From positions 4,424,501-4,488,500 of the forward strand of contig NZ_LT629783.1 of assembly GCF_900105835.1 (NCBI RefSeq): 64,000 bases of DNA. Direction: 5' to 3'. The notes under the pieces were generated by a model that was not told the DNA's origin, searched no databases, and saw only the letters and a program-made list of their open reading frames with translations. Both the position numbers and the translations under genes were made by a program. This stretch comes from Pseudomonas fragi. GTDB taxonomy: Bacteria; Pseudomonadota; Gammaproteobacteria; Pseudomonadales; Pseudomonadaceae. Shown in pieces: positions 1 through 64,000 of this stretch (its first letter is position 1; each line of letters starts with the position of its first letter).

Positions 1-581
1 TGCTGATGGAGTTCTCCAGTGAATACCCGCAGGTGCAGATCGAGCTGGAGCTCAACAACAGCTACCGTGACATGGCGCGGGAAGGGTTTGACCTGGCGAT
101 CCGCTCGCAGGTGGCCAGTCACGAGCGGCTGGTGGCCAAACAGGTGCTCAACTGGCACGAAATCACCTGTGCCAGCCCTGAGTATCTGCTGCAATACGGC
201 GAGCCGACTGCACCGCAACAACTGGCCGAGCACCGTTGCCTGCTCAACAGCCACTACAGCGGCCGCGAAGAATGGCAGTACCACCGTCAGCATGAGCTGC
301 ACCGGGTACGGGTCTCGGGGCCGTTTGCCAGCAACCATTACAGCCTGCTGAAAAAGGCCGCAGTGATCGGTGCCGGTATCGCCCGCTTGCCGTCGTATAT
401 GCTCAGCAGTGAATTGGCCGATGGGCGCTTGCGCGGGTTACTGCGTGACTATCAAACCCGCAGCAACCCCATGTACCTGGTGCATCCCTATCAGGGTGGG
501 TTGCCCAAGCGCACGCAGGTTTTGGCGGATTACCTGGTAGGCTGGTTCCAGCGCAGTGGTGAGGCCATCGACCAGCTTTAA
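1..581 (+). CDS. LysR-family transcriptional regulator, C-terminal part
   Basis: This is the effector-binding half of a LysR-type regulator; the helix-turn-helix N-terminus lies left of the window. The reading frame is open from the first base, so the ATG at position 6 is internal. The visible 192 residues fit the LysR substrate-binding fold, with a GAGIARLPSYM segment late in the domain (LysR proteins commonly have G-x-G-I-x-x-L-P there) and a short C-terminal helix ending in VGWFQRSGEAIDQL. The target genes cannot be inferred because the upstream, probably divergent, neighbour is not visible. It converges on the livF end of the importer operon, with a shared terminator between them. Confidence 0.85.
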   Translation, partial: LMEFSSEYPQVQIELELNNSYRDMAREGFDLAIRSQVASHERLVAKQVLNWHEITCASPEYLLQYGEPTAPQQLAEHRCLLNSHYSGREEWQYHRQHELHRVRVSGPFASNHYSLLKKAAVIGAGIARLPSYMLSSELADGRLRGLLRDYQTRSNPMYLVHPYQGGLPKRTQVLADYLVGWFQRSGEAIDQL

Positions 582-600
582 CCCGAACTCCCGGCACAAA

Positions 601-627
601 AAAACGGCCCCTAAGGGCCGTTTTGTT
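601..627. terminator. Bidirectional rho-independent terminator
   Basis: A ten-base-pair stem (AAAACGGCCC with GGGCCGTTTT) around a CTAA loop lies between the convergent LysR and livF genes. An A run on the left and a T run on the right allow it to end transcription from both sides. Confidence 0.85.
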
Positions 628-639
628 ATACAGGCAGCT

Positions 640-1341
640 TTAGCCGCCCAGGTAAGCGTCACGCACTTTCGGGTCGTTGAGCAATTGCTCACCGGTGCCT
701 TGCATCACCACCCGGCCGTTTTCCAGCACATAGGCGCGATCGGCAATTTTCAGTGCCTGGTTGGCGTTTTGCTCCACCAGGAACACCGTTACACCCTCTT
801 TACGCAGTTGCTCGATGATGTCGAAGATCTGCTGGATGATGATCGGTGCCAACCCCAGGGATGGCTCATCAAGCAACAGCAGCTTGGGCTTGCTCATCAG
901 CGCCCGGCCAATGGCGAGCATTTGCTGCTCGCCACCGGACATGGTGCCGCCGCGCTGGGTAAAGCGCTCCTTCAGGCGTGGGAACAAGTGCAGGACCTTG
1001 TCCATTTGCTCCTCATATTCCCGTTTTTCGGTAAAGAACCCGCCCATGGCGAGGTTCTCTTCCACGGTCAAACGAGCAAACACCCGACGCCCTTCGGGTA
1101 CAACGGCGATGCTTTTGCGCATGATCTGCGCCGAACTCAACCCCACCAGCTCTTCGCCCAGGTAACGGATGCTGCCGCTATGGGCTTGTGGCGAGCCGCA
1201 CAGGGTCATCATCAGGGTCGATTTGCCCGCACCGTTGGCGCCGATCAGGGTGACGATTTCGCCCTGACGTACTTCCACATTGACACTGTGCAGGGCCTGG
1301 ATCTTGCCGTAAAAGGTCGAAACGTTTTCAAATTGCAGCAT
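640..1341 (-). CDS. livF: Branched-chain amino acid ABC transporter, ATP-binding protein LivF/BraG
   Basis: One of two ATPase subunits of the high-affinity leucine/isoleucine/valine importer. At 233 residues it has the usual LivF length. It shows Walker A GANGAGKST near residue 34, the ABC signature SGGEQQM, and Walker B LLLLDEPSLGLAP followed by the D-loop. The C-terminus carries the LivF-type VEQNANQALKIADRAYVLENG segment. Its start abuts the stop of livG with no gap, so translation is probably coupled. It is the last gene of the braC-livHMGF cluster. Confidence 0.96.
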   Translation of the reverse strand: MLQFENVSTFYGKIQALHSVNVEVRQGEIVTLIGANGAGKSTLMMTLCGSPQAHSGSIRYLGEELVGLSSAQIMRKSIAVVPEGRRVFARLTVEENLAMGGFFTEKREYEEQMDKVLHLFPRLKERFTQRGGTMSGGEQQMLAIGRALMSKPKLLLLDEPSLGLAPIIIQQIFDIIEQLRKEGVTVFLVEQNANQALKIADRAYVLENGRVVMQGTGEQLLNDPKVRDAYLGG

Positions 1342-2105
1342 TTACGCTTCCCCCAAATAGGCTTTGATCACTTCAGGGTTGTCGCGGATCTGTTCCGGCG
1401 TCCCGTCTGCCAAAGGCGTGCCCTGGTTGATCACCACGATATGGTCGGAAATGCTCATGACCAGTTTCATGTCGTGCTCAATCAGCAGCACGGTGGCGTT
1501 GTGTTCGTTGCGCAAGACGCTGATCAGGGCCTTGAGGTCTTCGGTTTCCTTGGGGTTCAGACCTGCCGCCGGTTCATCGAGCATCAGGATCCGTGGGCGG
1601 GTCATCATGCAGCGGGCGATTTCCAGGCGGCGTTGCTGGCCGTAGGCCAGGGTGCCCGCCGGGCGGTTGGCGAACTCGGTCAGGTTGACCTTGTCCAGCC
1701 AGTACGCGGCGTAGTCCAGGGCGTCACGTTCGCTTTTGCGAAATGACGGGGTCTTGAACAGGCCCGACAGGAAGTTGGTGTTGAGGTGGCGATGCTGGGC
1801 AATCAGCAGGTTTTCCACCGCTGTCATGTCCTTGAACAGGCGCACGTTCTGGAAGGTACGCACCACGCCCTTGCGCGCAATTTCATGGCCCGGCAAGCCT
1901 TCGATGGACTCGCCATCGAGCACGATGCTGCCGGCTGACGGCTTGTAGAAGCCGGTCAGGCAGTTGAATACGGTGGTCTTGCCGGCGCCGTTAGGGCCGA
2001 TCATCGACACCACCTGTTTTTCCTTGACGGTCAGGGCTACGCCGTTCACCGCCAACAAGCCGCCAAAGCGCATGCTCAGGCCGCTGACTTTGAGTAACTC
2101 GCGGC

Positions 2106-2109
<4 letters not shown>
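1342..2109 (-). CDS. livG: Branched-chain amino acid ABC transporter, ATP-binding protein LivG/BraF
   Basis: Second ATPase of the branched-chain amino acid importer, 255 residues. Walker A is [12 protein letters not shown], the signature region is [13 protein letters not shown] (Q replaces the first G, as is usual in LivG), and Walker B is [13 protein letters not shown]. The LivG-specific insertion between Walker A and the signature is present. Its start overlaps the livM stop by 4 bases, which indicates an operon with coupled translation. Confidence 0.96.
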
Positions 2110-3358
<1,249 letters not shown>

Positions 3359-3362
<4 letters not shown>

Positions 3363-4282
3363 ACTTTTTCAATCTCCGGACGCCCCAGAATGCCGGTCGG
3401 ACGGAACAGCAACACCAGCACCAGCAAGCCAAAAGCCACAACGTCTTTGTACTGGTCGCCGAAAATATCGGCACCAAAGGCTTCCGCTACACCCAGTACC
3501 AGGCCACCGAGCATCGCCCCGGGAATACTGCCAATGCCGCCCAGTACCGCAGCGGTAAAGGCTTTGAGGCCTACCAGGAACCCCGCGTTGGGGTTGATCA
3601 CGCCGTATTGCACGCTGATCAGTACCGCGGCAACAGCTGCCAGGGCCGCACCGATCACGAAGGTGAGGGCAATCACGTTGTTGGTGTTGATGCCCAGCAG
3701 GTTGGCCATCTTCATGTCTTCAGCGCAGGCGCGGCAGGCGCGACCCATGCGCGAGCGAGAGATGAACAGGGTGAGGCCGAGCATGGCCAGGAACGTGACG
3801 ACGAAGACCACGATTTGCATGTAGGAAACGATAACTTCGCTGGCGCCTCCAGGACCAAAGGTGAAGCCGCCGGGGATCAGGTTGGGGATCGATTTGTCTT
3901 TGGAGTCTTGTGCCAGTAGCACGGTGTTTTGCAGGAAGATCGACATGCCGATCGCGGAGATCAGCGGGATCAGGCGATTACTGCCGCGCAGGGGACGGTA
4001 GGCAACCCGTTCGATGCTGTAGCCGTAGGCACTGGTGACCACGATGCTGGCGATAAACGCGGCAGTCAGCAGCAGTGGCACGCTGTCCAGACCCATCATG
4101 GTCAGGCCGGCGATGGCGATAAACGCAATATAGGAACCAATCATGTACACCTCGCCGTGGGCGAAGTTGATCATTCCAATAATGCCGTAAACCATCGTAT
4201 AGCCGATGGCGATCAGGGCATAGGTGCTGCCAACGTTGAGGCCGTTAACCAGCATTTGGAAGAAGTGATAGATGTCAGGCAT
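3359..4282 (-). CDS. livH: Branched-chain amino acid ABC transporter permease LivH/BraD
   Basis: Second permease of the importer, 307 residues with about eight hydrophobic segments. The conserved LivH start (a [24 protein letters not shown] segment) and the [14 protein letters not shown] motif are clear, and the EAA-like loop reads [21 protein letters not shown]. It pairs with LivM to form the transmembrane channel. A gap of about 250 bases with a hairpin separates it from braC, so braC mRNA can accumulate separately from the membrane-component mRNA. Confidence 0.95.
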
Positions 4283-4475
4283 TACAAAGCTCCTAAAAAC
4301 CTGAGACGCATTTCACTGGTGGAGTCATTTTCCGGCCCGGGCCGTATGGGTTTTCACCCACTTGGAGCACAGGTCTTCTGCCAGCGAACCGCTGGTGACG
4401 GTTTTAAAGATTTTCAGGTGGGCAGGCTTTCGGATCACGAAAGCGCGGCCCCATTTCCATGAACCGCAGGCCTGT

Positions 4476-4515
4476 AAAACAAAACCCACCGCTTGAGCAG
4501 TGGGCTTGTTTTCAG
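4476..4515 (-). terminator. Hairpin between braC and livH (attenuator or terminator)
   Basis: An A-rich run, a CCCAC...GTGGG stem and a GCTTGTTTT tail form a hairpin directly after the braC stop, read on the minus strand. In such operons this kind of site reduces read-through, giving more binding protein than permease. That role is an inference here. Confidence 0.55.
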
Positions 4516-4530
4516 GTCAGGAACCGACCC

Positions 4531-5652
4531 TTACTGAGGGCTTACTTCAGTTTTCGGCTTGCCGAAGTGCCATTCGTAGACCACGAACTTGAAGTCTTCC
4601 ACGTCACCTTTGGTGTCAAACTTCAGGTTGCCGGTAGGCGTCTTGAACGTACCTTTGTGGATGGCTTCAGCGACTTTGGCCGGGTCTTCGCTTTTCGCCT
4701 GCTCGATACCGCCGGCAATCACTTCAACTGCGGCGTAGGCCGGGAACACGAATGGACCGGTAGGGTCCTGCTTTTTGGCGGCGAAGGCGTCAACCAATGC
4801 CTTGTTTTCCGGATCGGCGTCGAAGGCTTTTGGCAGGGTAACCAGCAGGCCTTCGGAAGCGCCCTGGGCGATTTGCGAGATGGACTCGTTGCCCACACCT
4901 TCAGGGCCCATGAACTTGGCGTTCAGGCCTTTCTCTTTGGCCTGACGCAGGATCAGACCCAGCTCAGGGTGGTAGCCGCCGTAGTAGACGAAGTCGACGT
5001 TGGCTTGCTTGAGCTTGGCGATGACCGAGGAATAGTCTTTTTCACCCGCGTTGACGCCTTCAAAGACAGCAACCTTGATGCCTTTGTCTTCGAGGGTCTT
5101 TTTAACGGCGCTGGCGATGCCTTCACCGTATTGCTGTTTGTCGTGCAATACCGCAACGACTTTCGGCTTGACGTGATCCGCGATGTAGTTGCCAGCGGCA
5201 GGGCCCTGGGCGCTGTCCAGACCGATGGTGCGGAAGATCATCTTGTAGCCACGAGCGGTGATTTCCGGGCCGGTGGCGGCCGGGGTAATCATGATGATGC
5301 CTTCGTCTTCGTAAATGTCCGAAGCAGGCTGAGTGGAGCTGGAGCACAGGTGCCCGACAACATACTTGATACCGTCATTGACCACTTTGTTGGCCACGGC
5401 AACCGCTTGTTTCGGGTCGCAGGCGTCATCGTAGTCAACGGCTTCAAGTTTTTTGCCATCAACGCCGCCCTTGGCGTTGATTTGTTCGATGGCCATTTTT
5501 GCGCCTGCGAACTGCATGTCGCCGTACTGAGTCAGAGGCCCGGTTTTAGGGCCGGCAATACCGATCTTGATGGTGTCTGCGGCAAATGAATGGCTGGCAA
5601 ACCCGGCCAAAACCATAGCGGCAAACAGTTTAGTAATCTGCTTCGTAGCCAT
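4531..5652 (-). CDS. braC: Branched-chain amino acid ABC transporter substrate-binding protein (BraC/LivK type)
   Basis: Periplasmic binding protein that delivers Leu/Ile/Val (and Ala/Thr in the P. aeruginosa BraC family) to LivHM. The 373-residue precursor starts with a Sec signal peptide ending in SHSFA-A. Mature features include IGIAGPKTGPLTQYGD, the DDACDPKQAVAVANK segment, the paired Cys (DDAC and HLCSS) that forms the family disulfide, and the ligand-binding run SSSTQPAS. It is first in the transporter operon. A GGAG about 11 bases before the ATG serves as the ribosome site. The upstream region contains a 16-base perfect palindrome. Confidence 0.95.
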   Translation of the reverse strand: MATKQITKLFAAMVLAGFASHSFAADTIKIGIAGPKTGPLTQYGDMQFAGAKMAIEQINAKGGVDGKKLEAVDYDDACDPKQAVAVANKVVNDGIKYVVGHLCSSSTQPASDIYEDEGIIMITPAATGPEITARGYKMIFRTIGLDSAQGPAAGNYIADHVKPKVVAVLHDKQQYGEGIASAVKKTLEDKGIKVAVFEGVNAGEKDYSSVIAKLKQANVDFVYYGGYHPELGLILRQAKEKGLNAKFMGPEGVGNESISQIAQGASEGLLVTLPKAFDADPENKALVDAFAAKKQDPTGPFVFPAYAAVEVIAGGIEQAKSEDPAKVAEAIHKGTFKTPTGNLKFDTKGDVEDFKFVVYEWHFGKPKTEVSPQ

Positions 5653-6008
5653 CTTTATTGGTGCTCCACTCTTCTGTTGTAATTTTTATAGTCCTGGAAG
5701 CCAAGGCAGCCGGACCGGGTCTTCTTGTTGCGAAATTCCCGGTCAATCCCCCCTGCAACTGTACCGGTACAGTGTAGAGCGCCGATTCAGCGCTTGAATA
5801 GCTGGCTGGCGGGGGAAAAAACAGGAAATGTCGCTATAACGAAAGAAAAAGACATAAAAGCGGCGCGTTTGGCGGTTGATAGTTATCAGAATGTTGCCAC
5901 ATCAACACTGCCGCCTCGGGCCCTCTGCTCTTTCCTCGCGACTTACCTGAAAAGCCGGGTTTTTCAACCGGGTGTGCAGCGTTATCATGACGCCGATTTT
6001 TTTCCCCG
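5653..6008. other. Intergenic region upstream of braC and the DUF2288 gene
   Basis: A divergent promoter region of about 355 bases. The only clear element is the palindrome at 5758-5773. Small open frames here lack ribosome sites and coding character. No RNA gene is recognised. Confidence 0.6.
5758..5773. promoter_or_regulatory. Perfect 16-base palindrome, candidate operator
   Basis: ACTGTACCGGTACAGT is a gapless perfect inverted repeat about 105 bases upstream of the braC ATG and 236 bases upstream of the DUF2288 gene. Its size and position suit a dimeric repressor or activator of the transporter operon. I cannot assign the binding protein. Confidence 0.5.
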
Positions 6009-6323
6009 GTGAAACCCATGAATCAAGAACCTAGCACCCTCTATGCCAAGCTGCTTGGCGAGACCTCAACTATTGAATGGAAAGCCCTGCAGCCCTTCTT
6101 TGCCAAAGGTGATTTGCTGTGGGTCGAACCCGGGCTGGACTTGATCGAGGCGGCGCAGGCCGTGACTCAGGATGATGCAGAGAAAGTCTCGGCCTGGATG
6201 GCGTCCGGCTTGCTTGGCAAGATGACTGAAGCTCAGGCGCTAGACGTTCTTGAACGCGACCCGCAGCTGTGGGCTGTAGTGGTTTCGCCTTGGGTGATGG
6301 TCCAGGAAAGGGCGCAAAAATAA
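6009..6323 (+). CDS. DUF2288-family small protein
   Basis: A 104-residue soluble protein of unknown function that matches the DUF2288 pattern: an N-terminal LYAKLLGETSTIEWKALQPFFAKGDLLWV segment (split in the family as LGET and FFAKG blocks) followed by a helical part with VTQDDAEKVSAWM. It could start at 6009 or at the in-frame ATG at 6018. It is monocistronic, divergent from braC, and ends before a strong terminator. Nothing in the sequence indicates its biochemical role. Confidence 0.8.
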   Translation: MKPMNQEPSTLYAKLLGETSTIEWKALQPFFAKGDLLWVEPGLDLIEAAQAVTQDDAEKVSAWMASGLLGKMTEAQALDVLERDPQLWAVVVSPWVMVQERAQK

Positions 6324-6424
6324 CCCTGCGCACCAAACCGGCGCATTTGTTTGCACTGCTGTGAAGAGCCCGGAGTGTGTAGCTCAGTAACCCGCCTTCG
6401 CGTAGTGGCAATATGCCGTAGAGA

Positions 6425-6456
6425 AACGCCACAGTTACCCCTGTGGCGTTTTTTTG
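6425..6456. terminator. Bidirectional terminator between DUF2288 gene and GGDEF/EAL gene
   Basis: The stem AACGCCACAG/CTGTGGCGTT with a six-base loop is followed by seven T. It lies between two convergent genes. Confidence 0.85.
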
Positions 6457-6478
6457 TGCCTGTGTTCCGGCGGTATCG

Positions 6479-8464
6479 CTATTGGCTGGTCAGCACAAAG
6501 GTGGCGTGATCGGGTGCGGGTATCGGGCGTTTGTCGAGCTGTAGAAGAATCTCTGGCAGCGCCTCGCAAGGTACGGGGCGGCTGAGCAGGTAGCCCTGGA
6601 TGAAGTCGCAGCCCAGCTGGTTGAGAAACTCGAACTGGCGGGTGGTTTCGACGCCTTCGGTGACCACCTGCAGGTGCAGGGTATGGGCCATGAGGATAAT
6701 GGCCTGGACGATTTCCATGTCCTGGCTGGATGCCGGGATGTCTTGAATAAAAGAACGGTCGATTTTCAGGGTATTGAGCGGCAGGCGCTTGAGGTAAGCC
6801 AGGGACGAATAGCCGGTGCCGAAATCGTCGATGGACAGTGACACGCCCAGCGCGCGGATCTGGCGCAGCAACTGCGAGGTGCTGTTCAAATTGCACATCA
6901 GGGCGTTTTCCGTGACTTCCAGCTCCAGTCGTTGGGCACTAATGCCGGATGTGCGCAGGGCGTTTTCGATTTCGTCGGCCAACTCAATGCGCACCAGGCT
7001 CAGCGCCGAGCAATTTACGGCAATGCCCAGGTGCTGCCAGCCCAGGCGGGAGAGGGCGGCGAGATCATGGCAGGCTCTGCGCAACACCCAATGGTCGAGC
7101 CTGGCGATCAGCCCGTTGGCCTCGGCGATGCTGATAAAACGCTCCGGGCCCAGCAAACCGTGTTCAGGGTGCTGCCAGCGCACCAGGGCCTCCAGCTTGG
7201 CGACCCGGCCACTCTTGAGGTCGAAGATGGGCTGGTAATGCAGGAGCAGCCCCTTGTCCTCATTCAGCGCATTGCGCAGCTCCTCTTCAATTTGCAGCTC
7301 CAGGTAAGCCCGGGTTTTCAGGTTGGAGCTGAAAAAATTCAGGGTGTTACGCCCGCTGCCCTTGGACTGATACAGCGCCAGATCGGCATGCTTGAGCAGT
7401 TCTGCACTGGTTGTGCCGTCTTCAGGGAATACGCTGATGCCGATGCTGGTGGTCATTACCATCTGGCGTCCTGACAGCTCGATGGGCTCTTTGAGTTTGA
7501 GCATGATGCGCTGGGCCATGCTTTGCGCTTCATCGCGCTGGCTGAGGTTGATCAGAATGCAGAACTCGTCACCGCCAAACCGTGCAACCACGTCATCGTG
7601 GCTGCGGATGGCGTGCTTGATGCGCGTGGCTATGGTCTTGAGCAGTTCATCCCCGGCGTCATGCCCCAGGCTGTCATTGATGCGTTTGAAGTGGTCAATG
7701 TCGAGGAACATCACGGCGAGCCTGGTGTTCCTGGCGGCGCAGTCGATGAGTTTTTCAGCAAACAGCTGATTGAAACCACGACGGTTGATCAGATTGGTCA
7801 GCGGGTCGAAATGCGCCACTTGCTGCAAGGACGCGCGAGCCTGGTCGAGCTGGCTGAGTAAGGCGTTGACGCGCCTCAGATCGTGCTCCTTGAGTTGCAG
7901 CTTCTTGTCGACAATCGTGGCGCTGATGCAGCTGCCAATCAGCAGCAGGGCGATGACGGCTACCACAAGGGCCAGTTGCCAGTTATTGCTGGCTGTATCC
8001 GGACTGCCCGCCAGTGTGTCGCCAATGATGAAGTGAGCGCCGAGCAGGCCGCTTGCAGCAAGCATGCACAGGGCATATTTGTAAAATTGATGGAGCAGGC
8101 CGCCGGTGGAGCGCCAGGCGGTGGTGCTGTTGAGCGTTTGCACAATGATCAGGGCAATCAGTAATGAGCCCAACGCGATAACAGCGTTGTAGCGCGAGTC
8201 GAGCGGAGAGTAAAAAGCCAGCATGCAGATGCTGTGCATGGCCCAGATACCGATGGTCAGGCAACTGACACCTATCCATCGCCAAACGGTTTTGGCTGCT
8301 GCTTTTTCTGCATTGGCCGCGCGGTCGAGCAGATTCAGCGTGGCCACGCAGGCAGTGCAGGCAACCAGCCAGGCCAGAAACAGCAAATAGGGGTTATAGC
8401 CGCCGATCAACAGCAGTTGGTTGTCTGCGGGTTCAGCCAAAAGTTGCAACCCCGAACTGTCCAT
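6479..8464 (-). CDS. Membrane-bound GGDEF-EAL protein with a divergent MHYT-like sensor
   Basis: A 661-residue cyclic-di-GMP enzyme. Residues 1-190 hold about six hydrophobic segments, with GIWAMHSICMLAF and LLGAHFIIG resembling degenerate MHYT motifs. The GGDEF domain (about 215-375) keeps an intact RFGGDEF. An RxxD lies one residue further upstream than the usual inhibitory site, so product inhibition is uncertain. The EAL domain (about 395-650) keeps KLEALVRW, the Glu of LEVTENAL, DDFGTGYSSL, KIDRSF, EGVET and QGYLLSRP, so phosphodiesterase activity is expected. Architecture resembles P. aeruginosa MucR and NbdA (MHYT-GGDEF-EAL). It is a single gene. Which activity dominates cannot be told from sequence. 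Confidence 0.9.
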   Translation of the reverse strand: MDSSGLQLLAEPADNQLLLIGGYNPYLLFLAWLVACTACVATLNLLDRAANAEKAAAKTVWRWIGVSCLTIGIWAMHSICMLAFYSPLDSRYNAVIALGSLLIALIIVQTLNSTTAWRSTGGLLHQFYKYALCMLAASGLLGAHFIIGDTLAGSPDTASNNWQLALVVAVIALLLIGSCISATIVDKKLQLKEHDLRRVNALLSQLDQARASLQQVAHFDPLTNLINRRGFNQLFAEKLIDCAARNTRLAVMFLDIDHFKRINDSLGHDAGDELLKTIATRIKHAIRSHDDVVARFGGDEFCILINLSQRDEAQSMAQRIMLKLKEPIELSGRQMVMTTSIGISVFPEDGTTSAELLKHADLALYQSKGSGRNTLNFFSSNLKTRAYLELQIEEELRNALNEDKGLLLHYQPIFDLKSGRVAKLEALVRWQHPEHGLLGPERFISIAEANGLIARLDHWVLRRACHDLAALSRLGWQHLGIAVNCSALSLVRIELADEIENALRTSGISAQRLELEVTENALMCNLNSTSQLLRQIRALGVSLSIDDFGTGYSSLAYLKRLPLNTLKIDRSFIQDIPASSQDMEIVQAIILMAHTLHLQVVTEGVETTRQFEFLNQLGCDFIQGYLLSRPVPCEALPEILLQLDKRPIPAPDHATFVLTSQ

Positions 8465-8628
8465 TGCACGCCTCGGCGATCCAGATGCGCTAGTCGTAGG
8501 GTGCTAGCTTGGGGTCGAGTATAGAAGCTGGATTGAGGGAGGCAGGGGTGATGGCAAAATGATGGTGATCATTTTGTTATTAGGGTGGGGGTTTATAGTT
8601 AGTTACGTTAGATCGGGACTGTCAGAAA

Positions 8629-8715
8629 TGTGGGAGCGGGCTTGCTCGCGATAGGATTAACGCGGTGATTCAGTTTCACCTCATTGATCCTATCGCGAGC
8701 AAGCCCGCTCCCACA
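8629..8715. repeat. REP pair (inverted, BIME-like)
   Basis: Two REP arms (TGTGGGAGCGGGCTTGCTCG and its complement) face each other around a spacer of about 40 bases, between the rapA 3' end and the GGDEF/EAL gene 5' end. It is one of ten such copies in the window. Confidence 0.92.
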
Positions 8716-8727
8716 GCTCATGGGTTT

Positions 8728-11574
8728 TTAACCCGCTACCAGCACCCGAATGGCTTCCAGGCGCAGGGCAGCTTTTTCAAGCATGGCCAGGCTTTGTTCG
8801 CGCTGCTTGCGCAAGGCAATCAGTTCGCTGTCACGCACGCTCGGGTTGACGGCCTGCAGGGCGGTCAAGCGGGCCAGTTCTTCTTCGGTGTCGGCTGCCA
8901 GGCGGCGCTGGGCTTCGGCCACGCGCTCGGCGTGACGTGGCGCAATCTTGGCTTCACCGGCGTTGATCTTCGGCGTCAGTTGGTCGCGCTGGGCCTGGAC
9001 GAACTTGTTGGCGCTGGCGCGGGGTACGCTTTCCAGCTGCTCGTTCAGGGTGTCGAAGGCCACGCGGGACGACAGGTCGTTACCATTGGCATCGAGCAGG
9101 CAGCGCAGGGCGGCAGGCGGCAGGTAGCGACCCAGTTGCAGGGAGCGCGGGGCAACCACTTCACTGACGTAAATCAGTTCAAGCAGTACGGTGCCTGGCT
9201 TGAGCGCCTTGTTCTTGATCAGGGCGACGGCAGTATTGCCCATCGAACCCGACAGCACCAGGTCCATGCCGCCTTGCACCATCGGGTGTTCCCAGGTGAT
9301 GAACTGCATGTCTTCGCGCGACAGCGCCTGGTCGCGATCGTAGGTGATGGTCACGCCTTCGTCGTCGCCCAGGGGGAAGCTGGCGTCGAGCATTTTTTCG
9401 CTCGGTTTGAGGATCAGCGCGTTCTCCGAATGGTCTTCGCTGTCGATGCCAAAGGCGTTGAACAGGGTTTCCATGTAGATCGGCAGGGTGAACTGATCGT
9501 CCTGCTCAAGAATCGCCTCAACCAGCGCTTCACCTTCACCCGAACCACCGGAGTTAAGCTCCAGCAGACGGTCGCGGCCAGTGTGCAGCTCTTGCTCCAG
9601 ACGCTCGCGCTCAACCCGGGCTTCGTCGATCAGTGCTTGCCACTCTTGATCGTCCGCCGCTTCAAGCAACGGCAGCAGGCGCGGGCCGAACTGATGTTGC
9701 AGGGCGTTGCCGGTCGGGCAGGTGTTGAGGAACGCGTTCAGCGCTTCGTGGTACCACTGGAACAGGCGCTGTTGCGGGCTGGTCTCAAGGTACGGCACAT
9801 GCAGTTCGATCACGTGCTTCTGGCCGATCCGGTCCAGACGGCCGATACGCTGTTCCAGCAAGTCCGGGTGGGCCGGCAGGTCGAACAGCACCAGGTGATG
9901 GGCAAACTGGAAGTTGCGACCTTCACTGCCGATTTCGGAACAGATCAGTACCTGGGCGCCGAATTCTTCGTCTGCGAAGTAGGCCGCAGCACGGTCGCGC
10001 TCAAGAATGTTCATGCCTTCGTGGAACACCGTCGCAGGAATACCGGAACGCACACGCAGGGCGTCTTCCAGGTCCATCGCGGTTTCAGCGTGGGCGCAGA
10101 TCACCAGCACTTTGGTGCGCTTGAGCATTTTCAGGGTGTCGATCAGCCATTCGACGCGCGGGTCGAAGTTCCACCAGCGTTCTTCATCGCTGGCGTCCGG
10201 CTGGGCCTGGAAGCTGACTTCAGGGTACAGCTCGGCGTGTTCGCCCAGCGGCAGCTCAAGATATTCGGCCGGGCACGGTAGCGGGTAGGCGTGCAGCTTG
10301 CGTTCCGGGAAGCCCTGGATCGCGGCGCGGGTGTTACGGAACAGCACGCGGCCGGTGCCGTGGCGGTCAAGCAGCTCACGCACCAGGCGGGCGCTGGCCT
10401 CGGCATCGCCATCATTGACGGCGGCCAGCAGGGCATCGCCTTCGGCACCGAGGAAACCGTGGATGGTTTTGTGGGCTTCAGGGGACAGGCTGCCTTTATC
10501 CAGCAGCTCCTGTACGGCCTGGGCCACCGGGCGATAGTTTTCGCTTTCGGCGCGGAAGGCGGCCAGGTCGTGGAAACGGTTCGGATCCAGCAGGCGCAGG
10601 CGCGCAAAGTGGCTGTCCTGGCCCAGTTGTTCCGGGGTGGCAGTGAGCAGCAACACGCCGGGGATTACGCCAGCCAGTTGTTCTACCAGACCGTACTCGG
10701 GGCTGACGTTGTCTTCGTGCCACACCAGGTGGTGCGCTTCGTCGACCACCAGCAGGTCCCAGTCGGCATCAAACAGCGCGGCCTGGGCCTTGGGATCGTC
10801 CACCAGCCATTCCAGGGCAACCAGCGCCAGCTGGCAGTCTTCGAACGGGTTGCTGGCGTCGCTTTCGATAAAGCGCTCTTCGTCGAACAGCGCCACTTCC
10901 AGGTTGAAGCGGCGACGCATCTCGACCAGCCATTGGTGCTGCAGGTTTTCCGGGACTACGATCAATACACGGTTGGCGCGGCCACTGAGCAACTGGCGGT
11001 GAATCACCAGGCCTGCTTCGATGGTTTTACCCAGGCCCACTTCGTCGGCCAGCAAAACCCGTGGGGCGATACGGTCAGCGACTTCACGGGCAATGTGCAA
11101 TTGGTGCGCGATAGGCTGCGCACGCACGCCACCCAGGCCCCACAGCGGCGATTGCAGCTGACGGCTGGTGTGTTCGAGGGTGTGGTAGCGCAGCGAGAAC
11201 CAGGACAGCGGGTCGATTTGCCCGGCAAACAGGCGGTCACTGGCCAGACGGAACTGGATAAAGTTCGACAGTTGGGTTTCTGGCAGGGTAACGGCTTCGT
11301 TTCGCTCGTTGAGGCCGTGGTAGACCATCAGACCGTCGACGTCCTCGACTTCGCGCACGGTCATCTTCCAGCCTTCGAAGTGGATGATGGTGTCACCCGG
11401 CGAGAACCGTACACGCGTGAGCGGTGCGTTGCGCAGCGAATATTGGCGGGTTTCGCCAGTGGCCGGATAGAGCACGGTCAGCAAGCGACCGTCCTGTGCC
11501 AGAACGGTGCCCAAACCTAGCTCTGCTTCGCTGTCACTAATCCAGCGTTGCCCCGGTTGATACTGCTGCGCCAT
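8728..11574 (-). CDS. rapA: RNA polymerase-associated ATPase RapA (HepA)
   Basis: A Swi2/Snf2-family ATPase that binds RNA polymerase and helps it recycle after termination. I place the start at 11574 ([11 protein letters not shown]), giving 948 residues, the usual Pseudomonas length; the frame stays open for another hundred codons upstream but that part has no family likeness. Motifs: Walker [13 protein letters not shown] near residue 175, DEAH box [10 protein letters not shown], motif [12 protein letters not shown], and motifs V-VI ([19 protein letters not shown], then [11 protein letters not shown]). The N-terminal Tudor-like RapA domain precedes the ATPase. It is a single gene, divergent from the small gene at 11747. 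Confidence 0.96.
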
Positions 11575-11746
11575 GCTGCCTGACTCCCGCTTTGAAAAAG
11601 CCGAGTATATTAACGGATCAAGGGCCTCAGTCCAAAGGACTCTCACAAAAAGCTGTGCGGTTTGCCAGGATCCCAACGCAGTTATCGACCAGTGGCCAGT
11701 GACCACTGGCTGGCACCGACAGTCTGCCGACAGGAGAACAATAACG

Positions 11747-12064
11747 ATGCTGCCGTCCATTTTGCCGCTTGGCGTTGTCCCTGTGACCTCAGGGCAGGAC
11801 CCGGTTCGCCCGCGACCGGACATCCCTCCTGTTGCGTCTACGCAGGCCACTTCCAGCGAGAGTGCGATTGACCTCAAACACAGCGATGCCGATCAGGCCA
11901 CGTTGTTATTGCGCGAAGAGCAGCAGCGCCAGCACGATAAGCGCCGTCGTGAGGCTCTGGAGCAGGGCGATGAGGCAGCGTCGGGCAGTGATGACATTGC
12001 GCCAGACAAGCCCCAGGTTGATGCCACGCAGCGCCAGGGTGTGTGGGTCGATATCAAGGTCTAG
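11747..12064 (+). CDS. Small hydrophilic protein of unknown function
   Basis: A 105-residue frame starting at an ATG 10 bases after CAGGAG, which is a good ribosome site. The product has a Pro-rich N-terminus ([22 protein letters not shown]), then a charged, probably helical middle ([19 protein letters not shown]), an acidic linker, and a short hydrophobic end GVWVDIKV. No signal peptide or membrane segment is visible. It is divergent from rapA and upstream of another small gene. I do not recognise a family; composition suggests a largely disordered protein. Confidence 0.7.
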
Positions 12065-12143
12065 GTGGTTTTTTCTGGTCAGGGCCGGATGTGCGTCGCA
12101 TTATTGGCGTACTGAAACATACTGATAGTGGTCTGATTTGCTT

Positions 12144-12305
12144 ATGAGCCAAGACACCAAGCTGGTTGACCTGGGCGCCGAGCGCGCCAAACGGGTACAT
12201 GACCTCAATGAAAAACGCCTGAACGAAGTGCGCAAGGCATTCGAACAGGCAATGCCGTTGGCAAAAGCGGCGAAAAAGCCGAAGAAAAAACCGAAAAAGC
12301 GCTGA
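12144..12305 (+). CDS. Very small basic protein with Lys/Pro tail
   Basis: A 53-residue frame (ATG at 12144, TGA at 12303) too short for usual gene thresholds. The N-terminal part is a charged, likely helical segment (VDLGAERAKRVHDLNEKRL), and the last 12 residues are almost only Lys and Pro (AKKPKKKPKKR). This composition is typical of small nucleic-acid-binding or flexible anchoring tails, but the function is unknown. Codon use looks coding, with mostly G or C at third positions. It sits 79 bases after the preceding small gene. Confidence 0.6.
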   Translation: MSQDTKLVDLGAERAKRVHDLNEKRLNEVRKAFEQAMPLAKAAKKPKKKPKKR

Positions 12306-12371
12306 ACTGCCGCGTTTTCGATGACCTGCGTCAACTAATCCCCTCAACTGCGAACTGGCCGTGGATCACTA

Positions 12372-12385
12372 TTGATCCCGGTCAA
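12372..12385. promoter_or_regulatory. Anr/FNR-type box upstream of ccoM
   Basis: TTGATCCCGGTCAA matches the Anr/FNR consensus TTGAT-N4-ATCAA at nine of ten defined bases. Its centre is about 75 bases before the ccoM ATG, a plausible activator position. It predicts induction at low oxygen. Confidence 0.7.
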
Positions 12386-12452
12386 GTTGTGCGCCTGCGC
12401 CAGTGGTTAATCTAGCTTCAACAGACAAACAAACAGAGCGCAGGAGGCCGTC

Positions 12453-12563
12453 ATGTTTCTCGATAATGTGGTTATCGCCGGAGTACTAACGGTCGGCCTT
12501 ATGGTGTTGTTCTTCGCTGGTCTGGGCATTTTTATCTGGAAAGACTCGCAGAAGCGCAAATAG
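12453..12563 (+). CDS. ccoM: cbb3-type cytochrome c oxidase small subunit CcoM
   Basis: A 36-residue single-helix membrane protein. It starts MFLDNVVIAGVLTVGLMVLF, has one transmembrane helix (about residues 5-28), and ends in a short basic tail WKDSQKRK. This matches my recollection of CcoM, the extra helix found in the P. stutzeri cbb3 oxidase and needed for assembly or stability. The ATG follows AGGAGG with ideal spacing (AGGAGG at 12442-12447). The gene stands alone, away from any ccoNOPQ operon, and has its own Anr-type box. Confidence 0.75.
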   Translation: MFLDNVVIAGVLTVGLMVLFFAGLGIFIWKDSQKRK

Positions 12564-12658
12564 CGCTAGGTCTTTTTATGGCATGAGCACGCAAGGCATT
12601 TTGGGCGACTTCGGTCGCCTATTTTTTTGCCTGTGAAAAACGAGTGTTACGCAAATGC

Positions 12659-12745
12659 TGTGGGAGCGGGCTTGCTCGCGATGCGGGCGGCGCGATCTGT
12701 CAGGTACTTTGAGTCGATGCCATCGCGGGCAAGCCCGCTCCCACA
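12659..12745. repeat. REP pair between ccoM and pitA
   Basis: Inverted REP arms (GTGGGAGCGGGCTTGCTCG and complement) between two convergent genes. Confidence 0.92.
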
Positions 12746-12776
12746 ATTTTTTGCATATAAGCTGCGGGCATAAAAA

Positions 12777-12810
12777 AAGGTACGACCCGCGAGGGTCGTA
12801 CCTTCTTTTT
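12777..12810 (-). terminator. Terminator of pitA
   Basis: A 12-bp stem (AAGGTACGACCC/GGGTCGTACCTT) flanked by A and T runs lies just after the pitA stop. It can act in both directions. Confidence 0.85.
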
Positions 12811-12823
12811 TGCAGCGCAGTTA

Positions 12824-14296
12824 TCAGGCAAGCACTTTGGAAGCCAGCCAGAACAGCGTCGCAGACAGTGCGATGGTGGCCGGCAAGGTCAGCACCCACG
12901 CCATCAGGATGGTCTTGATCGTACCGCCCTGCAGGCCGCTCTTGTTGGCGACCATGGTGCCCGCCACGCCCGACGACAGAATGTGCGTCGTCGATACCGG
13001 CAGGGAGAACACGTTGGCCATGCCGATGGCAAAGGCTGTGGTGATCTGTGCGGCCATGCCCTGGGCATAAGTCATGCCCTGCTTGCCGATCTTCTCGCCG
13101 ATGGTTTTAACCACTCGCTTCCAGCCCACCATGGTGCCCAGGCCCAGGGCCAGGGCAACCGCCAGAATTACCCAGAACGGGGCGTATTCGGTGGTAGCTG
13201 TCAGGTCTTTGCGCAGTTTTTCGAGGTCCGCTTTTTCGCGGGAATCAAGCACTGGCAATTTGCTGACTTTCTTTGCCGTGTCGTCCAGGCACAGCAGGTA
13301 GCGACGGATCTCGATACGCTTTTCAGCCGGGATCGAGTGGTAGTCCGCCACGCCCTTGAGCGAGCTCAGCAGGGCTGCGATGGTCGGTTCGGTCTGCTGC
13401 GGGTTGCAGCTGAACTGATCCGGCAGGTCGCCTTTGACGCTTTTGCCCAGGGCCAGGAACTCGGTCAGCGAGGCGTTGTTGCGCTCGTAGAACTGGCTCA
13501 GGTGCAGGGTGGCGTCACGGGTACGCTCGATCTGATAAGTGGTGCTGTTCAGATCCAGAACGAACGCGCTTGGCACGATGCCGATCAAGACCAGCATGAT
13601 CAGGCCAATGCCTTTCTGGCCATCGTTGGAACCGTGCACAAAGCTGACCGCCATGGCCGAGATCACCAGAACCAGACGGTTCCAGAACGGCGGATGCTTC
13701 TTGTCATCCAGCTTGCGGCGCTGCTCGGGGGTCTTGTGCATCTTGGACCCCGGGCGCCACCACTTCAGGCCGACCAGCACCAGGCCCGCAACCACGAAAC
13801 CGGCGATTGGCGAGAACACCAGCGAGGCACCGATATCGATAGCCTTCTGCCAGTTCACCCCGTCACTGACCGGGATGCCGCTGATCAGGGCATTGGCCAG
13901 GCCCACGCCCAGGATCGAACCGATCAGGGTGTGCGAGCTTGACGCCGGAATGCCGAAGTACCAGGTGCCGAGGTTCCAGGTGATGGCGGCTGCAAGCAAC
14001 GAGAACACCATGGCCAGGCCATGTCCGGTGTTGACATTGACCAGCAGCTCTACCGGCAGCAGGTGAACGATGGCATAAGCCACGCCGACCCCGCCCAGCA
14101 GAACGCCGAGGAAGTTGAACACACCGGAAAAGAACACCGCCAGGTGAGGCGGCATGGCTTTGGTGTAGATGACAGTCGCTACCGCGTTTGCGGTGTCATG
14201 AAAGCCGTTGATGAACTCAAACGCGAGAACAAAGGCTAGGGCGAAGAAGAGGCTGATAAGAACCCAGGCGTCCAATCCGCTTAATAGATCGATCAT
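12824..14296 (-). CDS. pitA: Low-affinity inorganic phosphate transporter, PiT family
   Basis: A 490-residue inner-membrane symporter for metal-phosphate complexes with protons. Both inverted PiT signatures are present: EFINGFHDTANAVA near residue 30, and the C-terminal GMANVFSLPVSTTHILSSGV, which mirrors the internal SSSHTLIG block. SFVHGSNDGQKGIG contains the second PiT core motif. A large cytoplasmic loop (about residues 270-385) separates the two halves, as in PitA/PitB. It is monocistronic and ends in a strong terminator. No PhoB box was recognised upstream, in keeping with a housekeeping transporter. Confidence 0.95.
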   Translation of the reverse strand: MIDLLSGLDAWVLISLFFALAFVLAFEFINGFHDTANAVATVIYTKAMPPHLAVFFSGVFNFLGVLLGGVGVAYAIVHLLPVELLVNVNTGHGLAMVFSLLAAAITWNLGTWYFGIPASSSHTLIGSILGVGLANALISGIPVSDGVNWQKAIDIGASLVFSPIAGFVVAGLVLVGLKWWRPGSKMHKTPEQRRKLDDKKHPPFWNRLVLVISAMAVSFVHGSNDGQKGIGLIMLVLIGIVPSAFVLDLNSTTYQIERTRDATLHLSQFYERNNASLTEFLALGKSVKGDLPDQFSCNPQQTEPTIAALLSSLKGVADYHSIPAEKRIEIRRYLLCLDDTAKKVSKLPVLDSREKADLEKLRKDLTATTEYAPFWVILAVALALGLGTMVGWKRVVKTIGEKIGKQGMTYAQGMAAQITTAFAIGMANVFSLPVSTTHILSSGVAGTMVANKSGLQGGTIKTILMAWVLTLPATIALSATLFWLASKVLA

Positions 14297-14648
14297 GAAG
14301 GTTTTCTGACACGGTCATAAAGGGGGGCGGATTATGCCAGAAAACCCCGCTAATCAATGCACTAGCTGCCCGTTGGTAACATCTATAAATGAAAAAACCT
14401 GTAAGAATCCTCCGCTAGCTAGCGTAGGGAATCCCCTTCAAGCCACTGATAGCAAAGGCTATAGGGCTTTTTCAGGGGCGCACGCAGGCCGTGGCGCAGG
14501 TCTGATTTGGATAGATGAAATTTCTTAAATCAGAGGGCGCAACGGTGCAGCTTCAGGTTCAGGCATAGCAAACAGCCATATCGGCTAATGCAAATGGCGA
14601 GCACGCAAGGGGCCGCAGGGGCAGTGCTGGCAGATTTTCAGGTGCAGG
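14297..14648. other. Intergenic region upstream of pitA
   Basis: About 350 bases with no convincing gene. It contains a 12-base palindrome CGCTAGCTAGCG at 14413-14424 of unknown role. The pitA promoter must lie near the left end. Confidence 0.5.
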
Positions 14649-14981
14649 TCAGGGCTCTTCGGCCTTGAGCTCTTTTTCGATCTTCTGGATTTCTTGAGTG
14701 AACGCCTGGTCGAGCAAACTGGCCCGTTTGCGCCAGGGTTTGCGCCCGGGTTCGGGTTTGGCAGCGTAGGTGGTCACTTCACCACCGTAAACATCCTTGA
14801 ATCGTTGTTCCTGTCGCTCAAGTTCTGCGCGCAGTTCGTCTTTTGTCACTGTCTTACCTAATTGAGTTGAGTTTGAACCGGGTGAATCACCGTGCGTGGA
14901 GGTTGATTCATTTGACGAATGACAGGCAATAAGACAAAGGCCTACAACTAACGTCATGCTTACATACACCACACAATGCAC
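14649..14981 (-). CDS. Small putative lipoprotein, unknown family
   Basis: A 110-residue protein with a lipoprotein signal: hydrophobic MTLVVGLCLIAC with Cys as the predicted lipidated residue (about residue 20), followed by a Ser/Thr-rich linker. The rest is charged and probably helical (TKDELRAELERQEQRFKDVYGGE and a Lys/Glu-rich end). A second in-frame ATG eight codons in is also possible. Base composition in and right of this gene is more AT-rich than its neighbours. I do not recognise the family. It is an orphan between pitA and the pca cluster. Confidence 0.6.
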   Translation of the reverse strand: MHCVVYVSMTLVVGLCLIACHSSNESTSTHGDSPGSNSTQLGKTVTKDELRAELERQEQRFKDVYGGEVTTYAAKPEPGRKPWRKRASLLDQAFTQEIQKIEKELKAEEP

Positions 14982-15565
14982 TCGGCCACGTCATGGATAC
15001 AAACATGGACGTCGCCGTTTCAAGTGTCCACCCCCGGGGTAAACAACACGCGATGCACTTGCCGGGCAAGCTGCGAGTGCTCATTGAACGCAACACCATG
15101 GTTGGATCCAATCTGCTGCACAGGCTTGACCTTGTGCTCTCAATAACTTGGGCATTCTCAATAGTCGAGAAGTGCAGCTACTATCGCCGAATAACTTCAC
15201 ACGCGTCAACTTCCTGATGTGTGATCTGTTATGAATAATGGTGAATTAGCCTGCGCCTTGCCCCGGGCAATTGCACCCACTGAGTCTATTAGTGCTGCCC
15301 CTTCGGTTATTGATCCTCAAGTTATTTAAGGCTGAAGCTGAACTTGGCCTGAATACATATAAAACAGACGTTTTCTATCATTTATCGCAGGCGTCTGATT
15401 GTAATAAACCCCAAGTGAAAGAATTGTCACCCAACTAGAATGATTCAAGATCGTACAAAAGCATGTGCACATCGCCCGGTGCGCGACGCATTGCGATTAT
15501 CGGCCAGCAGTTCGATAATCGGCCGACAAGGCATAACTATAAATAGCTGAAGCTGGGGGTTGGGA
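14982..15565. other. AT-richer gap between the lipoprotein gene and pcaR
   Basis: Nearly 600 bases without a supported gene. Short frames on both strands lack ribosome sites. The right end carries the pcaR promoter region with the inverted repeat at 15495-15520. The stretch is less GC-rich by eye than the flanks and lies at the joint between the pitA block and the pca block. Confidence 0.55.
15495..15520. promoter_or_regulatory. Candidate PcaR operator upstream of pcaR
   Basis: The inverted repeat GATTATCG-N10-CGATAATC lies about 60 bases before the pcaR start. It shares the TTCGATAAtCG core of the PcaR sites known in P. putida and of the two other sites in this cluster, which fits autoregulation. 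Confidence 0.7.
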
Positions 15566-16408
15566 ATGAATGATCGATTGCACAATGCCGTTGCCAGTAT
15601 CGCGCCACCGATTGTGGCGTCGCCGGCCAAGCGCATTCAGGCGTTTACCGGTGATCCTGACTTTATGTCCTCGCTGGCCCGGGGCCTGGCGGTGGTGCAG
15701 GCGTTTCAGGAGCGCAAGCGGCATCTGACCATCGCACAGATCAGCCATCGCACCGAAATCCCCCGGGCAGCCGTTCGACGCTGTTTGTACACCCTGATCA
15801 AATTGGGTTATGCGACCACTGACGGGCGTACCTATTCGCTGCTGCCCAAAGTACTGACCCTGGGCCATGCCTACCTCTCATCCACGCCGCTGGCGGTCTC
15901 GGCCCAGCCCTATCTGGACCGCATGAGCGAGCAATTGCACGAGGCGTGCAACATGGCCACCCTCGAAGGCGATGACATTCTTTATATCGCCCGCTCGGCC
16001 ACCACCCAGCGCCTGATTTCGGTTGATCTGTCGGTCGGCGGCCGCTTGCCGGCGTATTGCACGTCAATGGGCCGCATCCTGCTGGCGGCGCTGGACGATG
16101 TGACCCTGCACGAGTATCTGGCCCACGGCGAATTCCAGGCCAAGACCAGCCGCACCTTGCACACTCCCGAGGCGTTGCTTGAATGTTTGCAGCAGGTTCG
16201 CGAGCAAGGCTGGTGTGTGGTCGATCAGGAGCTGGAACAAGGCCTGCGTTCGATTGCCGTGCCGGTCTACGACGCCTCGGGGCAAGTGCTGGCCGCCCTG
16301 AACGTCAGCACCCACGCCGGGCGGGTTACGCGCCCGGAGCTGGAGCAGCGTTTTTTGCCGATCATGCTTAACGCCAGCCGCGAGCTGAGCACCCAGCTGT
16401 TTAGTTGA
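15566..16408 (+). CDS. pcaR: IclR-family regulator of the beta-ketoadipate pathway, PcaR
   Basis: Transcriptional activator of pca genes that responds to beta-ketoadipate. With the ATG at 15566 it is 280 residues; a TTG two codons earlier is less likely. The N-terminal winged helix-turn-helix (about residues 35-95; LTIAQISHRTEIPRAAVRR is the recognition helix region) is followed by the IclR effector domain with the conserved DDILYIARS and CTSMGRILLAAL motifs and QGLRSIAVPVYD. The first 30 residues (IVASPAKRIQAFTGDPDF) are typical of PcaR. It is followed by pcaK after a 288-base gap with an operator. Confidence 0.95.
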   Translation: MNDRLHNAVASIAPPIVASPAKRIQAFTGDPDFMSSLARGLAVVQAFQERKRHLTIAQISHRTEIPRAAVRRCLYTLIKLGYATTDGRTYSLLPKVLTLGHAYLSSTPLAVSAQPYLDRMSEQLHEACNMATLEGDDILYIARSATTQRLISVDLSVGGRLPAYCTSMGRILLAALDDVTLHEYLAHGEFQAKTSRTLHTPEALLECLQQVREQGWCVVDQELEQGLRSIAVPVYDASGQVLAALNVSTHAGRVTRPELEQRFLPIMLNASRELSTQLFS

Positions 16409-16425
16409 TGAGGGAAAACTAAGCG

Positions 16426-16457
16426 TTCGATAAACGCACAGTTAAGCGTTTATCGAA
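16426..16457. promoter_or_regulatory. Candidate PcaR operator between pcaR and pcaK
   Basis: A perfect inverted repeat with 12-base arms, TTCGATAAACGC-N8-GCGTTTATCGAA. The arms resemble the other two sites in the cluster. It lies about 240 bases before pcaK, so a long leader or a second promoter element may follow. Confidence 0.7.
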
Positions 16458-16689
16458 TTGCATGGCGGCAGTGGGCTGATTAATGTCGCCTCAGCGCCGC
16501 CTTGCAAGTCCGCTCAAGCGTCCTTGCCGGGCAGGCCAAATAATAATGAGAAGAGGCAACATGCCATGACTGTTCCCCTGACGCTGCCATTGCGCAGCCG
16601 CCCACCGACTTTCTGATCCCCCGATAGCTATTAATGTGAGCCGCTGGCCCCCGGCCGGTTTTCGTTCGCCCTGGTTTTTTACCCGGTAT

Positions 16690-16697
16690 AAAAATAA
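16690..16697 (+). promoter_or_regulatory. Candidate Hfq/Crc CA motif at the pcaK start
   Basis: AAAAATAA fits the AANAANAA motif bound by Hfq with Crc in Pseudomonas and runs into the pcaK ATG. No Shine-Dalgarno sequence is visible nearby. This predicts translational repression when a preferred carbon source is present. Confidence 0.45.
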
Positions 16698-18043
16698 TGA
16701 ATTCACCCCAGTCTTCTGTCGGCAACTGCCTCGATGTGCAGGCCTTTATCAATGCCCAACCCCTGTCGCGTTACCAATGGCGGGTGGTGATCCTGTGTTT
16801 TCTGATTGTCTTCCTCGATGGTCTGGACACAGCGGCAATGGGCTTTATCGCGCCTGCCCTGTCCCAGGACTGGGGGATTGACCGCGCCAGCCTGGGCCCG
16901 GTGATGAGCGCCGCGCTGATCGGCATGGTGTTTGGCGCCCTGGGCTCCGGGCCATTGGCGGATCGCTTTGGTCGCAAAGTGGTGCTGGTGTCGGCTGTGG
17001 TGGTGTTTGGCGGCTTCAGCCTGGCCTCGGCCTACGCCAGCAACGTCGATCAGTTGCTGGTACTGCGCTTTTTGACCGGGTTGGGGCTGGGCGCCGGCAT
17101 GCCCAATGCCACCACCTTGCTCTCGGAATACACCCCCGAGCGCCACAAGTCGTTGCTGGTGACCAGCATGTTTTGCGGCTTCAACCTTGGCATGGCGGGC
17201 GGCGGGTTTGTCTCGGCCAAGTTGATCCCGATGTTCGGCTGGCACAGCCTGTTGCTGATTGGCGGGGTACTGCCGCTGATACTTGCCGTGGTGTTGCTGT
17301 TCTGGTTGCCGGAGTCGGCGCGCTACCTGGTGGTGCGCAACCGCAGCGTCGAACGTATCCGCAAGACCCTGGCCCCGATCGACCCTGCACAGGTGGCCCG
17401 GGCGTCGAGCTTCAGCGTGCCGGAGCAGAAAACCGTGAAGGCGCGCAACGTGTTTGCGGTGATCTTTTCCGGTACCTACAGCACCGGCACCCTGTTGCTC
17501 TGGCTCACCTACTTTATGGGGCTGGTGATTGTTTACCTGTTGACCAGCTGGCTGCCGACGCTGATGCGTGACAGCGGCGCGAGCATGGAGCAGGCGGCGT
17601 TTATCGGTGCCTTGTTCCAGTTCGGCGGGGTACTGAGTGCGGTAGGGGTGGGCTGGGCAATGGACCGGTTCAATCCGCACAAGGTGATCGGCATTTTCTA
17701 CCTGCTGGCCGGGGTGTTTGCCTACGCAGTGGGCCAGAGCCTGGGCAATATCACCGTGCTAGCCACCCTGGTGCTGGTGGCGGGTATGTGTGTCAACGGG
17801 GCGCAATCGGCCATGCCGTCACTGGCGGCACGCTTTTACCCCACTCAGGGGCGTGCCACCGGTGTGTCGTGGATGCTCGGCATCGGCCGCTTCGGCGCCA
17901 TTCTGGGGGCCTGGATGGGCGCAACCCTGCTCGGCCTGGGCTGGAACTTCGAGCAAGTGCTGACCGCGCTGGTGATTCCGGCCGCCCTGGCGACTGCTGC
18001 TGTGTTGATCAAAGGCATGGTCAGCCATGCCGATGCAACCTGA
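16697..18043 (+). CDS. pcaK: 4-hydroxybenzoate/protocatechuate transporter PcaK (MFS)
   Basis: A proton-driven aromatic acid uptake protein of the AAHS family; in P. putida PcaK also takes part in chemotaxis to aromatics. It is 448 residues with 12 predicted helices. Helix 1 contains the family DGLDTAAMG motif, with the Asp residues needed for transport. The loop 2-3 motif GPLADRFGRK and its loop 8-9 repeat (GWAMDRFNPHKV) are present. The C-terminal helices include ARFYPTQGRATGVSWMLGIG. It follows pcaR and precedes pcaI by a 156-base gap with its own operator. Confidence 0.95.
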   Translation: MNSPQSSVGNCLDVQAFINAQPLSRYQWRVVILCFLIVFLDGLDTAAMGFIAPALSQDWGIDRASLGPVMSAALIGMVFGALGSGPLADRFGRKVVLVSAVVVFGGFSLASAYASNVDQLLVLRFLTGLGLGAGMPNATTLLSEYTPERHKSLLVTSMFCGFNLGMAGGGFVSAKLIPMFGWHSLLLIGGVLPLILAVVLLFWLPESARYLVVRNRSVERIRKTLAPIDPAQVARASSFSVPEQKTVKARNVFAVIFSGTYSTGTLLLWLTYFMGLVIVYLLTSWLPTLMRDSGASMEQAAFIGALFQFGGVLSAVGVGWAMDRFNPHKVIGIFYLLAGVFAYAVGQSLGNITVLATLVLVAGMCVNGAQSAMPSLAARFYPTQGRATGVSWMLGIGRFGAILGAWMGATLLGLGWNFEQVLTALVIPAALATAAVLIKGMVSHADAT

Positions 18044-18060
18044 TAGGCAGCAGGCTAACT

Positions 18061-18099
18061 ATGTGTTCGATTAACGAACACATAGTCGATTATCGGATT
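18061..18099. promoter_or_regulatory. Candidate PcaR operator upstream of pcaIJ
   Basis: ATGTGTTCG-ATTAA-CGAACACAT is a perfect inverted repeat with 9-base arms, followed closely by a second element TCGATTATCGGA. Together they resemble the paired PcaR sites of the P. putida pcaIJ promoter. It lies 100-140 bases before pcaI. Confidence 0.7.
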
Positions 18100-18199
18100 G
18101 TTTGGGCCAAAGCTGCGGCTTAATCTGCTGAACATCCGGTGCCGCTCTGGCGCACCTTCTTCAACCGCAGTGGCCTACAAGAAACGGGAGCTACCCCAG

Positions 18200-19057
18200 A
18201 TGGCAGACATCATTTCGTTACACGACGCGGTGAAACAATTTGTGAGCGATGGTGACACCGTTGCTCTTGAAGGTTTCACTCACCTGATTCCGACTGCAGC
18301 GGGTCATGAAATCATCCGCCAGGGCAAGAAAGACCTGACCCTGGTGCGGATGACGCCTGACCTGGTTTATGACCAGTTGATCGGTGCCGGTTGTGCGCGC
18401 AAATTGATTTTCTCCTGGGGCGGCAATCCGGGCGTGGGCTCCCTGCACCGTCTGCGCGATGCCGTGGAAAAACAGTGGCCGCAAGCGCTGGAAATTGAAG
18501 AACACAGCCACGCCGACCTGGCCAATGCCTACGTTGCGGGTGCTTCGGGCCTGCCGTTTGCCGTACTGCGTGCCTACGCAGGGTCTGATTTGCCCAAGGT
18601 CAACCCGCTGATCAAGACCGTCACTTGCCCCTTTACTGGCGAAGTACTGGCCGCAGTGCCGGCGGTGCGCCCGGATGTCACGGTGATTCACGCGCAAAAG
18701 GCCGACCGCAAGGGCAACGTGCTGCTGTGGGGCATCCTGGGGGTGCAGAAAGAAGCGGCCCTGGCGGCCAAGCGCTGCATCGTCACCGTTGAAGAAATCG
18801 TCGACGACCTGCAAGCGCCCATGAATGCCTGCGTACTGCCAACCTGGGCCTTGAGCGCAGTGTGTCATGTGCCGGGTGGGGCGCATCCTTCCTACGCTCA
18901 TGGTTATACCGAGCGCGATAACCGCTTCTATCAAGCGTGGGACCCGATTGCCCGCGACCGTGAGACCTTTACTGCCTGGATCAATGAATACATCCACGGC
19001 ACTGCGAATTTCAGTGAGTTCCAGGCCAAGCTGGCCCGCGCTTCGGAGGCTAAATAA
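18200..19057 (+). CDS. pcaI: 3-oxoadipate CoA-transferase subunit A
   Basis: With PcaJ it transfers CoA from succinyl-CoA to beta-ketoadipate, the penultimate step of the pathway. The start at 18200 (MADIISLHDAVKQF) follows GGAG by 9 bases and gives 285 residues, the family length; the open frame upstream is non-coding. The CoA-transferase I subunit A fold is evident from GDTVALEGFTHLIPTAAG and the later ADRKGNVLLWG block. Its stop overlaps the pcaJ ATG by one base (TAATG), so translation of the two subunits is coupled. Confidence 0.95.
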   Translation: MADIISLHDAVKQFVSDGDTVALEGFTHLIPTAAGHEIIRQGKKDLTLVRMTPDLVYDQLIGAGCARKLIFSWGGNPGVGSLHRLRDAVEKQWPQALEIEEHSHADLANAYVAGASGLPFAVLRAYAGSDLPKVNPLIKTVTCPFTGEVLAAVPAVRPDVTVIHAQKADRKGNVLLWGILGVQKEAALAAKRCIVTVEEIVDDLQAPMNACVLPTWALSAVCHVPGGAHPSYAHGYTERDNRFYQAWDPIARDRETFTAWINEYIHGTANFSEFQAKLARASEAK

Positions 19058-19836
19058 TGACCTACACCACCAATGAAATGATGACCGTTGCGGCGGCCCG
19101 CCGTTTGAAAAACGGTTCGGTGTGTTTTGTCGGCATTGGCTTACCTTCCAAGGCGGCCAACCTGGCGCGTCTGACCTCGTCTCCGGATGTGGTGCTGATC
19201 TACGAGTCCGGCCCGATTGGGGCCAAGCCTGATGTGCTGCCGCTGTCGATTGGCGACGGTGAACTGGCCGAAACGGCTGACACCGTGGTCTCCACCAGTG
19301 AAATCTTCCGTTACTGGCTGCAGGGCGGCCGGGTCGATGTCGGCTTTCTGGGCGCCGCCCAGGTCGACCGCTTCGGCAATATCAACACCACGGTCGTGGG
19401 TGATTATCACCAGCCCAAAGTGCGTCTGCCAGGGGCGGGTGGGGCGCCGGAGATCGCCGGTTCCGCAAAAAGCGTGCTGATTATCCTCAAGCAGTCGGCC
19501 CGTTCATTTGTCGACAAACTGGACTTCATTACCTCGGTGGGCCACGGCGAGGGCGGCGACTCACGCAAACGTCTGGGGCTGCCGGGTGCGGGGCCGGTGG
19601 GCATCATTACCGACCTGTGTACGATGGAACCTGAAGAACAGACCAACGAATTTGTAGTCACCGCACTGCACCCGGGCGTGACCCGTGAGCAGGTCATTGC
19701 TGCCACCGGCTGGGCCATTCGCTTCGCCGATAACGTGCAAGAAACCGCCGCCCCGACTGACGTCGAACTCGGCGCCTTGCGTGACCTGGAAGCGCGCACT
19801 GCGCTGGCACACGGTCAGGCTCCGGGAGAAGCATGA
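19057..19836 (+). CDS. pcaJ: 3-oxoadipate CoA-transferase subunit B
   Basis: The catalytic subunit partner of PcaI, 259 residues. The CoA-transferase Glu lies in LIYESGPIGAKP (residue 50), which forms the glutamyl-CoA intermediate in this family. GIGLPSKAANLA and the glycine-rich GAGGAPEIAGSA loop are also typical. It overlaps pcaI by one base and pcaF by four, so pcaIJF is one transcription unit. Confidence 0.95.
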   Translation: MTYTTNEMMTVAAARRLKNGSVCFVGIGLPSKAANLARLTSSPDVVLIYESGPIGAKPDVLPLSIGDGELAETADTVVSTSEIFRYWLQGGRVDVGFLGAAQVDRFGNINTTVVGDYHQPKVRLPGAGGAPEIAGSAKSVLIILKQSARSFVDKLDFITSVGHGEGGDSRKRLGLPGAGPVGIITDLCTMEPEEQTNEFVVTALHPGVTREQVIAATGWAIRFADNVQETAAPTDVELGALRDLEARTALAHGQAPGEA

Positions 19837-21038
19837 TGCGTGACGTCTATATCTGCGACGCGATTCGTACCCCCATCGGCCGTTTTGGCGGTGGCCTGGC
19901 CGCCGTTCGTGCTGACGATCTGGCTGCCGCGCCAATCAAGGCGCTGATCGAACGCAACCCGGGAGTGAACTGGAACGAAGTCGACGAAGTGTTTTTCGGT
20001 TGCGCCAACCAGGCCGGTGAAGACAACCGCAACGTGGCACGCATGGCCGCGCTGCTGGCGGGGCTGCCGGACACCATTCCCGGCGTGACCCTAAACCGCC
20101 TGTGTGCCTCGGGCATGGACGCCATCGGCACGGCGTTCCGCGCCATTGCCAGCGGCGAGATGGAACTGGCGATTGCCGGTGGCGTCGAGTCCATGTCCCG
20201 TGCGCCGTTTGTGATGGGCAAGGCCGATGCGGCGTTCTCGCGCAATATGAAGCTGGAAGACACCACCATTGGCTGGCGCTTTATCAACCCGCTGATGAAA
20301 GCCCAATACGGTGTCGACCCGATGCCGCAAACGGCAGACAACGTGGCGGACGATTACAAAATTTCCCGCGCCGATCAGGACGCTTTCGCCTTGCGCAGCC
20401 AGCAACGGACTGCTGCTGCCCAGGCCGCAGGCTACTTTGCCGAAGAAATCGTGCCGGTGCGTATCGCCCATAAGAAAGGCGAGACCGTGGTTGAACAGGA
20501 TGAACACCCGCGTGCCGACACCAGCCTGGAAACCCTGGGCAAGCTCAAGCCGGTCAACGGCCCGGACAAAACCGTCACTGCTGGCAATGCGTCAGGGGTG
20601 AATGACGGCGCCGCAGCGATGATCCTGGCCTCGGCCGAGGCGGTCAAACGTCATGGCCTGACTGCCCGCGGCCGTGTACTGGGCATGGCCAGCGCCGGTG
20701 TGGCACCGCGAGTGATGGGTATCGGCCCTGTGCCGGCGGTGCGCAAACTGGTGGAGCGCCTGGGTTTGGCCGTGAGCGATTTTGACGTGATCGAACTCAA
20801 CGAAGCCTTCGCCAGCCAGGGTCTGGCGGTTATGCGCGAGCTGGGGCTGGCAGATGACGCGCCGCAGGTGAACCCCAATGGCGGGGCCATTGCCCTGGGC
20901 CATCCACTGGGCATGAGCGGCGCACGTATCGTCATGACGGCTTTGCATCAGCTGGAAAAAACCGGCGGCAAGAAAGGTCTGGCAACCATGTGCGTAGGCG
21001 TTGGGCAAGGTCTGGCATTGGCTATCGAACGGGTCTGA
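19833..21038 (+). CDS. pcaF: 3-oxoadipyl-CoA thiolase
   Basis: Splits beta-ketoadipyl-CoA with CoA into acetyl-CoA and succinyl-CoA, the last pathway step. Two adjacent ATGs (19833, 19836) are possible; the second gives the usual 400-residue protein starting [13 protein letters not shown]. Thiolase active-site features are intact: nucleophilic Cys in [11 protein letters not shown] (about residue 91), His in [16 protein letters not shown], and Cys in [11 protein letters not shown]. The placement of pcaIJ directly before pcaF gives a compact final-steps module. Confidence 0.96.
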
Positions 21039-21155
21039 TAGAGCTACAGTTAAAGCTGAACGACTGCTGCCTCAGTCGTTCGGCTTATTGCGGTTGCGGC
21101 GTTACATGTTGCAAGGTGTGTCTGATTGCAACTAAAACCTGATGAGTAAATAAAG

Positions 21156-22448
21156 ATGACAACAGCAACTCACTACACGGGAGAGGAACGCAAAAAAAGG
21201 ATTTTTGCGATTGTCGGTGCGTCCTCCGGCAACCTGGTCGAATGGTTCGACTTCTACGTTTACGCCTTCTGTGCAATCTACTTTGCACCGGCGTTTTTCC
21301 CTTCCGATGACCCGACCGTGCAGTTGCTGAACACTGCCGGGGTCTTTGCTGCCGGCTTTTTGATGCGCCCCATCGGTGGCTGGCTGTTTGGCCGGGTAGC
21401 CGACAAGCACGGGCGAAAGAATTCCATGATGATCTCGGTGCTGATGATGTGCGCCGGCTCACTGGTGATTGCCTTTTTGCCGACCTACGCCTCGATTGGC
21501 GCCTGGGCTCCCGCCTTGCTATTGATGGCGCGCCTGTTTCAGGGCCTGTCAGTGGGTGGCGAATACGGCACCACAGCGACCTATATGAGTGAAGTGGCAC
21601 TCAAGGGCCAGCGCGGCTTCTTTGCCTCCTTCCAGTATGTGACGCTGATCGGCGGGCAACTGCTGGCGGTGCTGGTGGTGGTGATCCTTCAACAGTTCCT
21701 GTCAGAAGATGAACTGCGGGCCTGGGGCTGGCGCATCCCCTTTGTGATCGGTGCCATTGCGGCGCTGATTTCGTTGTTGCTGCGTCGCACCCTGAAAGAA
21801 ACCACCAGCGCCGAAACCCGTCAGGACAAGGACGCCGGCAGTGTGAGGGCGTTGTTTCGTGACCATAAAGCGGCGTTTATTACCGTGCTGGGTTACACCG
21901 CAGGCGGCTCGCTGATTTTCTACACCTTTACCACCTATATGCAGAAATACCTGGTGAACACCGCCGGTATGCACGCCAAGACGGCCAGTTACATCATGAC
22001 CGGCGCGCTGTTCCTTTATATGTGCATGCAGCCGTTGTTCGGCATGCTGGCGGACAAGATCGGCCGGCGTAACAACATGCTCTGGTTTGGCGCGCTGGGT
22101 ACGCTGTGTACGGTGCCGATCCTGCTGACCCTGAAAACCATCAGCAGTCCGTTCCTGGCCTTTGTCCTGATTACCCTGGCGCTGGCGATTGTCAGCTTCT
22201 ACACCTCGATCAGCGGCCTGGTCAAAGCCGAGATGTTCCCGCCCCAGGTGCGGGCGCTGGGTGTGGGCCTGGCCTATGCCGTGGCCAACGCGATCTTTGG
22301 TGGCTCGGCGGAATACGTGGCACTGGGGCTTAAATCGATGGGCATGGAAAACAGCTTCTACTGGTATGTGACGGTGATGATGGCCATCGCGTTCCTGTTC
22401 AGCTTCCGTCTGCCCAAGCAGCCCAAGTACCTGCACCACGATTTGTGA
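21156..22448 (+). CDS. pcaT: MFS transporter PcaT, beta-ketoadipate/dicarboxylate uptake
   Basis: A 430-residue member of the metabolite:H+ symporter (KgtP/ShiA/ProP-like) family with 12 predicted helices; PcaT in P. putida takes up beta-ketoadipate. The family N-terminus [18 protein letters not shown] and the loop motifs [17 protein letters not shown] and [19 protein letters not shown] are clear. It sits between pcaF and pcaB; 117 bases separate it from pcaF, including a weak hairpin (21053-21084) without a T run, so partial read-through is likely. Confidence 0.93.
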
Positions 22449-22492
22449 TGTTGCCGCGCGCGCCAGTGGCGCGTGCCTTCCAAGGAAGTTTT

Positions 22493-23845
22493 ATGAGTGA
22501 TCTGCTGTTCGATGCGTACTTTACGGCCGAGGCCATGGGGCAAGTGTTTTGCGATCATGGCCGGGTACAGGCCATGCTCGACGTCGAAGCGGCACTGGCC
22601 CGGGCGCAAGCCCGGGTCGGGGTGATTCCTCACTCTGCGCTTGCCCCGATTGCAGCGGCGTGTCGCGCAGAACTCTACGATTTCGAAGCGCTGGGCATGG
22701 CGATCGCCAGTGCCGGCAACTCTGCGATCCCGTTGGTCAAGGCGCTGGGCAAGCAGATTGCCAGCAGCGCCCCCGAAGCTGAGCGCTATGTGCATTTGGG
22801 TGCCACCAGCCAGGATGTGATGGACAGCGGTCTGGTCCTGCAATTGCGCGCCGCCCTGGGGTTGATCGAGCGTGACATGACGCAGCTGGCGGATGTGCTC
22901 GCCGCGCAGGCCCAGCGCTATGCCACGACGCCTTTGGCCGGGCGCACCTGGCTGCAGCAGGCTACTCCGGTGACCTTGGGCATGAAAATCGCCAGCTGGC
23001 TGGGGGCCGTGACCCGTAGCCGCCAGCGTCTGCACGAGCTCAAACCGCGTTTACTGTGCCTGCAGTTTGGCGGTGCTTCCGGCACCCTGGCCGCCCTTGG
23101 CGATCAGGCCATGCCGGTGGCACAGGCACTGGCTGATGAACTGGGCCTGGGCCTGCCTGAGCAGCCCTGGCATACCCAGCGTGATCGTCTGGTGGAATTT
23201 GCCGCAGTTCTGGGCTTGATCGCCGGTGGCCTGGGCAAGATTGGCCGGGATATCAGCCTGCTGATGCAGACCGAGGCGGCGGAAGTATTCGAGCCGTCGG
23301 CGCCGGGCAAGGGCGGCTCCTCGACCATGCCGCACAAGCGCAATCCGGTGGGTTCGGCGGTATTGATCAGCGCCGCGACGCGAGTACCGGGGTTGCTGAG
23401 CATTCTGTTCAGTGCCATGCCCCAGGAACACGAACGCAGCCTGGGCTTGTGGCATGCCGAATGGGAAACCCTGCCCGAGATTTGCTGTGTGGTGTCCGGT
23501 GCGCTGGTTCAGGCATTGAATATCGCCCGTGGCCTGGAAGTGGACGCCGCACGCATGGCGCGCAACCTCGACCTGACCCACGGCCTGGTGCTGGCTGAAG
23601 CGGTGAGCATTGTGCTGGCGCAGCGGGTAGGGCGCGAGACTGCGCACCATTTGCTGGAGCAGTGCTGTAAACGCGCGGTAGCCGAACAGCGCCATTTGCG
23701 TGCCGTGCTGGGCGATGAGCCGCAGATCACCGCGCACTTGAGTGCGCACGAGCTGGATCGTCTGCTTGATCCGGCCCATTACCTTGGTCAGGCGACGACG
23801 TGGGTGGAGCGCGCGCGGGCCGAACATTTTGCGTTGGTCCTCTAA
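22493..23845 (+). CDS. pcaB: 3-carboxy-cis,cis-muconate cycloisomerase
   Basis: Converts beta-carboxymuconate to gamma-carboxymuconolactone. I place the start at 22493 (MSDLLFDAYFTAE) after AAGGA, giving 450 residues; the open frame 16 codons upstream lacks a ribosome site. It belongs to the fumarase/aspartase superfamily, with the signature GKGGSSTMPHKRNPVGSAV around residue 270 and the HLGATSQDVMDSG block around residue 95. Next in order after pcaT and 11 bases before pcaD. Confidence 0.95.
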   Translation: MSDLLFDAYFTAEAMGQVFCDHGRVQAMLDVEAALARAQARVGVIPHSALAPIAAACRAELYDFEALGMAIASAGNSAIPLVKALGKQIASSAPEAERYVHLGATSQDVMDSGLVLQLRAALGLIERDMTQLADVLAAQAQRYATTPLAGRTWLQQATPVTLGMKIASWLGAVTRSRQRLHELKPRLLCLQFGGASGTLAALGDQAMPVAQALADELGLGLPEQPWHTQRDRLVEFAAVLGLIAGGLGKIGRDISLLMQTEAAEVFEPSAPGKGGSSTMPHKRNPVGSAVLISAATRVPGLLSILFSAMPQEHERSLGLWHAEWETLPEICCVVSGALVQALNIARGLEVDAARMARNLDLTHGLVLAEAVSIVLAQRVGRETAHHLLEQCCKRAVAEQRHLRAVLGDEPQITAHLSAHELDRLLDPAHYLGQATTWVERARAEHFALVL

Positions 23846-23856
23846 AGGAGAAGCTC

Positions 23857-24648
23857 GTGGGACGTGTACAACTTGCTGAAGGTGAACTCAACTACCGCCT
23901 GGATGGCCCGCAAGGCGCGCCGGTACTGGTGTTGTCCAACTCGCTGGGCACCGATCTGGGGATGTGGGACACCCAGGTGGCGGCGTTCGCCGAGCATTTT
24001 CAGGTGCTGCGTTATGACACCCGCGGGCATGGCCAGTCGCTGGTCACCGAGGGGCCGTACAGCATTGAGCAACTGGGTGGCGACGTACTGGCGCTGCTCG
24101 ATGCACTGCATATAGAACGGGCGCATTTTTGCGGGCTATCGATGGGTGGGCTGATTGGCCAGTGGCTGGGTATCCATGCCGGTTCGCGGCTGCACAAGCT
24201 GGTGGTGTGCAACACCGCCGCCAAAATTGGCGAGCCTGCGATATGGAACCCGCGCATCGAGATGGTCCTGCGTGACGGTGCTGCGGCGATGGCCGGGTTG
24301 CGCGACGCCTCCATTGCCCGCTGGTTTACCCCTGATTTTGCCCAGGCCAATCCTGACCAGGCCAAGCGGATTACCGACATGCTTGCCGCGACTTCGCCGC
24401 AAGGGTACGCCGCCAACTGTGCTGCCGTGCGTGATGCGGATTTTCGCGACCAGTTGGGTTCCATAGAGGTGCCCACGCTGGTGATTGCGGGTACTGAAGA
24501 TGCCGTCACGCCGCCTGCGGGCAGCCACTTTATCCAGGAACATGTGCGTGGCGCGCAGTACGCCGAGTTTTACGCCGCGCACCTGTCCAACGTGCAGGCA
24601 GGCGATGCCTTCAGCCAGCGCGTAGTGCAATTCCTGTTAACGGCCTGA
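23857..24648 (+). CDS. pcaD: 3-oxoadipate enol-lactonase
   Basis: Hydrolyses beta-ketoadipate enol-lactone to beta-ketoadipate. It probably starts at a GTG (23857) seven bases after AAAGGAG, giving 263 residues. Alpha/beta-hydrolase features: nucleophile elbow in HFCGLSMGGLIGQWLG, oxyanion region VLSNSLGTDLGMWD, acid TLVIAGTEDAVTPP, and the His in YAAHLSNVQ. This protein is not fused to the decarboxylase: pcaC is a separate gene 9 bases downstream. Confidence 0.95.
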   Translation: MGRVQLAEGELNYRLDGPQGAPVLVLSNSLGTDLGMWDTQVAAFAEHFQVLRYDTRGHGQSLVTEGPYSIEQLGGDVLALLDALHIERAHFCGLSMGGLIGQWLGIHAGSRLHKLVVCNTAAKIGEPAIWNPRIEMVLRDGAAAMAGLRDASIARWFTPDFAQANPDQAKRITDMLAATSPQGYAANCAAVRDADFRDQLGSIEVPTLVIAGTEDAVTPPAGSHFIQEHVRGAQYAEFYAAHLSNVQAGDAFSQRVVQFLLTA

Positions 24649-24657
24649 GGATTTTTT

Positions 24658-25050
24658 GTGGACGAGAAACAACGATACGACGAAGGCATGCAGGTACGCC
24701 GTGCGGTACTGGGTGATGCCCATGTCGACCGCAGCCTCAATGCCCTGACCGAGTTCAACAGTGAGTTCCAGGAAATGATCACCCGCCACGCCTGGGGTGA
24801 TATCTGGACCCGCCCGGGTTTGCCGCGCCATACCCGCAGCCTGATTACCATCGCGATGCTGATTGGCATGAACCGCAATGAAGAACTCAAACTGCACCTG
24901 CGCGCTGCGGCCAACAATGGCGTGAGCCGGGCCGAGATCAAGGAAGTGATCATGCAAAGTGCCATTTACTGTGGTATCCCGGCGGCCAATGCGACTTTTC
25001 ACCTGGCTGAATCGGTGTGGGATGAGTTGGGGGTTGAATCGCGGGAGTGA
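24658..25050 (+). CDS. pcaC: 4-carboxymuconolactone decarboxylase
   Basis: Decarboxylates gamma-carboxymuconolactone to the enol-lactone used by PcaD. It is 130 residues and begins with GTG, as does pcaD. The family core shows LNALTEFNSEFQEMITRHAW, then a conserved segment with WTRPGLPRHTRSLITIAML, and the AHP-type HLRAAANNGVSRAEIKEVI helix region. It is the last gene of the pca cluster, followed by a dispersed repeat and a terminator. Confidence 0.95.
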   Translation: MDEKQRYDEGMQVRRAVLGDAHVDRSLNALTEFNSEFQEMITRHAWGDIWTRPGLPRHTRSLITIAMLIGMNRNEELKLHLRAAANNGVSRAEIKEVIMQSAIYCGIPAANATFHLAESVWDELGVESRE

Positions 25051-25051
25051 G

Positions 25052-25195
25052 GGGCCTCACCCCAGCCGTTTCCCGGAGGGAGAGGGAGCTGACCGAGTCG
25101 ATTCCGGATTCACCTTGATGCCTGCAGACCGCAGAAATTATCAAACATCCCCCAATCAGTCTCCTCTCCCTCTGGGAGAGGGCTAGGGTGAGGGG
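25052..25195. repeat. Imperfect inverted repeat of the CTCACCC/GGGAGAGGG type
   Basis: A left part (GGGCCTCACCCCAGCC then GGGAGAGGGAG) is mirrored by a right part (CTCCTCTCCCTCTGGGAGAG then GGCTAGGGTGAGGGGC). It lies between the convergent pcaC and ttgC genes. It is a different class from the REP copies elsewhere in the window. Confidence 0.75.
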
Positions 25196-25217
25196 CTTTT
25201 AATGCTCTGCCACACAC

Positions 25218-25248
25218 AACAAACCCGCCAAAAGGCGGGTTTGTTGTT
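25218..25248. terminator. Terminator between pcaC and ttgC
   Basis: A 12-bp stem AACAAACCCGCC/GGCGGGTTTGTT with an AAAA loop, placed just after the ttgC stop and usable in both directions. Confidence 0.85.
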
Positions 25249-25261
25249 TAACCGATACGCA

Positions 25262-26713
25262 TCAGGCCTTCGGCGGCTGATCCGAAACCGGGCGGTTTTG
25301 CCCGGTCTGCTCATACCAGCCACCACCCAACGCCTTGTACAGCGTGACTTCACTGGTCAACTGCGAGAGACGGTCGGTGATCAACGATTGCTGCGCGCTG
25401 AACAACGAGCGCTGGGCATCGAGGAAGGTCAGGTTGCTGTCGATGCCAATCCGATAGCGACGCTCGGCCAACCGGTAGTAATCCTGGTTGGCGTTGACGA
25501 AGTCGGTCTGGGCCTGCAACTGCTGGTTGTAGGTTTGACGTGCTGCCAGGCCGTCAGAAACTTCCTGGAAGGCGGTCTGGATCGTTTTCTCATACTGAGA
25601 AACGGTGATTTCTTTCTGGATCTTCGCGTAGTCCAGGCTGGCGCGCAAAGCCCCTGCGTTGAAAATCGGCAGGTTGATTTGCGGCGAGAACAGCCAGGTG
25701 CCCGAGCCACCCTTGAACAGACCCGACAGGTCGGGGCTCAAGGTCCCGGCATTGGCCGTGAGGCTGATGCTCGGGAAGAACGCTGCCCGCGCCGCGCCGA
25801 TGTTGGCGTTGGCGGCCAGCAACTTGTGCTCGGCTTCGAGAATGTCCGGGCGACGTTGCAGCAAGTCCGATGGCAAGCCTGCCGGTACTTCGCTCAACAG
25901 GTCGGCTGCCAGCGGTTGGGCCGCCGGCAGGTTGTCCGGGATGGTGCTGCCCAGCAACAGCGCGAGGCTGTTCTGGTCTTGCGCCACCTGACGGGTGTAG
26001 CGGGCCAGCTGGACCTTGGCGTTTTCCACCGAGGTACGCGACTGGCTGACTTCCAGGGCCGAAGCCACACCGACTTCATTGCTGCGCAGGGTGAGCTTGT
26101 AGCTCTCGTCAAACGCCTTGAGGGTGTCTTCGGTGAGCTTGAGCAGTTCCTTGTCAGCCTGCCAGGTCAGGTAGGCATTGGCGACACTGGCCACCAGACT
26201 GATCTGGGTGCTGCGTCGGGCTTCTTCGGTTGCAAAGTAGTTCTGCAACGCCTGATCGCTCAGGCTGCGAACCCGGCCAAACAGGTCCAGTTCATACGCG
26301 CTGACCCCAAGGGTCGCCGAATAAGAGCTGGTGATGCTCGACTCGCCGGTTTGCGACATGTTGGCTGGCGTACGTTGACGGCTACCGCTGCCAGAGGCCG
26401 AAACCGCCGGGAACAGATCAGCGCGCTGGATACGGTACTGCGCGGCATAGGCGTCAATGTTCAGCGCCGCGACCCGCAGGTCGCGGTTGTTGACCAGCGC
26501 GGTCTGGATCAGCTGTTGCAGTGCCGGATCATGGAAAAACTGGCGCCAGCCCTGTTCCGCGGCGGCCTTGCTGGCCGCCTCGGTTGGCGAGTAGGCCGGG
26601 CCTTGCGGGTACTGCGCCGCTACCGGCGCTTCAGGGCGCTGGTAGTCGGGGATCAGCGAGCAGCCGCCGAGCGTAAACGCCGCAACAGCTACTGCGAGAA
26701 GCGACTTGCTCAT
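25262..26713 (-). CDS. ttgC: Outer-membrane efflux channel lipoprotein, TtgC/OprM type
   Basis: The trimeric outer-membrane exit duct of an RND pump. The 483-residue precursor has a lipoprotein signal with lipobox LGGC (Cys18), followed by [12 protein letters not shown]. Two OEP repeats (about residues 60-260 and 275-460) supply the coiled-coil barrel helices; the family sequences [20 protein letters not shown] and [19 protein letters not shown] are present. It overlaps the ttgB stop by four bases. Closest family members are TtgC of P. putida and OprM of P. aeruginosa. Confidence 0.93.
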
Positions 26714-29700
26714 TGGCCAGCCTCTTGGTTTGGAGTTTTAGTCAGATCCACTTTCTTTTCCGTGTCTTTATTCTTGCCGCCGCCAATGGACGATACGGCC
26801 ACAAAGAACAGCGGTACCCAGAACACGGCCAGTACGGTGGCGGTGATCATGCCACCGATAACACCGGTACCAATAGCGTGCTGGCTGCCCGAGCCTGCGC
26901 CCGTGGAGATAGCCAGTGGAACCACACCCAGTACGAACGCCAGGGAGGTCATGATGATCGGACGCAGACGCATGCGGCACGCCTCGATCGCAGCATCCAC
27001 CAGGCTTCGTCCCTGTTCATGCAGTTCCTTGGCAAATTCGACGATCAGAATGGCGTTTTTCGAGGCCAGACCGATGGTCGTAAGCAAGCCCACCTGGAAG
27101 TACACGTCGTTGGACAACCCGCGCAGGCTGGTGGCCATAAGCGCACCGATGATCCCCAGTGGTACGACCAGCATTACCGCAATCGGGATCGACCAGCTTT
27201 CGTACAGTGCTGCAAGGCACAGGAACACCATCAGCAAGGAAATAGCGTACAGGGCAGGCGCTTGCGAACCTGACAGACGTTCCTCGTAAGACAACCCCGT
27301 CCAGGAAATACCGACACCTGCTGGCAGCTTCTTGGCCAGGGCTTCGACTTCAGCCATGGCTTGACCGCTGGTATAGCCCGGTGCCGGAGCGCCGAGAATT
27401 TCCATCGCTTCTACGCCGTTGTAACGCGACAGCTTGGGTGGGCCGTAGATCCACTCGCCCTTGGCGAAGGCCGAGAACGGCACCATGGTTCCCTGATCGT
27501 TGCGCACATACCACTTCTTCAGGTCTTCGGGGTTCATCCGCGAGTCAGCTTCGCCTTGCAGGAAAACCTTTTTGACCCGGCCGTGGTCGATGAAGTCGTT
27601 GACATAACTGGCACCCAGACCAATGGACAGGGTGTTGTTGATGTCCGAAATGCTCAGGCCCAGGGCGCGAGCAGCCTCATCGTCGATCAGCAGCTTGTAT
27701 TGCGGTTCATCGTTCAGACCGTTCGGACGTACGCCCGCCAGGATCTTGCTCTGAGCCGCCATCCCCAGGAACTGATTGCGCGCAGCCATCAGTTTCTCGT
27801 GGCCAATGCCGGAACGGTCTTGCAGGTATACGTCGAAACCAGTGGCGTTACCCAGTTCCATTACAGCAGGCGGGGCAAAGGCGAACACCATTGCATCGCG
27901 GTAGCTGGAGAACACCTTCTGCGCCCGTGCAGCCAGTGCAAATACACTGTTGTCCGAATCGCGCTCGCCCCACGGCTTGAGCATGATGAACGCCAGGCCA
28001 GAGCTCTGGCCACGGCCGGCAAAGTTGAAGCCGTTCACGGTAAACACCGAAGACACAGCGCCCGACTCATCGGCCAGCAGGTATTCACGCATCCGGTCGA
28101 TCACTTGCTGTGTGCGTTCTGCAGTGGTGCCCGCAGGTGTTTGAACCTGTGCAAACAGTACGCCCTGGTCTTCTTCCGGGAGGAAGGAGGTAGGGATACG
28201 GGTGAACAGGAACACCATGCCAACCACAATCAGCACATAAGCCAGCAGGTACGGAGCCTTGTGACGCAGAATGCTGCCGACACCTTTTTCATAGCGCTTT
28301 ACGCCATTGTCGAAGGTGCGGTTGAACCAGCCGAAGAAACCGCGCTTGTTCTCGCCGTGATCACCCTTCTGGATCGGCTTGAGCATGGTGGCGCACAGGG
28401 CCGGGGTGAAGATCAGGGCAACCAGTACCGACAGGCCCATCGCCGAAACGATAGTGATCGAGAACTGGCGATAGATCACACCCGTGGAGCCGCTGAAGAA
28501 GGCCATCGGCAGCAATACCGCCGACAGTACCAGGGCAATACCCACCAGGGCACCCTGGATCTGCTCCATGGATTTCTTGGTGGCTTCCTTGGGCGGCAGT
28601 CCCTCTTCGGACATGACCCGCTCAACGTTTTCAACCACCACGATCGCATCGTCCACCAGCAAGCCGATGGCCAGTACCATACCGAACATGGTCAGGGTGT
28701 TGATGCTGAAGCCTGCAGCGGCCAGGATCCCGAAGGTACCCAGCAGTACGACCGGTACTGTCATCGTGGTGATGATGGTGGCGCGGAAGTTTTGCAGGAA
28801 CAGGAACATCACCAGGAACACCAGGACAACAGCTTCGACCAGGGTGTGCACCACACCTTCGATCGAGGCCGAAACCACAGGCGTGGTGTCGTACGGGTAA
28901 ACGACTTTCATGCCTTCCGGGAAGAAGGGCTCCAGGCCGTTGATGGTTTCACGCAATGCCTTTGCCGTGTCCAGGGCGTTCGAGCCCGGGGCCAGCTTGA
29001 TCGCGATACCCGATGCCGGTTTACCGTTGAATTGCGCGCTGACGCTGTAGTTTTCACCACCCAGGGCAACATCTGCGACATCGCTCAGGCGTACCTGGGA
29101 GCCGTCGGTGTTGACCTTGAGCAGGATCTTCTTGAACTCTTCAGCCGTTTGCAGACGGGTTTTGCCGATGATCGTCGCGTTCAGCTCCTGACCCTTGACG
29201 GCAGGCAGGCCGCCCAGCTGCCCGGAGGACACCTGCACGTTCTGTGCGCTGATGGCCGACTTAACGTCCACCGGCGTCAGGTTGTACTTGTTCAGCTTGA
29301 CCGGGTCGAGCCAGATACGCATGGCGTACTGGGCGCCGAACACCTGGAAGTCGCCCACACCTTCGGTACGGGAGATCGGGTCCTGCATGTTGGAAACGAT
29401 GTAGTTGGACAGGTCGTCCTTGTTCATGCTGCCGTTTTCAGACACCACACCAATAACCATCAGGAAGTTTTTCACTGCCTTGGTTACACGGATACCTTGC
29501 TGCTGTACCTCTTGCGGTAGCAGGGGGGTCGCCAGGTTGAGCTTGTTCTGTACCTGGACCTGTGCGGTGTCAGGGTCAGTGCCTTGCTCGAATGTGGCGG
29601 TGATGCTCATGCTGCCGTCGGAGTTACTTTCCGATGACACATAACGCAGGTGGTCGATACCGTTGAGCTGCTGCTCGATCACCTGGACCACGGTGTCCTG

Positions 29701-29871
29701 CACGGTTTGCGCCGAAGCGCCCGGGTAGGTCACGGAGATCGAGATGGCCGGCGGTGCGATGCTCGGGTACTGGTTGATCGGCAATTTGAGGATCGATAGA
29801 GCCCCGACCAGCATGATCACCAGGGCTATAACCCAGGCGAAAATCGGACGGTCGATAAAAAATTTCGACAT
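26710..29871 (-). CDS. ttgB: RND multidrug/solvent efflux transporter, TtgB/MexB type
   Basis: The proton-driven inner-membrane pump component, 1053 residues, full HAE1-family length. It starts [20 protein letters not shown] and has the expected 12 helices with two large periplasmic loops. The proton relay pair Asp-Asp is in [17 protein letters not shown] of helix 4, and the repeat-internal [17 protein letters not shown] segment in helix 10 holds the partner Lys. Substrates of this family include chloramphenicol, beta-lactams, flavonoids and aromatic solvents; specificity here is inferred. Confidence 0.95.
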
Positions 29872-29874
29872 GGT

Positions 29875-31026
29875 TTACTCCCCTTTACTGCCTGCAGCTT
29901 TTTCTGTTGCCGGGGCAGATGCCGGGGTTTCGCCTTGTGGCTTGTCCATGATCTTGACTTCAATGCCAGGCTTGATGAATTGCAGGCCATCAGTAATCAG
30001 GCGGTCGCCAGGGTTCAGGCCTTTCTCAACCAGCCAGTTGCTGCCAACGGTGCGCGAGGCTTGCAGCACACGCAGTTCAACCTTGTTGTCCGGCCCGACG
30101 ATCATCGCGGTCGGTTGGCCCTTGAGGTTGTGGGTCACGCCGATTTGCGGTGCCAGGATCGCATTGCTGTCGATGCCCGCTTCCAGCTGTGCGTGGACAA
30201 ACATGCCCGGCAACAGGGTTTCATCCGGGTTCGGGAACACGGCACGCAGGGTTACGGAGCCGGTGGTCTCGTCAACCGAAACTTCGGCGAACTCAAGGCG
30301 ACCTTCCTGGCCGTACTCGCTGCCGTCAGGCAGGGTCAGCTTGACCTTGGCGGCGTTTTCACCGGCCTTCTTCAAGCGGCCACTGGCCAGATCGCGGCGC
30401 AGTTCGAGCATTTCTACCGAGGACTGGGTCACGTCAACGTAGATCGGGTCCAGTTGGGTGATCACGGCCAATGCGTTGGCCTGGCCACTGGTGACCAGTG
30501 CACCTTCGGTGTACAGCGAGCGACCGATACGACCGGTCAGCGGTGCCAGCACCTTGGTGTAGCGCAGGTTGACCTGGGCGGTGTTCAGCGCGGCTTCAGC
30601 TTCAAGGCGGGCGGCTTGAGCGTTGTCGTATTCCTGGCGGCTTACGGCTTGCTCTGCGACCAATTGCTTGTAGCGCTCAGCCAGGGATTTGGCCGATTGT
30701 AAGGTCGCGCGGGCGCTGAGTACGGCGCTTTCATAGATGGCCGGATCGATTTGATACAGCTGCTGGCCGATCTTGACGTCACTGCCTTCTTTAAAGAAGC
30801 GCTTGAGGATGATGCCGTTTACCTGCGGGCGCACTTCTGCCGAACGATAGGACGCGGTACGACCTGGCAGATCAGTGGTCAAGGTAAAGGGTTGGGTTTT
30901 CAGCGTGACAACGCCGACCTGAGGGATTTGCGGGGCAGGTGCTGCCTCTTCCTTTTTGCATCCGCTGAGCAGCGAAGCAAGGGCGATGGCAGCAACCAGA
31001 GCGGTAACAGCTGGCTTGAATTGCAT
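29875..31026 (-). CDS. ttgA: RND efflux periplasmic adaptor lipoprotein, TtgA/MexA type
   Basis: Membrane-fusion protein linking TtgB to TtgC. I choose the start at 31026 (MQFKPAVTALVAA), which gives a 383-residue lipoprotein with lipobox LLSGC (Cys23); the frame continues 11 codons upstream but this would spoil the signal peptide. Lipoyl, hairpin (LAERYKQLVAEQAVSRQEYD) and beta-barrel parts follow the family order. It is first in the ttgABC operon and is read from the promoter shared with ttgR. Confidence 0.94.
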   Translation of the reverse strand: MQFKPAVTALVAAIALASLLSGCKKEEAAPAPQIPQVGVVTLKTQPFTLTTDLPGRTASYRSAEVRPQVNGIILKRFFKEGSDVKIGQQLYQIDPAIYESAVLSARATLQSAKSLAERYKQLVAEQAVSRQEYDNAQAARLEAEAALNTAQVNLRYTKVLAPLTGRIGRSLYTEGALVTSGQANALAVITQLDPIYVDVTQSSVEMLELRRDLASGRLKKAGENAAKVKLTLPDGSEYGQEGRLEFAEVSVDETTGSVTLRAVFPNPDETLLPGMFVHAQLEAGIDSNAILAPQIGVTHNLKGQPTAMIVGPDNKVELRVLQASRTVGSNWLVEKGLNPGDRLITDGLQFIKPGIEVKIMDKPQGETPASAPATEKAAGSKGE

Positions 31027-31114
31027 GAAGATCCTCGGGTCAGGCACGCGAAAGCGCACAAGAATAGTGGAAAGGTATAGAAAGCTGTTCCGGGTGGATA
31101 AATAGCTTGCTAAG

Positions 31115-31148
31115 GAATATACTTACATTCATGGCTGTTTGTAAATAG
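31115..31148. promoter_or_regulatory. TtgR operator in the ttgA-ttgR intergenic region
   Basis: TTACA-N12-TGTAA (31123-31144) within a longer stretch that is almost the same as the TtgR operator I recall from P. putida (TTTACAAACA-N-CCATGAATGTAAG, read on the minus strand). It lies 90-120 bases upstream of ttgA and is expected to overlap the promoters of both divergent units. Confidence 0.8.
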
Positions 31149-31291
31149 CGGGAGCGACTCTCGCCAGTGACTTCAGCGCCATTTTTCAAGCGTGTAGCAG
31201 ACCGGGATAAGGCACAACAAACGCCACCCGATGTTGGTTCGGACGAGTGATTGAAACCGCCCGAATCCTCCTGATTGAGGTTTTTATTGCC

Positions 31292-31948
31292 ATGGTGCGT
31301 CGTACCAAAGAAGAAGCTCTTGAGACCCGGAGCAAAATCCTCGCCGCGGCCGAACAGGCCTTTTACGAGCGAGGGGTTGCGCGCACGACGCTGGCCGATA
31401 TCGCCACGTTGGCAGGTGTCACCCGTGGTGCGATTTACTGGCACTTCAGCAACAAGGCCGAACTGGTGCAGGCCATGCTCGACAGCCTGCATGAACCCCT
31501 GGATGAGCTGGCCAAGGCCAGTGAAAATCAGAACGAGATTGATCCGCTCGGCTGCACGCGCCAATTGCTGATTCATTTGTTTCGCCAGGTTGCCATTGAT
31601 CCAAAAACCCGGCGTATCAATGAAATTCTGTTTCATAAGTGCGAATTCACAGACGAAATGTGTGATTTTCGGGCTCAGCGCCAGGTCGCGATGGTCGATT
31701 GCAACAGCAGGATCGAGTTGGCCCTGAGCAATGCCATTCACCGTCAACAACTCCCTGAAACGCTGGATGTGCGCCGCGCTGCTATCAGTCTGCATGCCTA
31801 TATCGACGGAATTCTCGGACAATGGCTGCTGGTTCCCGACAGTTTCGATCTCTACCAGGGGGCTGAGTCCTGGGTCGATACTGCCCTGGATATGCTGCGT
31901 TTAAGCCCGTCCTTGCGAATCTGCGGCAATATCCGAGAGGGAGTCTAG
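31292..31948 (+). CDS. ttgR: TetR-family repressor TtgR
   Basis: Ligand-responsive repressor of the divergent ttgABC operon. I place the start at 31292 ([13 protein letters not shown]), giving 218 residues; the upstream extension in frame is not family-like. The helix-turn-helix is [21 protein letters not shown] (residues 27-47), nearly identical to that of TtgR, AcrR and MexR-type TetR proteins. The C-terminal ligand domain includes [17 protein letters not shown] and the [11 protein letters not shown] segment. Antibiotics and plant phenolics release TtgR from DNA in P. putida. Confidence 0.93.
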
Positions 31949-32343
31949 TAGGCTCGAGCAATAAGGCGAGTGAAGATTTTGCCCTCTGGGCCAATTAATG
32001 GCACTCGGCATTTATATACGTCTGGCCCGCGGGTTTAAAGTTAGCGAGCTAAGTATTTTGTAGCTAAATTGTGATCGTTTAGTGAATGGCCCTGCAGACC
32101 GCGGTAAATAAGCTATTGGCACAGCGGTTGAAAGGCCGCAAGGCTTCTACATCTTTCCCTGTAACTCACTTCCCAATTCCTCCTTCCTGCGTCGTCATCC
32201 CCTACACTTGAGCAGTGCTTTGGCCACTCGCCAGAGCTGCCAGAGTCGGGTAGAGGGTGGCTGCCAAGGTGTAAGCCTCCTTCCGACTGAAGCAAACCGA
32301 CCGCGATGGTGTGGTGTGTCGTGGGCAATTCGAGGAATAACAG
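31949..32343. other. Intergenic region upstream of the CoA-transferase genes
   Basis: Almost 400 bases without a supported gene. It probably holds the promoter of the CoA-transferase pair. A sigma-54-like match near 32117 lacks the invariant GC and was not accepted. Nothing else was recognised. Confidence 0.5.
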
Positions 32344-33042
32344 GTGAACAAGATTTACTCGAGTGCTGAATCCGCGTTGCAGGGGCTGGTTGAGGATGGC
32401 ATGACCCTGGCTGTGGGTGGCTTTGGCTTGTGCGGTATTCCGGAGGCGCTGATCGGGGCCTTGCGCGACACCGGCAAGCGTGAATTGACGGTGATCAGCA
32501 ACAACGCCGGGGTCGACGGTTTTGGCCTGGGGCAACTGCTGGAAACGCGCCAGATCCGCAAAATGATTTCTTCCTATGTAGGCGAGAACAAAGAGTTCGA
32601 GCGTCAGTACCTGGCCGGCGAACTTGAGCTGGAGTTCACCCCCCAGGGCACCCTCGCCGAGAAACTGCGGGCAGGCGGGGCGGGTATCCCGGCATTCTTC
32701 ACCAAGACCGGCTACGGCACCCTGGTGGCCGAAGGCAAGGAAACCCGTGAGTTCGATGGCGAGTGGTATGTCATGGAGCGCTCGCTTCGCGCCGACGTGG
32801 CCCTGGTCAAGGCCTGGAAAGCCGACAAGTCCGGCAACCTGCTGTTCAACAAGACCGCGCGCAACTTCAACCCGCTGGCGGCGATGGCGGCCAGGGTGTG
32901 TGTGGTGGAAGTGGAAGAGATTGTTGAAATCGGCCAGATCGAGCCTGATCAGGTGCATTTGCCCGGGATCTACGTGCAACGGTTGGTGCTCAATGCCACG
33001 CCGCAAAAACGTATCGAACATCGCACTGTGCGGAGCGCCTGA
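32344..33042 (+). CDS. 3-oxoacid CoA-transferase subunit A (succinyl-CoA:acetoacetate type)
   Basis: With its partner it activates acetoacetate with CoA from succinyl-CoA, for use of ketone bodies, hydroxybutyrate or ketogenic amino acids. It starts with GTG after a GAGGA and has 232 residues. It has the subunit-A pattern [28 protein letters not shown], and the later [15 protein letters not shown]. It is a paralogue of PcaI but belongs to the shorter SCOT-like group. Two bases separate it from subunit B. Its neighbours do not reveal the exact substrate. Confidence 0.88.
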
Positions 33043-33044
33043 CC

Positions 33045-33674
33045 ATGGCCTGGACTCGTGAAGAAATGGCGCAGCGCGCCGCTCAAGAACTGCTGGACGG
33101 TTTCTACGTCAACCTCGGTATCGGTTTACCTACCCTGGTGGCCAACTACATTCCTGAAGGCATGGATGTGTGGCTGCAAAGTGAAAATGGCCTGTTGGGT
33201 ATTGGCCCGTTTCCCACAGAGGATGAGGTGGATGCCGACCTGATCAACGCCGGCAAGCAAACCATCACCACCTTGCCGGGCAGCAGTTTTTTCAATAGTG
33301 CCGACTCGTTCGCGATGATTCGCGGCGGTCATATCAACTTGTCGATTCTGGGGGCGATGCAGGTGTCCGAGAAGGGCGACCTGGCCAACTGGATGATCCC
33401 CGGCAAGATGGTCAAGGGCATGGGCGGGGCGATGGACCTGGTGGCCGGGGTCAAGCGCGTGGTGGTGCTGATGGAGCACACGGCCAAGGGCGGCGTTCAT
33501 AAACTGCTCAGGCAGTGCGACTTGCCGCTGACCGGCGTGGGCGTGGTTGACCGCATCATTACCGACCTGGCGGTGCTGGATGTCACCGGGCAGGGGCTCA
33601 AGCTGGTTGAACTGGCGGCGGGCGTAACCCGCGAGCAGCTTCAAGAGGCTACAGGCTGCGCAATCAACGACTGA
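33045..33674 (+). CDS. 3-oxoacid CoA-transferase subunit B
   Basis: Catalytic subunit of the same enzyme, 209 residues. The family active-site Glu lies in [13 protein letters not shown] (SENG motif, about residue 48), and [15 protein letters not shown] and the [19 protein letters not shown] block are typical of SCOT subunit B. It is encoded immediately downstream of subunit A, forming a two-gene operon that converges on fdxA. Confidence 0.9.
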
Positions 33675-33691
33675 ATATTAACTGGGCCTTT

Positions 33692-33779
33692 GGTGGGAGC
33701 GGGCTTGCTCGCGACGGCATCGCCGCGGTTGGTCTGGCAGACCGAAGCGCCTGCATCGCAGGCAAGCCAGCTCCCACAG
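33692..33779. repeat. REP pair between the CoA-transferase and fdxA genes
   Basis: Inverted REP arms of the window's main type, between convergent genes. The right arm is a variant (GGCAAGCCAGCTCCCACAG). It coincides with the point where the usual rpoS neighbour of fdxA is missing. Confidence 0.9.
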
Positions 33780-33799
33780 GTTTTGTGGCGCTTTAAAAC

Positions 33800-33840
33800 G
33801 CAAAAAGCCCCGGCTCGCAGGAGACGGGGCTTTTTGCTTA
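33800..33840. terminator. Terminator between the CoA-transferase and fdxA genes
   Basis: A 13-bp stem GCAAAAAGCCCCG/CGGGGCTTTTTGC just after the fdxA stop; bidirectional. Confidence 0.85.
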
Positions 33841-33848
33841 AACGTGAA

Positions 33849-34172
33849 TCAGCGTTCCAGGTCGACGATCTTGCCTGGTTTGCCATCCCACTCGGCCGCG
33901 TCCGGCAGAGGGTCTTTGCGTTCAGTGATGTTTGGCCAGATTTCAGCCAGCTCGACGTTCAACTGAATGAAGTTCTCCATGCCGGCAGGTACTTCATCTT
34001 CAGAGAAGATCGCCTGTGCAGGGCATTCAGGCTCACAAAGCGCGCAATCAATGCACTCATCCGGGTGAATCACCAGGAAGTTCGGGCCTTCGTAAAAGCA
34101 GTCCACCGGACAGACTTCTACGCAGTCGGTGTACTTGCACTTGATGCAGTTGTCGGTGACGACGAAGGTCAT
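33849..34172 (-). CDS. fdxA: Seven-iron ferredoxin FdxA
   Basis: A 107-residue electron carrier with one [3Fe-4S] and one [4Fe-4S] cluster. The N-terminus [21 protein letters not shown] and the second set [19 protein letters not shown] hold the ligand cysteines; the long C-terminal extension is characteristic of the Azotobacter FdI class. Its mutS neighbour is the usual Pseudomonas arrangement. rpoS, normally on the other side, is absent. Confidence 0.95.
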
Positions 34173-34301
34173 TTCTAATTCTCTCCTCAGGCGGCGGCAG
34201 CGAAGCCCTTCCAGAACGGGTTCGCCGGGTTCGGGAGTGATATCTAAAGACCAGGCTAAAAGGTCAGTAGCATCCCGAACCGCGCGCGATTCTAGCAGCT
34301 T

Positions 34302-36881
34302 TTAAAGGCGTGTCTTTAATGTGTAGAGAAAATCAAGCGCTTTACGTGGCGTCATGTTGTCCAGATCCAGCCTGGAAAGGTCGTCCAGCACCGGGTGCGG
34401 CAGGCTGGCAAACAGGTCGCTTTGCTGCGGCGCAGGCTTTTTGCCGGGCTTGGCAGGTGGCACTTCATGGGGCAGGCTGGTGGTCTCCAGGCGGCTCAAA
34501 TGCTCGCGGGCGCGGCGGATAACTTCACTCGGTACGCCCGCCAGTTGCGCTACGGCCAGGCCATAGCTCTGGCTGGCCGGGCCTGGCAGCACATGGTGCA
34601 GGAACACGATGCGTTCGTTGTGCTCGGTCGCGCTCAAATGCACGTTGGCGACCAGCGGCTCGTTCTCGGGCAGTACCGTCAGCTCGAAGTAGTGCGTGGC
34701 AAACAGGGTGTAGGCGCGCAATTGGGCGAGACGTTCTGCCGCAGCCCAGGCCAGCGACAAACCGTCGAATGTGCTAGTGCCGCGGCCCACTTCGTCCATC
34801 AGCACCAGGCTGCGTTCGGTGGCATTGTGCAAGATATTGGCGGTTTCGCTCATCTCGACCATAAAGGTCGAACGGCCACCAGCCAGGTCATCGCTGGAGC
34901 CGATCCGGGTGAAGATGCGGTCCACCAGCGACAGTTCACAGCTGGCCGCCGGTACAAAACTGCCGATATGGGCCAGCAGCACGATCAATGCGGTTTGGCG
35001 CATGTAGGTCGATTTACCGCCCATGTTAGGACCGGTGATCACCAGCATGCGGGTGTTGTCGTCCAGCCCCAGGTCGTTGGCCACAAACGGCGTGGTCAGT
35101 ACCTGCTCGACCACAGGGTGGCGACCCTGGCTGATACGCATGCACGGCTCTTCAACAAAGCGCGGGCAGTTCAGGTCCAGGTTCAGTGCACGCTCGGCCA
35201 GGTTGCTCAGCACATCCAGCTCGGCCAGTGCGGCGGCGGTGTCCTGCAGCGGCGCGAGGTGGCCGATCATTTCTTCGAGCAAAGCCTCATACAGCATCTT
35301 CTCGCGGGCCAGGGCGCGGCTTTTCGCTGAAAGGGCCTTGTCTTCGAAGGCTTTGAGTTCCGGGGTGATAAAGCGCTCGGCGCCCTTGAGCGTCTGGCGC
35401 CGGATGTAATCGGCCGGTGCCTGCTCGGCCTGTTTGCTTGGCAGCTCGATAAAGTAACCGTGGACGCGGTTGTAACCGACCTTGAGGTTGGACAACCCGG
35501 TGCGGGCCTTTTCCCGGGCTTCGAGGTCAATCAGGAACTGGCCGGCGTTTTCGCTCAGAGCTTGCAGCTCATCCAGCTCGGCGTCATAGCCGGTTTTCAG
35601 TACACCACCATCGCGGATCACCGCTGGCGGGTTGTCATTGATAGCCTTTTCCAGCAGGGCGCCCAGCTCGGGGTAAGTGCTGGTGGTCATGGCCAGTTGC
35701 TGCAAGTGCGGTGCTTCGAGGCCGAGCATGGCGTCTTGCAGTTCTGGCAGCGCGTTCAAGGCATCACGCAGGCGTGCCAAGTCGCGGGGGCGGGCATTGC
35801 GCAGGCCGATACGGGCGAGAATCCGCTCCAGATCGCCGATTTCCTTAAGCTGAGGCTGCAGCTTTTCAAAGCGATAGCCATCGAGCAGGCAAGTGATCGA
35901 CGACTGGCGTGCCAGCAGCACGCTCAAATCGCGCAGCGGGCGGTTCAACCAGCGGGTCAGCAAGCGGCTGCCCATCGAGGTCTGGCAGCGGTCGACCACC
36001 GATTGCAGGGTGTTGTCGCGGCCACCGGCCAGGTTGGTGTCCAGTTCCAGGTTACGGCGGCTGGCACCGTCGAGCACCACGGTGTCGTCCAGGCGCTCAT
36101 GGCGCAGGCTGCGCAAATGGGGCAGGGCAGTGCGCTGGGTTTCCTTGGCGTAACTGAGCAGGCAACCGGCTGCGCCAATGGCCAGGGTCAGGTTTTCGCA
36201 GCCAAAGCCCTTGAGGTCCTGGGTCGAGAATTGCTGGCACAGGCTTTTGAGCGCCGAGTCGCGCTCAAAGTCCCACGGCGCACGGCGACGAACGCCACGA
36301 CGTTTTTCCGCAGGCAAGCCTTGCGGCCAGTCATCCGGGATCATCAGCTCGACCGGGTTGATGCGCTCAAGCTCGGCCAGCAGGTTTTCCCAGCCCTTGA
36401 TCTCCAGCACCGAGAAATTGCCGCTGGTGATATCCAGCACGGCGAGGCCAAACAGGCGCTCATCGCCCAGTACGGCGGCAATCAGGTTGTCGCGGCGCTC
36501 ATCCATCAGCGCCTCGTCACTCACGGTGCCCGGGGTGATGATACGAACTACCTGACGCTCAACCGGGCCTTTGCTGGTGGCCGGGTCGCCGACCTGCTCG
36601 CAGATCACCACCGACTCGCCCAGCTTGACCAGCTTGGCCAGGTAGCCTTCGGCCGCATGATAAGGGATCCCGCACATCGGAATCGCCTGGCCGGCAGACT
36701 GGCCGCGTGCCGTGAGGGTGATATCCAGCAACTTGGCGGCTTTCTTCGCGTCTTCGTAGAAGATCTCGTAGAAATCGCCCATGCGATAGAACATCAGCTG
36801 GTCAGGGTGCTGGTTCTTCAGGCGCCAGTACTGCTGCATCATCGGCGTGTGGCTGGACAGGTCGGAGGTATTTTTACTCAT
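34302..36881 (-). CDS. mutS: DNA mismatch repair protein MutS
   Basis: Recognises mismatches and starts repair with MutL. I choose the start at 36881 ([13 protein letters not shown]), giving 859 residues; 51 further open codons upstream are unlike the family. The mismatch-reading Phe-x-Glu is in [11 protein letters not shown]. The ATPase core has Walker [18 protein letters not shown], the [15 protein letters not shown] signature, Walker [17 protein letters not shown] and the [10 protein letters not shown] helix. The C-terminal helix-turn-helix dimerisation segment is complete. Confidence 0.96.
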
Positions 36882-37010
36882 CAGGGCTTGGGCGGATTCG
36901 TTCAGAAGTGGGGGAAAGGCAGGCGCGTGGCCTGAGGTTTTCGCAATGGGCGCAAGGTTAACATGCCAGCCCCCTGCATCTACAGGTGCGCACCGGGCGC
37001 ACTGACACGT

Positions 37011-37033
37011 TGCTATAAATAGAAGAAATAGCA
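37011..37033. promoter_or_regulatory. Candidate repressor operator at the repressor gene start
   Basis: TGCTAT-N11-ATAGCA is an inverted repeat 38 bases before the repressor ATG and 130 bases upstream of mutS. Its position fits autorepression by the S24-type repressor. Confidence 0.6.
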
Positions 37034-37070
37034 TTTGCCATCAATAAACACGGCCAGCACTATTGCCGCC

Positions 37071-37796
37071 ATGTCCAAACGAACAGTTTCAACCGTCCTT
37101 AAAGAGCTGCTGGCCCGGCACGGCATCAGTGCGATGACGCTGCACCGCAGCACCGGGGTGCCGCAACCTACGTTGTCGCGGATTTTGAGCGGCAAGATTG
37201 CCGATCCTTCCGACAGGCATATCTCCAAAATCGCCGAGTACTTCCACATCAGTACCGATCGCCTGCGCGGGCGGGACGATGTGCGTGTGTCAGAAATCGA
37301 GCTATGTCACCCAGAGTTGCGTGATATTTGCCTGTGGGATGACGACACCCCAGTGGCGGACGATGAAGTGTCCATTCCGTTTCTGCGTCAGGTTGAACTG
37401 GCCGCCGGCTCAGGGCGCTTTGCCATTGAAGAGAGCGAACGCGCCAAGTTGCGTTTCGGCAAGCGCAGCCTGCGCCATAACGGTGTGGAGTTCGATCATG
37501 CCAAGTGCGTGACCGTACGCGGCGACAGTATGCTGCCAGTGCTGCGCGATGGCGCAACGGTGGGGGTCAATGCGGGCAAGCGCACGCTGGACGAAGTCAT
37601 TGATGGCGACCTGTATGCGGTCAATCATAACGGCCAGCTACGGGTCAAACAGTTGTATCGCCTGGCGGGCGGCATTCGTTTGCGCAGCTTCAACCGCGAC
37701 GAGTTCCCGGATGAGGATTATGCCTACAACGATCTGGAGGATGAACAGCTGGTCATTCTCGGTCATGTCTTCTGGTGGGGCATGTACGCCCGCTAG
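37071..37796 (+). CDS. S24 (LexA-like) phage-type transcriptional repressor, PrtR-like
   Basis: A 241-residue self-cleaving repressor. The ATG at 37071 (MSKRTVSTVLKELL) is preferred over an upstream TTG. The N-terminal helix-turn-helix (about residues 8-60) contains MTLHRSTGVPQPTLSRILSG. The C-terminal peptidase has the Ala-Gly cleavage site in VELAAGSGRF, catalytic Ser in VRGDSMLPVLRDG and Lys in GQLRVKQLYRL. In Pseudomonas tailocin and pyocin clusters such proteins (PrtR) hold lysis and tail genes off until RecA activation. Here it lies next to mutS with only a holin downstream, so it looks like the regulator of a lost or reduced cluster. Confidence 0.88.
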   Translation: MSKRTVSTVLKELLARHGISAMTLHRSTGVPQPTLSRILSGKIADPSDRHISKIAEYFHISTDRLRGRDDVRVSEIELCHPELRDICLWDDDTPVADDEVSIPFLRQVELAAGSGRFAIEESERAKLRFGKRSLRHNGVEFDHAKCVTVRGDSMLPVLRDGATVGVNAGKRTLDEVIDGDLYAVNHNGQLRVKQLYRLAGGIRLRSFNRDEFPDEDYAYNDLEDEQLVILGHVFWWGMYAR

Positions 37797-37816
37797 CCAC
37801 AAGATTCTGAAAATCC

Positions 37817-37870
37817 TGCGGGAGCCAGCCTGCTCGCGAACAAGCCTTCGTGAGCAGGCTCGCTCCCGCA
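37817..37870. repeat. Short REP pair downstream of the repressor gene
   Basis: Compact hairpin of two diverged REP arms (TGCGGGAGCCAGCCTGCTCG and its mirrored partner), directly after the repressor stop. It may also serve as a transcript end. Confidence 0.8.
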
Positions 37871-37955
37871 GCAGTATTGGCTACGCCATCAAGCAGACAA
37901 TTCCCACCGTATTTGCAGGTCCTGGCCGGCTTGTTGAAATTGTGCGAATAAATAT

Positions 37956-37988
37956 ATGCACTGGTGCATTGACTGTATATCCATACAT
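37956..37988. promoter_or_regulatory. Palindrome and LexA-like box upstream of the holin gene
   Basis: ATGCAC-TG-GTGCAT (37956-37969) is followed by CTGTATATCCATACAT (37973-37988), which matches the Pseudomonas LexA consensus CTG-N10-CAG except for its last base. Either could be the control site of the holin transcript by LexA or by the neighbouring repressor. Confidence 0.5.
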
Positions 37989-38095
37989 GCATAGTCTTTG
38001 TTCCATTGCCGCCAACGATGGATCTCGGGCAGGGGTATGACGTTTCAGTCAGGCCGGAAATTGGCGCTTATCAATAAGGACACAGGAGTGATCAC

Positions 38096-38440
38096 ATGAT
38101 GAATGAACCGCAAGTCTTGCTGGAAATGCCGGTTTTACTGGTCATCCTCCTTGCGTTGGTGGGCGGCGTTTTTGGCGAGATGTGGCGGGCAGACAAGGAT
38201 GGCGCCAGCGGCTGGCCGCTGATGCGGCGCCTGGCGTTGCGGTCGGGAGCCTGCATGGTGTGCGGCGTATCGACCTTTATGTTGCTGTACTCGGCCGGGA
38301 TGTCGGTTTTGGCGGCCGGTGCCCTGGGTTGCCTGACCGCCCTGGCAGGTGCGGATGCAGCCATCAGCCTGTACCAGCGCTGGGCTGCGAAGCGGCTGGG
38401 GGTCGACGGTTCGCCCGGCGATTCGCGGATCGAGCCGTAG
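38096..38440 (+). CDS. Phage/tailocin-type holin
   Basis: A 114-residue membrane protein with three predicted helices (about residues 11-28, 52-70, 72-92) and a charged tail, matching the holin that opens the R-type tailocin clusters of P. fluorescens. The ribosome site AGGAG stands 7 bases before the first of two ATGs. Holins form membrane lesions that release endolysin; no endolysin or spanin gene is present nearby. The gene ends 53 bases before cinA, so the structural genes that usually follow are missing. Confidence 0.78.
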   Translation: MMNEPQVLLEMPVLLVILLALVGGVFGEMWRADKDGASGWPLMRRLALRSGACMVCGVSTFMLLYSAGMSVLAAGALGCLTALAGADAAISLYQRWAAKRLGVDGSPGDSRIEP

Positions 38441-38493
38441 AACACGGCTTTTTGGTGTAGGTTATGACCCGGACCCGCGATCAGGAGAGGACA

Positions 38494-38994
38494 GTGGATC
38501 AGATTTCTCAACGTGCAGCTGAACTCGGGCTGCTGTTAAAGGCTCTTAATGCCCAGGTGACGACCGCCGAGTCCTGTACCGGTGGCGGCATTGCCGAAGC
38601 CATCACCCGTATTGCCGGCAGCTCCGCCTGGTTCGAGGCGGGGTTTGTGACCTACTCCAACCAGCAAAAGACCCGGCAATTGCTGGTTCCCGAGGCCTTG
38701 TTCACACAAGTGGGGGCCGTCAGTCGCGAGGTGGTCGAAGCGATGGTGCGCGGTGCGCAGGCGCAAAGCGGGGCGCAGTTCGCTGTGGCGGTGAGCGGTG
38801 TGGCCGGGCCGGGTGGCGGTTCGCCCGAGAAGCCGGTCGGTACCGTGTGGCTGGCCTGGGGCGCTGGCGATGAGGTGTCCAGCGAGCGCAGGCACTTTGC
38901 GGGCAATCGCGATGAAGTCCGCCAGCAAACCGTGATTGCGGCCCTGGAAGGCTTAATACGCCGAACGGTACGAGAAATAAAAAATCAGGGGTAG
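38494..38994 (+). CDS. cinA: Nicotinamide-nucleotide amidase, CinA C-terminal domain type
   Basis: A stand-alone CinA C-terminal (PncC) protein that deamidates nicotinamide mononucleotide to nicotinate mononucleotide for NAD recycling. The GTG at 38494, a few bases after AGGAGAGG, gives 166 residues; the ATG ten codons upstream has a poorer site. Motifs are [15 protein letters not shown] and [20 protein letters not shown]. It is the conserved right flank of the tailocin insertion locus and precedes recA. Confidence 0.92.
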
Positions 38995-39021
38995 GCGATC
39001 TTCTAACCCTGTGGAATAATA

Positions 39022-39037
39022 CTGGCTACTTATACAG
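39022..39037. promoter_or_regulatory. LexA (SOS) box of recA
   Basis: CTGGCTACTTATACAG fits CTG-N10-CAG with the palindromic TATACAG half, 40 bases before the recA start. Confidence 0.85.
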
Positions 39038-39077
39038 TTATCGGCCGTCGGGCCTTATTGATTACGAGAGGACTTTA

Positions 39078-40184
39078 ATGGACGACAACAAGAAGAAAGC
39101 CTTGGCTGCGGCCCTGGGTCAGATCGAACGTCAATTCGGCAAGGGTGCCGTGATGCTGATGGGCGACCAGGAGCGCCAGGCCGTACCGGCAATCTCCACC
39201 GGTTCGCTGGGTCTGGACATCGCGCTGGGCATTGGCGGCCTGCCAAAAGGCCGTATTGTTGAAATCTACGGCCCTGAGTCGTCGGGTAAAACCACGCTGA
39301 CCCTGTCCGTGATTGCCCAGGCACAAAAGGCCGGTGCTACCTGCGCCTTCGTCGATGCCGAGCACGCCCTTGACCCTGAATACGCCGCCAAGCTGGGCGT
39401 AAACGTCGACGACCTGCTGGTTTCCCAGCCGGACACCGGCGAACAGGCCCTGGAAATCACCGACATGCTGGTGCGCTCCAACGCGGTTGACGTGATCATC
39501 ATCGACTCCGTGGCCGCACTGACGCCAAAGGCTGAAATCGAAGGCGACATGGGTGATACCCACGTTGGCCTGCAAGCCCGTCTGATGTCGCAAGCACTGC
39601 GTAAAATCACCGGTAACATCAAGAACGCCAACTGCCTGGTTATCTTCATCAACCAGATCCGCATGAAGATCGGCGTGATGTTCGGCAGCCCGGAAACCAC
39701 CACCGGTGGTAACGCCCTGAAGTTCTACGCGTCGGTACGTCTGGATATCCGCCGCACTGGCGCCGTGAAAGAAGGCGATGTGGTGGTAGGTAGCGAAACC
39801 CGCGTCAAAGTGGTCAAGAACAAGGTGGCACCGCCGTTCCGTCAGGCTGAATTCCAGATCCTGTACGGCAAGGGCATCTACCTGAATGGCGAGATGATCG
39901 ACCTGGGTGTGTTGCATGGCTTTGTTGAAAAAGCAGGCGCCTGGTACAGCTACAACGGCAGCAAGATCGGTCAGGGCAAGGCCAACTCCGCCAAGTTCCT
40001 GGACGATAACCCGGACATCAAGGACGCGCTGGAAAAGCAGCTGCGTGAAAAACTGCTGGGGCCAAAAACTGACGCTGAACTGGCAGAACTCAAAGTCATG
40101 CCAAAAATGAGCAAGGCTGCCAAAGAAGCTGCAGCACTGGCTGAAGCCGAAGAAATGGAAAACGCTACCGACGGCGATAACTGA
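39078..40184 (+). CDS. recA: Recombinase RecA
   Basis: Central homologous recombination protein and co-protease that triggers LexA and S24-repressor self-cleavage. 368 residues. Walker A is [12 protein letters not shown] (about residues 65-76), Walker [13 protein letters not shown], loop L1 [18 protein letters not shown] and loop L2 with [16 protein letters not shown]. The acidic C-terminus is present. It is SOS-controlled by the box at 39022 and is followed 8 bases later by recX. Confidence 0.98.
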
Positions 40185-40192
40185 TAGCCATC

Positions 40193-40660
40193 ATGATTGC
40201 CGTCCTGGATACTCCCGTCGCGGTGCGACGGACTGCAATGGACCTGCTCGCGCGACGCGAGCACGGTCGGGTCGAGCTGACGCGCAAGTTGCGTCAGCGC
40301 GGCGCTTGCCCCGACATGATCGACGCTGCCCTTGACCGTCTCACGGAAGAGGGGCTGTTGTCCGAGTCCCGTTATCTCGAAAGCTATATCAACTACCGTG
40401 CCGGTTCCGGTTATGGCCCTTTGCGTATTCGCGAAGAGCTTAGCCAGCGAGGCCTTGCGCGCGGCGATATTGAAGAGGCGTTACGCGAATGTGACTTCAA
40501 CTGGCAAGAACGGTTGGAGGAAACCTGGCGTCGCAAGTTTTCCGGGCAGGTGCCTGTCGATGCCAAGGAGCGTGCCCGCCAGGGGCGCTTCTTGAGCTAT
40601 CGCGGCTATCCGCTTGAAATGATCGGCCGCCTGTTAAGCGGCCGAGAGTTTGACGACTGA
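40193..40660 (+). CDS. recX: RecA modulator RecX
   Basis: A 155-residue inhibitor of RecA filament extension. The three-helix RecX repeats are visible: [22 protein letters not shown], then [21 protein letters not shown], and a last repeat ending [22 protein letters not shown]. It is co-transcribed with recA. Its last 27 codons (from 40577) lie inside a 236-base tandem duplication, so a second, untranslated copy of its 3' end follows downstream. Confidence 0.94.
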
Positions 40661-40697
40661 AACGGTTGGCGGTCGTACCCTGTGGGCGCCGCAAACC

Positions 40698-40783
40698 TGT
40701 GGGAGCTGGCTTGCCTGCGATGGCAGCAATGCGGTTTGCCTGCCAGACGTGCCGCCCGCATCGCGAGCAAACCCGCTCCCACA
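40698..40783. repeat. REP pair in duplication copy 1
   Basis: Arms begin TGTGGGAGCTGGCTTGCCTG and end AACCCGCTCCCACA. The right arm differs from copy 2 by one base. Confidence 0.88.
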
Positions 40784-40933
40784 GTAACAGCCCGCTTACC
40801 CATTCCGGCTTACGCCAGGGGCGCTTCTTGAGCTATCGCGGCTATCCGCTTGAAATGATCGGCCGCCTGTTAAGCGGCCGAGAGTTTGACGATTGAAACG
40901 GTTGGCGGTCGTACCCAGTGGGCGCCGCAAACC

Positions 40934-41019
40934 TGTGGGAGCTGGCTTGCCTGCGATGGCAGCAATGCGGTTTGCCTGCCAGTCGTGCCGCCCGCATCGC
41001 GAGCAAGCCCGCTCCCACA
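40934..41019. repeat. REP pair in duplication copy 2
   Basis: As copy 1, exactly 236 bases further right, with the right arm reading AAGCCCGCTCCCACA. Confidence 0.88.
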
Positions 41020-41045
41020 GTAACAGCCCGCTTACCCATTCCGGC

Positions 41046-42161
41046 TTAATCAGCCAGTGACTCGCGCACCTGCGCAGTGGACACGCTGTCAGCTGTCGCC
41101 CAGTTGTGCGGCAGGTTGATAAAGTCGACCAGTTCGCGCAGCCGTCCCTGATTACGCCCGCTGAATGCAAAGCCCAGGCAGGTGAGGTGGTTGAGCTTCG
41201 GGTCGTCATGCTCAAAGCTGCAATAAGCCTGTTGGTGGAAGCCATCGTTAAGGCAAATGTCCGCAAAATCCTGTTGTATCTGCTTGAGAGCCAGCGCACT
41301 GACGGGTTTCTTCATGCGGATCACAAAAGTTTTGTTCAGCCAGCGGCTTGAATGGAAGTTGCTGTAGAACTGGTTGATTTCAGCCAGTGCCTCTTCGGCG
41401 CTGTGAACCAGGCGCATCAGCTTCAAGTCGTTGGGCAGAATGTAGTGGTTGGCTTCCAGTTGGTTATGGATAAAGTCCAGTGCGCCTTGCCAAAACGATC
41501 CGCCGGGCACATCGAGCAAAACCACCGGTACCAGCGGGGTTTTACCGGTCTGCATCAATGTCAGCACTTCCAGCACTTCATCCAGCGTGCCAAACCCGCC
41601 CGGGCACATCACCAATGCATCGGCTTCCTTGGTGAAGAACAGTTTGCGGGTAAAGAAAAAGTGAAACGCCAGCACATTGGGCGTGCCATTGATGGTGGGG
41701 TTGGCCCGTTGCTCAAATGGCAGGGTGATATTGAACCCCAGGCTGTGGGCCAGGCCCGCGCCTTCATGGGCCGCGGCCATGATGCCTGCGCCGCCGCCGG
41801 TGATGACCATCATGTCGTCTTTTGCCAGCACGGCCCCCATTTCCCGGGCTAGGGCATACAGCGGGTGCTCAATCGGGGTTCTTGCCGAGCCGAAGACCGT
41901 GACTTTGCGTCGGCCCTTGAACTGCTCCAGCGTGCGAAAGGTCTTTTCCAGTTCGCGAATGGCCTGCAGGGTGATCTTGGCATTCCAGCGATCAAGGTCG
42001 TCATGGGCCATGCGCAGCACGGTCAGCAACATCTCGCGATAGAGTGCGCGGTTCGGGCTGTCGGGGGCTACCCGTTGCAGTTGTTCGTCGACCTCATGAG
42101 CAAGATCCAGCCCCTGCTCCTGCAAATGCAGCGCCAGGGAATCATTGGATTGGTCAGGCAT
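41046..42161 (-). CDS. LOG-family (Rossmann-fold nucleotide-binding) protein
   Basis: A 371-residue protein with a LOG/TIGR00730-like domain after about 100 N-terminal residues. The start at 42161 (MPDQSNDSLALHLQ) is set by AAGGAG nearby; 38 more open codons lie upstream without family likeness. GGGAGIMAAAHEGA, the FFFTRKLFF helix and the catalytic-type PGGFGTLDEVLEVL motif are present. LOG proteins cleave nucleotide monophosphates such as cytokinin precursors; this longer form may have another substrate. It ends at the stop codon inside duplication copy 2. Confidence 0.88.
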   Translation of the reverse strand: MPDQSNDSLALHLQEQGLDLAHEVDEQLQRVAPDSPNRALYREMLLTVLRMAHDDLDRWNAKITLQAIRELEKTFRTLEQFKGRRKVTVFGSARTPIEHPLYALAREMGAVLAKDDMMVITGGGAGIMAAAHEGAGLAHSLGFNITLPFEQRANPTINGTPNVLAFHFFFTRKLFFTKEADALVMCPGGFGTLDEVLEVLTLMQTGKTPLVPVVLLDVPGGSFWQGALDFIHNQLEANHYILPNDLKLMRLVHSAEEALAEINQFYSNFHSSRWLNKTFVIRMKKPVSALALKQIQQDFADICLNDGFHQQAYCSFEHDDPKLNHLTCLGFAFSGRNQGRLRELVDFINLPHNWATADSVSTAQVRESLAD

Positions 42162-42367
42162 GTACTTCTCCTTCTGCACAACATCCTTGAAGGCGCCGCA
42201 ACCTGGGCTGGCGCCGAGACACAGAGTGTCCAACACGATGCCTTGATGATGGTCCCGGGATGTCGTGGCTGGCAACAGCTAATTGCCTGACGTACATGAA
42301 GTTTGGCGAGGGTGGCGCAAGCCGCAGGCATGATCTGCGCCGTACCGGGTACGGCGCGGCAGGGGTG

Positions 42368-42778
42368 TTACTGTTTACGCTGGCAGTTTTCAGCACGGAA
42401 ATCCTGGGTCAGGACCGGGCTGTTGGTTTTGTACTCGCGAAAGCTGTAGCGCAACGTCGCGCCTTGAGCCATCAGGGTGCGGAAACCTGCGTTGCTGCAC
42501 ACGCTGCGCCCCAGTTGCGGCACGGTTAGTTCCGGGTTGGAGCGTATTTGGGCCGCCAGTGTCGGGCTGGCCTCCAGGTTGTTGATCAGGACAGTGCCGT
42601 CTACGGTGAAACCTTTATCCAAAAGGTCCGCATTGATTGCGCGCGGTTTGCCTTCGTTGCTTTTTTCGGCAACCTTGAGCAGGGTTTTGTTCAACTCAAA
42701 ATCTTTGAGAGAAGCCGCTTGTGCCGCCAGTGGCAGTGCAAGCATTAGAGCGACGGTCGGAATGATATGGCGCAGCAT
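42368..42778 (-). CDS. Secreted PA3611-family protein
   Basis: A 136-residue protein with a Sec signal peptide (MLRHIIPTVALMLALPLAAQA) and mature start ASLKDFELNKTLLKVAEKSN. It matches the PA3611 family, annotated as quorum-sensing-regulated virulence factors in P. aeruginosa with unknown biochemical function. Two cysteines (RSVCSNAGF and AENCQRKQ) could form a disulfide. Its position between the LOG gene and the DTW gene is close to that of PA3611 relative to the recA and erdR loci. Confidence 0.8.
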   Translation of the reverse strand: MLRHIIPTVALMLALPLAAQAASLKDFELNKTLLKVAEKSNEGKPRAINADLLDKGFTVDGTVLINNLEASPTLAAQIRSNPELTVPQLGRSVCSNAGFRTLMAQGATLRYSFREYKTNSPVLTQDFRAENCQRKQ

Positions 42779-43025
42779 GAAACTCTCCTGATTTCAGTGA
42801 CCCAGGCCTGGACCGGCCACATATGTGTGCGTTCAGTGATGCAGCCTTGGACAAGCCGGCTATCTGTGCGTTCAGTGGCGCGGGAGTATAGGTCAGCATG
42901 ACCGCACAGGAAATGCCAAAGGCTATGGTTTCGCGCCTCTGGTAAACTGGCCGCCTTTCTATTGTGAATCCGTTTATGCGCCAATTCTGGCGAATGGACG
43001 CTTGGCGCCTTTTAAGTAAAAAATC

Positions 43026-43781
43026 ATGACCCTGACGACCTTTTCCCCGAATGCTGTAGCCCGTTTACGAGACGAGCGTGAGGAGGAGAGCACCAAGCCC
43101 TACCTGGCCCGCGGTTCCCGTGCTCCGCGTTGCCATACTTGCCGCGTGATCGAGAGTCACTGCCTGTGCAACTGGCGGCCCAGGGTGACGACGCGTTCGG
43201 GTGTGTGCCTGGTCATGACCAAAAAGGAAGTGTTCAAGCCCAGCAACACCGGCTGGTTGATCGCTGATGTGGTGAGTGACAACTTTGCATTTATCTGGTC
43301 GCGTACCGAAACCGACGATGCACTGCTGGCGTTGCTGGCCGACCCGCAGTGGCAGCCGTATCTGGTGTTTCCTGGCGAATACGTGGCGCCGGAGCGGGTA
43401 ACGCACACGGTGGATCTGGACAGCAGCAAGCGCCCGCTGTTTATCCTGCTGGACGCCACCTGGACCGAGGCACGCAAGATTTTTCGCAAAAGCCCGTACT
43501 TCGATTCCCTGCCCATTTTGAGCCTGCTGCCTGAAAGGCTTTCGCGCTACCGCTTGCGCCGCTCCACCCGCAGTGAACATCTGTGTACCGCTGAAGTGGC
43601 CAGCCTGTGCCTTGAGCTGGCTGGTGACACCCAGGCCTCCAGTGCGCTGGATGCCTATTTCGATGTCTTCAGCCAGCATTATCTGGATGCGAAAAATCAG
43701 CTGCCCATGAACGAATCCAGTGTGGCGCACCAGGAACTGGGCGTTTTTGTAAAAGACCTTCCCCAGAATCGGGCTCAATAG
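43026..43781 (+). CDS. DTW-domain protein, probable tRNA acp3U aminocarboxypropyltransferase
   Basis: A 251-residue member of the DTW family, whose E. coli member TapT (YfiP) adds the acp group to uridine-47 of tRNA from S-adenosylmethionine. The motif region is LLDATWTEARKIFRKSPYF. An N-terminal cysteine set (PRCHTCRVIESHCLCNWRP) is likely metal binding. It is upstream of erdR with a 302-base gap and no obvious operon partner. Confidence 0.85.
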   Translation: MTLTTFSPNAVARLRDEREEESTKPYLARGSRAPRCHTCRVIESHCLCNWRPRVTTRSGVCLVMTKKEVFKPSNTGWLIADVVSDNFAFIWSRTETDDALLALLADPQWQPYLVFPGEYVAPERVTHTVDLDSSKRPLFILLDATWTEARKIFRKSPYFDSLPILSLLPERLSRYRLRRSTRSEHLCTAEVASLCLELAGDTQASSALDAYFDVFSQHYLDAKNQLPMNESSVAHQELGVFVKDLPQNRAQ

Positions 43782-44083
43782 ACTAAAGAAGTAGCGCTAC
43801 AATTTTCGAACAGATGCAAGTGCGCAGCATTGCCGTTTTTTCGATGATGGCGCTGTAATGGCTAGCACATGGACCCGGGCGTCAGGTTTTCGACTTGACC
43901 ACCCTTGCTTCGCTGGGCATGCTTGGCGCCGATTCGGCTATGCAGCTGTCAAAACACTTATATTTGCCGACGTTTCGCGTAAATCGCGCCCTTTGACGCA
44001 CAGTCTTTGAGCTTTTGCTCGAGTTGCCTTAGCGAGTGCTGGAATTGATCAGTGCTCGCCTGAAAAACGGGATCATTTAAACA
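43782..44083. other. Intergenic region between the DTW gene and erdR
   Basis: About 300 bases with no supported gene or small RNA signature. It must contain the erdR promoter, which I could not place with confidence. Confidence 0.5.
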
Positions 44084-44734
44084 ATGGCCACATACGAAAT
44101 CCTGATTGCCGACGACCATCCACTGTTTCGCAGTGCCCTGCACCAGGCCGTAAGCCTTGGCCTGGGGTCTGATGTTCGCCTGGTAGAGGTCGCCAGTATT
44201 GCCGAGCTTGAAACACAGCTGGCAGTAAAGGCTGATTGGGATCTGGTGCTGCTCGATTTGAACATGCCGGGTGCTTACGGTTTCTCCGGGCTGGTGTTGC
44301 TGCGTGGTCAATACCCGCAAATCCCGGTGGTGATGGTATCGGCCCAGGAAGAAGCCTCGATCATGGTGCGCTCCCGCGAGTTCGGTGCCAGCGGCTTTAT
44401 CCCCAAATCCAGCTCGCTGGAAGAGATTCAGAAGGCCGTGCGTGCCGTACTGGATGGCGATGTCTCCTGGCCGCCCCAGGCGTTTGAGGATGTTCAGGTG
44501 TCGGCCGAGGCCAAGGCCGCCAGCGAAGGCCTGGCCAGCCTCACACCCCAGCAGTTCCGGGTGTTGACCATGGTCTGCGAAGGCTTGCTGAACAAACAGA
44601 TCGCCTATGAACTGAGCGTTTCGGAAGCGACCATCAAGGCCCATGTGACGGCGATTTTCCGCAAGCTGGGGGTTCGCACGCGCACCCAGGCCGCGCTACT
44701 CTTGCAGCAACTTGAATCAATTTCGAGTCATTAA
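44084..44734 (+). CDS. erdR: LuxR-type response regulator ErdR
   Basis: A 216-residue NarL-type response regulator. The receiver domain keeps ILIADDHPLFR (acidic pocket), the phospho-acceptor Asp in LVLLDLNMPGAYG, and Lys in GFIPKSSSLEEI. The DNA-binding end has SLTPQQFRVLTMVCEGLLNKQIAYELSVSE as a LuxR helix-turn-helix. The matching family is ErdR/CrbR, which works with the MxtR/CrbS kinase on acetate and ethanol use. Immediate neighbour dgkA matches the P. aeruginosa gene order. Confidence 0.88.
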   Translation: MATYEILIADDHPLFRSALHQAVSLGLGSDVRLVEVASIAELETQLAVKADWDLVLLDLNMPGAYGFSGLVLLRGQYPQIPVVMVSAQEEASIMVRSREFGASGFIPKSSSLEEIQKAVRAVLDGDVSWPPQAFEDVQVSAEAKAASEGLASLTPQQFRVLTMVCEGLLNKQIAYELSVSEATIKAHVTAIFRKLGVRTRTQAALLLQQLESISSH

Positions 44735-44809
44735 TCTGCGAACCTTCACGCTTTTTTGACGAAGCGTGAACTAGCGTTCCCCTCTCATTTTTTGCGCAGT
44801 TGCCTATCT

Positions 44810-45172
44810 ATGTCGCCTTTCAAGGGTAAAACCGGTTTTAAACGGATTTTGAATGCTGGCGGTTACTCGCTGGACGGTTTGCGCGCAGCCTTTACGGGCG
44901 AGGCGGCTTTTCGGCAGCTGGTGCTGCTTAACGTGATCCTGATCCCGCTGAGCTTCCTGCTCAATGTGAGCCGGGTCGAGCGCGCCTTGCTGATCGCCGT
45001 GTGCCTGCTGGCCTTGATTGTCGAGTTGCTGAACTCGGCGATTGAAGCGGTGGTTGACCGTATTTCCCTCGACCTGCACCCCTTGTCGAAAAACGCCAAG
45101 GACATGGGCAGCGCCGCCCAGTTTGTGGTGCTGACCATGATTGCCGTGGTGTGGGCGGTAATCCTGCTTTAA
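44810..45172 (+). CDS. dgkA: Diacylglycerol kinase DgkA
   Basis: Integral membrane enzyme that phosphorylates diacylglycerol released during osmoregulated glucan and lipid turnover. 120 residues from the ATG at 44810 (MSPFKGKTGF). An amphipathic N-terminal helix precedes three transmembrane segments; the active-site stretch is VELLNSAIEAVVDRIS, with KNAKDMGSAAQF next. A longer in-frame TTG start at 44756 is unlikely. It overlaps the 3' end of convergent finR by four bases. Confidence 0.93.
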   Translation: MSPFKGKTGFKRILNAGGYSLDGLRAAFTGEAAFRQLVLLNVILIPLSFLLNVSRVERALLIAVCLLALIVELLNSAIEAVVDRISLDLHPLSKNAKDMGSAAQFVVLTMIAVVWAVILL

Positions 45173-46095
45173 GCGATAGTCGGCAGTACGATCTCGTCGC
45201 TGCGCTGCACCCCGGCGGTGAAGGCGCGGCAAAGCTCCAGAAATTCGCGCATGGCGGATGTCTGATACTTCTTTTTGTGCCAGATAAAGAAGAACTGCCG
45301 GGCCAGATCCAGCTCGGGTGTCTCTACCGCTACCAGGCTGCCGCGCCGAAAGGCGTCGCGCAACGCCAGGCGTGAGATGCAGCCAATGCCCAAGCCCGAC
45401 TCCACGGCGCGCTTGATCGCCTCGGTATGTTCCAGCTCCAGGCGGATATTGAGCGACGTTTGATGATGGCGCATGGCCTGATCAAAGGTCAGGCGCGTTC
45501 CCGAGCCCTGTTCACGCAGGATCCAGGCTTCACGGGTGAGCTCTTCCAGTGTGGCGTGACCACGGGCTGCCAGTGGATGCTGCGGGGCGCAAAACACCAC
45601 CAGTTCATCCTCGACCCAGCTCTGCACCTCGATATCGGGGTGAGCGCAATCGCCTTCGATCAGACCCAGATCAATTTCGTAGTGGGCGACTTGTTGCACG
45701 ATATGAGCCGTGTTCTGAACCACCAGCTTGACCTGACTTTCCGGGTGCTGCTGCATAAAGCTGCCGATCAGCAGGGTCGCCAGGTAGTTGCCGATGGTCA
45801 GCGTCGCGCCTACGGTCAATGAGCCGAAGCCGGACTTGCCGTTGAGCAGGTCTTCGATCTCCTTGGCCTGGTCCAGCAGCGCGACAGCCTGGGGCAACAG
45901 TTGCCGGCCCAGGGCGTTGAGGCTCAGGCGCTTGCCGGCACGGTCGAACAGCTGGCAACTGGTCTGGCGCTCCAGCTCGGTGATCGAGGTACTGGCCGCA
46001 GATTGTGAAAGGGCCAACAAGCCGGCAGCGCGAGACACGCTCTCTTGTTGGGCGACGGCGACGAAAACCTGGAGTTGTCTGAGAGTAAATCGCAT
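45169..46095 (-). CDS. finR: LysR-family regulator FinR
   Basis: A 308-residue LysR regulator divergent from fpr. In P. putida FinR activates fpr under oxidative stress and low sulfur or iron conditions. The helix-turn-helix is the usual N-terminal FVAVAQQESVSRAAGLLALSQSAASTSI region, with the effector domain from about residue 90. The divergent placement 117 bases from fpr supports the assignment. Confidence 0.88.
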   Translation of the reverse strand: MRFTLRQLQVFVAVAQQESVSRAAGLLALSQSAASTSITELERQTSCQLFDRAGKRLSLNALGRQLLPQAVALLDQAKEIEDLLNGKSGFGSLTVGATLTIGNYLATLLIGSFMQQHPESQVKLVVQNTAHIVQQVAHYEIDLGLIEGDCAHPDIEVQSWVEDELVVFCAPQHPLAARGHATLEELTREAWILREQGSGTRLTFDQAMRHHQTSLNIRLELEHTEAIKRAVESGLGIGCISRLALRDAFRRGSLVAVETPELDLARQFFFIWHKKKYQTSAMREFLELCRAFTAGVQRSDEIVLPTIA

Positions 46096-46115
46096 ATCGA
46101 TATAACCGATAACCC

Positions 46116-46127
46116 TTATCTTGATAA
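46116..46127. promoter_or_regulatory. Candidate FinR site between finR and fpr
   Basis: TTATC-TT-GATAA is a palindrome about 90 bases before the fpr start, in the position expected for a LysR-type site in a divergent pair. Assignment to FinR is by context only. Confidence 0.4.
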
Positions 46128-46212
46128 TTCAGTTAACAGATATTGTCGCCGCCATTAGAATGCTGTGCAATCGCGCCCATAGTCAGCGCAGGCGAATTTA
46201 GGAGCCCCGTAC

Positions 46213-46992
46213 ATGAGCAACATGAACCACGAACGTGTCCTCAGTGTTCATCACTGGAATGACACCCTGTTCAGCTTCAAGTGCACCCGTGACCCGGGCC
46301 TGCGCTTCGAGAACGGTCAGTTCGTGATGATCGGCCTGCAACAGCCCAATGGCCGTCCGCTTATGCGTGCCTACTCGATTGCCAGCCCGAACTGGGAAGA
46401 GCATCTGGAGTTCTTCAGCATCAAGGTGCCAGACGGCCCGCTGACCTCCCAGTTGCAGCACTTGAAGGAAGGCGACGAGATCATCATCAGCAAAAAACCT
46501 ACGGGTACGCTGGTGCTGGACGACCTGAAGCCGGGCAAGCATCTGTACTTGCTCAGCACCGGTACCGGTCTGGCGCCCTTTATGAGCATCATCCAGGATC
46601 CGGAAACCTACGAGCGTTTCGAAAAAGTGATCCTGTGCCACGGCGTGCGTTACGTCAATGAAGTCGCCTACCGCGAATTCATCACCGAGCACCTGCCGCA
46701 GAACGAGTTCTTCGGCGAAGCGCTGCGTGAAAAGCTGATCTACTACCCGACCGTGACCCGCGAGCCGTTCGAGAACGAAGGCCGCCTGACCGACCTGATG
46801 CGCAGCGGCAAGCTGTTCAGCGACATCGGCCTGCCACCGATCAACCCGCAGGACGACCGTGCCATGTTGTGCGGCAGCCCGAGCATGCTCGACGAGACCA
46901 GCGAAGTGCTGAACAGCTTCGGCCTGAAAGTTTCGCCACGTATGCGTGAGCCGGGTGATTACCTGATCGAGCGTGCCTTCGTCGAGAAGTAA
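46213..46992 (+). CDS. fpr: Ferredoxin--NADP(+) reductase Fpr
   Basis: A 259-residue FAD enzyme that moves electrons between NADPH and ferredoxins, in the bacterial subfamily II form. FAD-binding motif RAYSIASPNWEEHLEFF, NADP-binding region LLSTGTGLAPFMSIIQDPE and the late LCGSPSMLDET are present, and the C-terminal aromatic-rich end is ERAFVEK. It lies opposite finR and ends 19 bases before a REP pair. Confidence 0.95.
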   Translation: MSNMNHERVLSVHHWNDTLFSFKCTRDPGLRFENGQFVMIGLQQPNGRPLMRAYSIASPNWEEHLEFFSIKVPDGPLTSQLQHLKEGDEIIISKKPTGTLVLDDLKPGKHLYLLSTGTGLAPFMSIIQDPETYERFEKVILCHGVRYVNEVAYREFITEHLPQNEFFGEALREKLIYYPTVTREPFENEGRLTDLMRSGKLFSDIGLPPINPQDDRAMLCGSPSMLDETSEVLNSFGLKVSPRMREPGDYLIERAFVEK

Positions 46993-47010
46993 ACCGCACC
47001 GATCAAAAAA

Positions 47011-47099
47011 TGTGGGAGCGGGCTTGCCCGCGATTGAGGAGTGTCAGCCACCGTATGGGTGACTGACAGGCCGTAATCGCGAGCAAGCCCGCTCCCACA
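47011..47099. repeat. REP pair between fpr and trmO
   Basis: Inverted arms TGTGGGAGCGGGCTTGCCCG and their complement between two convergent genes. Confidence 0.92.
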
Positions 47100-47118
47100 T
47101 TTGTCTATGCGTTTCAGG

Positions 47119-47814
47119 TTACGGCTTGGGAATCACTTCAAGCACGCGGATCAAGCCGGGCTCGGGGTAGTGCCAGCGAACGTCCAGATCCCAGAACTGC
47201 GCGCCGTATTCTCGTTCGGCGGTGGGCGTCTGGTAAGCAGGGCGTGGATCTTGCGCCAGGCATTGCTCGATCAGCTCCACCAGCGGCTCCTGAAGGCGTA
47301 GGGCTTCCCTGTGCGCCTGTTGCAGGGCACTGTCGGCCCATTGCACGGGGATCAATACCGGTGCGGCGCTGGCCATGCCATTGCTGGCATCGCTGATGAT
47401 ATCGGCGTAGGGCACATAGGGCTTGATATCGAGAATCGGCGTGCCATCGAGCAGGTCGATACCGGAAATCCACAGGCGATTGGCCTCGACCTTGTCCAGC
47501 TTGACCACTGACTGGCCGATGCCGTTCGGGCGATGGGTGGCGCGGGTGGCAAACACGCCCATCGACTTGTTGCCGCCCAGGCGTGGGGGGCGCACCTTGA
47601 GGCGGGGCTTGTCTTCCAGTGCCTGATGGAACACAAACAGCAGCCACACATGGCTGACCTGCTCCAGGCCTTGCACCGCATCGCCCTGATCGAACGGCGC
47701 GACCAGCTCCAGCACGCCACGCGCGGCCGGTGCCAGTTGCGGCTGACGGGGGATGGCGAATTTCTCCTTGAAGCAGGAGCGGACAAAGCCGATGGGGGAG
47801 ACGGTGTAGGTCAT
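47119..47814 (-). CDS. trmO: tRNA (N6-threonylcarbamoyladenosine-37)-N6-methyltransferase TrmO
   Basis: Methylates t6A37 in threonine tRNAs. The 231-residue protein begins with the TsaA/UPF0066 core: FVRSCFKEKFAIPRQ, SHVWLLFVFHQ and the FATRATHRPNGIGQS loop, then GTPILDIKPYVPYAD. The C-terminal extension is typical of the TrmO family. It is followed on the minus strand by a REP pair and the DUF1456 gene. Confidence 0.93.
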   Translation of the reverse strand: MTYTVSPIGFVRSCFKEKFAIPRQPQLAPAARGVLELVAPFDQGDAVQGLEQVSHVWLLFVFHQALEDKPRLKVRPPRLGGNKSMGVFATRATHRPNGIGQSVVKLDKVEANRLWISGIDLLDGTPILDIKPYVPYADIISDASNGMASAAPVLIPVQWADSALQQAHREALRLQEPLVELIEQCLAQDPRPAYQTPTAEREYGAQFWDLDVRWHYPEPGLIRVLEVIPKP

Positions 47815-47848
47815 GGGAGTATTGTACTGGTGGGGCCGATCAGACTCT

Positions 47849-47935
47849 TGTGGGGGCGGGCTTGCTCGCGATAGCAGCGCCGCGGTGATTCAGATTGACC
47901 GAGTCGTCTGAATCGCGAGCAAACCCGCTCCCACA
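47849..47935. repeat. REP pair between the DUF1456 gene and trmO
   Basis: Two facing REP arms, the left reading TGTGGGGGCGGGCTTGCTCG. This copy lies between two genes of the same direction, downstream of the DUF1456 gene's stop. Confidence 0.9.
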
Positions 47936-47947
47936 GGAGGCGTGTTT

Positions 47948-48409
47948 TCAGTCGCGAACGCGCAGGGTCAGGCCCTTGAGGAAGTTGCGCAGCAACTGGT
48001 CGCCACAGGTGCGGTAGTTGGTGTGGCCAAACTTGCGGAACAGGGCGCTCAGCTCAGGCTTGGACACCGGAAAGCCGGCCGCCTTGAGGATGGCGTGCAT
48101 GTCGTCTTCCTTGAGTTCGAAGGCTACGCGCAGTTTTTTCAGGATGATGTTGTTGGTCACCGGCAGCTCGACAGGCATCGGCGCACGGCTTTCGTCCTTG
48201 CCGCGCTTGAAGATCACCAGGCCATCGAGGAAATGCGCCATCACCTCGTCCGGGCAACGTACAAAGCCTTCTTCCTCGTCCTTTTTCAGGTAGGTCAGCA
48301 CGTCTTCCTTGGTGACGTCGAGGCCACCAAGCTTGATGATTTCGACAACCTTGTTGTCGCTGATGTCGAGCATGTAGCGCACGCTGCGCAGTACGTCGTT
48401 ATGAATCAT
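47948..48409 (-). CDS. DUF1456 (YehS-like) family protein
   Basis: A 153-residue protein of unknown function made of two similar halves: LRSVRYMLDISDNKVVEII with a later acidic DEEEGF segment, and ILKKLRVAFELKEDDMHAIL ending LRNFLKGLTL. This duplicated fold is the DUF1456/YehS type. It is highly charged and cytoplasmic, and likely co-expressed with the upstream pseudouridine synthase gene. Confidence 0.88.
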   Translation of the reverse strand: MIHNDVLRSVRYMLDISDNKVVEIIKLGGLDVTKEDVLTYLKKDEEEGFVRCPDEVMAHFLDGLVIFKRGKDESRAPMPVELPVTNNIILKKLRVAFELKEDDMHAILKAAGFPVSKPELSALFRKFGHTNYRTCGDQLLRNFLKGLTLRVRD

Positions 48410-48485
48410 ATGGGTAATCCTGATATTCAGCAGTGAGCACCGCAGGCATTGCTGCGGTGTCGAAATGTTCGGGGCAGGGCTGCAG

Positions 48486-49196
48486 TTAGAACTTTTCTTT
48501 GGCGCTCATGTAGCGCCACTGGCCAACAGGCAACTTGCCCATCGACACGCCGCCAATACGAATCCGGCGCATGGAAATCACGGTCAGGCCTACTGCCTGG
48601 CAGAACAGGGCGATTACACCCGGTTGCGGGTTTTTCATCGCAAAGCGCAGGCGGTTTTCACTCTGCCAGCTGGCCTTGACCGCAGGCAGCTCGCGACCCT
48701 TGTAGGTCATGCCATGGTTGAGCCGGTTCAAGCCGTGGGGTGCCATCTCGCCAGAGACCTCGACCACGTATTCCTGCTCGATCTTGCTGGCGTCGGCCGT
48801 CAGCTTGCGCACGATTTTCCAGTCCTGGGTAAACACCAGCAGGCCGCTGGCGTTGGCCTGCAGCTCGTTGCCAACGCTCAGACGCAGGAAGTGGCCCTTG
48901 AGCGGGCGCTTGCCGAAGCGGTGCTCTTCGCTCAGGGTGTCCGGGCCGATCAACGCCAGGGCGCTGTCGGTGTCCAGGCCCGCCGGGGCATTGAGCAGAA
49001 TGGTCACTGGCTCGGGCGCGGTGGCCTTGGCTTGCGGGTCCAGCTCGACTTTCTGGTTGTCGACCTTGAACTGTGGCTCGTCGATGACTTCGCCATCTAC
49101 CGTGACCCAGCCACCTTCAATGAACAGTTCGGCCTCACGGCGGGAGCAGCCGACGAGTTCGATGAGGCGTTTGGAGAGACGTATCGGTTCAGACAT
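48486..49196 (-). CDS. RsuA/RluF-family pseudouridine synthase homologue with a replaced catalytic Asp
   Basis: A 236-residue protein with an N-terminal S4 RNA-binding domain (about residues 5-40, SKRLIELVGCSRREAELFIE) and a pseudouridine synthase fold. The family motif G-R-L-D-x-x-(S/T)-x-G-L reads here V-G-N-E-L-Q-A-N-A-S-G-L-L; aligned on GLLVFT, the catalytic Asp is Gln113 (codon 48858-48860). Later motifs such as YKGRELPAVKA and ISMRRIRIGGVSMGKLPVGQW are normal. It may bind rRNA without modifying it or use another residue. Confidence 0.85.
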   Translation of the reverse strand: MSEPIRLSKRLIELVGCSRREAELFIEGGWVTVDGEVIDEPQFKVDNQKVELDPQAKATAPEPVTILLNAPAGLDTDSALALIGPDTLSEEHRFGKRPLKGHFLRLSVGNELQANASGLLVFTQDWKIVRKLTADASKIEQEYVVEVSGEMAPHGLNRLNHGMTYKGRELPAVKASWQSENRLRFAMKNPQPGVIALFCQAVGLTVISMRRIRIGGVSMGKLPVGQWRYMSAKEKF

Positions 49197-49267
49197 GACA
49201 GGGGCCGTAAAGGAATTGGGCGAACATTGTACCCGCCTGGCGCCGGTTAAGCCCGGCTACATTTGCC

Positions 49268-49732
49268 TTATGCGCGTGCTGGGCGTTTATACCGCAGGTG
49301 CAGCAGCGGGTAAGGCTGGCCCATGCCGTCCTTTTCGCAGCGTCCCGCAGCCACAAAGCCCTGCTTGAGGTAAAAACCGACGGCTTGCAGGTTTTGCTCA
49401 TTGACGTCGAGGCGCTCGGCATTCAGCTCATTGATGGCGAACATCAACAGACACTTGCCGATGCCCAGCCCGCGGTAATCGGGGTGAATAAACAGCATCT
49501 CGACCTTGCCGGCCGCGACCCCGGCAAAACCGGTAATGCGCTTGCTGGTCGGGTCCTTGCAGCAGATCAGCATCACGGTATCCAGGTACTGCTCCAGGAC
49601 CAGACCGCGCAACAGCTCGATATAGCTGTCCGGCAAAAAGTCATGGGTGGCACGCACCGATGCTTCCCATACGTTGGTCAGTTCTGCAAAGTCCGTGAGG
49701 CGTGGCGTATGGATGGCCCATGTGTGTTGCAT
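49268..49732 (-). CDS. GNAT-family N-acetyltransferase
   Basis: A 154-residue GNAT protein with the acetyl-CoA binding motif A at HPDYRGLGIGKCLLMFAI (about residues 88-105) and motif B in the ERLDVNEQNLQAVGFYLKQG segment. The acceptor is unknown. It starts opposite the terminator of rimO and lies between the pseudouridine synthase gene and rimO. Confidence 0.88.
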   Translation of the reverse strand: MQHTWAIHTPRLTDFAELTNVWEASVRATHDFLPDSYIELLRGLVLEQYLDTVMLICCKDPTSKRITGFAGVAAGKVEMLFIHPDYRGLGIGKCLLMFAINELNAERLDVNEQNLQAVGFYLKQGFVAAGRCEKDGMGQPYPLLHLRYKRPARA

Positions 49733-49784
49733 CGTGCGTGTCTCCTGACACTGATGATGGAAGCAATGCCATAACGATAGCCGT

Positions 49785-49820
49785 AAAAAAAGCCCTGACG
49801 CCAGAGCGGCAGGGCTTTTT
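49785..49820. terminator. Terminator downstream of rimO
   Basis: Stem AAAAAAGCCCTG/CAGGGCTTTTT just after the rimO stop on the minus strand. Confidence 0.8.
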
Positions 49821-49836
49821 GCGCAGCAGTCGCGAT

Positions 49837-51177
49837 TTAGATCACTTCAGCCCACAGGTCATACTCGTCGGCGTCGGTGACGCGGCACATGATCTTGTCG
49901 CCCGGCTTGATGTCTTTCTCGGTGGCGATAAATACATTGCCGTCGATTTCCGGGGCGTCGAAGAAGCAACGGCCTACTGCGCCTTGCTCGTCGACTTCGT
50001 CGATCAGCACTTCGATTTCCTTGCCGATTTTCATCTGCAGGCGGGCAGCGCTGATGGCCTGCTGGTGGGCCATGAAGCGGTCCCAGCGATCCTGCTTGAC
50101 GTCGTCCGGCACGATGGCCGCATCCAGCAGGTTGGCCGGTGCGCCTTCTACCGGCGAGTACTGGAAGCAGCCTACGCGGTCCAGTTGGGCTTCGGTCAGC
50201 CAGTCGAGCAGGTACTGGAAGTCTTCTTCGGTTTCACCCGGGAAGCCGACGATAAAGGTCGAACGGATGATCAGTTCCGGGCAGATTTCGCGCCAGTTCT
50301 TGATCCGGGCCAGGGTCTTGTCTTCAAACGCAGGGCGTTTCATGGCCTTGAGCACTTTCGGGCTGGCGTGCTGGAACGGGATGTCCAGGTACGGCAGGAT
50401 CTTGCCGGCGGCCATCAGCGGGATCAGCTCGTCAACGTGCGGGTACGGGTAGACGTAGTGCAGGCGCACCCATACGCCCAGCGAGCTCAAGGCTTCGCAC
50501 AGTTCGGTCATGCGCGTCTTGACCGGCGCGCCGTTCCAGAAACCGGTGCGGTATTTGACGTCAACGCCATAGGCGCTGGTGTCCTGGGAAATCACCAGCA
50601 GCTCTTTTACGCCGGCCTTGACCAGGCGCTGGGCTTCGTCGAGCACGTCACCCACCGGGCGGCTGACCAGCTTGCCGCGCATCGACGGGATGATGCAGAA
50701 GCTGCAGCTGTGGTTGCAGCCTTCGGAAATCTTCAGGTAGGCGTAGTGGCGTGGTGTCAGCTTGACACCTTGTGGCGGTACCAGGTCGATCAGCGGGTTG
50801 TGATCCTGGCGCGGCGGCACTACCTGGTGCACGGCGTTGACCACCTGCTCGTACTGCTGCGGGCCGGTCACGGCCAGTACGCTCGGGTGGACGTCGCGAA
50901 TATTGCCTTCTTCGACGCCCATGCAGCCGGTCACGATGACCTTGCCGTTTTCCTTGATGGCTTCGCCGATCACTTCCAGGGATTCTGCCTTGGCGCTGTC
51001 GATGAAACCGCAGGTGTTGACCACCACGACGTCAGCGTCCTGATAGGTCGAGACGACGTCATAGCCTTCCATGCGCAGTTGGGTAAGGATGCGCTCGGAG
51101 TCGACCAGTGCTTTCGGGCAACCCAGGGAAACAAAGCCAACCTTTGGGTTGGCTGGCTTGGTGGTAACGGTGGACAT
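49837..51177 (-). CDS. rimO: Ribosomal protein S12 methylthiotransferase RimO
   Basis: Adds a methylthio group to Asp88 of ribosomal protein S12. 446 residues: an N-terminal UPF0004 domain ([18 protein letters not shown]), a radical SAM domain with the CxxxCxxC cluster site in [16 protein letters not shown], and a C-terminal TRAM domain (about residues 380-446). Three further cysteines in the N-terminal domain would bind the second cluster. It is a single gene divergent from kup. Confidence 0.95.
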
Positions 51178-51481
51178 GGCGAACCTCGGTATGTAGTGAC
51201 GTTACATGCCCGTAAAGGCTGCACGACGAACGGGCGCTTATTGCGCCTCTGATCAAAAAAAGTGCGCAATTTTAGCTATGGTCAACGCACTTGACCAGCG
51301 TTATACGGGGATTTGCGACGAGTGCTGCGCTATGCTGCGCGCCGTTGCGAAAGCAGGGTTTTTAACTAACGTGATTTTGTAGGCAGGAGCCGTAGCTAAC
51401 ACTCGGGAAATCAGCGCATGCTGCTGATCAAATGTAGCGCAAGCCATTAAGAAACGCGGTCAATGGTCGTAGGAGTGGTTG
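51178..51481. other. Intergenic region between rimO and kup
   Basis: About 300 bases with promoter material for two divergent genes. No riboswitch, terminator or small RNA was recognised. The kup ribosome site AGGAG is at 51471. Confidence 0.5.
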
Positions 51482-53383
51482 ATGGGGCAGGCAAGCAGTC
51501 AGGCGGCAGAAGACGGTCACTCCAAGGCAAAGCCCATCGGGATGCTGGTTGCAGCAGTGGGTGTGGTGTACGGCGATATCGGTACCAGCCCGTTGTACAC
51601 CCTTAAAGAGGTGTTTTCCGGCGGGTATGGTGTTCAGGTCAATCACGACGGTGTGTTCGGGATATTGGCGCTGATCCTGTGGTCGCTGATCTGGGTGGTT
51701 TCGATCAAGTATGTGCTGTTTATTCTGCGGGCCGACAACGAAGGCGAGGGCGGCATCATGGCCCTCACCGCACTGGCCAGGCGGGCGGCGTCGCCTTATC
51801 CGCGGTTGCGTTCGGTGCTGGTGATCCTGGGGTTGATCGGCGCGGCGCTGTTTTACGGCGACAGCATGATTACCCCGGCGATCTCGGTGCTTTCCGCCGT
51901 AGAAGGGCTTGAGCTGGCATTTGACGGCCTGGAGCATTGGGTCGTGCCGCTGGCCTTGATTGTGCTGGTGCTGCTGTTTCTGATTCAACGCCATGGCACG
52001 GCCAGTATCGGCAAGCTGTTCGGGCCGGTGATGGTGGTGTGGTTTGTGGTGTTGGGCGGGCTGGGGATTCACGGCATCGTGCAGCACCCTGAAGTGCTCA
52101 ATGCGCTGAACCCGATATGGGGTGTGCGCTTCTTTGTGTCTCACCCGGGCATGGGCGTGGCCATTTTGGGCGCCGTGGTGCTGGCGCTGACCGGTGCCGA
52201 GGCGCTGTATGCCGACATGGGCCACTTTGGCCGCAAGCCGATTGCTCGGGCCTGGTTCATTCTGGTGTTGCCGGCGCTGGTGCTGAACTATTTCGGCCAG
52301 GGTGCCTTGCTGCTGGAAAACCCGGAGGCGGCGCGCAACCCGTTCTACCTGCTGGCACCGGCCTGGGCGCTGATTCCCTTGGTGGGGCTGGCCACGCTGG
52401 CGACGGTGATTGCCTCCCAGGCAGTGATTTCCGGGGCTTTCTCCCTGACCCATCAGGCCATTCAACTGGGCTATATCCCGCGTATGCATATCCAGCACAC
52501 GTCCAGCGCCGAGCAGGGGCAGATTTACATTGGCGCGGTGAACTGGTCGCTGATGGTCGGGGTGATCTTGCTGGTGCTGGGCTTTGAGTCTTCTGGCGCC
52601 CTGGCTTCGGCCTACGGGGTGGCGGTGACCGGGACCATGCTGATTACCAGTATTCTGGTGTCGGCAGTGATGCTGCTGCTGTGGAAGTGGCCACCTGTTC
52701 TGGCCGTGCCAGTGTTGATCGGCTTTCTGCTGGTGGATGGCCTGTTCTTTATCGCCAACGTGCCGAAAATCTTCCAGGGCGGGGCATTCCCAGTACTGGC
52801 GGGGATTGTGCTGTTTGCCCTGATGACCACCTGGCGGCGCGGCAAGCAACTGCTGGTGGACCGTCTGGATGAAAGCGCGCTGCCACTGCCACTGTTTATC
52901 AGCAGCATCCGGGTGCAGCCGCCCCATCGAGTCAAGGGTACCGCCGTGTTTCTGACCGCACGCCCGGATGCCGTGCCCCATGCGCTGTTGCACAACCTGC
53001 TGCATAACCAGGTGCTGCACGAGCAGGTGGTATTGCTGACGGTGGTCAACGAAGATTCGCCACGGGTACCGGCTTCACGGCGCTTTGAGGTGGATGCCTA
53101 TGGTGACGGGTTTTTCCGGGTGATCCTGCACTTCGGCTTTATGGACGAGCCGGATGTGCCTGAGGCGCTGAAGCTGTGCCATCTCGATGAGCTGGATTTC
53201 AGCCCGATGCGCACCACTTACTTCCTGAGCCGGGAGACCGTGATTGCCTCCAAGCTTGTGGGTATGGCCCGTTGGCGTGAGGGGTTGTTCGCCTTTATGC
53301 TCAAGAATGCCAACAGCAATCTGCGCTTCTTCAAGCTGCCGCTGAACCGGGTGATTGAGTTGGGGACGCAGGTCGAGATGTAG
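51482..53383 (+). CDS. kup: Low-affinity potassium transporter Kup
   Basis: A 633-residue potassium/proton symporter from the ATG at 51482 (MGQASSQ). The N-terminal signature [19 protein letters not shown] is diagnostic of the KUP family. About 12 helices fill the first two thirds; the long hydrophilic C-terminus is normal for Kup and contains [13 protein letters not shown] and [12 protein letters not shown]. It ends in a terminator and a REP pair before the convergent VirJ-type gene. Confidence 0.95.
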
Positions 53384-53401
53384 CCCCATCCAGGTACCAT
53401 G

Positions 53402-53440
53402 AAAAAGCCCCGGCTCGCGAGAGTCGGGGCTTTTTTGCTG
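53402..53440. terminator. Terminator of kup
   Basis: Stem AAAAAGCCCCG/CGGGGCTTTTTT, 18 bases after the kup stop. Confidence 0.85.
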
Positions 53441-53457
53441 ATAGCGGGGCGTATGAC

Positions 53458-53544
53458 TGTGGGAGCGGGCTTGCTCGCGATGCAGGCGGCTCGGTGCATC
53501 TGACACACCGAGTAGAGGCTATCGCGAGCAAGCCCGCTCCCACA
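53458..53544. repeat. REP pair between kup and the VirJ-type gene
   Basis: Inverted arms TGTGGGAGCGGGCTTGCTCG and complement between convergent genes. Confidence 0.92.
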
Positions 53545-53553
53545 AAGGCTGGC

Positions 53554-54834
53554 TTATTGGGCAGTCACCTGATGCTTCTTGATCAGGTCCACCAGGCGCT
53601 GGGCCAGGGCCGGGTAGTTCTCGTCGAAGTGATGGCCGCCAGGCAGCTTGAGGCTTTCGCCGACTGCTGTCTTGGCAGTACAGCCACTTTCATCGACCTC
53701 TTCTGCACCATAGATGCACACCACTTTGCTGGCCGGCAGTTTGGACATTTCTTCGCCGGTATCCGCTTCTGCGCCGGCCTTGCCCAGCCAGCCATCAACA
53801 TGGATCTCAAAACTGCCACTGCGGGCAAAGGCCAGCAACATGATCGAGTCGACGCGCTTTTGCTCGGCCTCAGGCAGGCGGTTATAGGTGGCTGGCAACA
53901 CATCGGCGCCAAACGAATAACCCACCAGCACAAAGCGCTGGGTGCCCCATTTCTGCCGGTAGTGCTGCATCAGCTCGGTGAGGTCGGTGGCGCTTTGCTC
54001 AGGTGACTTGTGCTGCCAGTAGTAGCGCAGCATGTCGATGCCCACCACCGGGTAGCCGATCTTGGCCATTTCGCCCGCCACGTCGCGGTCCAGGTCGCGC
54101 CAGCCGCCATCACCGGAGAGGAACAGGGTCACGGTGCTGTTTTGCTGGCCGGCAGGCACTTCGACCACCGGCATGCTCAGCCCGCCGTTCTCATCGCCCA
54201 CCAGGATCTTGCGCAACTCGTTGCTCAGCACTTGTGGGTAGTGAATGTCGTAGTCGCTGATGCTGGTCTGCGCGTTCGGCTGATCGCGAACGAAAGCGGC
54301 GCTCGGGTCGTCAGGGTTGTCGTTCCAGGCCACCAGCCAGTTACCGTGAGTCGCGGTTTTCGGAACGGGCAGGGCGCAGCCGGGTTCTTCCAGCTTGAAA
54401 CCGACCGACACGGCCTGGGCCTTGTCATTGGTTTGCTCGGCCAGCCAGCGCCAGGCCAGGGTCGCCCCGGGGCCGATACCGCTGACCAGGGTAGCCGGGC
54501 CCTTGAGTTGTTGCAGCGCAGTTTGCAGGGCTTGCTGTTGCAGGGTGCAGTCGTCCTTGGGCAGGATCACCTGGACGACTTGCGCCTTGCCGCCACGGCT
54601 CAGGGCCATCAGTTGCTTATCGTTGAGGGCCTCTTCGGCCGGAGTGGCAATAACCACCCGGGCCTGGGCTTTCTGGCCGGGAATGACATTGGTCAGGGTC
54701 GAGCCATCAGTTTGGCTCAGGTGTTCAACCGTTGGCTGCGGTGCGGGGCGATTCCACCACCAATAGCCGCCTGCAGCAAGCGCGACCAGAACTATCAAGG
54801 CAAGCAACAAAAACCGCCAGGAACGATGTTTCAT
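53554..54834 (-). CDS. VirJ/AcvB-type periplasmic hydrolase, probable aminoacyl-phosphatidylglycerol hydrolase
   Basis: A 426-residue protein with an N-terminal membrane anchor (WRFLLLALIVLVALAAGG) and a VirJ domain. An alpha/beta-hydrolase nucleophile elbow GYSFGAD lies at about residue 320, and a late His at LKLPGGHHFDENY completes the expected triad. A second, weaker half (SGIGPGATLAWRW) resembles the doubled AcvB layout. PA0919 of P. aeruginosa, beside the MprF homologue PA0920, hydrolyses alanyl-phosphatidylglycerol; AcvB acts on lysyl-PG. Its start overlaps the mprF stop by one base. Confidence 0.85.
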   Translation of the reverse strand: MKHRSWRFLLLALIVLVALAAGGYWWWNRPAPQPTVEHLSQTDGSTLTNVIPGQKAQARVVIATPAEEALNDKQLMALSRGGKAQVVQVILPKDDCTLQQQALQTALQQLKGPATLVSGIGPGATLAWRWLAEQTNDKAQAVSVGFKLEEPGCALPVPKTATHGNWLVAWNDNPDDPSAAFVRDQPNAQTSISDYDIHYPQVLSNELRKILVGDENGGLSMPVVEVPAGQQNSTVTLFLSGDGGWRDLDRDVAGEMAKIGYPVVGIDMLRYYWQHKSPEQSATDLTELMQHYRQKWGTQRFVLVGYSFGADVLPATYNRLPEAEQKRVDSIMLLAFARSGSFEIHVDGWLGKAGAEADTGEEMSKLPASKVVCIYGAEEVDESGCTAKTAVGESLKLPGGHHFDENYPALAQRLVDLIKKHQVTAQ

Positions 54835-57479
54835 TAACGTTTCACCAATCCAGTCAAGCCGCCTGCAATCAGGGCGGCGGTATCAGCCAGTGCCACCAGC
54901 GGATCAAGTCCGGCGGGCACGGCCATGTAACGAGGTTCCCAGTCGGGCTGGAATTTGTCTTTAAAGCGGCGCAAACCCTGGAAGTTGTACAGGTGCTCGC
55001 CGCGCTGGAACAACATCGAGCCCAAACGCTGGGTCAAGGGTGCGCCGCGACGCGGTTGCAGGCCGGACAGAGGTACCATCCCCAGGCTGAAACGGGCGTA
55101 TCCATGCTTTTTATAATGCTGAATCAGGCCGACCATCATAAATTCCATGGTCAGTTTCGGCGCGTCCGGGTGGGCACGCATCAGGTCCAGGCTCGACAGC
55201 TCATGGCTGTGGGTCTCAAGCAGGTTGGCAAAGGCCACCGGTTTGCCTTCAAAGCGAATAATGGCCACGCGAAAGTGCTTGATGTAGTCCTCGCTGAAAC
55301 GTCCCAGGGAGAAGCCTTTTTCCCGCACGTTCTTGCCGGTGAGCCAGGCGTCGGAGATGACCTTGAGCTCATCCATCGGCGCTTCGCCCGGCTCGTGGAT
55401 TTCCAGTGACAGGCCGTCACGGGTGCCACGGTTCCAGGTGTAGCGCAGGTCTTTCATCTCTTTGCCCTTGGATTCGAGATCAAAGCGGTGTAAATCGACG
55501 CGGGCTTCTTCGCCCAGCTTGATCGCGGTGAGGCCGATGTCCATGTAGAACGGCAGGTTCTCGGCGCGTACCTGATAGAACACAGGGCGGGCGTGGACGG
55601 TGTCGCACAGGTCGCGAAATTGCCAGATCAATTCGGCACGTTGCTGGGGCGGACCGATCGGGTCGTACAGCGCCACCAGGCTGCGCCCGCGACGGGCGTA
55701 CATCAGGAAGGCGTTGTCGTCGGGGTGGAACAGCAGGGCCTTGTCGCCGGTGAGTGCGAGGCCGCCGTCGGGCTGGTCGGAGGCGAGGATGATCTTGCTG
55801 GCCTTTTCCAGTTCAGCGGCATCGGGCAGGTGGATCACCGGGCGGGCGGTGCGCAGCAGCCAGGTCAGGGACACGACCACCAGCAGCACGGCTGCACCCA
55901 GCAGCGAGCGCAGGCCCCGTGGCGCGTCCGAGTCGAGGGTGAACTGCCACCACAGTTGATGGCTGTACGGAACATCCTGATAGGCGAACAGCAGCAGCCA
56001 GATCGAGGCACCCAGTACGCAGATGCTGGCGACCAGATACAACGGCGAAAATGGCAGCTCGGTCAGGCGGCTCGGGCGGTAGAAAGAACGGCGGAACAAG
56101 CCCAGCAGGCTGGCGGTCAGGACCAGGACGGTTGCCTCTTCCCAGTCGAAGCCTTTAAGCAGGGACAGTACGGCGCCGACCAGCAGCAGGATCGTGGTCA
56201 GCATCCAGGCGGCGGACAGGCGCCGGCGCAAGCCCTGGGCCAGCAGCAGGCAGAGCACGCCGATCAGGCTGGCGCCAAAGTGCGAGGCGTCGACCAGGCG
56301 GTGGGGGATCAGGAAGCCGATGTGTTCAAGGCGCGTGTCAATCTCGGGTGTGGCGCCGGAAAACAGCAGGACCACGCCAGACATGAATACCAGCACGGCC
56401 AGCACCGGAGCGGCCAGACCGGAGGCTACCCGCAGGCTTTGCCGGGTCTGGATCAGGCGCTGGGCTTCGTTCATCAGCAGCATCAGGCAGGCAATCAGCA
56501 GCGGCAGAATCACATAGATCATGCGATACAGCAGCAGGGCGGCGGCCAGTGGCGCGGCCCCGAGCTTGTCGGCGAAGGCGGCCAGCAATATTGCCTCGAA
56601 CACCCCGACACCGCCGGGTACATGGCTGAGCACGCCGGCCGCCAGGGCCAGCAGGTAAACCAGCATAAATGCGCCAAAGGGCGGTGCTTCAGGCAGCAGC
56701 AGGTACAGCACGGTGGCGGCGGCTGCGACGTCCAGCGCGGTAATGACCAGTTGCAGCAAGGTCAGGCGCGGGCTGGGCAGGCGCAGGGTTCGGCGTCCGG
56801 CTTTGACCAGCAGGTTGTCGGGGATCGGTTGCTCGGGCAGGCGCCGGCGGTAGATGCCCAGCGCCAGCAAGGCAAACAGAGCCAGCACCGCGAAAGCAAT
56901 AGCACCTAATATCCAGGCCGGCATATGCAGGGCGGCGGAAGCTGCTGGCAGGTTGCTTAGAGTGGCCAGTGCCGCCAGGGGTGGCAAGGCGCAGCCCAGC
57001 GACAGGCTGGCAAACAGCGTCATATGGGCGACTTCGGAAGCCCCCGCGCCGTATCGTGCGTACAAGCGATAGCGCACGGAGCCGCCAGACAGCAGCGACA
57101 GGCCGATGGCATTGCCAATGGCAAAGGCGGTGAAGCCGCCCAGTGCCAGGGTTTTGGGTGGCAGTTTTACCCCCGCATAGCGGCTGGCTGACCACTCGTA
57201 ACCGAGCAGAATTACAAAGCCCACGGCTGTAGCTGCCACTGCACCGAAGAGGGCGGGCTTGGGGACTTCCAGGATCGAGTCATGCAGGGCGTAGAGGTCA
57301 AGCTCGCTTAACAGATGGCGACAGGCAATCAACGCTATGGCAAACAGCAGCAGCGTCAATGCGAGGCCAATCGGTTGGCGGTACTTGCTCAGCAAATCCA
57401 GCCAGCGCAAACGGGTCGCGGCAATGGGGTGGGCTGCTGTAACGGCTTCTTTGGGTTCTGGCGAGTTATCGGGCATCAA
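54834..57479 (-). CDS. mprF: Aminoacyl-phosphatidylglycerol synthase/flippase MprF
   Basis: An 881-residue membrane protein that adds an amino acid from aminoacyl-tRNA to phosphatidylglycerol and moves it to the outer leaflet, lowering surface charge. The first 500 residues have about 14 hydrophobic segments (flippase and helper region). The C-terminal third is the cytosolic tRNA-dependent transferase domain with DDNAFLMYARRGRSLVALYDPIG and LGMVPLSGLQPRRGAPL. Ala versus Lys specificity cannot be read here; the P. aeruginosa homologue uses Ala. It is co-transcribed with the hydrolase gene. Confidence 0.92.
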   Translation of the reverse strand: MMPDNSPEPKEAVTAAHPIAATRLRWLDLLSKYRQPIGLALTLLLFAIALIACRHLLSELDLYALHDSILEVPKPALFGAVAATAVGFVILLGYEWSASRYAGVKLPPKTLALGGFTAFAIGNAIGLSLLSGGSVRYRLYARYGAGASEVAHMTLFASLSLGCALPPLAALATLSNLPAASAALHMPAWILGAIAFAVLALFALLALGIYRRRLPEQPIPDNLLVKAGRRTLRLPSPRLTLLQLVITALDVAAAATVLYLLLPEAPPFGAFMLVYLLALAAGVLSHVPGGVGVFEAILLAAFADKLGAAPLAAALLLYRMIYVILPLLIACLMLLMNEAQRLIQTRQSLRVASGLAAPVLAVLVFMSGVVLLFSGATPEIDTRLEHIGFLIPHRLVDASHFGASLIGVLCLLLAQGLRRRLSAAWMLTTILLLVGAVLSLLKGFDWEEATVLVLTASLLGLFRRSFYRPSRLTELPFSPLYLVASICVLGASIWLLLFAYQDVPYSHQLWWQFTLDSDAPRGLRSLLGAAVLLVVVSLTWLLRTARPVIHLPDAAELEKASKIILASDQPDGGLALTGDKALLFHPDDNAFLMYARRGRSLVALYDPIGPPQQRAELIWQFRDLCDTVHARPVFYQVRAENLPFYMDIGLTAIKLGEEARVDLHRFDLESKGKEMKDLRYTWNRGTRDGLSLEIHEPGEAPMDELKVISDAWLTGKNVREKGFSLGRFSEDYIKHFRVAIIRFEGKPVAFANLLETHSHELSSLDLMRAHPDAPKLTMEFMMVGLIQHYKKHGYARFSLGMVPLSGLQPRRGAPLTQRLGSMLFQRGEHLYNFQGLRRFKDKFQPDWEPRYMAVPAGLDPLVALADTAALIAGGLTGLVKR

Positions 57480-57697
57480 TCACCTCGTGGATCGTGCGCG
57501 ATAGGATGGAGGCATAGGCTCAAGTTACCAATCCTTTTGGTCAAAATATTTCTAAATGTGTTCAGCCGTTTGCCTGAGGTTCAGGATTGGTCTGAGAAAA
57601 AAGGGTAATTGCTGGCGGACAGCATAGACGAGGGGACTTTCAGAAATATGACGTTTAATGTCAATAAACGCCTGATAGAGACTTTTCGAGCACGCAC

Positions 57698-57729
57698 AAA
57701 AAAGGCCACTCTTTCGAGTAGCCTTTTTT
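57698..57729 (-). terminator. Terminator of initiator tRNA copy 1
   Basis: Stem AAAAAAGGCCACT around TTTCG and closing AGTAGCCTTTTTT, directly 3' of the tRNA. The same hairpin follows all three copies. Confidence 0.85.
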
Positions 57730-57735
57730 GATGTT

Positions 57736-57812
<77 letters not shown>

Positions 57813-57824
57813 TCTGTGTGGTGG

Positions 57825-57852
57825 ATTCTACAGCGGATCGTACAGGTGTCAA
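57825..57852 (-). promoter_or_regulatory. Sigma-70 promoter of initiator tRNA copy 1
   Basis: TTGACA (57847-57852) and TAGAAT (57825-57830), 16 bases apart, read on the minus strand, a near-consensus promoter just upstream of the tRNA. Confidence 0.8.
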
Positions 57853-57937
57853 CCCTTAAATCACGTAAGCGCTTGAAATACCCGGTTTTAATCCATTTCC
57901 TGCAATTGCCAGGAGAAGGGCAAAAACACTCGGGCAC

Positions 57938-57968
57938 AAAAAAGGCCACTCTTTCGAGCAGCCTTTTA
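57938..57968 (-). terminator. Terminator of initiator tRNA copy 2
   Basis: Same AAAAAAGGCCACT-TTTCG hairpin, with a shorter T run and a small sequence change (GAGCAGCC). Confidence 0.75.
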
Positions 57969-57973
57969 ATGTT

Positions 57974-58050
<77 letters not shown>

Positions 58051-58062
58051 TCTGTGGGGCGC

Positions 58063-58090
58063 ACTCTACAGTGATGAGCGGGGGTGTCAA
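58063..58090 (-). promoter_or_regulatory. Sigma-70 promoter of initiator tRNA copy 2
   Basis: TTGACA (58085-58090) and TAGAGT (58063-58068), 16 bases apart on the minus strand. Confidence 0.7.
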
Positions 58091-58156
58091 CCTTTAATGC
58101 GTAAATGAGCTAAATAAGATCAAAGCAGGCATGATTTTTGGATATGGCAGTTCGGT

Positions 58157-58316
58157 CTGTAGCCGCTGCCGAGGTACGAGGCTGCGTTGGCGTGGTGCGG
58201 CACTCCGACGAAGCCGTCGTAAGTCAGGCGCTATGGAGTGTCAGGTTTGTTGAGTGCCAGGGCTTGGCGACGACTGCGTCGCCGATCGCAGCCTCGTACC
58301 TCGGCAGCGGCTACAG
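58157..58316. repeat. 160-bp element with perfect 30-base terminal inverted repeats
   Basis: The arms CTGTAGCCGCTGCCGAGGTA...GGCTGCG (58157-58186) and its exact complement (58287-58316) flank an interior with a second, imperfect stem. It sits between tRNA copies 2 and 3 and accounts for most of the extra spacing there. It is another dispersed Pseudomonas repeat class, unlike the REP copies. Confidence 0.9.
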
Positions 58317-58346
58317 GTTGGGTGGCAGCACAAAACACGCGCGCAC

Positions 58347-58377
58347 AAAAAAGGCCACTCTTTCGAGTAGCCTTTTT
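58347..58377 (-). terminator. Terminator of initiator tRNA copy 3
   Basis: The same AAAAAAGGCCACT-TTTCG-AGTAGCCTTTTT hairpin as copy 1. Confidence 0.8.
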
Positions 58378-58384
58378 CGATGTT

Positions 58385-58461
<77 letters not shown>

Positions 58462-58473
58462 TCTGTGGGGTGG

Positions 58474-58501
58474 ATTCTACAGCGATACGCTGGGCTGTCA
58501 A
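58474..58501 (-). promoter_or_regulatory. Sigma-70 promoter of initiator tRNA copy 3
   Basis: TTGACA and TAGAAT, 16 bases apart, on the minus strand. Confidence 0.8.
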
Positions 58502-58675
58502 ACGTTAATTTAGAAAAATTCGTTATGCGTCAATTGCTTAGCTAGAAAATACAGCGATAAAAAGCCCTGCAGGCCCTGTTCTGTATGGGGTGTAGCTCTA
58601 TTGGGGCTATAGATTCGATTGAAAAAAACAATTCAGCGGCGTTTTTCCCGCGTCTGTCGGGGAGAATCAAGACTA

Positions 58676-58691
58676 CTGGTGCTATATACAG
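58676..58691. promoter_or_regulatory. LexA (SOS) box of dinB
   Basis: CTGGTGCTATATACAG fits CTG-N10-CAG with a strong TATATACAG half, about 60 bases before the dinB start. Confidence 0.85.
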
Positions 58692-58749
58692 TTCGCGGTG
58701 ACATACTTGCGCGATGTATTGCCTACTCCATTGAAGAACACTGCCCTAC

Positions 58750-59811
58750 ATGACGCAGCGCAAAATCATCCACGTCGACTGTGACTGTTTCTACGCCGCT
58801 ATTGAGATGCGCGATGACCCGAGCCTGGCAAACAAGCCGATGGCGGTCGGGGGCTCTTCTGATCGACGTGGGGTGATCGCCACCTGCAATTACGAAGCGC
58901 GCGCCTATGGTGTGCGCTCGGCAATGTCATCCCGGCATGCCCTCAAGCTGTGTCCGGACCTGGTCATCGTCAGCGGCAGGATGGATGCCTATAAAGAAGC
59001 GTCCAGAGAAATCCACGGCATCCTGCGTGATTACACCGAGCTGATCGAGCCGCTGTCCCTGGATGAGGCTTACCTGGACGTGTCCGACAGCCCGCACTTT
59101 GCCGGCAGTGCCACGCGCATCGCCCAGGATATCCGCCGACGCGTGTCCAATCAGTTGCATATCACCGTGTCGGCCGGGGTGGCACCCAACAAGTTTCTGG
59201 CCAAGATCGCCAGTGACTGGCGCAAGCCCAACGGTTTGTTCGTGATTACCCCGGACCAGGTCGATGATTTTGTCTCGGCGTTGCCGGTCAATAAACTGCA
59301 TGGCGTGGGTAAGGTCACGGCCGACAAGCTTGGGCGCCTGGGCATCGAGACCTGCCTGCAGCTGCGGGACTGGAACAAACTGGCGCTGGTGCGGGAATTT
59401 GGCAGTTTTGGTGAGCGGTTATGGGGGTTGGCGCGGGGGATTGATGAGCGGCTGGTGCAAAGTGACAGTCGGCGTCAGTCAGTCAGTGTGGAAAACACTT
59501 ACGATACGGATTTGCCTGATCTGGCCAGTTGCCTGGAGAAGCTCCCGGAGCTGCTCGAGACCTTGAACCGGCGTATTGACCGTATCGACAGCAGTTATCG
59601 TCCCGGCAAGCCATTCGTCAAAGTGAAATTCCATGACTTTACCCAGACTACGCTGGAGCAGTCCGGTGCAGGGCGCGATCTTGAGAGTTATCAGGGGTTG
59701 TTGAGCCAGGCGTTTGCACGCGGCGCCAGGCCCGTGCGATTGCTCGGGCTTGGCGTGCGTTTGCATGATTTGAACAATGGGTTCGAGCAGCTGGAGCTGT
59801 TCAAGGGGTAG
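58750..59811 (+). CDS. dinB: DNA polymerase IV
   Basis: A Y-family translesion polymerase of 353 residues, the standard DinB length. Catalytic acidic residues are in IIHVDCDCFYAAIEMRDDP (first motif) and LSLDEAYLDVSD (second motif). The helix-hairpin-helix region reads KLHGVGKVTADKLGRLGI, and the little-finger domain follows from about residue 240. The C-terminal clamp-binding peptide is plausibly FEQLELF. It is controlled by the LexA box upstream. Confidence 0.96.
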   Translation: MTQRKIIHVDCDCFYAAIEMRDDPSLANKPMAVGGSSDRRGVIATCNYEARAYGVRSAMSSRHALKLCPDLVIVSGRMDAYKEASREIHGILRDYTELIEPLSLDEAYLDVSDSPHFAGSATRIAQDIRRRVSNQLHITVSAGVAPNKFLAKIASDWRKPNGLFVITPDQVDDFVSALPVNKLHGVGKVTADKLGRLGIETCLQLRDWNKLALVREFGSFGERLWGLARGIDERLVQSDSRRQSVSVENTYDTDLPDLASCLEKLPELLETLNRRIDRIDSSYRPGKPFVKVKFHDFTQTTLEQSGAGRDLESYQGLLSQAFARGARPVRLLGLGVRLHDLNNGFEQLELFKG

Positions 59812-59825
59812 GTCGGTTTGCTTGT

Positions 59826-59912
59826 TGTGGGAGCGGGCTTGCTCGCGATGCAGGCACTGCGGTCTGTCAGGAAAACTTCAGCGATATCATCGCGGGCAAG
59901 CCCGCTCCCACA
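59826..59912. repeat. REP pair between dinB and the lipoprotein gene
   Basis: Inverted arms TGTGGGAGCGGGCTTGCTCG and complement between convergent genes. Confidence 0.92.
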
Positions 59913-59914
59913 CG

Positions 59915-60868
59915 TCAGCTGACGCCCGGGTCCGCCACCAGTCGCCCGGCATTTTTGGTCAAGGACTGCACGAATTCACGTTGTAGCTCCGGGTCGTTGC
60001 GCGTGAGTTCGATCAGGCTTTGTTCCAGTTCGCTGGCTTCTTCTTCCAGCCCCAACTCCGACAAGCGCTTGACCCGATGCACCCACTGGTTCACGTCGTC
60101 ACCTTCCAGGTCGTCGTAGATCAGGTTGTGCGCTTCAAGCAACTTGCCGCGCAGGTTGCTGCTGATCGACAGGGTCGAGTCCGAATGGGTTTCGTCCTGG
60201 GCGTCTTCCACCATGATGGTCAGCTTGCCGATGTGATTGAGGTCCTGCTCGGCAAACGGGCTGTCCAGCAGGTTGAGGCGCAACACGCCATTACGGTCTG
60301 TGGTCAGCTCGTGGGCCTGCTTGCCCGCCTTGACCACCACCGGCCGCTCAGCCCAGGGCAGGCTTGAATATTCCAGGCGCTTGTCGCGCTGAACGTCATC
60401 AATGCCCGCCAGGTTCTGCTCGGCGCGGCCGTGGGACTGCACGTTCATTGCCGGGTTAATGCCGGCAAAGCCGTAGTTGATCCAGTCCTTGGTCACGCTG
60501 TCCGGTAGTTGCCCGAACATGAACACGTTCAGCACATTGGCGCCTACCCCCGCGACAATAGCCACCGCGCCCAGCGGAATCTCATAGACTTCGCGCCAGG
60601 GCTGGTAGGGGGTATAGCGGTCGTAATGGCGGGTGACATCGAACTCGGTGACCTCGAAGGTCTTTTGTTCATTGATGCGCACACGCCGTTGCGGCAACTC
60701 AAGCACGGCTGGCGAGCCCACATCGATCTGCAGGCTGTGGGCGAGCAGTTTGCGCTCGATGCGTTCCTCGTGCTCGCTGCGTTGCGACATGTGATTGGCA
60801 CAGCCGCTCAGCAGCAGGGCGCCGCACATGGCGGCGCCCCCGAGGGTCAAGGTGTTTCGAGTGAACAT
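59915..60868 (-). CDS. Conserved lipoprotein of unknown function
   Basis: A 317-residue precursor with a lipoprotein signal: AAMCGALLLSGC with Cys23 as the lipidated residue, then ANHMSQRSEHEER. A hydrophobic stretch with EIPLGAVAIVAGVGANVLNVFMFG (about residues 95-120, split here) may insert in the membrane. The rest is hydrophilic with a probable beta-rich middle and a helical, acidic C-terminus (LGLEEEASELEQSLIEL). It lies 17 bases after proS and is likely co-transcribed with it. I do not recognise a characterised family. Confidence 0.75.
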   Translation of the reverse strand: MFTRNTLTLGGAAMCGALLLSGCANHMSQRSEHEERIERKLLAHSLQIDVGSPAVLELPQRRVRINEQKTFEVTEFDVTRHYDRYTPYQPWREVYEIPLGAVAIVAGVGANVLNVFMFGQLPDSVTKDWINYGFAGINPAMNVQSHGRAEQNLAGIDDVQRDKRLEYSSLPWAERPVVVKAGKQAHELTTDRNGVLRLNLLDSPFAEQDLNHIGKLTIMVEDAQDETHSDSTLSISSNLRGKLLEAHNLIYDDLEGDDVNQWVHRVKRLSELGLEEEASELEQSLIELTRNDPELQREFVQSLTKNAGRLVADPGVS

Positions 60869-60885
60869 GGCGTCTCTATCTGGGT

Positions 60886-62601
60886 TCAGCGAGCGATACG
60901 GGCCTGAAGGAAGGCAAGCACATCAGCAACGGGCAGGGCTTGCGGCTCTGCTTCGGTGCGGCTCTTGTATTCCAGATTGCCTTCAGCCAGGCCGCGGTCG
61001 CTGACCACGATCCGGTGCGGGATGCCGATCAGTTCCATGTCAGCGAACTTGATGCCGGGGCTGGTTTTCTTGTCGCGGTCGTCCAGCAGCACTTCAAAAC
61101 CTGCTGCCGTCAGTTCGGCATACAGTTTGTCGGTGGCTTCGCGCACGGCTTCGGTTTCGTAGCGCAGCGGTACCAGGGCAATCTGGAACGGTGCCAGGGC
61201 ATCGCTCCAGATAATTCCGCGCTCGTCGTTGTTCTGCTCGATGGCTGCAGCCACCACGCGGGAAACACCAATACCGTAGCAGCCCATTGCCAGGGTGACC
61301 GGCTTGCCGTTTTCGCCCAGCACCTGGCACTTCATGGCTTCGCTGTACTTGGTGCCCAGCTGGAAGATGTGACCCACTTCGATGCCGCGCTTGATTTCCA
61401 GGGTGCCCTTGCCGTCCGGGCTAGGGTCGCCGGCAACCACGTTACGCAGGTCGGCAACGGTCGGTACTGGCAGATCGCGCTCCCAGTTCACGCCGAAGTA
61501 GTGTTTGTCGTCGATATTGGCGCCCACGCCGAAGTCGCTCATCAGCTCGACCGAGCGATCGATGATGCAGGGCAGTGGCAGGTTCAGCGGGCCCAGGGAG
61601 CCAGCACCGGCGCCGATGGCGTCACGCAGTTCTGCGTCGGATGCCATGACCAGCGGGCTGTGTACCAACGGATGGTTGGCAGCCTTGATTTCGTTGAGTT
61701 CGTGATCGCCACGGATCACCAGGGCGATCAGCTTGCCGGCTTCGGCAGCGTGAACGATCAGGGTCTTGACGGTCTTTTCGATCGGCAGGTCATAGCCGTC
61801 GACCAGTTGCGCGATGGTCTTGGCGTCCGGCGTATCGATCAGGCGCAGTTCCTGGGTGGCCGCTGGGCGCGAGGTTTCAGCGGGCACGGCTTCGGCTTTT
61901 TCGATGTTGGCCGCGTAGTCGGAACCATTGCTGAACACGATATCGTCTTCACCGGATTCAGCCAGCACATGGAACTCGTGGGAGCCGGCACCGCCGATGG
62001 AGCCGTTGTCGGCTTCAACCGGGCGGAAGTTCAGGCCCAGGCGGGTGAATACGTTGCAGTAGGCCTGGTGCATGCGGTCATAAGTGACCTGCAGCGAAGC
62101 GTTATCGGCGTGGAACGAGTAGGCGTCCTTCATGATGAATTCGCGGCCGCGCATCAAGCCGAAGCGTGGGCGGATCTCGTCACGGAATTTGGTCTGGATC
62201 TGGTACAGGTTGATTGGCAGCTGTTTGTAGCTGTTCAACTCATTGCGGCACAGGTCGGTGATCACTTCTTCGTGGGTCGGGCCCACGCAGAACTCACGAC
62301 CGTGGCGGTCTTTAAGGCGCAGCAGCTCCGGGCCGTATTCTTCCCAGCGCCCCGATTCCTGCCACAGTTCGGCTGGCTGGATGCTCGGCATCAGCACTTC
62401 CAGAGCGCCTGCAGCGTTCATTTCTTCACGAACAATGGCTTCGGCCTTGCGCATGATCCGCAGGCCCATGGGCAGCCAGGTGTACAGGCCCGAAGCAAGT
62501 TTGCGAATCATGCCGGCGCGCAGCATCAGCTGATGGCTGATAACGACCGCATCTGAAGGCGTTTCTTTCTGTGTGGCGAGCAAATATTGACTGGTGCGCA
62601 T
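60886..62601 (-). CDS. proS: Prolyl-tRNA synthetase, bacterial type with editing domain
   Basis: A class II synthetase of 571 residues. Motif 1 and the N-terminal [24 protein letters not shown] start are typical; motif 2 contains [23 protein letters not shown], and the bacterial INS editing domain fills residues about 230-390. Motif 3 reads [18 protein letters not shown]. The C-terminal anticodon-binding domain ends [10 protein letters not shown]. It is upstream of the lipoprotein gene on the minus strand. Confidence 0.97.
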
Positions 62602-62703
62602 GGTTAGCCGTTGCCGTGCTGGTGACTAGATATGACTGAGCATTGTACGGGCGAGACGTGCCTGCGTACAGGGTGGGCGGGGGAGAGGGGCTCCCCCCCG
62701 TGT

Positions 62704-64000
62704 TTACGGGTGTTTTTCCAGGTCTACCGCTGGCTTGTGGCGGGCCCGGCGGCTCTCCTGGTACCAGTGCAGGCTGATCAGCAGCAGTGTGGGGATGCCC
62801 ATCACCGCGGTGATGATAAAGAAGTTGTGATAACCGAACTTCTCCACCATGACCCCCGAGTATCCTCCCATCAAACGCGGCAGCAGCAGCATGATCGAAC
62901 TGAGCAGGGCGTACTGGGTGGCGGAAAACTTGAGGTTGGTCAGGCTGGACAGGTAGGCCACGAACGCCGAAGTGGCGAGGCCGGAGCTGAAGTTGTCGAG
63001 GGAAATGGTGACAATCAGCATCTGCAGATTCGGCCCCATATCGGCGAGCAGCATGAACAGCAGGTTGGTGCCTGCCGATGCTGCGCCGCCGATAAGCAGG
63101 ATCGGCAGTATGCCGAAACGCACAATCAGCAAGCCGCCCATGCCCGCCCCGACAAGGGTCATGATCAGGCCGAAAATCTTGCTGACCCCGGCAATCTGGT
63201 CCTTGGTAAAGCCCTGGTCGATATAAAACACGTTGGCCATGACGCCCATGACCGTGTCTGACATCCGGTAGGTGGCAATCAACCCCAGCAGCAGCAGGGC
63301 TTGCCAGCGATAGCGCACAATAAAGTCGTTTACCGGCGTTAGCACCGGCGCCAGGCCGCGTCGGCCAATGGATGACAGGCACAATACCGTCAGCAGGGTG
63401 TACAGGATGGCACGCAGAAAGGCCCGGTCTTCCAGCACCAGGGTGATCGGGCTCACGCCTTCGAATAACACGCCGGCAAAATCGGTGTTGTAGAGCTGGG
63501 TGAACATGGCCGGCACGGATACCAGCAATACGATCAGGACGAAAACCGACGCCAGCTGGTGGCCGAAACTGTAGCGCCCGGCTGACAGCTGGGTACGCAA
63601 CGGCACGGGTGGTTCGCGCATAAACAGGGTGGTGAGCAGCGCGGGCACCATCAACAGGCCGAACAGCACGTAGGTGCCGGTCCAGGCCGAGTGCTTGTAG
63701 TTGAAGCCCGTCGAACCAAAGCCCTCGGCAAAGAACAGGGCGCCCGCCGTGGCCAGCAGGGCGGCCACGCGATAGCCGGACATGTAACTGGCGGCGAGCG
63801 CGGCCTGACGGTTGTCTTCGGCGATTTCCAGGCGATAGGCATCGACGGCAATGTCCTGGGTGGCCGAAGCGAAGGACACCACAACCGCAATGGCAATCAG
63901 CCAGGACAGATGTTTTTGCGGGTCACAAAAGCCCATGCCGATCAGGCCCAGAATGACCAGCGATTGCGACAGCACCAGCCATGAGCGACGCCGGCCCAGT
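62704..64000 (-). CDS. ampG: AmpG-like muropeptide permease, C-terminal part
   Basis: Major-facilitator permease for anhydromuropeptides in cell-wall recycling. The gene runs past the right edge: the frame stays open to the last base, with LGRRRSWLVLSQSLVILG reading in, so the ATG at 63975 is internal. About 432 residues are visible, with ASATQDIAVDAYRLE and helices up to the end ESRRARHKPAVDLEKHP. It lacks the first two or three helices. AmpG and its paralogue AmpP are hard to tell apart without the N-terminus. Confidence 0.85.
   Translation of the reverse strand, partial: LGRRRSWLVLSQSLVILGLIGMGFCDPQKHLSWLIAIAVVVSFASATQDIAVDAYRLEIAEDNRQAALAASYMSGYRVAALLATAGALFFAEGFGSTGFNYKHSAWTGTYVLFGLLMVPALLTTLFMREPPVPLRTQLSAGRYSFGHQLASVFVLIVLLVSVPAMFTQLYNTDFAGVLFEGVSPITLVLEDRAFLRAILYTLLTVLCLSSIGRRGLAPVLTPVNDFIVRYRWQALLLLGLIATYRMSDTVMGVMANVFYIDQGFTKDQIAGVSKIFGLIMTLVGAGMGGLLIVRFGILPILLIGGAASAGTNLLFMLLADMGPNLQMLIVTISLDNFSSGLATSAFVAYLSSLTNLKFSATQYALLSSIMLLLPRLMGGYSGVMVEKFGYHNFFIITAVMGIPTLLLISLHWYQESRRARHKPAVDLEKHP

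Follow-up and report, generated by a model that had tools for sequence, protein, structure and literature searches.

The tailocin locus between mutS and cinA in the Pseudomonas genome studied here had probably been reduced to an SOS switch, and this switch was probably kept as a functional DNA damage-induced holin module leading to death or leakage. The genome was a single contig of 5.07 Mb with P. fragi F1801 as its closest named kin by mutS (95% DNA identity), and the stretch analyzed was positions 4,424,501 to 4,488,500 (64,000 nucleotides; designated the window, whose coordinates are used below). The mutS–cinA interval, lying between the mutS start at 36881 (minus strand) and the cinA start at 38494 (GTG), contained two genes only, a repressor gene and a holin gene, both on the plus strand. 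The features of the locus were as follows:

36942..36965, no strand assigned: mutS-side flank, probable left limit of the inserted unit; like the flank in some module-free Pseudomonas genomes, the L132 and L136 intervals containing a block that looks similar by eye
37071–37796, plus strand: PrtR-like LexA/CI-family repressor, 241 aa, HTH plus S24 peptidase
37816..37871, no strand assigned: REP-like long hairpin situated after the repressor stop and before the holin promoter, 25-nt arms 92% complementary
37957..37997, plus strand: holin promoter–operator block, composed of O1, TTGACT (37969–37974), degenerate O2 (37980–37991), and TAGTCT (37992–37997)
37957..37968, plus strand: putative PrtR operator O1, TGCA-N4-TGCA, immediately 5′ of the −35 hexamer and conserved in relatives
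37973..37988, plus strand: LexA-box-like CTGT-N8-ACAT overlapping the −35, the exact form CTGT-N8-ACAG occurring in 3 of the 15 group members
38096–38440, plus strand: holin, 114 aa, PF16085 Phage_holin_3_5, phrog_3897
38454..38464, plus strand: GGTGTAGGTTA element conserved upstream of cinA, where the inserted unit probably ends on the right; similar, by eye, at this position in several module-free genomes

The repressor matched Peptidase_S24 (PF00717; E 4e-20) and HTH_3 in Pfam plus the phrog_4 repressor profile. The holin scored 163.9 bits against PF16085 (curated cut-off 27) and displayed high hydropathy at its N-terminus and over residues about 45–95, and this combination of a profile score above the cut-off with hydrophobic segments assigned it to the PF16085 holins (superfamily III); it would comprise 113 aa if translation started at the second Met (38099), which was common to 14 relatives (see below). 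NCBIfam assigned the holin to no family and gave nothing above cut-off for the repressor, and the repressor had no match at E 0.01 among solved-structure sequences. The coordinates and Pfam matches bore out the preliminary description, in which only an S24 repressor and a holin separated mutS from cinA, with 53 bases from the holin stop (38440) to the cinA start (38494).

Residues A84–G85, S119, and K156 of E. coli LexA aligned with A112–G113, S153, and K193 of the window repressor, and the cleavage-site Ala–Gly, Ser, and Lys were present in all 82 repressors of the comparison, which came from 80 loci, L130, and the window, confirming their retention as read earlier from the window. With HTH and S24 domains and these residues, the protein belonged to the LexA/CI S24 self-cleaving repressors and would be expected to answer RecA by self-cleavage. 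Elsewhere in the same genome, a CI/S24-like repressor with about 30% identity to that of the window stood as an orphan (C1:3856095-3856853; L039:6095-6853); by eye, the ORF list around it contained no evident phage genes, and its Lys position was apparently Arg.

Two tailocin/pyocin records supplied 29 query proteins, among them lysins, spanins, and 18 tail queries; at E 1e-6, the repressor and holin alone of these matched the window. The parts that define R/F-type tailocins were distributed as follows: (i) PrtR-like repressor, holin, and their promoter were present at mutS–cinA; (ii) tail sheath, tube, and baseplate genes were found neither in the window (18 tail queries) nor in the 14 closest loci L040 to L053; and (iii) linked endolysin plus spanin was found neither at the window locus nor in L040 to L053, none of which matched the tail, endolysin, or spanin queries. 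The earlier statement that tail, baseplate, endolysin, and spanin genes were missing thus held at the locus for the 29 queries, but it failed for endolysin genome-wide, since two GH19 matches were located outside the locus, of which at least one belonged to a prophage.

The window locus occupied the same chromosomal site as the P. fluorescens-group mutS–cinA tailocin/prophage 01 loci of Pf-5, Q8r1-96, SBW25, and CHA0, and it shared with 54 tail-bearing mutS–cinA loci the repressor family (about 75% identical), the holin family (about 65–77%), the promoter block, and the distance of this block from prtR. The earlier designation of mutS–cinA as a tailocin hotspot agreed with this shared promoter and with published descriptions. 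Unlike the P. fluorescens-group loci, the window locus had no tail, baseplate, tail-fibre, endolysin, or spanin genes, and it was devoid of the Com/orf4 genes that separate prtR from hol in Q8r1-96 and in certain other loci, so that the promoter directly preceded the holin. The window holin was identical to Q8r1-96 Hol at 77 of 113 positions and to the holin of the R-pyocin-like record OQ658366 at 65 of 113.

Three other systems offer partial parallels. The Cid/Lrg death regulators include a chromosomal holin-type protein without linked endolysin, as in the window, but have a different regulator and probably belong to a different protein family. P. aeruginosa R/F pyocins, with their PrtR–Hol–Lys set, had a self-cleaving repressor and a PF16085-type holin as in the window, but they are placed at a different site, trpE–trpG (PMC10598620), and use the activator PrtN and their own lysin, neither of which was found at the window locus; PrtR without PrtN is reported for plant-associated pseudomonads (PMC10598620). 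In the P. aeruginosa AlpR–AlpA–AlpBCDE system, the likeness lay in the control of a holin-type lysis gene, after DNA damage, by a repressor that cleaves itself, cleavage of AlpR being reported to start a death pathway (PMC7969949). Unlike that system, the window locus had no multi-gene lysis cassette, and no antiterminator gene was noticed in an ORF survey: across 15 loci, the largest ORF fully enclosed in the repressor–holin gap had 71 aa, and most such ORFs were antisense (judged on ORFs).

The promoter block spanned 41 bp about 100 bases 5′ of the holin, and 30 of its 41 columns were invariant in 15 fragi-group sequences, compared with 16 of 234 in the remainder of the repressor–holin intergenic region (columns outside the block and outside the last 30 bases). 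In all 54 tail-bearing loci, a matching block was located 845–858 bp from the prtR start, with at most seven mismatches in 53; it ended with TATTCT in 46 of the 54, a better −10 than the TAGTCT of the window. The latter was weak (3/6), and because of this a promoter scan of the window did not report the holin promoter. Half a dyad had been lost from O2 in the fragi group. Outside the group, a promoter-like block was recognized in eight of nine tail-less loci (L074, L078, L079, L081, L087, L107, L112, L115, and L130), L074 being unclear. The full block occurred once in the studied genome and once in each of 14 relatives, a single one of which had an additional three-mismatch match. No second perfect TGCA-N4-TGCATTGAC was present in the studied genome; the shorter O1 pattern had 11 one-mismatch matches (1 for the reversed control), with which further targets of an O1-type operator elsewhere in the genome would be compatible. 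The TGCA dyads were taken as putative PrtR operators. As for the LexA-like site, its ACAT form was present in 40 of 67 other loci and absent from 27 (stretch 720–1150 bp from the prtR start), and in at least one of the 40 (L081) it lay outside the promoter block. For the SBW25 tailocin operon, described as SOS-linked, an upstream LexA site has been reported (PMC8544851).

A repressor scan of named genomes kept 80 loci out of 311 confirmed relatives, and the 14 closest loci, L040 to L053, came from P. fragi, P. bubulae, P. psychrophila, P. paraversuta, P. helleri, P. saxonica, P. lundensis, P. weihenstephanensis, and other kin. In all 14, the repressor was followed by the holin and the holin by cinA, both module genes being open to the expected stop (repressors of 240–244 aa and holins of 105–114 codons); since order and open frames were the same in all 14 relatives found, the repressor–holin pair was far beyond chance. 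Tail-less relatives with inactivated genes, named earlier as potential counter-evidence, were not encountered: neither the 14 relatives nor the window (15 sequences) carried an inactivating mutation in repressor or holin. The mutS gene beside prtR was whole in 12 of the 14, ran off the contig in L045, and was cut to its first 17 codons in L050. In L050 (P. lundensis L1802; L050:1-4635) these 17 codons were followed by other genes, which represented either a real mutS loss (possible mutator) or an assembly fault.

A repressor-based scan shows only repressor-bearing genomes; a second draw, independent of the repressor, was made by cinA from 398 genus members. All 10 genomes whose cinA was at least 83% identical (the studied genome plus nine, which partly overlapped the 14 repressor-drawn loci as judged by contig coordinates) contained the pair. 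None of the next 20 genomes by cinA had prtR or holin (at least 50% identity) within 1.5 kb of cinA, 18 of them had a tailocin-type lysin there, and two (L182 and L196) had no match to prtR, holin, lysis, or tail queries. The two-gene form was thus widespread rather than recent (14/14 loci and 10/10 by cinA) in the comparison that the preliminary description had proposed, and on this distribution the tail-less pair is no recent scar but goes back to the shared ancestor of the P. fragi/lundensis group.

The median dN/dS (NG86 pairwise; 3 of 105 prtR pairs were saturated and excluded from the median) was 0.053 for prtR, 0.048 for holin, 0.046 for recA, 0.073 for cinA, and 0.077 for recX in 15 sequences, together with 0.143 for fdxA (13 sequences) and 0.023 for mutS (14 sequences, one partial). 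Purifying selection, suggested earlier as something to look for, was thus recA-like on both module genes. The holin gave dN/dS values of 0 to 0.17 in two sets of four tail-bearing relatives, so the lone holin was not relaxed in the fragi clade. A level of constraint on repressor and holin close to that of core genes suggests that the pair is useful in itself, as a switch for self-sacrifice or leakage; conservation alone would also fit a non-lethal membrane role. Of the two earlier alternatives, deletion remnant or kept minimal module, the latter was favored by clade-wide conservation, purifying selection, and the conserved promoter, and a recent or decaying remnant was not, an old deletion being likely as the origin (see below).

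The reading as a kept holin module builds directly on what sequence comparison showed: the genes present, their clade-wide retention under purifying selection, the conserved promoter, the catalytic residues, and the recurrence of the tail-less state. The module would represent the control head of the mutS–cinA tailocin locus, namely PrtR-like repressor, operator–promoter, and first lysis gene (holin), with tail, endolysin, and spanin gone. PrtR would keep the single holin promoter shut, and LexA may form a second lock on it; upon DNA damage, RecA filaments would provoke PrtR self-cleavage, the holin would then be made in damaged cells, and the inner membrane would be opened or depolarised, after which the cell would die or leak, or lyse if a resident-prophage endolysin were present. 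The outcome would be release of DNA and cytoplasmic goods, or abortion of plasmid or phage invasion. We infer this course from damage through PrtR cleavage and holin synthesis to membrane failure from the relatives' literature together with the locus anatomy; PrtR binding to the dyads, the RecA response, holin lethality in P. fragi, and a benefit are likewise presumed. The benefit could lie in abortive death, in the release of DNA or vesicles, or in a shared lysis gate; each would fit.

Holin-only killing by the Pf-5 holin PFL_1211 is less clear than it appears, since pLysS carries T7 lysozyme and the pLysS host used for its expression thus supplies this enzyme. Expression of PFL_1211 in that E. 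coli host is reported as lethal (PMC2647930), and over-expression of the SBW25 holin PFLU1169 as severely costly (PMC8544851). Plasmid carriage in SBW25 is further reported to raise holin via SOS, the authors speculating on suicide against plasmids (PMC8544851).

It is possible, though rather unlikely, that the locus holin acts as a lysis gate shared with partners in trans, releasing endolysins and cargo made elsewhere (prophage GH19 lysins and bacteriocins) after SOS. This would agree with the GH19 lysin matches in 13 of the 15 group genomes (the only one in G414 carrying a stop), the PF00959 lysozymes elsewhere in 6 of the 15, the adjoining of hol by a colicin M gene in Q8r1-96, and the P. 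aeruginosa case, in which the three holins Hol, AlpB, and CidA are reported to feed one endolysin, with DNA release (PMC8131026). However, prophage partners come and go and the holin stays: a PF16085 holin was present at the mutS–cinA locus in 15/15 group genomes and was the sole PF16085 holin in 7, while prophages with their own PF16085 holin coexisted with it in several others. Moreover, the draft genome G419, alone among the 15, matched neither GH19 nor PF00959, so that full lysis cannot be general.

Elsewhere in the studied genome, tail genes traced by the baseplate family PF04717 lay at two sites, 1.19 and 1.24 Mb, within two prophages. Both prophages had an integrase, a GpA terminase, and an S24 repressor of their own, and a portal protein was Pfam-confirmed in the first and recognized through phage-record matches in the second. 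Relocation of the tail cluster elsewhere in the genome was rejected, both PF04717 sites sitting in prophages with their own S24 repressors, and tail genes governed by the locus repressor, which had been named earlier as potential counter-evidence, were not found at these sites, and the full promoter occurred only once in the genome. The two prophages were neighbors (C1:1185001-1259100; L035 to L038), and the PF16085 holin of the first (C1:1201144-1201449) had an in-frame TAG, while that of the second was open. In two other group genomes, a phage-type lysozyme (PF00959) was located about 29–30 kb downstream of the locus (G418:C34:130419 and G424:C10:591882), possibly at one shared prophage site. 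The Q8r1-96 colicin M gene (L151:3621-4436) lay directly 3′ of the holin in a tail-bearing locus, and the holin promoter there may also drive soluble bacteriocins.

The 66 loci outside the 14 were divided into (i) 54 with tail matches (only a partial set in L118); (ii) eight without tail or lysin matches and with cinA in view (L074, L078, L079, L081, L087, L107, L112, and L115), among which L112 contained a spanin fragment; (iii) three tail-less loci with lysin and spanin (L101, L106, and L104, the contig of L104 ending before cinA); and (iv) L077, left unclassed because its contig ended 1.3 kb after the holin. The holin was present in 80/80 loci, and the repressor was so by construction, tail-less loci included, since loci outside the group were found via the repressor. 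The whole module was absent from nine mutS–cinA intervals of other Pseudomonas. On a mutS tree of 67 rows (omitting L050 with no usable mutS, L045 with 278 codons only, L112, and L130, and scoring lysis-only loci as not tail-less), the tail-less label needed five changes to or from, all five forced by well-supported branches in this quick search. The preliminary description had noticed the two-gene state correctly, but its age and recurrence were under-called in view of the clade-wide retention and these five changes. In P2-type loci, the holin is followed by a phrog_1072 gene (unknown function). This gene was found in 44 of the 80 loci and was kept in whole or in part in L078, L107, and L115, which are therefore explained by deletion.

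For the fragi clade, an old deletion is the likely origin and the simplest reading, although no tail remnant was found as a scar: in an outgroup-rooted mutS subset of 52 rows (quick tree), the clade was nested within a supported set of 36 rows, the others in this set being tail-bearing, lysis-only, nested tail-less, or unjudged (L077), with module-free mutS–cinA intervals falling outside. The same nesting, subject to this tree being quick and to tail cassettes also moving horizontally, makes it improbable that the pair was the old occupant of the site, to which tail cassettes were added later in other lineages. Such an ancestral unit would be compatible with the favored reading and would agree with the absence of tail matches from the window and the 14 fragi-group loci, from lineage A (L074 and L079), and from two searched members of lineage B (L081, L087, and L130), with the close repressor–holin–cinA spacing shared by lineages A and B, and with the long stems of their holins. 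In these two tail-less lineages, holins had diverged much faster than adjacent repressors: the holin-to-prtR distance ratio was 2.9 in A and 3.5 in B, compared with 1.3 in the fragi clade and 1.8 in a yardstick of 17 chosen tail-bearing loci, and a role change after tail loss is possible in A and B.

The holin, cinA, recA, and recX genes were all in the same orientation, and the holin–cinA gap was 45–111 bases in 15/15. This arrangement might suggest that derepressed transcription from the holin promoter enters cinA–recA–recX and tunes these SOS genes, the holin itself being tamed; such a role is very unlikely, given that the conserved element upstream of cinA was kept as in module-free genomes, that a terminator-like hairpin was present at the holin stop (in the window; none was noticed by eye in the aligned relatives), and that the holin protein was itself strongly constrained. 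Least credible of all is an evolutionary leftover, with the two flanking genes persisting by inertia after deletion of the tail cluster, for which the nesting of the fragi clade among tail-bearing relatives and the graded losses elsewhere (lysin plus spanin in L101 and L106, a spanin piece in L112, and the post-holin gene in L078, L107, and L115) could be adduced, but against which stand the dN/dS of about 0.05, the lack of null alleles in 15 sequences, the promoter conservation, and the viability of the other Pseudomonas without the whole module.

The tail-less form occurred in at least four further Pseudomonas lineages, two of them equally minimal. It is plausible, though short of probable, that tailocin loci were repeatedly domesticated into minimal SOS-triggered suicide switches, each composed of a single repressor able to cleave itself, a single promoter flanked by dyads, and a single holin, with no weapon and no lysin, and under recA-like constraint across the P. 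fragi/lundensis group. If so, this would be the smallest chromosomal programmed-death (or anti-plasmid or anti-phage abortive) circuit of its type; we know of no smaller one. Tailocin holins are explained as the exit for the weapon; here the exit gene and the damage sensor would have outlived the weapon across a species group, which would allow a direct test of whether SOS-triggered death or leakage is profitable in itself, through DNA release, vesicles, or the stopping of plasmids or phages. Both P. fragi and P. lundensis spoil chill-stored food, and a damage-triggered death switch in them would be of practical interest too. The hotspot, repressor, and holin are already published, with prtR–hol and lys described as conserved segments around a recombination hotspot (PMC2647930, PMC7815802, PMC8319346) and the tailocin cluster reported missing in 1 of 12 strains (PMC8319346); no description of the lone repressor–holin form was found among the open-licence papers searched.

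Two repeat structures were further observed in the window. The region containing the REP-like hairpin (37797–37900) had a folding energy of −54.5 kcal/mol (z −8), and the hairpin sequence was resembled in some, not all, group members in the part of the alignment viewed. A 236-bp tandem duplication (40577–41048; 98% identical) covered the recX 3′ end and the REP-rich region downstream of it, resulting in a second partial recX tail.
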